A program made the position numbers and the translations under genes. Shown here in pieces: positions 1-37,488 of a DNA stretch of 37,488 bases; within the stretch, counting starts at the first letter, position 1, and every line of letters begins with the position of its first letter. This DNA is from Elusimicrobiota bacterium (GTDB taxonomy: Bacteria; Elusimicrobiota; Elusimicrobia; Elusimicrobiales; UBA9959). The notes beneath the pieces are model-generated. The model was not told where the DNA came from. It was given only the letters and a program-made list of their open reading frames with translations, and searched no databases. Location of the stretch: contig JACRER010000030.1 of NCBI GenBank assembly GCA_016234365.1, forward strand, positions 1-37,488, in the 5' to 3' direction.

Positions 1-473
1 TGGTGGAGGCGGTGCAGGTCAACCGCACCGTTTACGCACAACTGGCCGCCGGCCCCAGGAGCGGCATGTCCAAAGGAGCGGCCGCCGTGCATCTGCTGCG
101 GATGAGTTCCGCGCTGGCTTCGGGCCGTCTGCCCGGCGGTTGCGTGGTGGAGAACAACGACTTCCGTCCGGCCCCGCATTTTCCCATGGGTGACGATACT
201 CTTAATCTCGGTATCTCCAGCGGCGGGAGGTACGTGAATATGCTGCTGGTCGGGGACGTGCAATACCGAGAGGACGGCCGCTCGGAAACGTTCAGGTATG
301 AAAGCGTGTCCACGCAGGGGGCCGACTGGGTAGACCGCAGGGTGAAGAATACGCTGGAGCTCCGCGTGGAGAACGGCGCGCCCGTGTTCTTCGCCATGGT
401 CAAGTACAAGGAGGCCGGCGGCCTCTTCGGCGGGACTTCCTGGAAAGAGACGGACTCCGTGGTTTGCCGTTGA
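1..473 (+). pseudogene. 3' part of an unrecognised gene, probably the first surviving piece of a decayed gene
   Basis: An open frame enters from the left edge and ends at TGA 471-473, so the true start is outside the window. About 156 residues are visible. They are polar and look like a beta-rich extracytoplasmic domain, but I recognise no family. Reading past the TGA in the same frame stays open through about 108 further codons to a second stop at 798-800, in a part that leads into a metalloprotease motif. I therefore infer this is the upstream part of one decayed gene. The alternative is the intact C-terminus of a separate protein; the gap of about 20 codons after the stop is too short to decide. 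Confidence 0.4.
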
Positions 474-1006
474 ACTGCGGCCGGCGGTCCTGGCGGCTTT
501 CCGTGCAGGGAAGTCACCGGATATGCCAAGGGAATGTGCGGGCCGGCCTGGGCCGGATGGAGCAGCGAAGGTTCGGACTCCAGAGTGTCGGTCCTCGCCT
601 ATGATACGGCAACCGGGGAGGAATATCTGCTGAACTATTCCAGCGTCCCGCCTGCCGGCTACGCCGCCACGGGGTTCGAGGTGAGCGGCCTGCCCGTGTT
701 CAAGAAAGAAGGCGTGCCGACTGAGAACTACGGCGGCGGCCAGTGCTGCAGTTTGTTCGGCGGGTGCCCGGTGGTCACCATGGGTTACGGGCCGGTCTAG
801 CCGGTGGTCTCCCTTCTGCGGCTCCTGCTGCACGAGGGGTTCCACCATTTCCAATTCTCCTCGCTATACCCGTCCGGGGCCGAGGGAATGCTGGATAGGG
901 CGAAGGTGGACCTGTTCAAGGGCATACCTAGGACCGAAGACTATGACAAGCTTCTCACAGCTGAAGCGAGGATCCTCTATTCTCTCGTGAAGGACACCCT
1001 GATAGG
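474..1006 (+). pseudogene. Decayed metalloprotease-like gene, middle part with HExxH motif
   Basis: This stretch is readable in the same frame as the piece before it. It is broken by an in-frame TAG at 798-800. After that stop the frame encodes HEGFHHFQ (His codons at 831-833 and 843-848, Glu at 834-836), which fits the HExxH zinc-binding helix of gluzincin-type metallopeptidases. The same frame runs on to 1055 but loses sense near 1000-1010, where a neighbouring frame takes over (see next entry). Two nonsense codons and one frameshift in one reading path, while all neighbouring genes are intact, point to a pseudogene rather than recoding. No signal peptide or ribosome site is visible for either fragment. 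An intact gluzincin lies 3.5 kb downstream. Confidence 0.6.
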
Positions 1007-1720
1007 GTGCTGGAGGAAAAAGATCTGGGCCCCCTGGCCGCCGTCGATGTGCTGAGGCGGGAACTGATGTCCGCGGAGGCGGTTTTCGGGGAGGATTCCC
1101 AGTTCCTTCTGGAAGGCACCGCCATTTACGCGGGATTGCAGGGGCTTTCCGCGCTGGCGCGGGCCGGCGCGGCAGTAAAGTTGCCGCTTTCCATCTCCAG
1201 TTCGGCGGTTTCCGCCGAGCTCCAACTTTATCGGCGGCACTACGGCCCGGAAATGCTGAATAGTCAGCTCAACCTGACCACGCTGGCCAACGGAGAACTC
1301 ATTTACCGCTACGCGACGGCCTTTGCGCGTGCCCTTGAGAAGAGCGGGAATAGGGACTGGCATAAAGGATTGTTCCCGCTGGTCAGGGACCCTTCCGTTC
1401 CGCGCGACAAAGCGGAAAAAGAGGCCAGGAAGCGTCTTTCGTCCGGCGCCTTTTCATCCCTTCTCTCTCGCCGTGCCGGACTTGCTCCCGGGAGCGCCGC
1501 GGCTTACTGGGAAAAGCTGGCGCCCGGAATACTTTCCGCCGGGGACATCGCGGCACTGCGCGCAAAACTGGAGATCGAGAGTAACATCACCTATCCGTTC
1601 GGCGAAGGGTGGACCTACCGCGTAGAAGCCGGCGGGGTGGTTTATCCCTACTTTGACTATCTCGGCGGGCGCATGTACATCGGAGGGAACGGTTCGGCCG
1701 CATATCTCTCCGGCCTGTAG
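1007..1720 (+). pseudogene. Decayed metalloprotease-like gene, C-terminal part after a frameshift
   Basis: This 237-codon frame continues the HExxH-bearing piece after a frame change at about 1000-1006. Early on it encodes FLLEGTAIYAG, with Glu at 1112-1114. A Glu-Gly-x-Ala helix roughly 90 residues after HExxH is where gluzincins carry their third zinc ligand; the intact protease at 4360-5463 has the comparable LAEGLAEYL. The rest is helical, then beta-rich with many Gly and Tyr, and I do not recognise it. The piece ends at TAG 1718-1720, but the same frame stays open for another 107 codons. An automatic caller may report it as a stand-alone hypothetical protein of about 200-237 residues; the GTG at 1007 has no convincing ribosome site. 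Confidence 0.55.
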
Positions 1721-2041
1721 AAGCTGATAACCCCTGACGGCAGGCTGGTAGTGGATGGTATCTCCACGCCGCTGGTGCTCCAGATGTTCACCGGCAGAAT
1801 GCGCTTCAGGGGAGCGGCCGGGGAAGAGCCTGCCTGCCGGCTTAAATGTGAGGCGCCAATGGGGGATGTCTGCGGTAAACTCACGTTGGACCTGGCCGGG
1901 TTGAAGCTTACGGCACTAAAAACCTCGGTCCATGAGGATGTCCCCGGGCGTAAGTGCGCCCGGACGCGCGCGGGAGGATCGGAAAAGCGAGGGGGATTTG
2001 CGATTGCGCTCTTATGTTTTTTAGAACTTACGTTCCAGTAG
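1721..2041 (+). pseudogene. Tail remnant of the decayed metalloprotease-like gene
   Basis: After the TAG at 1718-1720 the frame remains open and plausibly coding to about 1950: it begins KLITPDGRLVVDG and includes a Cys-containing beta-like stretch. Its last part overlaps the antisense 3' end of the subtilase gene, so the original stop has probably been lost or lies before 2000. It has no start codon context of its own and no known domain. Confidence 0.4.
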
Positions 2042-3631
2042 CCGGGTCGGGTCAATGATCCTCTTCAGTTGGAATTCCCTGCCGTCATGCTTTATGGTTC
2101 CCGAGGCGGAAGTCTCAAGAGCTTTCTTAAAGAACGCTTCGGGAGTCAGGTCCGGGTCCAGTTGGCAGGCCAGGGCATAAAGCCCGGCGATATAAGGCGT
2201 GGACCAGCTTAGGCCGCCTTGCCGGTAAAAGACATAATCATTGTCCCCGGTCGGGCTGGCCGTGGTTCTGGAATCCATGGGGACGAGAAGCGTCGTTTCA
2301 GAACCCCAGTTGTCGCTGCTGAAGAATCTCTTCTGCCAGAAAAGTCCGGGGCCATACGAGTTCCTGCTGTCCGGGTCGGCGCCCGGTTTTCTGCCCAAAC
2401 CCATGAAGTCGAAGTTGTAATACAGTTCGGGTGAGGTGGTGAGGACCATGATCTTTTTACTCATGGCGTTCGCTATCGAGCGCATCAGCGCCTCGGCGCC
2501 CCTGTCGGAGCTCTTAAACCCGCGGGAGATGGAAATCACCCTTATCTTTTTTCCTCCGGGCAGAGCTTCGCTTATGGCTACCACCCTGTCGATCGCGGCG
2601 GCAAGATACTTGAAGTCTATTCCTCCGGGGCTGCCCCAGAAATCAGCGCCGATATAGTACAGGTCCGCTCCGGGGGCCACGCCACAGGTCTTGCCTACGG
2701 CGATAGAGGCCACGGCCGCGCCGTGCATGGAAGCCGGGCTTCTTTTTACTCGCATGAACAGTTCCTCATAAGACTTTAGCGAGGCCCCGTATTCCTTATG
2801 GCTGACAAGGAGAGGCTGGTCGATTATGGCGATCGAGACCCCTTTGCCGGTTATTCCTTTCCTGTGCAGGGCACGTATGCCGAGGCCGGGATTTTTGCCC
2901 GACTCCAGGATCGCTTCCGGATCAAAGCCTTCGGGAAGTTCCTTGGGGAATTCCGTCAGGCTGTCGAAATTCGCGTACATAAGGTCAGTGGTCCTGCCGG
3001 AGAGATCCAGCTCTGAAATATCCATCCCTCTCAGGTCCAGCTGCCACATTTCGCCTGAATCAGGGACGTAGCCGGGAAGGGATTTCAACTGTGCCGGGGT
3101 GAACTTGGCCGCAACAGGGCGCCTGCAGATGCCCGGCTTAGCCGTATTGGTTAGGCAATCGGTGGTGTTTTCAGCGTAAGAGCCGCCCTGCTTCCCTCTG
3201 CCGGCGTTGGTTTTTGCGTAGTCATGTTCCCGTACCAGCACGTAATATCCAGGGGGCATATCCCGGAGTATATAGTCCCCGCTCTTCCACTCCAGGAACA
3301 TGTAATCCATCCCGTCCATGTTTTTTATGGTGTACCTGCTGGCGGTTTTGTCGGCGGGACTTATGAGCGCGCCTTTGGTCCAGGTTTGTTCCGGGTTATC
3401 TATCTTGCCTCCGGGCAGGAACTCCAGGCCTTTATAGAACAGGTCGGGGTCTGCCGGGATGGTGGCCGGAGAGAACAGTGCCTGGGAGCGTGCATAGGCC
3501 ACGCTTTTCCAACGGCCGAGCACGGCCGGATCGTCCACGAAGGGCAGGTCGATCTTATCCGTCATGGCCGCGAGCGGACAAAATAGGACGCAGGTCAGAA
3601 AACAAGCTAAAAATGATTTTTTGGTTGCCAT
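2021..3631 (-). CDS. Exported subtilisin-like serine protease (S8 family)
   Basis: A 536-residue protein with an N-terminal signal segment (Lys-rich start, hydrophobic to about residue 22). The catalytic triad of the subtilase family is readable: Asp271 in IAIIDQPL, His303 in MHGAAVASIAVG and Ser477 in LSWSTPYIAGLYAL. The Ser motif departs from the usual GTSMATPHVAG but keeps the S-x-P-x-x-A-G pattern. A Leu/Asp-rich stretch before the catalytic domain (residues about 195-225, LDLRGMDISELDLSG) looks pentapeptide-like and could be a propeptide or recognition part. The ATG at 3629-3631 lies six bases after a TAGAAT hexamer, which suggests a leaderless transcript. It lies beside two other exported protease genes (one decayed). 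Substrate unknown; probably periplasmic or secreted. Confidence 0.85.
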   Translation of the reverse strand: MATKKSFLACFLTCVLFCPLAAMTDKIDLPFVDDPAVLGRWKSVAYARSQALFSPATIPADPDLFYKGLEFLPGGKIDNPEQTWTKGALISPADKTASRYTIKNMDGMDYMFLEWKSGDYILRDMPPGYYVLVREHDYAKTNAGRGKQGGSYAENTTDCLTNTAKPGICRRPVAAKFTPAQLKSLPGYVPDSGEMWQLDLRGMDISELDLSGRTTDLMYANFDSLTEFPKELPEGFDPEAILESGKNPGLGIRALHRKGITGKGVSIAIIDQPLLVSHKEYGASLKSYEELFMRVKRSPASMHGAAVASIAVGKTCGVAPGADLYYIGADFWGSPGGIDFKYLAAAIDRVVAISEALPGGKKIRVISISRGFKSSDRGAEALMRSIANAMSKKIMVLTTSPELYYNFDFMGLGRKPGADPDSRNSYGPGLFWQKRFFSSDNWGSETTLLVPMDSRTTASPTGDNDYVFYRQGGLSWSTPYIAGLYALACQLDPDLTPEAFFKKALETSASGTIKHDGREFQLKRIIDPTRLLERKF

Positions 3632-3637
3632 AGCGCA

Positions 3638-3666
3638 ATTCTACCTTAAGCGCGCCCCGCGGACAA
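3638..3666 (-). promoter_or_regulatory. Promoter of the subtilase gene
   Basis: On the minus strand TTGTCC (3661-3666) and TAGAAT (3638-3643) are separated by 17 bases, a sigma-70 type layout. Six bases separate TAGAAT from the ATG, so the predicted first transcribed base is the A of the start codon. Confidence 0.6.
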
Positions 3667-3706
3667 TAACGCGGAAAACATAACGCGGAAAAGCTGCGCG
3701 GAAAGT
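3667..3706. repeat. Three short direct repeats directly upstream of the subtilase promoter
   Basis: TAACGCGGAAAA occurs at 3667-3678 and again at 3681-3692. A degenerate third copy, CTGCGCGGAAAG, is at 3694-3705. The spacing is 14 then 13 bases, a little over one helical turn. The array starts right behind the -35 hexamer of the subtilase promoter, where an activator would bind; it could also serve the divergent gene at 3860. Confidence 0.5.
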
Positions 3707-3859
3707 CCGTTTTGATGCGGTATTTCCTCCTAAGCCGAAAAACTTTTCAGCCGGGGCCCGCGCCTCATGTGCCGCGGCGCATGGTCTGATAACCTATTAG
3801 CAGGAAGCAGCAAGCCGCAGCCAGGTCGGCAAGGCGGCTGGATAATAAGGAAATAGAAC

Positions 3860-4348
3860 ATGGAAAAAATACTGATGACAGCGATAGTCACACTGCTGAT
3901 CCCCTGCGCGGCCCGCGCGGCCGGGTATGGGCTGGAAGCTGACAGGATGGAGGCGGGGCGCAGGTTCGATGAACAGCAGCTGTCAGCCCCGCTGGAGGTA
4001 CAGGTAGCCGGGGAGTTCAAACGTGCGGCCGACGCTAAGTATAATGCCGAGGCCAGGGATTACTCCAAACTCGAGGTTAAGGCGCCTCCCGTTCCTGCGG
4101 ATGAACCGGAGGAAAACGCCGGGAAGGAAGAGCCGGCTCCCGCTACCGGCGGCGTCATGATGAGCGGCGTTTCAAGCGTGAAACTGGTCGTCATACTGGC
4201 CATGGCGGCCTTAGTCGTCCTCCTGGTCCTTGGCGGCGGGACGCCGCTGGCGGCCATCTCCCCCGCGGGGACCGCCGCGCTGTTCGTTGCCGGAGCGGTG
4301 GCGATAGGTGCGCTTGTGGGATATAGCGATAAAGTCGCGGCAGAGTAG
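3860..4348 (+). CDS. Small exported membrane protein, function unknown
   Basis: A 162-residue protein not recognised as a known family. Residues 1-20 form a signal peptide with a probable cut after ARA. A charged, Glu/Ala/Pro-rich soluble segment follows to about residue 95. Two adjacent hydrophobic segments (about 107-127 and 132-153, Gly/Ala-rich) form a likely membrane hairpin before a short polar tail. AAGGAA about 10 bases before the ATG is a plausible ribosome site, and GATAAT at 3841-3846 a possible -10. It lies 11 bases upstream of the metalloprotease gene, so the two are probably co-transcribed. It may anchor or help export the protease, but that is inference from position only. Confidence 0.65.
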   Translation: MEKILMTAIVTLLIPCAARAAGYGLEADRMEAGRRFDEQQLSAPLEVQVAGEFKRAADAKYNAEARDYSKLEVKAPPVPADEPEENAGKEEPAPATGGVMMSGVSSVKLVVILAMAALVVLLVLGGGTPLAAISPAGTAALFVAGAVAIGALVGYSDKVAAE

Positions 4349-4359
4349 GCGGTAACACC

Positions 4360-5463
4360 ATGAAAAAATATGCGCTTGCGGTCGCAATTTTCATCTCGCT
4401 CGCCAGCCTGGGCCTGGCGGAGCCTGTCTTCGTTTCTTCGGAAAGCCCGCATTTTGCCTTTAGGTATCTCCGGGGTGGCGCTGCGGCTCGGGATATTGCG
4501 CTAATCACCGCCAACCGGGAACGCGCCTACGGCGTTATAGCCGCTTTCCTCGGCGCGGAAGACGGCGGCCGGATACCGGTAACTTTTTATCCGGACAGGG
4601 AGGCGGCGCTTTCCGGCACCGGCTCCGGCTCAACTTCCAGGGAGTCCATAAGCGCGGTCTACTTCGCCTTCAACCCCTGTTATGAAAAGGTCAGTTACGG
4701 CCACGAGCTTACCCATGCGCTTTCCTGGCGGCTTCTTGGGGGGCGGCACAGCGTGCCGCTACTGGCCGAAGGGTTGGCCGAGTATCTGGACCAGTCCGGC
4801 CGGAACCCGCACGAGTGGCTGTCGTATAAGTCCGGGATCCTCGCCATGGACGGACAGTTAAAGGTGGAGGTGGCCGACCTGGCCTACGGCCCCGGCTTCT
4901 CCAGCTTGTCCTATACCAGGTCAGGTTCCTTCGTGAAATGGCTGGTGGAGTCCGGCGGGAGGGAGAAATTCCTTGAACTGTACGCGAGTGCAAGGGAAAT
5001 AGGGCTGCTGTCCGAGGAGGAGCGGCTCCCCGCCTTTGCGGAGAAATTTTCTGAAGTTTACGGGGCCCCCTTGGAAGATTCACAGGCCGGCTGGAATTCC
5101 GCCGTAGGCGCTTTCAGCGGCAAAGCTCTGCCGCGCCTTCCCCCTGAGGATGAGGCCGTGGTCCGCAAGCTGTTCTTGGCGCAGGACGCGGCCGTGGTCG
5201 CCGTGGACTCCGCTGCTTTCTCCGCCACCTACGACCGCTTGAGCCGGAGGAAAATAAGATACTTCGAAGGGAACCTGAATTTCTATATGGCAAAACTGCG
5301 GGAAACGCGGGTCCTGGAAGTTTACGACCTGGGAGTAAAGAACGGCCGCCGCGCCCTGGTCCGCGTCAGCCGCCGCTTCAGCGACCTGACAACGAGGAGG
5401 ATAGATTACTACGCGGAGAAACTGGAGGACGGCTGGAAACTGCAAAGCGAGGAGTGGAAGTAA
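4360..5463 (+). CDS. Exported gluzincin-type zinc metalloprotease (peptidase MA-like)
   Basis: A 367-residue protein with a signal peptide (residues 1-20, ends in GLA before EPVF). The zinc site is clear: HELTH at 115-119 (His115, catalytic Glu116, His119) and LAEGLAEYL with Glu137 as third ligand, the short-spaced HExxH-x17-E arrangement of peptidase MA-like proteins. The C-terminal 90 residues (from about 275) look like an NTF2/SnoaL-like fold: helix, then curved strands ending in a W-K-x-x-x-E-E-W pattern. That second assignment is by eye and weak. It follows the small membrane protein with an 11-base gap. Together with the subtilase and the decayed HExxH gene it makes a secreted-protease cluster. 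Substrate not predictable. Confidence 0.8.
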   Translation: MKKYALAVAIFISLASLGLAEPVFVSSESPHFAFRYLRGGAAARDIALITANRERAYGVIAAFLGAEDGGRIPVTFYPDREAALSGTGSGSTSRESISAVYFAFNPCYEKVSYGHELTHALSWRLLGGRHSVPLLAEGLAEYLDQSGRNPHEWLSYKSGILAMDGQLKVEVADLAYGPGFSSLSYTRSGSFVKWLVESGGREKFLELYASAREIGLLSEEERLPAFAEKFSEVYGAPLEDSQAGWNSAVGAFSGKALPRLPPEDEAVVRKLFLAQDAAVVAVDSAAFSATYDRLSRRKIRYFEGNLNFYMAKLRETRVLEVYDLGVKNGRRALVRVSRRFSDLTTRRIDYYAEKLEDGWKLQSEEWK

Positions 5464-5717
5464 GCCGCGGCCGCCTGCAGGTGCTGCCCGGTTCGCGCGG
5501 GGGCGGGGGGCCGGCGGGACGGCGTCAGGCTGAATAATGGGAGCGGGTGGCGAGGGTTTGGCCGAGGCAGGCGCTCGCGCAGGGTGAGGCTTACGCAAGC
5601 GCCGCGTGGAGCTAGGCGACACTTTCTTGTCCGAGCGGCAGCGCGGCCACGGTGTGGCCGATAGCGTGCCTGACGAGGTAAACCCTCGACAGGCCCCGCG
5701 AACTGGCAGGCCTGACG
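5464..5717. other. Non-coding stretch with small hairpins before mnmA
   Basis: About 250 bases with no convincing reading frame. It contains a perfect 7-bp hairpin (CGGCCAC 5644-5650 with GTGGCCG 5654-5660) and a CGAGG/CCTCG pair near 5677-5691. GCCTGAC also occurs twice (near 5670 and 5711). No tRNA cloverleaf, known riboswitch core or T-rich terminator is apparent. A small structured RNA is possible but unsupported. Confidence 0.3.
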
Positions 5718-5746
5718 TTCTTGCTGGGCCAATAAATAGATAAAAT
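5718..5746 (+). promoter_or_regulatory. Promoter of mnmA
   Basis: TTCTTG (5718-5723), 17 bases, then TAAAAT (5741-5746). Six bases separate the -10 from the GTG start at 5753, so transcription is expected to begin at the start codon itself. Confidence 0.65.
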
Positions 5747-5752
5747 ATCGGG

Positions 5753-6808
5753 GTGAAGAAAGTCGTGGTAGCCATGTCGGGCGGAGTGGATTCGTCCGTG
5801 ACCGCGGCCCTGCTCAAGGAGCAGGGCTGGGAGGTTGTCGGCGTGACGCTGCGCCTCTTCGCCGAACGCAGGGACGCCGTGAAGTGCTGCGGCGGCGCCG
5901 ACAGCGCGGCCAAAGCCCGTGCCTCCGCCGACGCTATAGGCGTGCGGCACTACTTCAAAAGCGCGCAGGGCCTGTTCTCCAAGAGCGTGATAGGCGACTT
6001 CGTTAACGGCTACCTCTCCGGCTCCACGCCCAATCCCTGCGTGGAGTGCAACAGGCACCTCAAGTTCGATTACCTTTACAAACTGGCGCGCGAAATGGGC
6101 GCCGACGCCCTGGCTACCGGCCATTACGCCGTGATCAAGAAGGACGCCGGCGGCTGGGGCCTGTACCGCGGCGCCGACCCGCTGAAGGACCAGAGCTACT
6201 TCCTTTACTGCCTGGACCGCCGGCAGCTGGCTTCCACGCTGTTCCCGCTGGGGGGGCTTGCCAAGAAAGAAGTGCGCCGCCTTGCCGCGCAGTACGGCCT
6301 GCCTACCGCCTCGGCGCCGGAGTCCAACGACATCTGCTTCGTAACGGAGGGCAATTACGATAATTACCTCCGTAAATACGCAGGTGTTAAGCCGCGCCCC
6401 GGCCGCATAGTGGACGCGGCCGGCCGGCAGCTGGGCAAACACAACGGCTTTTTTAATTTCACCCTGGGGCAGCGCCGCGGCACCGGCGTATACGGCGGCG
6501 CGCGCCTTTACGTTACCGAGCTGCGCCCGGAGGCGAACGAAGTAGTGCTGGGGCCGCTGTCCGCGGCGCATTCCCGGGCCTTCACCGTGCGCGGCCTTAA
6601 CTGGCTGGTACCGCCGGAGGGGAAGGAGTTCCGCTCCTTTGCGCAGATCCGTTACCACCATAAGCCCGCGCCCTGCGCGGTCTCGCTGCTCGCGGACGGC
6701 AGGGTAACGGCGGTCTTCGACGACCCCCAGTTCGCGGTGGCGCCGGGCCAGTCGGCGGTCTTTTACGATGGCGGCAGGGTGCTCGGCGGCGGTATAATAG
6801 AAAGGTGA
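5753..6808 (+). CDS. mnmA: tRNA-specific 2-thiouridylase MnmA
   Basis: A 351-residue cytoplasmic enzyme that puts sulfur on U34 of Lys, Glu and Gln tRNAs using ATP and a relayed persulfide. The PP-loop SGGVDSS is at residues 9-15. The two active cysteines are Cys96 in NPCVECN and Cys195 in NDICFV, matching Cys102 and Cys199 of the E. coli enzyme. DQSYFLYCL and LGQRRGTGV are further family signatures. Length is typical. The GTG start is chosen because the next in-frame Met lies inside the PP-loop region and would remove strand 1. There is no Shine-Dalgarno sequence; the promoter -10 is six bases upstream. ddl follows 19 bases later, with its own possible TATAAT at 6793-6798. Confidence 0.95.
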   Translation: MKKVVVAMSGGVDSSVTAALLKEQGWEVVGVTLRLFAERRDAVKCCGGADSAAKARASADAIGVRHYFKSAQGLFSKSVIGDFVNGYLSGSTPNPCVECNRHLKFDYLYKLAREMGADALATGHYAVIKKDAGGWGLYRGADPLKDQSYFLYCLDRRQLASTLFPLGGLAKKEVRRLAAQYGLPTASAPESNDICFVTEGNYDNYLRKYAGVKPRPGRIVDAAGRQLGKHNGFFNFTLGQRRGTGVYGGARLYVTELRPEANEVVLGPLSAAHSRAFTVRGLNWLVPPEGKEFRSFAQIRYHHKPAPCAVSLLADGRVTAVFDDPQFAVAPGQSAVFYDGGRVLGGGIIER

Positions 6809-6827
6809 ACTTTTACTGGAGCTTCAA

Positions 6828-7907
6828 ATGAAAAAGAAAGTGGGAGTGATCTTCGGCGGCAGGTCCCCTGAACACGAGGTGTCCATAGAATCGGCCAAGA
6901 CCGTCTGTGCCGGGCTTGAAAAAGCCGGGTTCGCCGTACTGCCTATTTATGTGCCGCGCTCCGGAGGCTGGCGCCTTGTAAAAAGCGCCGCGCTGCGCGT
7001 TGGCGGCAAACTGGCCGGCCCGCAGCTGGAACCGTCCCTGGCCGGGGCCTGCTTTATAAAGAAGGGCGGCGGCCGGGTGAAGCCGGACGCGCTGTTCCCC
7101 ATCATCCACGGCTCCACCGGAGAGGACGGAGTGCTGCAGGGCCTGCTGGAAACGCTGCGCATCCCCTACGCGGGCTGCGGCGTGGCGGCTTCGGCCGTGG
7201 GCATGGATAAGGTGATCTCGAAAGAACTGGCCGCGCTGGACGGCGTGCCGGTACTGCCGCACGTGGTGGTGCGGGCGCACCAGCGCGCGGCCATGGGCCC
7301 GCTGCTGAAGAAGGCCGCGAAACTGGGTTTCCCGCTGTTCGTGAAACCGGTCGCGCAGGGCTCTTCCGTGGGCGTGACCAAGGTTAAGCGGCTTTCCGGC
7401 CTGAAGCCGGCGGTGGACTACGCTTTCCGTTTCGATAACGCCGTGATGATAGAGAAAGGCGTGGACCGGGCGCGCGAGATAGTCTGCGGCGTGCTGGGCT
7501 CGCCCTCCGGCGCCGCGGCCAGCGTCTGTGGCGAGGTTGTGCCCAAAGGGAAACACGAATTCTTCGACTACGAGGCCAAGTACCTCGACGACGACGGCAT
7601 GGAATTCCTCCTGCCGGCGCCGCTGCCGGCCGCTACGGCCGCCCGCCTGCGCGAACTGACGGTGAAGATCTTCCTGGCCCTGGGCGGCTCCGGCATGGCG
7701 CGCGTGGACTTCTTCGTGCACCCGCGCGACGCCCGGAAAGTGTATTTCTGCGAGATAAACACCCTCCCGGGTTTCACCTCGCACAGCCTGTATCCGCGCC
7801 TCTGGGCAAAGACCGGGCTCAAGCCCGAAGAGGTGCTCAAGCGCCTGGTCGGCATCGGCGTGCGCGGCATGGCCCAGCGGCTGCGGCTTTCCACGGCAAG
7901 AAAATAG
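6828..7907 (+). CDS. ddl: D-alanine-D-alanine ligase
   Basis: A 359-residue ATP-grasp enzyme joining two D-alanines for the peptidoglycan stem peptide. Family motifs are intact: IFGGRSPEHEVS near the N-terminus, HGSTGEDGVLQG around residues 91-102, MDKVISK, then the ATP-grasp core and NTLPGFTSHS with the metal-binding Glu-x-Asn just before (CEINTLPGF). It starts at ATG with a TGGAGC ribosome site about 7 bases upstream. A TATAAT lies at 6793-6798 inside the end of mnmA, so it may be read both with mnmA and from its own promoter. It faces a hairpin shared with the opposing gene. Together with alr (17844-18917) it covers the D-Ala branch of cell-wall synthesis. Confidence 0.95.
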   Translation: MKKKVGVIFGGRSPEHEVSIESAKTVCAGLEKAGFAVLPIYVPRSGGWRLVKSAALRVGGKLAGPQLEPSLAGACFIKKGGGRVKPDALFPIIHGSTGEDGVLQGLLETLRIPYAGCGVAASAVGMDKVISKELAALDGVPVLPHVVVRAHQRAAMGPLLKKAAKLGFPLFVKPVAQGSSVGVTKVKRLSGLKPAVDYAFRFDNAVMIEKGVDRAREIVCGVLGSPSGAAASVCGEVVPKGKHEFFDYEAKYLDDDGMEFLLPAPLPAATAARLRELTVKIFLALGGSGMARVDFFVHPRDARKVYFCEINTLPGFTSHSLYPRLWAKTGLKPEEVLKRLVGIGVRGMAQRLRLSTARK

Positions 7908-7929
7908 GCCCGCCGGGAAGCGGGCCTAT
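7900..7929 (-). terminator. Hairpin terminator for the GYF-domain gene
   Basis: ATAGGCCCGC (7904-7913) pairs with GCGGGCCTAT (7920-7929) around a 6-base loop. On the minus strand the stem is followed by ATTTTCTT, a usable U-tract; on the plus strand it is not, although it may still slow transcription leaving ddl. Confidence 0.65.
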
Positions 7930-7949
7930 CTCGTCGGACGCGTGGCCGG

Positions 7950-9773
7950 TCACTGGCCGGTCCCGTCCTCGTCCTCGTAGACGTACTCATATTCATCTTC
8001 CGCCGGAGCGGCTTTTTTTGCCGCCGGCGCCGCGCGTTTTGCCGCGGCCGCCTGGCGCTTCACCTGCGGAGCTTTCCTGCGGCCCTGGGGCTGGCCCTTG
8101 GCGGGTTTCACGGTCTTGGAGGGGTAGGGTTTGCCTAGCAGCGCGTCCAGTACCGCGGTGCCGCGGGCGTCACCGGGCATCAGCGTCTTCCTGGCGTAGT
8201 CCGCCACGAAGGTGTAGGTCACGCTGCCGCCTTTTATGGGCATCACCGCCGAGATCTCATAAATATTCTCGGTTCCCAGTTTTACCTTCCAGTCCACCTT
8301 CGCGTAATCCGCGCCTTCGGCCATGGCCATATCGGCCAGTTTGTCTTCCAGCGAGGGGCCGGACGGAGAGGGCTTGTAGGTGCGCGTGAAGTAGACTATT
8401 TCAGGAGAGAGGTCCCTGGGCTGCGCCTGGGCCGGGGCCTGCGCGGACTGCGCGGCCTGGTCTTTGGCCACCTGCGCCAACTCCGGAGGCAGCTGGCCTT
8501 CGGCCGCGGGCTGCTCGGCCGGCTGGGCCGGCGCCTCGGCGCCGATGAACGGCAGCGGGAAGGGCACGAAGGCGGTGGCGTCGAAGATGTTGAACTTTTT
8601 CAGGAAGATCACACCGCCCAGCAGCACGGCCCCGAGCAGGACCAGCGTCACCAGGAATTTGAAGAGTTTTTTGAAAAGCCCGGCGAGTTTGGAACTCCTG
8701 TTGCTTCCGGTGTCCTCTATTTTATGGGGGGCGGCCGGTTCGGCTTTGGGCGCTTCCGGAGCGGCCTTCGGCCCGACGCCAAACACGGTCCTGCCGGAAT
8801 CTTTCACTTCGGCCGGGGCGATGGAGGCCTGGGCCGTGACCGGAGCGGGGGAAGCGACCGGCGCGCCTCCCGACTTAAGTTCGGCTATGGCGTTCTCCAG
8901 CCTGGCGAGCTTGTCCATGATCTCGCGCTGCGACTGCTGGTTCTTCATGGAAGAGATCACCTCTCCCATCTGGTCCAGTTTCATGCGCAGCGGGTCCACC
9001 ATCGAGGCCATGTCCTGGCGGCTGACCACGTTCTTTTCAAGCGCCGCCAGTTTGGCGAGCAGCGCGCCGCCGTCGGCCACGGAGGCTGCCGCGGCCGGGG
9101 CCGCGCTCGCGGGCGCCGGAGAGTGTTCGGGTACGGGGGCCGGCGCCTCCGCCTGCGGCCGGAAAGCCGCGGAGCGGGAAAAATTCTCTATCTCCGGAGA
9201 CAGGGCCGGCGCGGGCTGGCCTTTGGGAGGCCCGAAACTTTCAAGGTCCGGGGATTGGGCCGGCGCGGGCTGGCTTTCGGATGCGGTCGGTTCCGACCGC
9301 CTGACCACCTGGGAAAGGGTGAGCGGGTCGAAGCTGGCCGCGTTGGAGGCCGGGGCCGCGGCTTCGGGGGCCGGTGCGGGCGCCGGGGAGTTGAGGGGGC
9401 TGCCGGAAGCCCGGCCCAGTTTGCCCGACTGTATTTCTATGCCGCCGAATTTGTGGTCGATAGGTGCCACCGGGTCTATGGCCGAAGCCGTGAGGGGTTT
9501 GAACGCGGCCGGTGCGGGCGCGGCCGAAGGCGCGGCTGCCGGGGAGGCCGCGGGCGGCGGGGCGGCCGCCGGTTTCGGGGCTGAAGCGCCTCCGGAGGCT
9601 ATCAGCGCCGAAAGTTCCGGGTACGTGGCGGCTTCCTTCCAGTCCTCGGTCTTTTCACCTACCGGCGTCTGCGGGCAGACCAGCAGGGACGGAGAGAAGG
9701 TGGGGAGCTCCAGGAGCTTCTCTTTCTCATAGGGTCCGAGGATCTCGTTATTGACGTATGCCCAATATTTCAT
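7950..9773 (-). CDS. GYF_2-domain, Ala/Pro-rich single-pass membrane protein
   Basis: A 607-residue protein. Residues 1-45 (WAYVNNEILGPYEKEKL) match the bacterial GYF_2 pattern, thought to bind proline-rich peptides or partner proteins. A long Ala/Pro-rich disordered region follows, then a heptad-like coiled coil (about 225-295) and a strongly hydrophobic helix with flanking Lys residues (about 358-380). The C-terminal domain (about 455-545) looks globular, and the tail is Lys-rich then very acidic (EYEYVYEDED). The ATG at 9771-9773 is preferred over an upstream GTG (9800) because the GYF fold starts there and TATAAT lies 12 bases before it. The long N-terminal part is probably cytoplasmic. 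Function unknown; the layout suggests a scaffold or sensor of envelope state. Confidence 0.75.
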   Translation of the reverse strand: MKYWAYVNNEILGPYEKEKLLELPTFSPSLLVCPQTPVGEKTEDWKEAATYPELSALIASGGASAPKPAAAPPPAASPAAAPSAAPAPAAFKPLTASAIDPVAPIDHKFGGIEIQSGKLGRASGSPLNSPAPAPAPEAAAPASNAASFDPLTLSQVVRRSEPTASESQPAPAQSPDLESFGPPKGQPAPALSPEIENFSRSAAFRPQAEAPAPVPEHSPAPASAAPAAAASVADGGALLAKLAALEKNVVSRQDMASMVDPLRMKLDQMGEVISSMKNQQSQREIMDKLARLENAIAELKSGGAPVASPAPVTAQASIAPAEVKDSGRTVFGVGPKAAPEAPKAEPAAPHKIEDTGSNRSSKLAGLFKKLFKFLVTLVLLGAVLLGGVIFLKKFNIFDATAFVPFPLPFIGAEAPAQPAEQPAAEGQLPPELAQVAKDQAAQSAQAPAQAQPRDLSPEIVYFTRTYKPSPSGPSLEDKLADMAMAEGADYAKVDWKVKLGTENIYEISAVMPIKGGSVTYTFVADYARKTLMPGDARGTAVLDALLGKPYPSKTVKPAKGQPQGRRKAPQVKRQAAAAKRAAPAAKKAAPAEDEYEYVYEDEDGTGQ

Positions 9774-9785
9774 AGCGCTGTCTCC

Positions 9786-9791
9786 ATTATA
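9786..9791 (-). promoter_or_regulatory. -10 element of the GYF-domain gene
   Basis: A perfect TATAAT on the minus strand, 12 bases before ATG 9773, with GGAG just after it. No good -35 is seen. Predicted leader is only about 6 bases. Confidence 0.45.
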
Positions 9792-9925
9792 GCCAGACAC
9801 GGGCCCGGCTGGAAAGGAATATGCAATTTACTATCTTAATTCTACAGTTGGGCTGTTACGGAAATAATAACTAATAATTAACAACCTGTTTATGCCGGCC
9901 GGGCGCGCCCCTGGCCGTTAAATTG

Positions 9926-9931
9926 TACAAT
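9926..9931 (+). promoter_or_regulatory. -10 element of the PrcB-like gene
   Basis: TACAAT, six bases before ATG 9938, in an otherwise AT-rich divergent intergenic region (9801-9937). No clear -35. The position argues for ATG 9938 and against the in-frame TTG at 9923, which lies upstream of the -10. Confidence 0.5.
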
Positions 9932-9937
9932 TGCGGT

Positions 9938-10795
9938 ATGGATCCCAGGATATTGCGCGGACTGATATACGGCTTTGTCGGACTTATAATCGTTTTTGCC
10001 CTGCTCATGGCCGTCAACTATATCGGCAGTTTCGCCGGCAGCCGGGCCTTCATGCCTGGACAGGAGGAAAGGCCCGGAGCGGCCGAGGCGGCCGCCCAGG
10101 AGGCGCTGGCCGCCGCCAGGCAGGGCGGGATGCCGCGTGGTTCCATGCTGCCGGTCCCCAGGCAGGGCCTGTCCACTTCTTCCGTCCGCGCGGATGGCGG
10201 CATCATGCTGGTGAAAGAGGAACAATTCTCGGGAGTGGCCGAAGAGCCCAAAGGCCTGATGGAGACCCTCTCGGAGATGAGCGGCGGCGACAAGCGCAAG
10301 CCCGCGCCCGTCAAACTGAAGGATTCCGACCTGGATAAGAAGATAGACATCGGCGGGGACCCGGGCAAGGAGCCCCGCGTAGCGGGCGCGGCCATGCCGG
10401 AGCTGGGCCGCCGGCCGGGGCAGGAGGGGGTAACGCTGCTGAGCGCCCCCGTGGATTACAAGCTTTTTAAAAGTTCCAACACCTGGGCGGCCTTTACGGC
10501 CTCGCGCAAATGCCGCGCGGAGCCCGGCGCCGCGGCCGGCCTCAAGCCGGCGCCCTCCTCGTTCGCCTCCCCTGATTTCTCCAAAGACCTCGTAGTGGTG
10601 CTGGTTTCCCTGTCGGACATGCCCAACGGTATTTTCAAGATCGTGAAAGTGGAGAAGGCCGGCAAGGAAGTGGTGGTAAGTTACCGCGTGGACCCGCTGG
10701 CCATGGCGGCCTCCGCCGAAACGGACCAGCATGACTTCTACTCCGGGGCGGTCATACCCGGCGGCCTCAAGGTCAGGCTTTCGCAAGTCCCTTAA
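9938..10795 (+). CDS. Membrane-anchored protein with a PrcB-like C-terminal domain
   Basis: A 285-residue protein. A single hydrophobic helix at about residues 9-30 anchors it. A Pro/Ala/Gly-rich charged linker runs to about 165. The last 110 residues form a beta-rich domain, with a W-A-A-F segment, a phenylalanine-rich DFSKDLVVVLVSL strand and a GIFKIVKVEK strand. That order resembles the C-terminal domain of PrcB-type proteins, extracytoplasmic beta domains named after a treponemal protease-complex subunit. The match is by pattern only. The stop codon overlaps the stop of the opposing ygjV-like gene (10792-10795). Confidence 0.6.
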   Translation: MDPRILRGLIYGFVGLIIVFALLMAVNYIGSFAGSRAFMPGQEERPGAAEAAAQEALAAARQGGMPRGSMLPVPRQGLSTSSVRADGGIMLVKEEQFSGVAEEPKGLMETLSEMSGGDKRKPAPVKLKDSDLDKKIDIGGDPGKEPRVAGAAMPELGRRPGQEGVTLLSAPVDYKLFKSSNTWAAFTASRKCRAEPGAAAGLKPAPSSFASPDFSKDLVVVLVSLSDMPNGIFKIVKVEKAGKEVVVSYRVDPLAMAASAETDQHDFYSGAVIPGGLKVRLSQVP

Positions 10796-11403
10796 TTCTG
10801 AACGGCTTTTTTGAAGAGGCCCGGCTTGGTTTGCGTGAAGCCGAGGCGGCGCAGGTATTGCGCGTGTTTGGGCGAGCTGCTCGCGGCGGAAAAACTTTCG
10901 AAGCCCGAGAACGTCCCGGCGCTGCCTGCCCGGTTGAAGAGGTAGCGCGCGCTCTTAAGGTCCCGGTAGTCCTCCGCCACGTAGTCCAGGTGTATCCTCA
11001 CGTCGGGCTTTTCCTCGGTGTAAATAAATAACCCTACCGGCAGCAGGTTGCGCAGGATGAAGACGCAGCGCGGCGCTTTCAGCGCCGCCAGGTCGAAGTC
11101 CGGGAAGAATTCCCAGATGCCGCGCGCGTGGTAGGCCAGGAAATTCTTGAGCAGCGGGTCCCCGGTGGAAACCTCCATCAGTTTGAATACGTCCGCCTTG
11201 GCCCGGAGGATCACGATATGCCACAGGTCTATGCCGGCCACGAAAAGGTTCACGGCCAATACGGGCCACGCGCCGGTGAGCCCGGCGTAGACCACAAAGA
11301 CCAGGGCCCCGGCGAGGTTGAGCACGCGCAGCCGCAGCACGTTACTGGTAAGCAGGGAGAACGCCACCAGGACCGATGCCGCGTAACCTATAAGTTCCGT
11401 CAT
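10792..11403 (-). CDS. YgjV-like inner membrane protein with a GNAT-like tail
   Basis: A 203-residue protein. The first 80 residues form three hydrophobic segments with the pattern of the YgjV family of inner membrane proteins (GYAASVLVAFSLLTSN at the start). The C-terminal half is soluble and ends AQYLRRLGFTQT, which resembles the last helix and strand of GNAT acetyltransferases. The start is ATG 11401-11403, overlapping the pdxA stop as ATGA, so translation is probably coupled to pdxA; longer frames upstream lie inside pdxA and are not credible. Function unknown. Confidence 0.65.
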   Translation of the reverse strand: MTELIGYAASVLVAFSLLTSNVLRLRVLNLAGALVFVVYAGLTGAWPVLAVNLFVAGIDLWHIVILRAKADVFKLMEVSTGDPLLKNFLAYHARGIWEFFPDFDLAALKAPRCVFILRNLLPVGLFIYTEEKPDVRIHLDYVAEDYRDLKSARYLFNRAGSAGTFSGFESFSAASSSPKHAQYLRRLGFTQTKPGLFKKAVQN

Positions 11404-12335
11404 AATTGCTCGCGCGCGGCCAGCCGGGCCGCGAAGAGGATGGCCTCCGTCATGCCGGAGGCGTCCGCCTTGCGCTGCCAGGCGATGTCGAAAGCGGTGC
11501 CGTGGGCCGGCGAAGTGCGCGGGAAGGATAAGCCCCAGGTCCAGTGCACCGCCGGGCGCGCGCCGGGCAGCAGCTTCAGCGGCGCCAGCGCCTGGTCGTG
11601 GTAGAGGCAAAGCAGGCCGGCGCTTTTCCCGGCCAGGTGTTCCGACCAGGCCGTGTCGGAGGGGAGCGGCCCGTGGATGCGCAGGCCCTCCCGGCCCAGC
11701 GCCGCGGCGGCCGGTTTAAGTACGCGCAGTTCCTCCGTGCCTATCACCCCGCCGTCCCCGGCGTGGGGGTTAAGCGCGCAGAGCGTGATGCGCGGGTTTT
11801 TAAGGCCCAGCGCGGCCAGCGCCGCGGAGAACAGGCGCGCCTTCTGCATCACCAGCTTCTTTGAAAGTTTCCGGGAAAGGTCTTTTACCGGGACGTGTTC
11901 GGTAACGAGCGCCGCGTTCACGCGGCCGCGGGAGAAAAGCATCAGGGGTTCGCGCCGCTCCAGCAGCCGGAACAGGTCCGTGTGCGCCGGGGCCGGGGCC
12001 AATGCCCGCGCCCAGGCCTCTTTTGAGACCGGCGCCGTCACCAGGGCTCCGAAGAAGCCGTTGCGCATAAGCCGCGCGGCCAGCGTCACCGCCGCCAGGG
12101 AGGCCCGCCCGCCTTGCGCGGTGGGCCCCGGGCGTTCAAAGTCCAGCGCTCCTGCGTCCGCCGGCAGCAGCGGGCACAGCGCCGGGGTCCAGCCGGCGCG
12201 GCGCAGGGCCGCCGTGTCGCCTATCACGAAAGGCGAACAGGCCCGGCGTACGGCGGGGGCGCGCAGCGCCCGCACCGTTATCTCCGGGCCTATCCCCAGC
12301 GGGTCGCCGGCCGTTATCAGTATCGACGGTTTCAC
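11400..12335 (-). CDS. pdxA: 4-hydroxythreonine-4-phosphate dehydrogenase PdxA
   Basis: A 311-residue enzyme of the DXP-dependent vitamin B6 pathway; it oxidises 4-phosphooxy-threonine with NAD and a divalent metal. Signatures are TAGDPLGIGPEI at the N-terminus, HTDLF, ALNPHAGDGGVIG and YHDQALAPLK, which carry the metal-binding histidines. GTG 12333-12335 is chosen because the family fold begins at once (KPSILITAGDP); the longer frame runs into the end of surA. It is third in the operon, 43 bases after surA. A surA-pdxA neighbourhood is also found in enterobacteria. A GC-rich hairpin (about 12344-12370) lies in the gap. Confidence 0.92.
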   Translation of the reverse strand: MKPSILITAGDPLGIGPEITVRALRAPAVRRACSPFVIGDTAALRRAGWTPALCPLLPADAGALDFERPGPTAQGGRASLAAVTLAARLMRNGFFGALVTAPVSKEAWARALAPAPAHTDLFRLLERREPLMLFSRGRVNAALVTEHVPVKDLSRKLSKKLVMQKARLFSAALAALGLKNPRITLCALNPHAGDGGVIGTEELRVLKPAAAALGREGLRIHGPLPSDTAWSEHLAGKSAGLLCLYHDQALAPLKLLPGARPAVHWTWGLSFPRTSPAHGTAFDIAWQRKADASGMTEAILFAARLAAREQL

Positions 12336-12378
12336 TTGAGGGGCCCGGGAAGCAAAACGCTCCCCGGGCTGTGCGGGG

Positions 12379-13479
12379 TTACTGGCCCGCTTCCGAGAAG
12401 ATCTGGATCTTGGCATCCTTGCGCAGGTCTTTAAGGTAGTTGCCAAGCTCGGCGGCGAAGGCGTTCTGGGAGAGCACCTGCTCCAGGTCGTCCTTCACGG
12501 CTTCGTAGCGCAGTTTCTGCGCCGCGCGCTTTTCTTCGAGGCGCAGGATGTGCCAGCCGAACTTGCTTTCCACCGGCTGGGAATTATCCCCGACCTGCAT
12601 TTTGAAGGCCGCGGCCTCCACTTCGGGCGGCAGCATGCCTTTTACCACGTAGCCCAGGTCGCCGCCGCGCGCCACGCTCTCCTGGTCTTCGGAAGACTTA
12701 GCCACGGCGTCGTCGAAATCCAGCCCGCCATCGAGCTGCTTTTTGACCGCCAGGGCTTTGGCCTGGGCGGCCTTCTTCTCTTCGGCGGTGGCGCCTTCTT
12801 TAACTTTGATGAGGATGTGGCGCAGGCGGACGCGTTCGGAGGTCAGCTCCCTGAAACGGCCGGCCACGGCCAGCAGGTCCTGTTTGCCTTCCTCGTCGAG
12901 GCCGGTCAGTTTGGCCTCCTCGCCCTTGAGCACCAGCTGGATGTTGTCGAAATAAGCCTTGGTCTCGGCGTCGCCGGGCATCTTGGCGCGCGTCTTGATG
13001 GTGTCCTGCACCAGCTTCTGCACCATCAGCTGCTTGCGGATGCGTTCCCGGAACTCTTCCATGGTCACGCCTTCTTTTTTGAGTTCCTCGCGGAAGGCGG
13101 CCTCGGCCTTTTCGGGGGCGAGCGCCTCGCCGGCGGGGGAGCGGGAAAAGCGTTTCTTTATCTCGGCCACGCCGGTCTCCAGTTCGCGTTCGTAGACCTT
13201 GATCTTGAGCGAATCGGCCTTCTGCCTGAGCAGGGCTTCGTCCACCAGCTTGTCCAGGGCGGCTTTTTCCAGCTGCTTTTCGGCGTCCTTCTGTTTGAAG
13301 AAGTCGGGCATGGCGGCCGCGTACTGCTCGGCCAGCGCCTCTTTCGCCTTCTTATACTCCGAGATGGTCACCGGCTCGTTGTTAACGCGCGCGGCCAGGT
13401 CGTCCACCACCGCGGCGGCGGCGGGCAGGGCGGCGGCGCAGAGCGCCGCCGCGAGCAGGGTCTTATTTGTAGTTTTCAT
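12379..13479 (-). CDS. surA: SurA-type periplasmic peptidyl-prolyl isomerase and chaperone
   Basis: A 366-residue protein with a signal peptide (residues 1-22, poly-Ala end). A SurA_N-like helical chaperone domain covers about 25-150. One parvulin/PpiC domain runs from about 218 to 320, opening with VRLRHILIKV and closing with FGWHILRLEEK, the two family hallmarks. E. coli SurA has two parvulin domains; this one has one, as in many other phyla. Its likely job is folding exported and outer-membrane proteins in the periplasm. Its start overlaps the end of the upstream PpiC lipoprotein by 17 bases, so the two are translationally linked. Gene order before pdxA supports the SurA call over a generic PpiC name. 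Confidence 0.85.
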   Translation of the reverse strand: MKTTNKTLLAAALCAAALPAAAAVVDDLAARVNNEPVTISEYKKAKEALAEQYAAAMPDFFKQKDAEKQLEKAALDKLVDEALLRQKADSLKIKVYERELETGVAEIKKRFSRSPAGEALAPEKAEAAFREELKKEGVTMEEFRERIRKQLMVQKLVQDTIKTRAKMPGDAETKAYFDNIQLVLKGEEAKLTGLDEEGKQDLLAVAGRFRELTSERVRLRHILIKVKEGATAEEKKAAQAKALAVKKQLDGGLDFDDAVAKSSEDQESVARGGDLGYVVKGMLPPEVEAAAFKMQVGDNSQPVESKFGWHILRLEEKRAAQKLRYEAVKDDLEQVLSQNAFAAELGNYLKDLRKDAKIQIFSEAGQ

Positions 13480-14263
13480 CGAGTACCTCCACTTTGGCCT
13501 TATCCTGGAACTTGGCCAGGTAGGCGTCGAATTTCTTCTTCTCCAGGATCTTGCGCACGCGGTCCAGCGCGGCGTCGCGGGGGGCCTTGTCCTGCGCCAG
13601 CTTCTTTATGATGTGGAAGCCGAGCGGGGTCTTTACCGGGCCCTGCACTTCGCCCACGCGCATCTTGAAAGCCATATCCTCCAGCTCCGGCATGAACTCG
13701 CCGTACATGATGGGCGGCAGGCGTACGGCCTCGGTGTCCAGGGAGTATTCCTTGGCGGTCCGGTCGAAGTCCGATCCGGCCTTGAGTTTCCGTATCACTT
13801 TGTCCGCTTCCTCGTAACTGGGCAGCAGGATATGGGCCAGCGTCACTGTGTAGGGGTGCTGCTCGTAATAGCCGGCCGTCTCGGCGTCCGAGACCTTCAG
13901 TTCCCCGCCGCGCATGTCCTCTACCCACATCTTGGTGAGCGTGAAATCCTTGTATTCCTGCATCATCTCCTGCATCTCGGCCTCTTTCTGCTTGATGCGG
14001 CCCTTGTAGTCGCCGTCGGACGCCACGCGGCTTTTGCGCGCGGCCATCAGCATAAGGCGCTCGTGGATAAGTACGTCCAGGAACTGGCGGCGCCCGGGCT
14101 TGGTGGCCAGGTAGACCTGGGCGGAGGGGCTGATTTCCAGGAACTTCTTCTGCAGGTAGCTCTCGGTTATCTTTTCAGAACCGATCCTGGCTACCACCTT
14201 GTCGCCCTGGGCGCCGCAGGCGGCCAGCAGGAAGACCGGGATAAGGAGCGATGATCTTTTCAT
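13463..14263 (-). CDS. PpiC-type peptidyl-prolyl isomerase lipoprotein
   Basis: A 266-residue lipoprotein: lipobox LLAAC with Cys16 as the lipidated residue. A helical SurA_N-like segment follows (about 20-120), then a parvulin domain (about 135-235) with VTLAHILLPSYEEA and LGFHIIKKLAQ. This is the layout of PrsA/PpiC lipoproteins that help exported proteins fold at the outer face of the inner membrane or under the outer membrane. It is the first gene of the operon and pairs with surA, with which it shares domain order. The ATG at 14261-14263 lies seven bases after TAGATT. AAGGAT is only three bases from the ATG, too close to act as a normal ribosome site. Confidence 0.85.
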   Translation of the reverse strand: MKRSSLLIPVFLLAACGAQGDKVVARIGSEKITESYLQKKFLEISPSAQVYLATKPGRRQFLDVLIHERLMLMAARKSRVASDGDYKGRIKQKEAEMQEMMQEYKDFTLTKMWVEDMRGGELKVSDAETAGYYEQHPYTVTLAHILLPSYEEADKVIRKLKAGSDFDRTAKEYSLDTEAVRLPPIMYGEFMPELEDMAFKMRVGEVQGPVKTPLGFHIIKKLAQDKAPRDAALDRVRKILEKKKFDAYLAKFQDKAKVEVLDENYK

Positions 14264-14270
14264 ATCCTTG

Positions 14271-14276
14271 AATCTA
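14271..14276 (-). promoter_or_regulatory. -10 element of the PpiC-surA-pdxA operon
   Basis: TAGATT on the minus strand, seven bases before ATG 14263. No clear -35. An overlapping alternative (TAAAAT) lies a few bases further upstream. Confidence 0.4.
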
Positions 14277-14354
14277 TCATTTTACCCTTACGCCGGGGAA
14301 GAGGGGAGGGGGGCGCTTTGGCCATATGACTATTTGCGGGGGCGGGGGTTGTTA

Positions 14355-14360
14355 TATAAT
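14355..14360 (+). promoter_or_regulatory. -10 element of the PBP1A gene
   Basis: A perfect TATAAT six bases before ATG 14367. The nearest -35 candidate is TTTGCG, 16 bases further upstream. No ribosome site fits between the predicted start of transcription and the ATG. Confidence 0.55.
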
Positions 14361-14366
14361 TAAGCC

Positions 14367-16505
14367 ATGGACTTTTTTAAGCGCTTCCTGGATTATCTTG
14401 ACGGGCTTTCGGCCCGCGAACTGGTGCTTAAAACGGTCTACCTCATAGGCGCGGTCTCGGCCGTGCTCATCCTGGTCTCCTCGCTGATGATCCGCAAGGT
14501 CCTCTCCGATATTCCTTCGGTGGACAAACTGGACGAGTACACCCCGTCGCTGACCACCTACGTCTACGACATCAACAACCAGGTCGTGGCGGAATTCTCC
14601 GTGGAGAAACGCGCCATCCTGCCGCTTTCCAAGATCCCGGTGGACATGCAGAACGCCGTGATAGCCATGGAGGACCAGCACTTCTTCAGGCACTGGGGCA
14701 TCTCGCCGCGCGGCATAGCGCGCGCGCTGCTGCGCGACGTGCTGCACCGGCGCAGCGCGCAGGGCGGCTCCACGCTGACGCAGCAGCTCTCCAAGCTCAT
14801 TTTCCTCAAGCCGGAAAAGACCATCAGCCGCAAGCTCAAGGAGATGATCCTGGCGCTGCAGATAGAGCGCAACTTCTCCAAGCCGGAGATCCTGGCGCTG
14901 TACCTCAACCAGATCTATTTCGGCACCGGCGTGTACGGCGTGCAGTCCGCGGCCAAGCTTTACTTCGGCAAGGACGTGTCCGAGATGACGCTGGGCGAAT
15001 GCGCGCTGCTGACCGGGCTTATCCCGTCCCCGGAGCGCTTTTCCCCGTTCACCAACCTGGAGCGCGCCAAGCTGCGCCGCAAGCTGGTGCTGCAGCGCAT
15101 GGTGGAGGAGCGGTTCATAGACGCCAAGCAGGCGGCCGCCGCCGACGCGGAACCCATACCCACGGAAAAATCCACGCTGTTCTCCAGCCACGCGGCCTAT
15201 TTCGTGGAATACGTCCGCCAGCAACTGGAGCCCAAATACGGCGTGGCCCAGCTGTGGAAGGGCGGCATGAAGATCTACACCACCCTCGACCTTTCCATGC
15301 AGGTGCCGGCCGAAGAGATCATGGAGAAGTACCTGGCGCAGTACGACGCCACCGCCGCCAAGAACCGGCCGCCGCCTACGGAAGAGGATAAGGATAAGGC
15401 CGACGGCGTGGACAAGTCCTCGGTGTCGCTGCAGGGCGCGTTCATGATCCTGGATAACCGCACCGGCGCCATCAAGGCCCTGATCGGCGGCCGCAACTAC
15501 CGCGACAGCAAATTCAACCGCGCCACGCAGGCCGCGCGCCAGGCCGGCTCCACGTTCAAGCCCATGGTCTGGATGGCCGCGCTCATGAACGGCTACACGC
15601 CGGCGAGCCTGGTGGACGACTCGCCCATGGCCTACTACTACGACGGCAAGGACTGGCGCCTGCTAGAGGGCGCCACCGACCAGTACGCCATCGACCTGGC
15701 CATCCAGCCCTTCGTGGGCAACAAGGATTTCAAGATCTGGGTGCCCAACGACTTCGACGGCAAGACGATGGGACGCATCACGCTGCGCCGCGGCCTGGAG
15801 CTGTCGCGCAACCTGGCGTCCATCTACCTGGTAACTCACGTCGGGCCCACGCTGGTGGCCGACGTGGGCCACCGCGCCGGCATCAAACATAACCTGGAGG
15901 CGGTGCCGTCCATAGGCCTTGGCACTTCGCTGGTCAATCCCATCGAGATGGCCAGCGCTTTCTCCACTTTCGCCAACGGCGGCATCCACGTGGCGCCGTT
16001 CGGCGTGCTGCGCGTGACGGACAACCAGGGCAAGGTGCTGGAAGAGGCCGTGCCCGAGGAGACCGAGAGCTTTTCGCCGCAGCTTTCCTACGTGCTCGTG
16101 AACATGATGAAGGGCGTGGTGCAGCGCGGCACGGGTGCTGCGGCCGCGCGCCTGAAGCGCCCCATAGCCGGCAAGACCGGCACCAGCCAGGATTCCAAGG
16201 ACATGTGGTTCATCGGCATGACGCCGGACCTTACCGCGGCGGCCTGGATGGGCTACGACGACTTCATCTCGCTGCCCATGAAGGACTGGACCGGCGGCGG
16301 CACCGTGGTGCCGTGGTGGACCGAGATCATGGAGACCGTGCTTAAGGACCAGCCCGCGCGCGACTTCCCGGTGCCCGACGGCATCGTGTTCGCCACGGTG
16401 GACCAGGAGACCGGCAAGCTGGCCCTGCCCACCTGCAAAAAGAAGATCCTGGAAGCCTTCATCAAGGGCACCGAACCCAAGGAATTCTGCGACGCCGTCC
16501 ACTGA
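14367..16505 (+). CDS. mrcA: Class A penicillin-binding protein 1A (transglycosylase and transpeptidase)
   Basis: A 712-residue bifunctional peptidoglycan synthase. There is one N-terminal membrane helix (about 22-45). The GT51 domain has the catalytic Glu102 in AMEDQHFFRHWG and the TLTQQLSK motif. The penicillin-binding transpeptidase domain has Ser395 in STFK, the SRN motif at 480-482 and KTGT starting at Lys603. It polymerises lipid II and crosslinks the strands in the periplasm. Length is in the usual range. A short insert rich in Lys/Asp (about 335-350) sits between the domains. It is divergent from the surA operon and 51 bases upstream of namZ, separated by a hairpin. Confidence 0.93.
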   Translation: MDFFKRFLDYLDGLSARELVLKTVYLIGAVSAVLILVSSLMIRKVLSDIPSVDKLDEYTPSLTTYVYDINNQVVAEFSVEKRAILPLSKIPVDMQNAVIAMEDQHFFRHWGISPRGIARALLRDVLHRRSAQGGSTLTQQLSKLIFLKPEKTISRKLKEMILALQIERNFSKPEILALYLNQIYFGTGVYGVQSAAKLYFGKDVSEMTLGECALLTGLIPSPERFSPFTNLERAKLRRKLVLQRMVEERFIDAKQAAAADAEPIPTEKSTLFSSHAAYFVEYVRQQLEPKYGVAQLWKGGMKIYTTLDLSMQVPAEEIMEKYLAQYDATAAKNRPPPTEEDKDKADGVDKSSVSLQGAFMILDNRTGAIKALIGGRNYRDSKFNRATQAARQAGSTFKPMVWMAALMNGYTPASLVDDSPMAYYYDGKDWRLLEGATDQYAIDLAIQPFVGNKDFKIWVPNDFDGKTMGRITLRRGLELSRNLASIYLVTHVGPTLVADVGHRAGIKHNLEAVPSIGLGTSLVNPIEMASAFSTFANGGIHVAPFGVLRVTDNQGKVLEEAVPEETESFSPQLSYVLVNMMKGVVQRGTGAAAARLKRPIAGKTGTSQDSKDMWFIGMTPDLTAAAWMGYDDFISLPMKDWTGGGTVVPWWTEIMETVLKDQPARDFPVPDGIVFATVDQETGKLALPTCKKKILEAFIKGTEPKEFCDAVH

Positions 16506-16529
16506 CGCCGCCTCCGGGCGGGCGTCTTT
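16504..16529 (+). terminator. Hairpin between PBP1A and namZ
   Basis: GACGCCGCC (16504-16512) pairs with GGC-G-GGCGTC (16517-16526) as a 9-bp stem with one bulged G, followed by TTT only. It may be a weak terminator or attenuator. Confidence 0.45.
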
Positions 16530-16556
16530 GGTTGGCGTGTCGAAACTCGGCATAAA

Positions 16557-17768
16557 ATGAAAGCACGCTGCGCCATTTCCGCTCTTCTGTTCGCCCTGCT
16601 CGCGGCGTTGACGCCGCCTGCCCGGGCTTACGTGCTTTCCGGTCTGGATGTGGCCGGCGCCGGGGATTTTTATATTTTCGAAGGCAAGCGCGCCGGGCTC
16701 ATAACCAACCAGACCGGGATGAACCGGGCGGGCCGCAGCGGCGTGGACGCCATGTTCGGCTCCGGTAAGGTAAAGCTCAAGGCCATCTTCAGCCCGGAGC
16801 ATGGCTTCCGCGGCAACGCCGCCGACGGGGAGATAATTTCAAATTCCACCGACCCGGTAACCGGCCTTCCTATCTACAGCCTTTACGGTAAGACGCGCCG
16901 GCCCACGGCGGCCATGCTGGCCGGCCTGGATGTGCTGGTCTTCGATATCCAGGACGTAGGCGCGCGCTTCTACACCTACCTTACCACCATGGCCCTCTGC
17001 ATGGAGGAGGCCGCCAAACTGCACATCCCCTTCGTGGTGCTGGACCGCCCCAACCCGTTGGGCGGGGACGTGATGGAGGGGCCGCTGCTGTCCCCGGCCG
17101 TACAGGATTTTACCGGGTATTTCCCGGTCCCGGTGCGCCATGGCATGACGGCCGGAGAGGTTGCCTTGCTGCACAAGGATGTCAGGAAGCTCGACCTGGA
17201 CCTGACCGTGATAAAGGCGCGCGGTTGGGGCCGCGCGGATTATTACGACGCCACCGGCCTGGCATGGGTGAATCCGTCGCCTAATATCCGCGGTCTCGAC
17301 GCGGCTATAATGTACCCGGGCATAGGCGGCTTCGAAGCCACCAATATGTCCGTGGGGCGCGGCACCGACGCGCCGTTCCTGTGGTTCGGGGCTCCCTGGC
17401 TGGACGCGGACAGGCTGATAAACCTGCTGGCCGCCTCCGGCCTGGAAGGCGTGGCTTTCCACAGGGAGGATAAAACGCCGTCCCTGGATATTTACGCCGG
17501 GAAGTTATGCCGCGGCGTGCGTATGGAAATAACCGACAAGGCCGCCGTCCGCCCCGTTGAGATCTTTGTGCGGGCTGTCTGCGCGCTGCGGGATAAACGC
17601 TACTACGCGGATTTCAGGGTCAGGGAAGAAGAGATGCGGCTCACCGCTGGGAACAACGTTTACAAGGCCGTTTTTGAATCAAAGGACCCGGTGGAAGATA
17701 TCGTCCGCGACTTCCGCGCGCAGGTCCAGCGGTTCGCGCAGACCAGGCAGAAGTACCTGCTGTACTGA
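16557..17768 (+). CDS. namZ: Exo-beta-N-acetylmuramidase NamZ (DUF1343 family)
   Basis: A 403-residue protein with a signal peptide (residues 1-22, ends PARA). It then follows the DUF1343/NamZ pattern closely: ITNQTG, IFSPEHGFRG, DGLPIYSLYG-like GLPIYSLYGKTRRP, VFDIQDVGARFYTY and VLDRPNPLGG. NamZ enzymes remove terminal MurNAc from peptidoglycan fragments during cell-wall recycling or scavenging. Export to the periplasm fits that role, and it follows a peptidoglycan synthase. The ATG at 16557 gives the signal peptide directly; no Shine-Dalgarno sequence is visible, and a CATAAA abuts the ATG. It ends at a strong bidirectional terminator. Confidence 0.88.
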   Translation: MKARCAISALLFALLAALTPPARAYVLSGLDVAGAGDFYIFEGKRAGLITNQTGMNRAGRSGVDAMFGSGKVKLKAIFSPEHGFRGNAADGEIISNSTDPVTGLPIYSLYGKTRRPTAAMLAGLDVLVFDIQDVGARFYTYLTTMALCMEEAAKLHIPFVVLDRPNPLGGDVMEGPLLSPAVQDFTGYFPVPVRHGMTAGEVALLHKDVRKLDLDLTVIKARGWGRADYYDATGLAWVNPSPNIRGLDAAIMYPGIGGFEATNMSVGRGTDAPFLWFGAPWLDADRLINLLAASGLEGVAFHREDKTPSLDIYAGKLCRGVRMEITDKAAVRPVEIFVRAVCALRDKRYYADFRVREEEMRLTAGNNVYKAVFESKDPVEDIVRDFRAQVQRFAQTRQKYLLY

Positions 17769-17785
17769 ACGGCTGAAAATAAGAA

Positions 17786-17821
17786 GGCCCGGGCTTGTGA
17801 AAGTCCGGGCCATTTTTTTTT
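17786..17821. terminator. Strong bidirectional terminator between namZ and alr
   Basis: GGCCCGG (17786-17792) pairs with CCGGGCC (17805-17811), followed by A and nine T on the plus strand. On the minus strand the stem is followed by TTCTTATTTT, so it can also stop alr transcription. Confidence 0.9.
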
Positions 17822-17843
17822 GAGTTGGGAGATCCCCGGGCGG

Positions 17844-18917
17844 TTATTTGTAGACGCGGGGGAGGTTGGCGTTGGCGGCGGTGCGGCGCACGTGCAGGGC
17901 CACCGGCGTGCCTGTGCGCGCTTCGGGGATGCCGGTGACGTCCAGCAGCGTGTGGACTATGCCGGTCTTGCCGGTGAAATACGCCCGCTTGCCGTCGATG
18001 AGCCCCCAGTAGCGGAAGCCCGAGGTGATGCGGATCTGGCCTTCGGTGGGTTCCATGGTGAGGCCGTCGGAGTAGCCGGCGGGGATGGTGGCCAGGCGCA
18101 TATCCTGCGGCGCGGTGAATTCCGCCGAGTAGCCCAGCGATTCGCCTTTCCTGACGTTGCGGATGGAAATTATCCTGGCGTAGAATTGCCAGGGGCGGCC
18201 GAGGCCCGGCAGCGGCGGCCCCTGCTTTTTCTTTTTGTAAACGTCCGTAGGGTAAATGCCGTACATCAGGTTGCCGGCGCGCACCATATCCAGCTGCCAG
18301 CGCGGCATGTCGCAGAGGATGGAACTGTTGGCGGCGTGCGCCTTGAGACCCGGCGCCAGCGCGCGCAGTTGCGCGGCCAGCGCGCTGAAAGAGGAGAGCT
18401 TCTCTTCGGCTTCGGTCATGTTCTGCGCCGGGCGGTAGGCCAGGTGCGCGGACAGCCAGCCCGGCCGCGCCTTGCCGAATTTAAGAGCTTTGCGCATGAA
18501 CGCGGCGGCTTCGCCGGGCTTTATGCCCCAGCGGCCCAGGCCCAGGTCTATGTCCAGGTGGTAGCGCAGCGGTCTTTTGGCGGCGCGGTCCAGCGCCTTT
18601 ATGAACGAAAGGGAGTCGGCCGTGGGGGTAAGGCCGTTCTTTACTATCAGCCGCGCCTCTTCCGGCAGGGAAGGGGCGAGCAGGTGGATGGCGGCCCTCG
18701 GGAGTTTCGCGCGCAGGGCCGCGCCTTCTTCGGCGGTCAGCACGCCCAGGCAATTGGCCCCGGCCTTCAGCGCCGCGCGCGAAACTGCCGCCGCGCCGTG
18801 GCCGTAGCCGTCGGCTTTCACCACGGCCATCAGGGCCGTGCCCGGCTCGAGGGCTTTCTTTATGGCCTTTACGTTGCCGGCCAGCGTCTTTAAATCTATC
18901 TCAACCCATTTCAGCAT
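17844..18917 (-). CDS. alr: Alanine racemase
   Basis: A 357-residue PLP enzyme making D-alanine for the cell wall. The PLP lysine is Lys34 in VVKADGYGHG. MVRAGNLMYGIYP matches the family's R-x-G-x-x-x-YG motif. LGYSAEF holds the second catalytic Tyr, followed by IPAGYSDGLT. Length is typical. The ATG at 18915-18917 is chosen because family members start with a short strand just before W-x-E-I-D; an upstream GTG at 18929 would add four residues. It is divergent from mfd, with overlapping promoter elements between them, and supplies the substrate of ddl at 6828-7907. Confidence 0.93.
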   Translation of the reverse strand: MLKWVEIDLKTLAGNVKAIKKALEPGTALMAVVKADGYGHGAAAVSRAALKAGANCLGVLTAEEGAALRAKLPRAAIHLLAPSLPEEARLIVKNGLTPTADSLSFIKALDRAAKRPLRYHLDIDLGLGRWGIKPGEAAAFMRKALKFGKARPGWLSAHLAYRPAQNMTEAEEKLSSFSALAAQLRALAPGLKAHAANSSILCDMPRWQLDMVRAGNLMYGIYPTDVYKKKKQGPPLPGLGRPWQFYARIISIRNVRKGESLGYSAEFTAPQDMRLATIPAGYSDGLTMEPTEGQIRITSGFRYWGLIDGKRAYFTGKTGIVHTLLDVTGIPEARTGTPVALHVRRTAANANLPRVYK

Positions 18918-18950
18918 AATCAGGCGCACGGTTCCCCGGCGCCTGCCAAA

Positions 18951-18960
18951 ATTATATCAT
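18951..18960. promoter_or_regulatory. Overlapping divergent -10 elements of alr and mfd
   Basis: The ten bases ATTATATCAT hold TATAAT on the minus strand (18951-18956, toward alr) and TATCAT on the plus strand (18955-18960, toward mfd, eight bases before its ATG). Neither has a convincing -35. Because they overlap, RNA polymerase could occupy only one at a time. Confidence 0.5.
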
Positions 18961-18968
18961 TAACCTGA

Positions 18969-21900
18969 ATGGACGCCTTCGTTAAGGGCACCCCGAACAT
19001 AAGCGCCAAGGCCTGGTTCGCGCTGAAGGCCTATAGCGGCGCCCCCTCATGCCTGCTCGTGGCCGCTTCCGGCGAAGAAACCCTCTCCTCCTGGCAGCAC
19101 GCTTTTAAGTCCCTCGCGGGCCTTATGAAGGGCCTGCCGCCTTTCGAGGTCTGCCTGTGGGGCGGGGACAGGTCGGAACGGGCCCGCGCCATGCGCGCGC
19201 TGTATTCGCCGGAGCCGGGCAGGAATTATATCCACGTAGCTTCCCCCGAGGCGCTGTCGGAGCCGTTGGTGGACGGCGGCGTTTACGCCGGGCTGCGCTT
19301 CTCTTTCAGGCAGGGTTACGATTACGAACGCCCCGCGGTGCTGGACCGCTTCATAAAGGCCGGCTACGAACGGGTTTCGTTCGTGGAAGAAAAGGGCCAG
19401 TTCGCCGCGCGCGGTTCCGTGGTGGATTTTTACGCGCCCGGCGCGGAAAAGCCGGCGCGCCTGTTCTTCTCCGACAAAAAGCTCGACAGCATCCGCTGGT
19501 TCGAGATAGATACGCAGCATACTTCCGAATTCCTTCTGACTTTCGACGTGCCGCCCAATATTTTCAGCGGCACCGGCCGCCCGCTGCCGTCCTTCGCGGA
19601 TAAAAGCTGGAAAATATTCCTGGACGCCGTCCCTCTGGAAGGCGCGGGGGAACCCGGCGGCAAGACGTTCGTTTTTGGCGGACCGGGGGCCTCCGAAGGC
19701 GCCGAGGATTTTGGGGCCGTTTCCAACCTTAATTTTAATTCCGACATCGCCCTGCTGGCGGGGGAACTGCGCCGCCTCAAAAGAGCCGGCATCGACACCA
19801 CGCTTTTCTGCATCAACCGCGGCGAGACCGAGCGCCTGGCGGAATCCCTGGCCGACGCCGGCGCGGGCGGGCTGGTGGCCATCGCCACCGGCTATATAGA
19901 GGAAGGCTTCGTCCACGCGGCGTCCAGGACCGCGGTTATAACCTCTTCCGAACTTTTCCGCCGCCGTTACCGCTTCGACCCCGCTTCCATAAAACCCAAG
20001 AACAAGTTCTTCAAGTGGACCGACCTGAAGGCGGGGGATTTTATCGTGCACGAGGATTACGGCGTGGGCCGCTACCTCGGCATTAAAAAGGCTTTTTTCC
20101 GCAACGCCTACGGCGAGCAGGTGGAGGATTCCGACTGCCTGTACCTGGAATACGCGCGCGGCGACAAGTTGCTGGTGCCGCTGCACGACTTCAGCCGCGT
20201 GCAGAAATATATAAGCTCCGAGGGCAAAGCGCCCCGCCTGTCCCACATGGACACCAAGACCTGGACCGAGATGAAGACCAGGGTAAAGGCGGAGGTGGAG
20301 GTGCTGGCGCTGGACATCCTCAAACTCGAGGCCGAACGCGCCGCGCTCAAGACCGCGGCCCTGCCGCACGGCGGCCACCTGGAGGAGGAGTTCGGCGCGT
20401 CGTTCCCGTTCGACGAGACGCCGGACCAGGCCCGCGCCATCGCCGAAGTGCTGGCCGACCTTGAAAAAGAACTGCCCATGAACCGGCTGGTGGCCGGCGA
20501 CGTGGGGTTTGGCAAGACCGAGGTGGCCATGCGCGCCGCCATGCGCGCGGTGGCCAACGGCAAGCAGGCGGCGGTGCTGGTACCCACCACCATCCTCGCC
20601 GACCAGCATTTCCGCAATTTCTCCAAGCGGTTCGCAGGTTTCCCCGTTAATATCCGCGTGATCTCCCGCTTTGTGCCGCCGGCGGAACAGAAGAAAATAC
20701 TTAAAGACCTGGCCGCCGGCAAGGTGGACATCATAGTGGGCACGCACCGCCTGCTGCAGGCTGACGTGGAGTTTGCCGCGCTGGGCGTGATGATAGCCGA
20801 CGAGGAGCACCGCTTCGGCGTGAAGGACAAGGATAAGATCAAGGCGGCCGCCAAGGGCGTGCATTGCCTCCTGATGAGCGCTACGCCCATCCCGCGCACG
20901 CTTTACCAGTCGCTGTCCTCGCTTAAGTCCATGTCGGTTATCGAAAGCGCGCCGGTGGGCCGGCAGGCCATCTCCACTTTTGTGCGGCCGTTCACGGAAA
21001 AAAGCGCTGCCGAAGCCGTTACCTACGAGCTGGCCCGCGGCGGGCAGGTTTACTACGTGCACAACCGCGTGGAGACCATAGACAGCCGCCGCGCCTACCT
21101 GCAGAAACTGATGCCGGAGCTGCGCATAGCCGTGATACACGGCCAGATGAAGGCCGAAGCCGTTGAAAAGCAGATGTGGGATTTTTTGAACCGCAAATAC
21201 GACGTGCTGATGGCCACCACTATAATAGAGTCCGGCCTGGACATTCCCAGCGTGAACACGCTGATAGTGGAGAACGCGCACGAAATGGGCCTGGCCCAGC
21301 TTTACCAGCTGCGCGGGCGCATTGGCCGCGAAAAGCAGAAAGCCTATTGTTTCCTTTACTTCCCCAACTGGATGAAGAAGGGCGCGCATAAGCTCATGAA
21401 GAAGGCCGAGCTGATAAGCGCCGGCGCCGAAGAGGATAAAAAAGAGATCAGCGAGGACGCGGTGCGGCGACTCTCCGCGCTGGAGGAATTCACGGAGCTG
21501 GGCAGCGGCTTCCGCCTGGCCATGCGCGACCTGGAAATCCGCGGCGCGGGCGAACTGCTGGGCGTGCGCCAGCACGGCTTCATAAATTCCATCGGCCTCG
21601 AAATGTATATAAAGCTCCTCAACGGCGAGATAGACCGCATAAAAGGCCGCGCGGGCGCGGCCGAACTGCCGGAGCCCAAGATGGACCTGCTGCTGCCGGC
21701 CTTCATCCCCGAGGATTACGTGGGCGACGACATGGAGCGCCTGAATTTCTACAAAAAGCTGCTTAACGCCAAAGAGGCGGAACTGGACGCCGTGATAAAG
21801 GGCTTCGAGGATATTTCCGGGCCGGCCCCGGCGCCGCTGAAGAACCTGGTGCAGATAATCCGCCTGAAGAAAGCGCTGGCGCGCAAGTCCGTGCGCTCCG

Positions 21901-22106
21901 TCACCCAGAAGGAATCGGACCTGGAGATACTTTTCATGCCGGGGGCCGCGGTGCCGCCGGCCGCCATAGCCGGCTGGCGCAAAGCCTTTGGCGACCGCCT
22001 TTCCTTCCTGCCTTCCAAGTCGGGGGACGGCATCCGCATAACCGCCGTGGACGACCCGCTGGCCGAAGTGGCCGCGGCCGCGGCTGCCCTTGGCTCGCGG
22101 GCCTGA
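18969..22106 (+). CDS. mfd: Transcription-repair coupling factor Mfd
   Basis: A 1045-residue ATP-dependent DNA translocase that removes stalled RNA polymerase and recruits UvrA to damage. N-terminal UvrB-like modules come first (about 1-330). The RNA-polymerase interacting CarD-like domain starts at GDFIVHEDYGVGRYLG (about 355). The helicase core has Walker A GDVGFGKTE with Lys516 and Walker B DEEH at 611-614. LMSATPIPRTL is motif III, and a GRIGR-type motif VI follows near residue 780. The C-terminal TRCF domain is present. It is about 100 residues shorter than E. coli Mfd, mostly in the N-terminal part. The ATG has no ribosome site. It is followed by an adenylate cyclase 21 bases on. Confidence 0.95.
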   Translation: MDAFVKGTPNISAKAWFALKAYSGAPSCLLVAASGEETLSSWQHAFKSLAGLMKGLPPFEVCLWGGDRSERARAMRALYSPEPGRNYIHVASPEALSEPLVDGGVYAGLRFSFRQGYDYERPAVLDRFIKAGYERVSFVEEKGQFAARGSVVDFYAPGAEKPARLFFSDKKLDSIRWFEIDTQHTSEFLLTFDVPPNIFSGTGRPLPSFADKSWKIFLDAVPLEGAGEPGGKTFVFGGPGASEGAEDFGAVSNLNFNSDIALLAGELRRLKRAGIDTTLFCINRGETERLAESLADAGAGGLVAIATGYIEEGFVHAASRTAVITSSELFRRRYRFDPASIKPKNKFFKWTDLKAGDFIVHEDYGVGRYLGIKKAFFRNAYGEQVEDSDCLYLEYARGDKLLVPLHDFSRVQKYISSEGKAPRLSHMDTKTWTEMKTRVKAEVEVLALDILKLEAERAALKTAALPHGGHLEEEFGASFPFDETPDQARAIAEVLADLEKELPMNRLVAGDVGFGKTEVAMRAAMRAVANGKQAAVLVPTTILADQHFRNFSKRFAGFPVNIRVISRFVPPAEQKKILKDLAAGKVDIIVGTHRLLQADVEFAALGVMIADEEHRFGVKDKDKIKAAAKGVHCLLMSATPIPRTLYQSLSSLKSMSVIESAPVGRQAISTFVRPFTEKSAAEAVTYELARGGQVYYVHNRVETIDSRRAYLQKLMPELRIAVIHGQMKAEAVEKQMWDFLNRKYDVLMATTIIESGLDIPSVNTLIVENAHEMGLAQLYQLRGRIGREKQKAYCFLYFPNWMKKGAHKLMKKAELISAGAEEDKKEISEDAVRRLSALEEFTELGSGFRLAMRDLEIRGAGELLGVRQHGFINSIGLEMYIKLLNGEIDRIKGRAGAAELPEPKMDLLLPAFIPEDYVGDDMERLNFYKKLLNAKEAELDAVIKGFEDISGPAPAPLKNLVQIIRLKKALARKSVRSVTQKESDLEILFMPGAAVPPAAIAGWRKAFGDRLSFLPSKSGDGIRITAVDDPLAEVAAAAAALGSRA

Positions 22107-22127
22107 CGCGGGAAACGAAGAACAACT

Positions 22128-23846
22128 ATGACAAAACTCGCTTATCTCTGGGACAAGTTCAAGAAGCTGCATCTCGGGCTCTATATCCTTTTTTCCCTAA
22201 TGGTGGCCTTCGGAAGCACCACCGCGGTCTTTTTTGAAAGGTATTCTTTGGTGGACTTCGGCCTTTTCAAGACCGAGCTGCAGCACTTTACCGACGCCCA
22301 GGCTAAAGGCGCCAAATACGCGCCCGCACAGGCCGTGTGGGTGCGCATCTTTAAGCCGGTGAACGTTGAAAAGACGGTGAAGACCAGGTATGTGAACGGG
22401 AAGGCCGTTAAAGAAGACGCCTACTCCAGCAATAAGGGGACCGGGGACCTGTACTTCCTGTTCCTGCTGCTCTGGCTCTGGCCGCTGTACCGGCATTACT
22501 TTTCCCAAAAGCCTCAGGACATGGCCCGCATAGAGCGGCGTATCATAGATCTCCCGCTGGTGGTTTTTGCCATGGGCTGGGTGATAGCGCTGCAGCGCTA
22601 CGCCGAGAGCGTCCTCTCCTATACTTCGCAGTACGGGCCCGTGTCGCTGCGCACGCACCTGATCTTCGCCGTGTCTTCTCTCATCTTCGGCACTTTCGTG
22701 AGCTACCTGAACCTGGAACTCACCGGGCTCTATATCCGCCGGTACATCGCCAGGCCTTTCTTCCTGGCCAACAATCCCTATGGCCTCAAGCGCGGCCTGG
22801 CAGTGAGCCTTACCATGCGCTACGCGCTGATGGTCTTTTCGTTGGCCATGGTGCCGCTGCTCCTGGCGCTGTACGTGCCGGTATTCTCCAGCCTGGACCT
22901 GTTCTCCCGGCTTTTCTCCTCGCACGGCGAGAACCTGGAATGGGCCCTCGCCTACGAGAACATCCGCGTGTTCCTCCCCGTCCTGGTGGTGGCCCTGCTG
23001 ACCGGCTTCCTCCTGGTGTTCCAGGGGGTCTCCATCCTGCTTTACCGTTCCAACGTGCAGACGCCGGTGAGCGCGCTGGTGCGCCGCATGAAGGCCGTGG
23101 CGGCCGGCGACTTCGACTGCAAGACCTCCGTGCTCTACGCGGACGAACTGGGGCAGCTCAAGGGCCATTTCAACATGATGCTCGACGGCCTGGTGGAGCG
23201 CGACAAGATAAAGGACACCTTCGGCCGCTACGTGTCCATGGAGATAGCCGAAAAGATCATGAAGAGCGGCCGTGTGAACCTGTCCGGAGAGGAGATCCAG
23301 GCCACGGTGCTGTTCTCCGACATCCGCGGTTTCACCCCGCTGAGCGAGAAGCTGCCGCCGGTGGAACTTATCCGCTTCCTCAACGATTACTTCACCTATA
23401 TCACCGGGCCTATAACGGCGAACAAAGGCGTCATAAACAAGTTCATCGGCGACGCCGTCATGGCCATCTTCTCGCCGGTGTTCGGCGTGGAAGACCACCA
23501 CGAGGCGGCGGTGCGGGCGGCGCTGGGCATGCGCGACGCCTTAAAGGACTTTAACGCGCGGGGCAAATACCCGGAGGTTTTCTTCGGGGTGGGCGTGCAC
23601 AGCGGAGGCCTGGTGGCGGGCAACGTGGGCACCGAGGCGCGGCTGGAGTACACCGTGCTGGGCGACACCGTGAACGTTGCCTCGCGCATCGAAAGCCAGA
23701 CCAAGGAGGCCGGCGCGCAGATCCTGCTGAGCGAAGCCGCGGTGCGGGGCCTGGACCGGGCTAAATTCCCCGGCGTGAATTTTACGGAATGCGCGCCCGT
23801 GCTGATGAAGGGCAAATCCGCCCCCATGGTGCTCTACAAGGTGTAG
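22128..23846 (+). CDS. Membrane-bound class III adenylate cyclase
   Basis: A 572-residue protein. The N-terminal 300 residues hold about six hydrophobic segments. A HAMP-like linker follows at about 318-370. The catalytic domain has both metal Asp residues: Asp398 in FSDIRGFT and Asp442 in IGDAVMAIFS. The purine-specifying pair is Lys438 and Asp513, which favours ATP over GTP, and the transition-state residues are Asn516 and Arg520. All key residues are present, so it should be active as a homodimer making cAMP in the cytoplasm. The stimulus sensed by the membrane part is unknown. It probably shares the mfd transcript (21-base gap). Confidence 0.88.
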   Translation: MTKLAYLWDKFKKLHLGLYILFSLMVAFGSTTAVFFERYSLVDFGLFKTELQHFTDAQAKGAKYAPAQAVWVRIFKPVNVEKTVKTRYVNGKAVKEDAYSSNKGTGDLYFLFLLLWLWPLYRHYFSQKPQDMARIERRIIDLPLVVFAMGWVIALQRYAESVLSYTSQYGPVSLRTHLIFAVSSLIFGTFVSYLNLELTGLYIRRYIARPFFLANNPYGLKRGLAVSLTMRYALMVFSLAMVPLLLALYVPVFSSLDLFSRLFSSHGENLEWALAYENIRVFLPVLVVALLTGFLLVFQGVSILLYRSNVQTPVSALVRRMKAVAAGDFDCKTSVLYADELGQLKGHFNMMLDGLVERDKIKDTFGRYVSMEIAEKIMKSGRVNLSGEEIQATVLFSDIRGFTPLSEKLPPVELIRFLNDYFTYITGPITANKGVINKFIGDAVMAIFSPVFGVEDHHEAAVRAALGMRDALKDFNARGKYPEVFFGVGVHSGGLVAGNVGTEARLEYTVLGDTVNVASRIESQTKEAGAQILLSEAAVRGLDRAKFPGVNFTECAPVLMKGKSAPMVLYKV

Positions 23847-23915
23847 CGGGCGCCCCCGCATAGGGGAAAAATGGTAAAATATAGCTGTAGTAACGCTCTT
23901 TGAGAACCCTTTAAT

Positions 23916-24263
23916 GGGGGCGAACAGGTTCGACGTTTACTTGTTCTGCAGGATCAGCAGGCCATGGTTGACCAGGCCATGTAAAACAGGGTCAAAAAAA
24001 CAAAAGCCAACTCCAACGAGCTGGCCTGGGCGCACGCCTAAGTGTGCCTCGCTTACAGCCTGTCCGCCTGAGCGGGCTGTCTGCGTTAAATTCAGGCTGC
24101 TGTTCAAGGGGGCGCGCTTCGTCCCGCTTGAGCTTAAGACAAGACGGAGCTGGCCCGTTCCTTGCGGCCCCGGGTTTAGGGCGGGCGAGACAAAGCTGGG
24201 GATAAGCCTGTAGCGGTTCCTGCAAGCGGTAGGCGGACGCGAGTGCGATTCTCGCCGCCTCCA
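23916..24263 (+). ncRNA. ssrA: Transfer-messenger RNA (tmRNA), one-piece
   Basis: The 5' end GGGGGCGAACAGGTTCGACG matches the conserved tmRNA start. The acceptor stem GGGGGCG/CGCCTCC (24256-24262) carries the G3-U70 pair needed for alanine charging, with discriminator A at 24263; CCA is not encoded. The T-arm is GCGAG/CTCGC (24239-24243, 24251-24255) with loop TGCGATT, where position 55 is G instead of the near-universal U. The tag reading frame, ending at TAA 24039-24041, most likely resumes at AAA 23994 and encodes KKTKANSNELAWAHA. The resume codon is inferred by alignment with E. coli (AGTC before GCA). It rescues ribosomes stalled on broken mRNAs. Pseudoknots were not folded. Confidence 0.95.
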
Positions 24264-24269
24264 TACTTT

Positions 24270-24303
24270 AAGCCGGCCTTCGAAAGAGGGCCGGCTTTTA
24301 TTT
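24270..24303 (+). terminator. Terminator of the tmRNA gene
   Basis: AAGCCGGCC (24270-24278) pairs with GGCCGGCTT (24289-24297) and is followed by TTATTT. It starts seven bases after the mature 3' end. Confidence 0.85.
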
Positions 24304-24332
24304 GGGGGCGCCAGGGCTTGGGCTGGAGAAAT

Positions 24333-24361
24333 GTGACAACCGCGCTTATGTTTCCTACAAT
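24333..24361 (+). promoter_or_regulatory. Promoter of the BaiN/HI0933-type flavoprotein gene
   Basis: GTGACA (24333-24338), 17 bases, TACAAT (24356-24361). The ATG at 24370 is eight bases after the -10, so the leader would be about two bases. Confidence 0.55.
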
Positions 24362-24369
24362 TTGACTTC

Positions 24370-25650
24370 ATGCACAAGGACACAACTCCTGCCCGCGGCG
24401 GCGCCGGCATAATAGTGATAGGCGGCGGGCCGGCGGGGCTTATGGCGGCCGGTCGCGCCGCGGAGCTGGGCGCCGCGGTAACGATCCTGGAAAAAAATAC
24501 CCGCCCTGGCCTGAAACTGCTGGTCACCGGCGGGGGCAGGTGCAATGTCACCAACAGCGCCGACTTGAAAGGCCTCATCGCGGCTTTCGGCCCTAACGGT
24601 AAGTTCCTGTACCGGGCGTTCAGCGTGTTCTCCAACGTCAACCTGACCGGTTTTTTAAGATCTTTCGGGGTGCCCACCCGCACCGACCCTGACGGTAAAA
24701 TTTTTCCGGCCGACGACAAAGCGCAGAGCGTGCTGGACGCGCTCCTCTGCTACGCGGGCCGGGGCAAAGCCGCGCTGCGTTACGGCGCGCGGGTTACCGC
24801 CATCCTTCCCTCCGGCGGCAAAGAAGTGCAAGGAGTGGAACTCGAGGACGGTTCCGTGGTGCGCGGGCGCAAGGTCATCATAGCCACCGGCGGGCTGTCC
24901 TACCCCGGCACCGGTTCCACCGGGGACGGCTACGCGCTGGCCAAGCGCTGCGGCCACACCATAGTGCCGCTCCGGCCGGGGCTGACGGCCCTGGAATGCG
25001 ACGAGGTTTTTATAAAAGAGCTGCAGGGCCTGGCGCTGCAGGATGTAGGGATCAAAATATTAGTGAACGGAAAGAAGGCGGCGGCGGACCGGGGGGAGCT
25101 GCTGTTCACCCACTTCGGGGTTTCCGGCCCCAAGCTGCTGGTAATGAGCGGTGCCGCGGTGGACGGGCTGCAGCAGCCCGGCGCCAGGGTGGAACTGTCC
25201 CTTAACCTCAAACCCGGACATACGGCGCAAGAATTGGCCGGCGAGATGCAGGCCTACTTCGCCGCCAACGGCGCCAAACAACTTTCCAGCTATCTTAAAA
25301 CGGCCCTGCCCGCTTCCCTGGCCCCGGTGTTCGAGCGGCGCTGCGGCATAGACCACGTCCGCAAATGCGCGGCCATTACCGGCGCCGAACGGAAAATGCT
25401 GGCGGAACTTTTCGTGGATTTCCGGCTGCGCCTCACCCGGCCCCGCCCCATACAGGAAGCCACCGTCACACGCGGCGGCGTGGCGCTGGGAGAGATAGAC
25501 CCGCAGACCATGGAATCCCGCCTTGTGCGCGGCCTTTATTTCTGCGGCGAAGTGGCCGACCTGGACGGCATTACCGGCGGTTACAACCTGCAGGAAGCGT
25601 TCTCGACCGGCTACCTGGCCGGCCAATCCGCGGCCGCGCGCCAAGTTTAA
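24370..25650 (+). CDS. FAD-dependent oxidoreductase, BaiN/HI0933 family
   Basis: A 426-residue flavoprotein. The dinucleotide-binding motif IVIGGGPAGLMAAGRAA is at about 12-28 and is followed by the family hallmark LLVTGGGRCNVTNS. A second FAD contact, IATGGLSYPGTGSTGDGY, lies near 176-193. The C-terminal FAD-binding stretch is LYFCGEVADLDGITGGYNLQEA. This order and length match the HI0933/BaiN family (also called aminoacetone-oxidase-like). Most members have no proven substrate; BaiN itself reduces bile-acid intermediates in gut clostridia, which should not be carried over here. Cytoplasmic, no signal peptide. It stands alone after tmRNA. Confidence 0.85.
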   Translation: MHKDTTPARGGAGIIVIGGGPAGLMAAGRAAELGAAVTILEKNTRPGLKLLVTGGGRCNVTNSADLKGLIAAFGPNGKFLYRAFSVFSNVNLTGFLRSFGVPTRTDPDGKIFPADDKAQSVLDALLCYAGRGKAALRYGARVTAILPSGGKEVQGVELEDGSVVRGRKVIIATGGLSYPGTGSTGDGYALAKRCGHTIVPLRPGLTALECDEVFIKELQGLALQDVGIKILVNGKKAAADRGELLFTHFGVSGPKLLVMSGAAVDGLQQPGARVELSLNLKPGHTAQELAGEMQAYFAANGAKQLSSYLKTALPASLAPVFERRCGIDHVRKCAAITGAERKMLAELFVDFRLRLTRPRPIQEATVTRGGVALGEIDPQTMESRLVRGLYFCGEVADLDGITGGYNLQEAFSTGYLAGQSAAARQV

Positions 25651-25735
25651 AAATATTTGATGATAATATGAGCCTGGCTTGAGGCTTCTGGTAGCCTCTC
25701 AGGGTATCCTATTAATGTCTCCAGGGGGCGTGATC

Positions 25736-28285
25736 ATGCATATTACAGGGCCCAAAGTGCTAGCGATAGACGATGATACGGATTATCTTGATATTCTGCG
25801 GGCCGCTATTTCCGGCTTGTTCCCGGGCGCGACCGTCTTTACCGGCATTGGCGGCAAGCAGGGGCTGGCCCTTGCGCTGGCCAATGATCCCGACGTCATC
25901 CTGCTGGATATCACCATGCCCGATATGGACGGGTACGAGGTGTGCCGGCGGCTGAAGCGCGACGGCCGCCTGAAGAATATTCCGGTAGTGTTCGTGACGG
26001 CCGCGCATGTGGAAAAAGAGAGCCGGATAAAAGCCCTGGAGGCGGGAGGAGACGGCTTTCTGGCCAAGCCCTTCGATACGGAGGAGCTTTCGGCGCAGAT
26101 CCGGGCCATGACAAAGATAAAAGCGGCCAATACTTCCGGCAAACTTACCAGGGAGCACCTGGAGATCCTGGTCCAGAGGCACACCGCTGACCTTAAAAAA
26201 GAACTTGCCGAGCGCATCCGGGCGGACAGTGAACTGCTGGAATCGCGGCAGCTGCTCAACGGGATAATCAACTCCTTGCCTGTAAGGGTTTTCTGGAAGA
26301 ACCGCGACCTGGTCTACCTGGGCTGCAATGCCCTGTTCGCGCAGGACGCCGGACTTGCCGGCCCCGAGGAGATAGTGGGAAAGGACGACCGCCAGTTGGT
26401 CTGGCGCGAGCAGGCGCAACTGTACCGCGACGGCGACCGCCGGGTAATAGAGAGCGGGCGGCCAAAACTGCTGATAGAGGAATCCCAGACTACGCCGTCC
26501 GGAGAGACCATCTCCCTTCTTACAAGCAAGATCCCGTTGCGCGATTCCGGCGGCAACATCATCGGAGTGCTCGGTGTGTATATGGATATCAGCGCAAGAA
26601 AAATGGCCGAGGAGGCGCTCCGGGAAGCTTTTGAAATGCAGGGGGCGCTTAACTCCATGATGCAGAGATCCCTTGCCGGTATCACGCTGCGTGAAAAACT
26701 GGACGGCCATCTCGCGGCCCTGTTCACGCTGCCAAAACTGCCGCTGCAGCCCAAAGGTGCCGTTTTTCTCACCGCCCCAAGGGGCGATGCCGTCAGCCTG
26801 GCCGCGCAGCAGGGGTTGTCCGCCGCCACACAGGCCGCTTTTTCCGAGATCCCGCTGGAACATTTTATATGCGGCAAAGCGGCGGCCGGCGGCCTGTCCG
26901 CGGAAACCTCCGCTCCCGGCCCGGATCACGACGCTTTCTGCAAGGAGTCCGGATCTCACCGGCATTACTGCGCGCACATCTCCGCCGGGGGGGAAATACT
27001 GGGAGTTCTTGTTCTCTACCTCAAAGACGGCGGCGCGCTTACGGACAGTCAGCGGCGCTTTGTGGGGTCGGCTACCGACATTATGGCTGAAAATATCCTG
27101 CACGCGCGCACCGAGGCGCGGCTGGCCCAGTCGCAGAGGCTGGAGTCCGTGGGCCGGCTGGCCGGCGGCGTGGCCCATGACTTTAACAATATCCTCACCG
27201 CCATCCGCGGATATACCGAATTCATACTTAAGGGCCTGGATGAGCAGGACCCTAAAACGGAGGACGTCCGCGAAATCATTACGGCGGCGGACCGCGCCAG
27301 TTCTCTTACCAGGCAGTTGCTGGCCTTCAGCAGGCGGCAGGTAATGACGTCCAAGGCCGCCGACCTGAATAAATGCGTTGGCGACATAACTAACATGCTC
27401 CGCAGGCTGATAGGGGAGGATATCAAACTGGCGACAAAACTGGCCCCGGTGCCATGTACCGCCTTTCTGGACGTAGGGCAGATAGAGCAGGTGCTGGTTA
27501 ACCTGGTGGTCAACGCGCGCGACGCCATGCCGGGAGGGGGGCAGATAGAACTTTCCACGGAATTGCTGGCCGCGTCCGCTGAATTGGCGCAGGCGCATCC
27601 CGAGCTGCCTCACGGACCCCTGGTGTGCCTGAAAGTGAGCGATACCGGCTGCGGGATGACCGACGAGGTGAAGAAACACCTTTTTGAACCGTTCTTTACC
27701 ACGAAAGAGCGCGGCAAAGGCACCGGGTTGGGGCTTTCCACCGTTTTCGGGATCGTGAAACAGATAGGCGGGGATATCGAAGTGGAAAGCGAACCGGGAG
27801 CGGGGGCCGTATTCCGTATTTACTTCCCGCTGTTCGAAGCGAGGGACGCTGGGGCCGCCGCCGGCGCACAAGGCGCCGCGGGCGCCGGGGCGGTAGGCAC
27901 CGAGACCATACTGCTGGTGGAGGACGAGGAAAGCCTGCGCCGCCTTGGCCGGAGGATACTGGTGTCCAGCGGTTATACGGTCCTGGAGGCGGCCGGCGGC
28001 GCCGAAGCGCTAAGGGCGCTCGAACTCCACGGAAAGCCGGTGGACTTGCTTTTGACCGACGTAATAATGCCGGGCATGAGCGGCCGGGACCTGGCCCGCG
28101 AGATAGCGCGTAAAGGCCTGGCGCCCAGAACGCTTTACATGTCGGGATATACGGACGACGCCATAGTTAAGCACGGCGTCCTGGAAACGGGCCTCTCCTT
28201 CATTTACAAGCCGTTCACCGTGGACGCGCTGAGCCTGAAGGTGCGCACCGTGCTGGACGCTCCCGCGGACCAGTCCGCAGCCTGA
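25736..28285 (+). CDS. Soluble hybrid sensor histidine kinase (REC-PAS-GAF-HisKA-HATPase-REC)
   Basis: An 849-residue kinase without membrane segments. Receiver 1 has Asp58 in VILLDITMPDMDG. A coiled linker leads to a PAS domain (about 175-300), then a GAF-like domain (about 310-460). The HisKA H-box is GGVAHDFNNILTAIRG with His481. The ATPase domain has the N-box NLVVNARDAM, G1 DTGCGM and G2 GTGLGLSTVFG. Receiver 2 has Asp775 in LLLTDVIMPGMSG. ATG 25736 is chosen: receiver 1 starts at once and a GGGGG ribosome site lies about 9 bases upstream; longer versions add 7-19 residues. No DNA-binding partner is adjacent. A strong terminator follows. Confidence 0.9.
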   Translation: MHITGPKVLAIDDDTDYLDILRAAISGLFPGATVFTGIGGKQGLALALANDPDVILLDITMPDMDGYEVCRRLKRDGRLKNIPVVFVTAAHVEKESRIKALEAGGDGFLAKPFDTEELSAQIRAMTKIKAANTSGKLTREHLEILVQRHTADLKKELAERIRADSELLESRQLLNGIINSLPVRVFWKNRDLVYLGCNALFAQDAGLAGPEEIVGKDDRQLVWREQAQLYRDGDRRVIESGRPKLLIEESQTTPSGETISLLTSKIPLRDSGGNIIGVLGVYMDISARKMAEEALREAFEMQGALNSMMQRSLAGITLREKLDGHLAALFTLPKLPLQPKGAVFLTAPRGDAVSLAAQQGLSAATQAAFSEIPLEHFICGKAAAGGLSAETSAPGPDHDAFCKESGSHRHYCAHISAGGEILGVLVLYLKDGGALTDSQRRFVGSATDIMAENILHARTEARLAQSQRLESVGRLAGGVAHDFNNILTAIRGYTEFILKGLDEQDPKTEDVREIITAADRASSLTRQLLAFSRRQVMTSKAADLNKCVGDITNMLRRLIGEDIKLATKLAPVPCTAFLDVGQIEQVLVNLVVNARDAMPGGGQIELSTELLAASAELAQAHPELPHGPLVCLKVSDTGCGMTDEVKKHLFEPFFTTKERGKGTGLGLSTVFGIVKQIGGDIEVESEPGAGAVFRIYFPLFEARDAGAAAGAQGAAGAGAVGTETILLVEDEESLRRLGRRILVSSGYTVLEAAGGAEALRALELHGKPVDLLLTDVIMPGMSGRDLAREIARKGLAPRTLYMSGYTDDAIVKHGVLETGLSFIYKPFTVDALSLKVRTVLDAPADQSAA

Positions 28286-28313
28286 CCCCACCCCTAAGGC
28301 CTAACGCGGCATG

Positions 28314-28355
28314 GGCCCAAAAACATCTTGTTTTTGGGCCTTTCGCTTCTATTTT
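28314..28355 (+). terminator. Terminator after the hybrid kinase
   Basis: GGCCCAAAAAC (28314-28324) pairs perfectly with GTTTTTGGGCC (28330-28340), followed by TTTCGCTTCTATTTT. Confidence 0.88.
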
Positions 28356-28407
28356 AAGGAGGGTTGGATAACTTAAAATTTATAAGCAGCCAAACAAGGA
28401 GCCAAGA

Positions 28408-29652
28408 ATGTCCAAAAAACTTTCCCTGTTAGTGCCCGCGGTGGTCCTGGGTTTTTCCGCTAACGCCTTCGCCTGGAGTTCCATCGCGCTGCTTGGTTCC
28501 TCTACCCATACCAAAATAGCCGCCAAAGCGCTCAGCGTCACGGACCTGGGCCAGTACCCCGACATGGATTATCATTCCGACGGCATCAAGAACGGCTCCA
28601 CTTCCGAGGCCGGCCACGAAAAGATCCATAACGGCGGCGGCAAACTGAAGGACTGGTGGGACGGCGCCGACGGCCGCGGCACGCTGAAAGGCGGCGTGCT
28701 GCCCAACTACACCCAGCTCAGGATAGACGACGCCTACATGAACATAGGCCGCATGTGCCACCTGACGCAGGACCAGGCCGTGCCGGCCCACGCCGCGCAT
28801 ATCCCGCACAGCATCGTGGTGAAACTTCCTTCCGACGGGGTGGAAAAATACGTGAAGTCGGACACTACTTTCGGCGAGATCCCCCTGGTGGCCGCGGACA
28901 AACTCCCTTACGAATATTACCAGGCCCTGCAGAACGATACCCGCAGCCACCTGCCGGAATGGATCAGCCCGGTCACCGGCAAGCCCTTCTGGACCGAGGC
29001 CGAGGACGGCGGGCGCTTCCGCGACGTGACGCTTGGCCCGATAGGGTCTTATGGGACCGGCGTCGACACTTTCCTGCAGTCCGCGCAGCAGAACCTGAAG
29101 GCCGGCGGCCTGAGCGCGCGTGAAATACTTTACCGCCAACTCGGGATGGCGGCCGGTTATACCAGGGCCCTCATAGAGTCCGCCTCCAAAACGCTGCCCC
29201 CGCTGGTTTCCGGCTTCGCCGTGTATCCCAACGTGCTCGCTCCCGGCCATAAGGCGGAGATCGCCTTCACCGCCCTGGAGAACCGCACCCGCCACGTGAA
29301 ATACTCCGTCACCATTTCCCCGAAAGACGGCCAGCCCGTGGCCGCCTTCACCGGCGACGTGAGCCTGGACAAGCCGCGCCCTTCGTTCAACAACACCGGC
29401 GACAACGCCCCGGCCGTAAAGCCAGCGGACGAGAGCCTGTTCAACCGCCGCGTGACCATAAAGTGGGACGGTACCGTGGCCGGCCGCCAGCTGCCCGAGG
29501 GCACGTATACGGTGCAGGTCCAGTTGACCGACGACGACGGTAACACCGTCCCGGACTCGGTCAACGCGGACGATACCCACGACAACGATACCCTCAGGGT
29601 CCTCTCCGTGGTCAGCACGGAGCCGGAAGACATGGCGCTCTCTTTCAACTGA
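28408..29652 (+). CDS. Exported zinc-dependent phospholipase C-like protein with C-terminal Ig-like domain
   Basis: A 414-residue protein. The signal peptide ends ANAFA, and cleavage would leave Trp23 as the first residue. That is the hallmark of the phospholipase C / S1-P1 nuclease fold, where the N-terminal Trp binds zinc. His34 (SSTHTKIA) and the His118-x3-Asp122-x5-His128 motif (HLTQDQAVPAH) fit the other zinc ligands; His residues at 60-75 may add more. From about 270 a beta-sandwich domain follows, with the LPEGTYTVQVQLTDDDGN pattern of FlgD-Ig-like repeats. AAGGAG is 7-8 bases before the ATG, one of the few clear ribosome sites here. It stands between two terminators. Lipid versus nucleic-acid substrate cannot be told by eye. 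Confidence 0.8.
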   Translation: MSKKLSLLVPAVVLGFSANAFAWSSIALLGSSTHTKIAAKALSVTDLGQYPDMDYHSDGIKNGSTSEAGHEKIHNGGGKLKDWWDGADGRGTLKGGVLPNYTQLRIDDAYMNIGRMCHLTQDQAVPAHAAHIPHSIVVKLPSDGVEKYVKSDTTFGEIPLVAADKLPYEYYQALQNDTRSHLPEWISPVTGKPFWTEAEDGGRFRDVTLGPIGSYGTGVDTFLQSAQQNLKAGGLSAREILYRQLGMAAGYTRALIESASKTLPPLVSGFAVYPNVLAPGHKAEIAFTALENRTRHVKYSVTISPKDGQPVAAFTGDVSLDKPRPSFNNTGDNAPAVKPADESLFNRRVTIKWDGTVAGRQLPEGTYTVQVQLTDDDGNTVPDSVNADDTHDNDTLRVLSVVSTEPEDMALSFN

Positions 29653-29670
29653 CTGCCGCGCTTCGCTAGG

Positions 29671-29702
29671 AAAGGCCCGGCCCCTGCCGGGCCTTTTCTT
29701 TA
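29671..29702 (+). terminator. Terminator after the phospholipase C-like gene
   Basis: AAAGGCCCGGC (29671-29681) pairs with GCCGGGCCTTT (29686-29696), followed by TCTTTA. Confidence 0.88.
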
Positions 29703-29727
29703 TACTCGCGCGACGCGAATATTATTG

Positions 29728-29733
29728 TAGAAT
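29728..29733 (+). promoter_or_regulatory. -10 element of the diguanylate cyclase operon
   Basis: TAGAAT six bases before ATG 29740, in an AT-rich pocket. No -35 match at 16-18 bases, so an activator or another sigma factor may be needed. Confidence 0.5.
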
Positions 29734-29739
29734 TAGGGC

Positions 29740-31080
29740 ATGTTCAGGCCCAACGCCTTCGCCAAGGTGGCTGGCCCGGCGGCAATACTGCTCGCCGTCG
29801 GCTGGACTATCTGGCTTTGGCCCGCCCACTTCCTCTGGGTCTACCCCGCCAGCGGGGCGCTCTTCCTGTGGTTCTCCTGGTCGGGCGAGCGCGAGATAAA
29901 ATACATCTTCCTGTTCCTGGTCACGGCGGCGGGCTTTATCCTGCCCAAACTTTCCCCGGCCGGGGATTCCCCGGCGCTGATGGCCGGTGCGGTGGCGGAG
30001 GTGCTGTGCCTTTGGCTGCTGTTCTACGCGCTTTCCCGCGCGGAGACTTCCCGGCAGGCCGCCCGCGAGCGGGCCGAAGAGGCCGAGGCTGCGGCCGCGG
30101 AGAAAGTGCGCAACCTGGAGGACGAACTGGCCCGCTACCGCCTGCACCTGGACAGCACGCTGGCCCGCATCCGGGACAAGGGAGCCCTCTCTTCCGCCAT
30201 CCACGATATGGGCGCCGCCGCCGCGCCCGACGAAGTGAAGGCCCGGCTGGAAGCTTTGCTGCGGAAATATTTCCCCGGGGCGGCCGTGGAACTGCGCAGC
30301 GGCGCGCCGCGCGACTTCGCCGATCACTGGGTGGCCGAGCGCAAGATCCCCCTGCTGGTGCGCAATTCCGAGACGGATACGCGGTTTTCCCGCGGCCTGT
30401 TCGCCGCGGCCGAGCGTTCCTTCATGGCGCTGCCGCTCTACCTCTTCGGCAACCTGGTCGGGTTCGTGCGGGCGTCAGCCCCGGAGCCGGACCGCTTTAA
30501 GTCCGAGGACCTGCGCGGCGCGGAACTGGCCTGCACGCTGGCCGGCGTCAGCATGGAGAATATCTACCTCTTCGAGAAGGTCAACGAGCTGGCCATCAAG
30601 GACGGCCTGACCGGGCTTTACACGCACCGCGCCTTCCAGAGCCGCCTGGAGGAAGAGATCCTGCGCGCCGCCCGCTCCAAGGTGCCGTTCTCCATGATCA
30701 TGGCGGACATCGACCATTTCAAATCCTATAACGACAACTTCGGCCACCAGGCCGGGGACGCCGTGCTTAAGGCCGTGGCCGAGACCTTCTCCGCCGGCGT
30801 GCGCGACATAGACTTCGCGTCGCGCTACGGCGGCGAGGAATTCGCGCTGGTCATCACCGGCGCCACCCGCGCGCAGGCCGCCGCCGCGGCGGAAGGCATG
30901 CGCCTGGCGCTGGAAGCCCGCTCTTTCACTTTTAACGGCAAGCCCTCGCGGGTCACGGCCAGCTTCGGCGTGGCCGAATTCCCGGCCGACGGCGCCGCAG
31001 CCGGCCAGCTGGTGCGGGCGGCCGACGAAAGGCTCTACCGCGCCAAGGAAAGCGGCCGCAACAGGGTGGTGGCGCAATGA
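29740..31080 (+). CDS. Membrane diguanylate cyclase with GAF domain and intact I-site
   Basis: A 446-residue protein. Three hydrophobic segments fill about residues 8-100, followed by a coiled coil (about 103-150) and a GAF-like domain (about 155-280). The GGDEF domain covers about 285-446, with active-site GGEEF at 364-368. RDID at 355-358 lies exactly five residues before it and is a complete RxxD inhibitory site, so product feedback is expected. It makes cyclic di-GMP from two GTP at the inner face of the membrane. It is the first gene of a seven-gene run, and its stop overlaps the start of the next cyclase (ATGA). Confidence 0.9.
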   Translation: MFRPNAFAKVAGPAAILLAVGWTIWLWPAHFLWVYPASGALFLWFSWSGEREIKYIFLFLVTAAGFILPKLSPAGDSPALMAGAVAEVLCLWLLFYALSRAETSRQAARERAEEAEAAAAEKVRNLEDELARYRLHLDSTLARIRDKGALSSAIHDMGAAAAPDEVKARLEALLRKYFPGAAVELRSGAPRDFADHWVAERKIPLLVRNSETDTRFSRGLFAAAERSFMALPLYLFGNLVGFVRASAPEPDRFKSEDLRGAELACTLAGVSMENIYLFEKVNELAIKDGLTGLYTHRAFQSRLEEEILRAARSKVPFSMIMADIDHFKSYNDNFGHQAGDAVLKAVAETFSAGVRDIDFASRYGGEEFALVITGATRAQAAAAAEGMRLALEARSFTFNGKPSRVTASFGVAEFPADGAAAGQLVRAADERLYRAKESGRNRVVAQ

Positions 31081-32318
31081 ATTCTTCCAGCTTCTGGGTA
31101 GCCGCCGCCACCGCCGCGCCGGTGCTTTCTTATTTTGTCGGGCGGCTGAACCGCTGGGCCGGCTTTGCTGCCGGATTGGCGGCTTTCGCCTTCTGTTCCT
31201 TCATGCTGGCGGGCGAGATAGCGGCCGGGGCGCCTTACGCGGCTCTGGCGCTCTGGTCCGCCGCGGCCCTGGCGCATTCCGTCTACCTTAACGGCCTGTC
31301 CCCTTCCGGGGCGGCCGCCCCGCGGCTGGCCGACGCGCTGAAGAAGGCGGCCGCGCTGGAGGCCGAGCTTGCCCGTGTAAAGAAAGAAGCCACGCTCAAC
31401 GCCGCCGGCGAGAAGCGCTCCCTGGCCGTCTATTCTTCCGTAAAACTCCTTTCCGAGACCATGGAGCCTCACGCCGCCGCCAAACAGATGGGGAAATACC
31501 TGGCGGATTTCTTCGGCACGGAAGAGGCCGCGCTTTACATGGCCTCTTCGGCCGCCGAGGGGGCCGCGCTGGAACTTTTTGCGCAGGGCGCCAGGGCCTC
31601 GGCCCTGCCGCCGCTGGACCGGCTGCTGGCCGCGGCCGGCGCTTTCCCGGCGGCCGCCGGTGAATTGTCCGGGGTGACGCTGGCGCCGGTGGCCGCCGGC
31701 GGCCTGCCGCTGGGGCTGCTCGCCGTGCGCGGCGCGGATGCCGCGGGCGCGGCGCATTTCGCCTCCGAGATCTCCTACGCCCTCAAGCGCGTTATCCTGT
31801 TCAGGCAGGTAGAGTGGCTGTCGCTTACCGACGGCCTGACCGGGCTCTGGCGCCGCAGCGCGCTGGACGAGAAGATCCGCGAGGAGATCCGGCGCGCCTC
31901 CGCCTTCAAGACCCCGATGGGTTTTATGATAGCCGACATAGACCATTTTAAGCGCCTCAACGACACTTACGGCCACCAGTTCGGCGACGCCGTGCTGCGG
32001 CGCGTGGCGCAGCTGCTGAAAGCCGGAGTGTACGAGACCGACTTCGTTGGCCGCTACGGAGGCGAGGAGTTCGGCATCGTGCTGCCGCGCGCGGACTCGG
32101 CAGGCCTCTTGCGCAAGGCCGAGACCATGCGCGCGCGCATTGAGGGCGAGGTTTTTTCGCAGGGCCTTGAAAAAGTCCGGCTGACGGTTTCCATCGGCAT
32201 AGCGCATTTCCCCAGGGACGGGCGCACGCCGGAGGAACTGGTGGCGGCGGCCGACAAGGCCTTGTACGCCGCCAAGGAAGGCGGCCGCAACAGGATCGTG
32301 GAAGCCGGGCAATACTGA
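31077..32318 (+). CDS. Second membrane diguanylate cyclase, lacking the I-site arginine
   Basis: A 413-residue protein with the same plan as its neighbour: two or three N-terminal hydrophobic segments, a short coiled coil, a GAF-like middle domain (about 120-245) and a GGDEF domain. The active-site motif GGEEF is at 328-332. At the I-site position it has YETD (319-322), so the Arg of RxxD is missing and feedback inhibition should be weak or absent. ATG 31077 overlaps the stop of the first cyclase, showing translational coupling. The pair probably arose by tandem duplication. Stimulus unknown. Confidence 0.9.
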   Translation: MNSSSFWVAAATAAPVLSYFVGRLNRWAGFAAGLAAFAFCSFMLAGEIAAGAPYAALALWSAAALAHSVYLNGLSPSGAAAPRLADALKKAAALEAELARVKKEATLNAAGEKRSLAVYSSVKLLSETMEPHAAAKQMGKYLADFFGTEEAALYMASSAAEGAALELFAQGARASALPPLDRLLAAAGAFPAAAGELSGVTLAPVAAGGLPLGLLAVRGADAAGAAHFASEISYALKRVILFRQVEWLSLTDGLTGLWRRSALDEKIREEIRRASAFKTPMGFMIADIDHFKRLNDTYGHQFGDAVLRRVAQLLKAGVYETDFVGRYGGEEFGIVLPRADSAGLLRKAETMRARIEGEVFSQGLEKVRLTVSIGIAHFPRDGRTPEELVAAADKALYAAKEGGRNRIVEAGQY

Positions 32319-32345
32319 CGGCGCAATGAACATCGGAGGGATCAC

Positions 32346-33389
32346 ATGGAAGAACAGAATATAGGCGGCGCGGCGCCGCAGGCTGAAGAACCCAGGAAAA
32401 CCGCGGTGCAGACGCCGGCGCCTGGCGGCACCAGGGTCTGGCTCAAGCTGATAGCCGGGTTGTACCTGGTCTCGCTGGTGGCCGCTTTCGCGCTCATCGC
32501 CAAAGCCGACGCGGTAAAAAAGACGCGCGCCAAGGAGATGGATATTTCCAAACTCTCCGCGCTGACCAAAGCCAAGAAGGACGCCGTTGGCGTGGTGGAG
32601 ATCTACGGCGCCATCTCGCAGGGCAGTTCGTCCCGTTCCTGGGAGCGCGGCAGCCAGCAGATAGCCCGGAAAATAGCCGAGGTGGCGGCCGAGAAGGAAG
32701 TGAAGGCCGTGGTGCTGGATATCAACACGCCCGGCGGTTCTGTCGGGGCCGTGCAGGAAATTTATTCGGTCATCCGCCGCGCCAAACTGGAGACCAAGAA
32801 GCCGTTCATCGCGCGCTTCGGCGAAGTGTCCGCCAGCGGCGGTTACTACGTGGCCTCGGCCTGCGACCTCATAGTGGCCCAGCCCGGAACCATCACCGGT
32901 TCCATCGGCGTTATCTTCAGCGTCGCCAACTTCGAGGGCCTGATGAAGAAGGTCGGCTTTAAGAGCGAGGCCATCAAGTCCGGCAAGTTCAAGGACATCG
33001 GCTCGCCCACGCGCGAGATGACGCCCGAAGAGCGGCGCCTGCTGCAGGGGATGATAGACGATTCTTACGCGCAGTTCGTGGCCGCGGTCGCCGAAGGCAG
33101 GAAGATGCCGGAGGACAAGGTGAAGCTGCTTGCCGACGGCCGTATCTATACCGGCCGCCAGGGCCTCGAGAACGGGCTGGTGGACAAACTGGGCGACCTG
33201 CAGGACGCGCTGGACGCGGCCGGCGAGATGGGCGGAATAGGAAAAAAACCCCGCATCGTCAGGGAGACGGCCCCGTTCGAGCAGTTCCTGTCGCTGATGG
33301 ACAGCCGCTTGCAGCCGTTCGGGACCAAGGCGATGGCCGACGCGCTGGGTGCTACGCCTTCCCTGGAATACCGCTGGGACGGGCGCTGA
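32346..33389 (+). CDS. sppA: Signal peptide peptidase SppA, short (36K) type
   Basis: A 347-residue membrane-anchored S49 protease that degrades leftover signal peptides. It has one N-terminal hydrophobic helix (about 34-56). VLDINTPGGSVGA forms the first conserved strand and turn. The nucleophile is Ser164 in VSASGGYYVASA. Lys216 in SGKFKDIGSP, 52 residues later, is the likely catalytic base; the same spacing is found in the Bacillus enzyme. TGSIGVIF is also present. GGAGG about 7 bases before the ATG is a good ribosome site. It lies 27 bases after the second cyclase. Confidence 0.92.
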   Translation: MEEQNIGGAAPQAEEPRKTAVQTPAPGGTRVWLKLIAGLYLVSLVAAFALIAKADAVKKTRAKEMDISKLSALTKAKKDAVGVVEIYGAISQGSSSRSWERGSQQIARKIAEVAAEKEVKAVVLDINTPGGSVGAVQEIYSVIRRAKLETKKPFIARFGEVSASGGYYVASACDLIVAQPGTITGSIGVIFSVANFEGLMKKVGFKSEAIKSGKFKDIGSPTREMTPEERRLLQGMIDDSYAQFVAAVAEGRKMPEDKVKLLADGRIYTGRQGLENGLVDKLGDLQDALDAAGEMGGIGKKPRIVRETAPFEQFLSLMDSRLQPFGTKAMADALGATPSLEYRWDGR

Positions 33390-33390
33390 T

Positions 33391-33948
33391 ATGGCCGTGC
33401 TCTCCACGCTTGAAGTTCTGATAGACCGCCCTGAGGCGCTGGCCGCCTACGAGAAACCCGCGGGCCTCGGGCGCGCGGGGTTTGCCGGTTACTTCGCCGG
33501 CACGCTGGGCCTGTTCATGTTCCTTCGCCTGCAGGCGATGGTGCCCCCCGGGGCGCTCTCCTTGCTGGCCATGTTCTTCTTCGTGCTGGCGGCCAACTTC
33601 CTGTTCGCCGGCGTGATCCACCTGTTCATGGAGCTTACCGGCGCCGACCCGGCGCCGCGCGGCGGGGCGGCGCGGCTTTTCCAGGCGTTCGGCTGCACGG
33701 ACTTCCTGCTGGCCGCGCTGGTGCCGCTCGGCTTCCTGCACCGGGCCAACGTGTTCAACGGCCTCCTCGGGTTCTGCGCCTGCATCCTGGTCCTGCTCTG
33801 GGCGCGCGTGCGCCTGGTGCGCCGGCTCTACCCGGTGTCGGGCAACAAGGCCCTGCTGGCCGTCTGGCTGCCCTACGCCGCGCTCACCGCGCTGTTCTTC
33901 GTGGGCCTGGTCTACGGGCTGGCCTGGTTCGTCTGGCTGCTGGTGTAA
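33391..33948 (+). CDS. Small multi-pass membrane protein, Yip1-like
   Basis: A 185-residue protein with about five hydrophobic segments. A soluble start of about 20 residues (LEVLIDRPEAL) and the G-T-hydrophobic pattern resemble Yip1-domain membrane proteins. The start is ATG 33391, one base after the sppA stop; a longer frame would lie inside sppA. The nnrE start follows three bases after its stop. Function unknown; position suggests co-translation with sppA. Confidence 0.65.
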   Translation: MAVLSTLEVLIDRPEALAAYEKPAGLGRAGFAGYFAGTLGLFMFLRLQAMVPPGALSLLAMFFFVLAANFLFAGVIHLFMELTGADPAPRGGAARLFQAFGCTDFLLAALVPLGFLHRANVFNGLLGFCACILVLLWARVRLVRRLYPVSGNKALLAVWLPYAALTALFFVGLVYGLAWFVWLLV

Positions 33949-33951
33949 AAA

Positions 33952-34677
33952 ATGTCCAAGGTCCCCCAGGTAAAAGAGTTCGGCGGCCTCCCGGTGGTTA
34001 CCGCGGAGAAAATGCGCTATCTGGACAATAAGGCCTCCCTCGAGTACGGCATCCCGTCCTTCACGCTGATGGAGAACGCGGGCCGCGCCGTGGCGCATGA
34101 AACGCTTGAGTTCGCCAAAGGGCTGGGTAAGCAGGCGGCGGGCCTTAAGGCCGTAGTCTGCTGCGGCAAGGGCAATAACGGCGGCGACGGGCTGGTGGCC
34201 GCCCGCTACCTGAAGCTGGCCGGCGCCGATCCCAGGGTCTTTATCCTGCCGCCCAAGGAGACCGGTTACGGGGAACTGGTGGTGAAGAACCTGCAGGCGG
34301 CCAAGGACGCCGGGGTAACGGTCACGATGACGCGCAAAGAGGACCTGGACGCGCTTCTCTCCGAGTTTTCCGCCGCGGACGTGCTGCTGGACGCGCTCTT
34401 GGGCGTGAGCGCGGTGGGCAAGCCCGTAGGCCCCGTACACCGCGTGATCCAGCTGATGAACAAGAGCGGCCGGCCTATAATCGCCGTGGACCTGCCTTCG
34501 GGCCTCAGTCCCGACACCGGCCACCACAGCGGGGTTTTTATCATGGCGGCGCTGACGCTTACGCTCGGTTTCGCCAAGTCCGGCCTGATGGCCGCGCACG
34601 CGCAGAAGAATACCGGCGTTGTAAAGGTTCTGCCGATAGGGTATCCGCAGGCGCTTATAGACGAAGCCGCCCGCTGA
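33952..34677 (+). CDS. nnrE: NAD(P)H-hydrate epimerase (YjeF N-terminal domain only)
   Basis: A 241-residue enzyme that interconverts the R and S forms of damaged, hydrated NAD(P)H. MRYLDNKASLEYGIPSFTLM with MENAGRA is the family start. CCGKGNNGGDGLVAARYL is the nucleotide-binding loop. DALLGVSAVG and VDLPSGLSPDTG complete the signature. It is a stand-alone epimerase; the dehydratase half (NnrD), often fused in bacteria, is not in this window. No ribosome site; the start lies three bases after the preceding stop, so translation is probably coupled. Confidence 0.9.
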   Translation: MSKVPQVKEFGGLPVVTAEKMRYLDNKASLEYGIPSFTLMENAGRAVAHETLEFAKGLGKQAAGLKAVVCCGKGNNGGDGLVAARYLKLAGADPRVFILPPKETGYGELVVKNLQAAKDAGVTVTMTRKEDLDALLSEFSAADVLLDALLGVSAVGKPVGPVHRVIQLMNKSGRPIIAVDLPSGLSPDTGHHSGVFIMAALTLTLGFAKSGLMAAHAQKNTGVVKVLPIGYPQALIDEAAR

Positions 34678-34691
34678 GGCCGGGGGGGGAT

Positions 34692-35099
34692 ATGGTCATA
34701 GTCATAGCCGACGACGACAGGAACCTGCTGGATATGCTGGTCCCTTATCTGGAGCACGCCGGGCACAAGGTGCTGCTGGCCGGGACCGCCGACGAACTGC
34801 TGAAAAAAATAAAAGAGGTCCGGGCGGGCCTTATCGTCTCCGACATCAACATGCCGGGGCTCGACGGCGTGGAACTTTATAAGCACGCGCGCGCCATGCC
34901 CGAATACGCCTCCGCGCCTTTTATCCTGTGGAGCGGGTTGGAGGCGGAGCGCGCCGCGGCGCTGGCCAAAGAAGACGCCAAGCTGCGCTTCCTTAAAAAA
35001 CCTTTCAGCCTGGCGGCGCTCAACAAGGCGATAGACGAAGTTACTGACCTGCCTTTTTTCGGGGACTACGGCGGGAAGAAACCCGGGCTTAAATTATAG
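34692..35099 (+). CDS. Single-domain response regulator (receiver only)
   Basis: A 135-residue receiver with no output domain. The acidic pocket is ADDD at the N-terminus, the phospho-acceptor is Asp51 in VSDINMPGLDG, and the conserved Lys lies in FLKKPFS. A short basic tail follows. GGGGGGG just before the ATG serves as ribosome site. Such regulators pass phosphate to, or bind, other proteins, as CheY and Spo0F do. No kinase is adjacent; the hybrid kinase at 25736-28285 is the only one in the window, and a link is speculation. Confidence 0.88.
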   Translation: MVIVIADDDRNLLDMLVPYLEHAGHKVLLAGTADELLKKIKEVRAGLIVSDINMPGLDGVELYKHARAMPEYASAPFILWSGLEAERAAALAKEDAKLRFLKKPFSLAALNKAIDEVTDLPFFGDYGGKKPGLKL

Positions 35100-35107
35100 G
35101 GGGGCGG

Positions 35108-36913
35108 ATGCGGCCATTCAACGACAGGGTAATTTACTTCGCGGTGGTGGACCGGTTCTTTAACGGCCACCAGGGCAACGACAACGGGCACAACCCGGAA
35201 GCCACCGACCCGTCCCGCAGGGACTGGTTCAAATACTGGGGCGGGGACCTGGACGGGGTCGTCAAAAAACTCGATTACATAAAAGAACTGGGCTGTTCGG
35301 CCGTCTGGCTGACCCCGCTGTTCGACCAGGCCGACGGGCTGGTGGATGTGGAGGGCCGCGGCATGGCCGCCTACCACGGCTACTGGGCCAAGGATTTTAA
35401 ACGGCTCGACGAGCACCTGGCCGGCTCTCCGGAGGACGTACGCGTTTTTGCCTCGGCCAATACCGTGGTGGACCGGCTGGGAAAAGCGCTGCGCAGCCGC
35501 GACATGAAGCTGGTGCTGGACATAGTCTGCAACCATTCCAGCCCCGCCCAGCGCGTGGATACCGGCGGTAAACCCAACAAGGGCGAACTTTACGACGACG
35601 GGACGCTGCTGACCTCTTACGCGGACGATAAGCTGGGCTGGTACCACCGCAACGGCGGCGTGCGCGACTGGGGGGACAAGGCGCAGGTGGAGAACGCCGA
35701 ACTGTGCGGGTTGGCGGATTTTAACGAGTCGCATATAGGTTACCGGACCTACATCAAGGACGTGATGAAGCTCTGGCTGGATAAGTGCGCGGACGCCTTC
35801 CGCGTGGATACCGTCAAGCATATGCCGCTCTGGTTCTGGCAGGAGTTCGTGTCGGACATGACGTTCCACCGGCCGGACCTGTACATCTTCGGGGAGTGGT
35901 ACCAGGGCGGCTGTTACGACGATCTTTCGGTGCGCTTTGCCAACCGCAGCGGCATGGGCATGCTGGACTTCGCGCTGCAGCGCGCTCTGGAAGACTGCCT
36001 GGCCCGCGGTGCCGCGTCCGGCTTCGGCCTGGTGGAGAGCGTCTTCTCCCGGGATTCCCTCTACGACGACTGCCGCCACCTGGTGACCTTCCTGGACAAC
36101 CACGATATGCCGCGCTTCATGTCCGCGGGCGCGTCCCCGGCGCGAGTGGATATGGCGCTGGCGCTGATCCTGACCTGCCGCGGCACGCCGTGCGTCTATT
36201 ACGGCACCGAGCAGTACCTGCATAACGACACCAACGGCGGCGCCGACCCTTACAACCGCCCCATGATGGAGAAGTGGGATACCGGCACGCCGGCGTTCCG
36301 GACCGTGCAGCGCCTGGCCAATGTGCGCCGCGAGAACCCGGCCGTGCAGCTAGGCAGCCACCGGCAGAAATACATTTCCCAGGACGTCTACGCCTATACG
36401 CGCGTGTACGGCGGCAGTTGCTGCCTCGCCGTGTTCAACCGCGGCGCGGCGGAGGCCGTGACGCTGGAGAAGGTGGAACTGCCCGACGGGGAATACCAGG
36501 ACGTCCTGTCGGACAGGAAGGTGGCTGTGAAAGAAGGGCGCATCGCCGGGCTGGTGATGCCGCGCGACAGCGCGCTGGTGCTTTCCCGGACCGAGCCGCC
36601 GCCGCCCGCCGCCGCCCTGGAACTGGTGTTCGTCCTCAACGGCTTCCGCACGGCCTACGGCCAGCGCGTGCGCGTTACCGGCAACTGTCCCGAGCTTGGC
36701 AACTGGGACCTGGCCAGGTCCGTCCCGCTGGAATATATCAACGATAATATGTGGCTGGGGCGCCTGCCCGTAAAGGAAAGCGCCGGCAAACCGATAGCCT
36801 ACAAGTTCATAGTGGAGCGGGACGGGGACGGCGTGCTGTACGAGAACAGGCCTGCCCACTTCCGGCACCTGCCGGCGGAGGGGCTGCTGGAGCTGCAGCA
36901 CAGGTGGAGTTAG
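35108..36913 (+). CDS. GH13 alpha-amylase family enzyme with C-terminal CBM20 starch-binding domain
   Basis: A 601-residue glycoside hydrolase. The GH13 barrel has the expected catalytic trio: nucleophile Asp234 in DAFRVDTVKH, acid/base Glu263 in FGEWYQGG, and Asp333 in FLDNHDMPRF. The start (VIYFAVVDRFFNG) and region I (DIVCNHSSP) fit the cyclodextrin-glucanotransferase/amylase branch. A beta-sandwich domain C follows. The last 100 residues are a CBM20-like domain with VTGNCPELGNWD, the starch-binding signature. There is no signal peptide, so it probably acts on glycogen or maltodextrin in the cytoplasm. GGGGCGG precedes the ATG. Its stop codon overlaps that of tilS. Confidence 0.88.
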   Translation: MRPFNDRVIYFAVVDRFFNGHQGNDNGHNPEATDPSRRDWFKYWGGDLDGVVKKLDYIKELGCSAVWLTPLFDQADGLVDVEGRGMAAYHGYWAKDFKRLDEHLAGSPEDVRVFASANTVVDRLGKALRSRDMKLVLDIVCNHSSPAQRVDTGGKPNKGELYDDGTLLTSYADDKLGWYHRNGGVRDWGDKAQVENAELCGLADFNESHIGYRTYIKDVMKLWLDKCADAFRVDTVKHMPLWFWQEFVSDMTFHRPDLYIFGEWYQGGCYDDLSVRFANRSGMGMLDFALQRALEDCLARGAASGFGLVESVFSRDSLYDDCRHLVTFLDNHDMPRFMSAGASPARVDMALALILTCRGTPCVYYGTEQYLHNDTNGGADPYNRPMMEKWDTGTPAFRTVQRLANVRRENPAVQLGSHRQKYISQDVYAYTRVYGGSCCLAVFNRGAAEAVTLEKVELPDGEYQDVLSDRKVAVKEGRIAGLVMPRDSALVLSRTEPPPPAAALELVFVLNGFRTAYGQRVRVTGNCPELGNWDLARSVPLEYINDNMWLGRLPVKESAGKPIAYKFIVERDGDGVLYENRPAHFRHLPAEGLLELQHRWS

Positions 36914-37488
36914 GCTTTCAGGAGCCCGGCCAGTTTTGAAGAGAGTTCGGCCAGGTGTTCGCGCAGGCGCGGCTGTTTTTTGCGCATCAGCGGCAGCAGC
37001 GTGCGGCGGATCCAGTTGCGGGTGTAATACTCGTCGTCGTTAGTGCGGTCCTTGCGCGACGGCAGCGAGTTGACCTTCAGGTAATCCTCTATCTCTTTGC
37101 GCGAGACGGCCAGCAGGGGCCGTATCAGGTACACCTTTTTCCGGCCGCGGCAGAGTTCGCGCCGTTCCGGTATGCCCAGCAGGCCCTTTGGCTCTGTGCC
37201 GCGCAGCAGGTTGAGGAGCACGGTCTCGGCGTGGTCGTCGGCGTGGTGCGCGGTGGCCACCAGCGCGCAGTTCTTTTTCAGGGCGGTCCCGGCTAATAAG
37301 GAGTAGCGGGCGTTGCGCGCCGCGTGCTCCAAGCTGGTGCCGTGGCGTTTAGCCAGTTTTCTAACGTCCGCGGAAAGTACCGTGGTCTCTATGCCGTACA
37401 CCGCGCCCAGGCGCTTTACAAAGGCCGCGTCGGAATCTGCCGCGCGGCCCCGCAGTTTGTGGTTTACGTGGCAGATGTGCAGTTTTAA
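36910..37488 (-). CDS. tilS: tRNA(Ile)-lysidine synthase TilS, 3' part
   Basis: The frame is open to the right edge of the window, so the N-terminus with the SGGxDS PP-loop is missing; about 192 residues are visible. They hold HVNHKLRG, then ATAHHADDHAETVLLNLLRG, IRPLLAVSRKEIEDYL and the asparagine/arginine-rich YTRNWIRRTLLP, all standard for TilS. The enzyme converts C34 of the AUA-reading isoleucine tRNA to lysidine. The protein ends soon after the N-terminal and helical domains, so it lacks the extra C-terminal domains of E. coli TilS. A GTG at 37401 could be mistaken for a start but sits mid-domain. The stop overlaps that of the amylase gene, tail to tail. Confidence 0.92.
   Translation of the reverse strand, partial: LKLHICHVNHKLRGRAADSDAAFVKRLGAVYGIETTVLSADVRKLAKRHGTSLEHAARNARYSLLAGTALKKNCALVATAHHADDHAETVLLNLLRGTEPKGLLGIPERRELCRGRKKVYLIRPLLAVSRKEIEDYLKVNSLPSRKDRTNDDEYYTRNWIRRTLLPLMRKKQPRLREHLAELSSKLAGLLKA

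What the first reader, a model, noticed from the sequence alone, without database searches (positions are those of the whole stretch)
23994..24041. Unusual tmRNA tag ending in WAHA
The tag frame reads KKTKANSNELAWAHA before TAA. Most known tags end in LAA or ALAA, which ClpXP and related proteases read. Here the last residues are Ala-His-Ala after Trp. Either the proteases of this lineage accept a different degron, or the tag has drifted.
Basis: partly seen in the sequence, partly recalled or inferred. Interest (0 to 1): 0.5.

Follow-up and report, generated by a model that had tools for sequence, protein, structure and literature searches.

The report
tmRNA tag rewritten after ClpX loss
The odd end of this bacterium's "destroy me" tag is not an error: it is shared by a large group of relatives that have lost ClpX, the protease motor that normally reads such tags, which suggests the tag was rewritten for another protease.

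Summary
The window holds a genuine one-piece tmRNA (23916-24263 +). The ending is neither an error nor drift. All 102 genomes read in the same group of Elusimicrobiota families end in W-A-x-A (101 read directly, 1 through). In the 97 read at codon level, Trp and both Ala are invariant while x varies. The ending tracks loss of ClpX, the unfoldase that reads Ala-Ala. Of 173 genomes with tag and ClpX status, ClpX passes the cut-off in 50 of 60 with Ala-Ala ends and 0 of 113 without. clpX is missing from an otherwise intact tig-clpP-clpX-lon locus. A second Elusimicrobiota group without ClpX ends VAHA or YATA, and one Endomicrobium-like genome PLFA; separate origin of the two main groups is not proven. 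Best explanation: a working degron that passed to another AAA+ protease, Lon most likely, ClpC-ClpP next. It resembles Mycoplasma (tag ...NYAFA, read by Lon), but ClpP and ClpC remain here.

The parts
23916..24263 (+). tmRNA gene (ssrA), one piece; 3' CCA not encoded (sequence ...CCTCCA TAC)
   Evidence: ARAGORN; Rfam RF00023 125.9 bits, full length; sequence
24006..24041 (+). tag reading frame ANSNELAWAHA + TAA; resume codon GCC at 24006-24008
   Evidence: ARAGORN; the same frame is conserved in relatives
24027..24038 (+). codons of the W-A-H-A end, the part conserved as W-A-x-A
   Evidence: 97 of 102 tags read at codon level: TGG 97/97, Ala -3 97/97, Ala -1 97/97, -2 variable
23916..23922 (+). 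5' strand of the acceptor stem (GGGGGCG), pairs with CGCCUCC at 24256-24262, including G3-U70
   Evidence: read from the sequence and the Rfam alignment; that G3-U70 is the alanine identity pair is recalled
24270..24297 (+). terminator-like hairpin followed by TTATTT, just downstream of the tmRNA
   Evidence: consensus scan; not evidence of function by itself

Best explanation
It is a normal trans-translation tmRNA whose C-terminal degron has been rewritten in a lineage that lost ClpX. In ClpX-bearing Elusimicrobiota the tag ends in Ala-Ala. In the lineage of the window clpX was deleted from the tig-clpP-clpX-lon locus, and the tag end became W-A-x-A, as if one residue had been put between the last two alanines and the preceding Leu had become Trp. 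The new end is under selection, so it is most likely still a degron, read by another AAA+ protease: Lon first, because Lon is kept beside clpP and the Lon-read Mycoplasma-type tag ends in a similar aromatic-A-x-A (NYAFA); ClpC-ClpP second. Shown: tag, its conservation, ClpX absence, deletion site, association. Inferred: that tagged proteins are degraded, and by which protease.
For: Tag end conserved in 102 of 102 genomes of families f1, f2, f9, f11, f12, f14, f15. ClpX model TIGR00382 over its cut-off in 0 of those 102 and in 50 of 60 genomes with Ala-Ala ends. In the closer search of 69 genomes with nearly all candidates scored, the window's genome has no ClpX (19 of 19 candidates scored, best E 2.1e-7, a partial AAA match). 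Locus order: of 60 fetched regions 22 hold clpX, 18 of them with clpP and lon and a clpP-lon gap of 1219-1573 nt; the 36 regions of A-x-A families hold clpP and lon without clpX, 35 of them with a gap of 200 nt or less (the tag of one, G184, was not read). ClpP and Lon of the window's genome are full-length, and ClpC with Clp_N, UVR, both AAA modules and a KTLGFMP loop is present. ClpX is reported to contact the last alanine and its carboxylate, and changing the ultimate or penultimate Ala raises KM (PMC7652416, passages). Lon tree: both origins of A-x-A fall on branches where ClpX is lost. One clpX pseudogene (G259) and two deletions (G240, G292) still have Ala-Ala tags, which fits loss first, tag change later.
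Against: No protein data: nothing here shows degradation. Lon is present in ClpX genomes too, so its presence does not single it out; ClpC is also kept. Ten of 60 Ala-Ala genomes have no ClpX match over the cut-off, so ClpX loss does not force the change at once. The number of independent events is small: two on the Lon tree, and one single A-x-A clade is not rejected (p-AU 0.688 with a higher likelihood; 0.379; 0.396). Four A-x-A genomes end in W-A-A-A (G131, G144, G173, G176), whose last two residues would again suit ClpX.
Confidence: 0.62

Rival explanations
1. The tag is read by ClpC-ClpP rather than Lon: after ClpX loss, ClpC is the only unfoldase partner left for ClpP and took over tagged proteins.
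For: ClpP retained in all A-x-A genomes of the 69-genome set except a weak match only in G335; ClpC of the window's genome is complete with a ClpP-docking-type LGF loop; a ClpA-model match at E <= 1e-100 in 68 of 69 genomes, though ClpB was not separated from ClpC in all of them.
Against: G292 and G282 lost both clpP and clpX from the locus, and G282 also has a non-Ala-Ala end (PLFA), which ClpC-ClpP can hardly explain there; the closest known switched tag, of Mycoplasma, is read by Lon (PMC8138137, PMC9097571, passages).
Confidence: 0.25
2. Relaxed drift: with ClpX gone the tag end is no longer read and simply wanders; tagging only frees the ribosome.
For: The -2 position varies freely among H, N, T, A, V, L, and C in G178.
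Against: Trp, Ala -3 and Ala -1 never change in 97 tags, with four synonymous codons at Ala -3 and two at Ala -1; 40 stretches of Elusimicrobiota type carry the motif.
Confidence: 0.08
3. A ClpX-like AAA+ protein without the zinc domain replaces ClpX and reads the new end.
For: ORFs of 456-556 aa with a GYVG-type pore loop and an IGF-type loop match ClpX at 184-303 bits in some genomes.
Against: They score below both ClpX cut-offs, lack the RKH loop, are patchy, are absent from the window's own genome, and also occur beside true ClpX in G235 and G324.
Confidence: 0.04
4. The association is historical coincidence: one ancient lineage lost ClpX and, independently, fixed an odd tag.
For: A single A-x-A clade is not rejected, so the main association may rest on one event.
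Against: [quoted passage not shown] no genome with ClpX over the cut-off has a non-Ala-Ala end (0 of 50).
Confidence: 0.1

Closest known systems
tmRNA, Rfam RF00023
   Same: Full-length covariance-model match well over the gathering score, G3-U70 acceptor, tag frame with stop
   Different: Tag end W-A-x-A instead of the usual -(A)LAA
Mycoplasma / Mesoplasma ssrA tag (AANKNEENTNEVPTFMLNAGQANYAFA), read by Lon
   Same: No ClpX; tag ends aromatic-Ala-x-Ala instead of Ala-Ala (PMC9097571 and PMC8138137, passages; PMC3985003, passage)
   Different: Another phylum; short tag of 9-12 aa instead of 27; ClpP and ClpC are kept; reader protease not tested here
Canonical ClpX-read ssrA degron (E. coli AANDENYALAA)
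   Same: Same ribosome-rescue frame, alanine at the C-terminus
   Different: Terminal Ala-Ala is split by another residue; no ClpX and no SspB in the genome

Membership tests
tmRNA (RF00023) | covariance-model score over the curated gathering score | tested here: met
   125.9 bits vs 47, model positions 1-374
tmRNA (RF00023) | alanine-type tRNA-like acceptor with G3-U70 | tested here: met
   GGGGGCG pairs with CGCCUCC, read from the sequence; identity role recalled
tmRNA (RF00023) | partner protein SmpB in the genome | not tested
ClpX-read ssrA degron | C-terminal Ala-Ala | tested here: not met
   Ends His-Ala
ClpX-read ssrA degron | ClpX present in the genome | tested here: not met
   No ClpX in G000 with 19 of 19 candidates scored; tig-clpP-lon without clpX; genome 96.5% complete
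Mycoplasma-type, Lon-read ssrA tag | ClpX absent and tag end A-x-A | tested here: met
Mycoplasma-type, Lon-read ssrA tag | all Clp proteases absent | tested here: not met
   ClpP and ClpC present in G000
Mycoplasma-type, Lon-read ssrA tag | degradation by the cognate Lon | not testable with these tools
   Lon is present and full-length; activity needs an assay

The most novel reading that the evidence does not exclude
Most of a bacterial class (much of Elusimicrobiota) deleted clpX from the tig-clpP-clpX-lon locus and then rewrote its tmRNA degron by splitting the Ala-Ala end into W-A-x-A, handing trans-translation products to Lon or ClpC-ClpP. It happened again in a second Elusimicrobiota group and in Endomicrobium-like genomes, so that A-x-A is a recurrent code of ClpX-independent tmRNA tags.
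Probability: 0.5. Interest if true: 0.7.

Novelty: new variant of a known kind. Interest (0 to 1): 0.6.

Why it matters
[quoted passage not shown] Here an uncultured lineage of another phylum shows the same type of change, with ClpP and ClpC still in place. Related genomes with intact clpX, a clpX pseudogene, a clean deletion with the old tag, and a deletion with a new tag give a natural series in which the co-evolution of a degron and its reader can be tested, and W-A-x-A tags may supply a new orthogonal degradation tag.

Tried and rejected
Tag misplaced by frame: rejected, ARAGORN and the frame conservation agree. Sequencing error: rejected. SspB adaptor: 0 of 69 genomes. Catalytic change in ClpP linked to the tag: rejected, the Asp to Asn change is found with and without ClpX (in that output G150, G166 and G243 are printed 'none' only because they were not in the state table; they have ClpX). 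ClpX in G206, a W-A-x-A genome: a 232-codon fragment on a 3 kb contig, 68.5% identical to E. coli ClpX and at most 61.6% to Elusimicrobiota ClpX, with a Lon on the same contig nearest E. coli Lon among those compared; taken as contamination.

Papers: searches for the tag strings and for tmRNA or ClpX with Elusimicrobi gave no paper on this tag (search listings). One search found one paper with ClpX and Elusimicrobi, on the GTPase Era, not opened. The original Mycoplasma papers are not held. The library is open-licence only, so absence from it is weak evidence; the tmRNA Website could not be searched.

Mistakes corrected: one search stopped on a file path and was rerun; one search used the trigger factor by mistake as the ClpP query and was rerun; one search picked the wrong ORF and was rerun. 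A count of independent pairs on starred branches had too few pairs to test anything. Structure prediction and fold search were not used.

Full report
Observation. The window contains one tmRNA gene, 23916-24263 (+), with tag ANSNELAWAHA followed by TAA at 24006-24041. The Rfam tmRNA model matches over its whole length with 125.9 bits against a gathering score of 47. The acceptor strands GGGGGCG and CGCCUCC pair with a G-U at the third position, and CCA is not encoded. A terminator-like hairpin follows at 24270-24297. The gene lies between an adenylate or guanylate cyclase-domain protein and an HI0933-like flavoprotein.

Conservation. The window's genome (G000, 2.72 Mb, 96.5% complete) is in a phylum of which 340 genomes could be searched. 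tmRNA matches over the Rfam cut-off were found in 43 of 59 genomes of the family, 120 of 149 of the order and 275 of 340 of the phylum; these searches scored only part of the candidates in each genome, so the rest are not shown to lack tmRNA. I read tags from 173 of the 340 genomes: 165 chosen over the families with listed hits, 7 more Endomicrobium-like genomes picked because no intact clpX had been found in them, and one genome, G040, whose tag was not in the fetched stretch and is assigned from a pattern match on a contig of the same length. No tag was read in families f10, f13 and f28. All 102 genomes read in families f1, f2, f9, f11, f12, f14 and f15 end in W-A-x-A. In the 97 of 102 that a script could read at codon level, Trp is TGG in 97, Ala -3 is 97 of 97 through four codons, Ala -1 is 97 of 97 through two codons, and -2 is His 40, Asn 24, Thr 24, Val 4, Ala 4, Leu 1. 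That is selection on the peptide. A pattern for NE[LM]AWAxA-stop finds 40 stretches in one genome for each of 84,980 species: 35 titles name Elusimicrobiota (or Elusimicrobia, Elusimicrobiales, Elusimicrobium) and 5 say 'bacterium'.

Other endings in the phylum. Families f3 to f8, of the same class, end in LALAA; f16 to f19 in Ala, then Tyr, Phe or Cys, then Ala-Ala; f20 in HLAA; f22, f25 and f26 in ALAA or AMAA; f21, f23 and f24 have long tags ending mostly in IAA, LAA or MAA. f29 ends in VAHA or VAYA, once VAHC, and G330 of f27 in YATA. Three Endomicrobium-like genomes end in MVA, LVA and LFA (G276, G277, G282).

ClpX. In 69 genomes chosen to cover the endings, with nearly all candidates scored, full-length or near full-length ClpX appears in the Ala-Ala genomes, except G240 and G292, and in none of the A-x-A genomes. 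Over the 340 genomes 93 pass the ClpX cut-off (at most five candidates scored per genome). Joined with the tags: W-A-x-A 0 of 102 with ClpX, f27 and f29 0 of 8, the three other non-Ala-Ala genomes 0 of 3, Ala-Ala 50 of 60. The ten Ala-Ala genomes without ClpX over the cut-off are G236, G240, G248, G259, G266, G273, G278, G285, G292 and G307; several are incomplete assemblies, G259 has a clpX pseudogene in place, and G240 and G292 are real deletions by synteny. G276 and G277 are only 52-53% complete, so their lack of ClpX says little. Fisher's test on this table gives 7.5e-34 but ignores kinship. A ClpX fragment in G206 is taken as contamination.

The locus. E. coli K-12 has tig-clpP-clpX-lon. 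Of 60 fetched regions, 22 hold clpX, 18 of them as clpP-clpX-lon with a clpP-lon gap of 1219 to 1573 nt; the other four lack clpP or lon in the stretch. The 36 regions from A-x-A families (one of them, G184, without a read tag) hold clpP and lon without clpX: 35 with gaps of 200 nt or less (negative values come from overlapping genes or start choices), and G148 with 1083 nt in which no clpX was found. G240 has a gap of 56 nt, G292 has tig-lon. Gaps in assembly cannot produce this. G282 also has tig directly before lon.

History. On a quick Lon tree of 84 rows, ClpX is lost on six branches, and the A-x-A end arises on two, both ClpX-loss branches; random placement of two changes would do this with a probability of about 0.001. 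A Pagel-type comparison favours dependent evolution (likelihood ratio 20.4, 4 degrees of freedom, p = 0.0004). Caution: these values lean on two separate origins. Holding all A-x-A rows as one clade gives a tree 11.5 log units better than the quick Lon tree (p-AU 0.688), and ClpC alone or ClpC plus Lon do not reject it (0.379; 0.396). The kinship ranks given by the genome search place f27 and f29 outside the class of the window while ClpX-bearing f3 to f8 are inside, which favours two origins. In the Endomicrobium-like family, G282 (no ClpX in the genome search, PLFA) groups with ClpX genomes ending in Ala-Ala, G259 has a decaying clpX and still PMAA, and G292 no clpX and still AMAA. This suggests loss first and tag change later.

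Mechanism. Published work on ClpXP says that the Ala-Ala end of the tag matters most, that pore loops touch the last alanine and its carboxylate, and that changing the ultimate or penultimate Ala raises KM (PMC7652416, passages). ClpX of the phylum keeps the GYVG loop in all 40 sequences examined and the RKH loop in the 29 of 40 that matched my expression. Once ClpX is gone, the penultimate alanine is free to change, as seen. In both main groups the change looks like one residue placed between the last two alanines (AYAA to AYATA; ALAA to AWAxA); this is an inference from comparing tags. The remaining candidates are Lon, ClpC with ClpP, and FtsH (not searched by name). Lon (full-length), ClpP and ClpC are in the window's genome. 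I favour Lon because of the Mycoplasma precedent: those cells lack ClpXP, their Lon reads the tag (PMC8138137, passage), and the tag ends NYAFA (PMC9097571, passage). ClpP and ClpX are both gone from the locus in G292 and G282, where ClpC-ClpP could hardly serve (ClpP was searched genome-wide in G292 only). No adaptor explains it: SspB 0 of 69, ClpS absent from f1 and f2.

Comparison and novelty. It is a tmRNA by every defining feature tested; SmpB was not tested. It is not a ClpX-read degron of the usual kind. It works most like the Mycoplasma tag, but it is short and ClpP and ClpC are still there. A review names Mycoplasma as the exception to the conserved ALAA end (PMC3985003, passage). I found no paper on this in the searches named under Tried and rejected. 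I file it as a new variant of a known kind.

Noticed in passing
f21 genomes G246-G321, e.g. L072, L088, L369: Endomicrobium-like genomes encode unusually long tmRNA tags, roughly 15 to 50 residues, most ending in MPIAA-like sequences.
   Followed up: partly
L377 (G259:C6:38500-45500): clpX is a pseudogene still lying between clpP and lon, with in-frame stops, while the tag still ends in Ala-Ala; a close relative (G250) has an intact copy.
   Followed up: partly
clpP of L302-L361: The catalytic Asp of ClpP (E. coli D185) is Asn in every Elusimicrobiota operon ClpP compared except the three of family f29.
   Followed up: partly
L193-L198 and others: Patchy ClpX-like AAA+ proteins of 456-556 aa without an RKH loop, below the ClpX model cut-offs; function unknown.
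   Followed up: partly
clpP in L359-L361 (G332, G333, G337): Family f29 has a different ClpP type (QAASMGA, Asp kept) at the same tig-clpP-lon locus, suggesting replacement.
   Followed up: no
window 23878-23906 and 24333-24361: Promoter-like matches on the minus strand upstream of the tmRNA and on the plus strand before the HI0933-like gene; consensus matches only.
   Followed up: no
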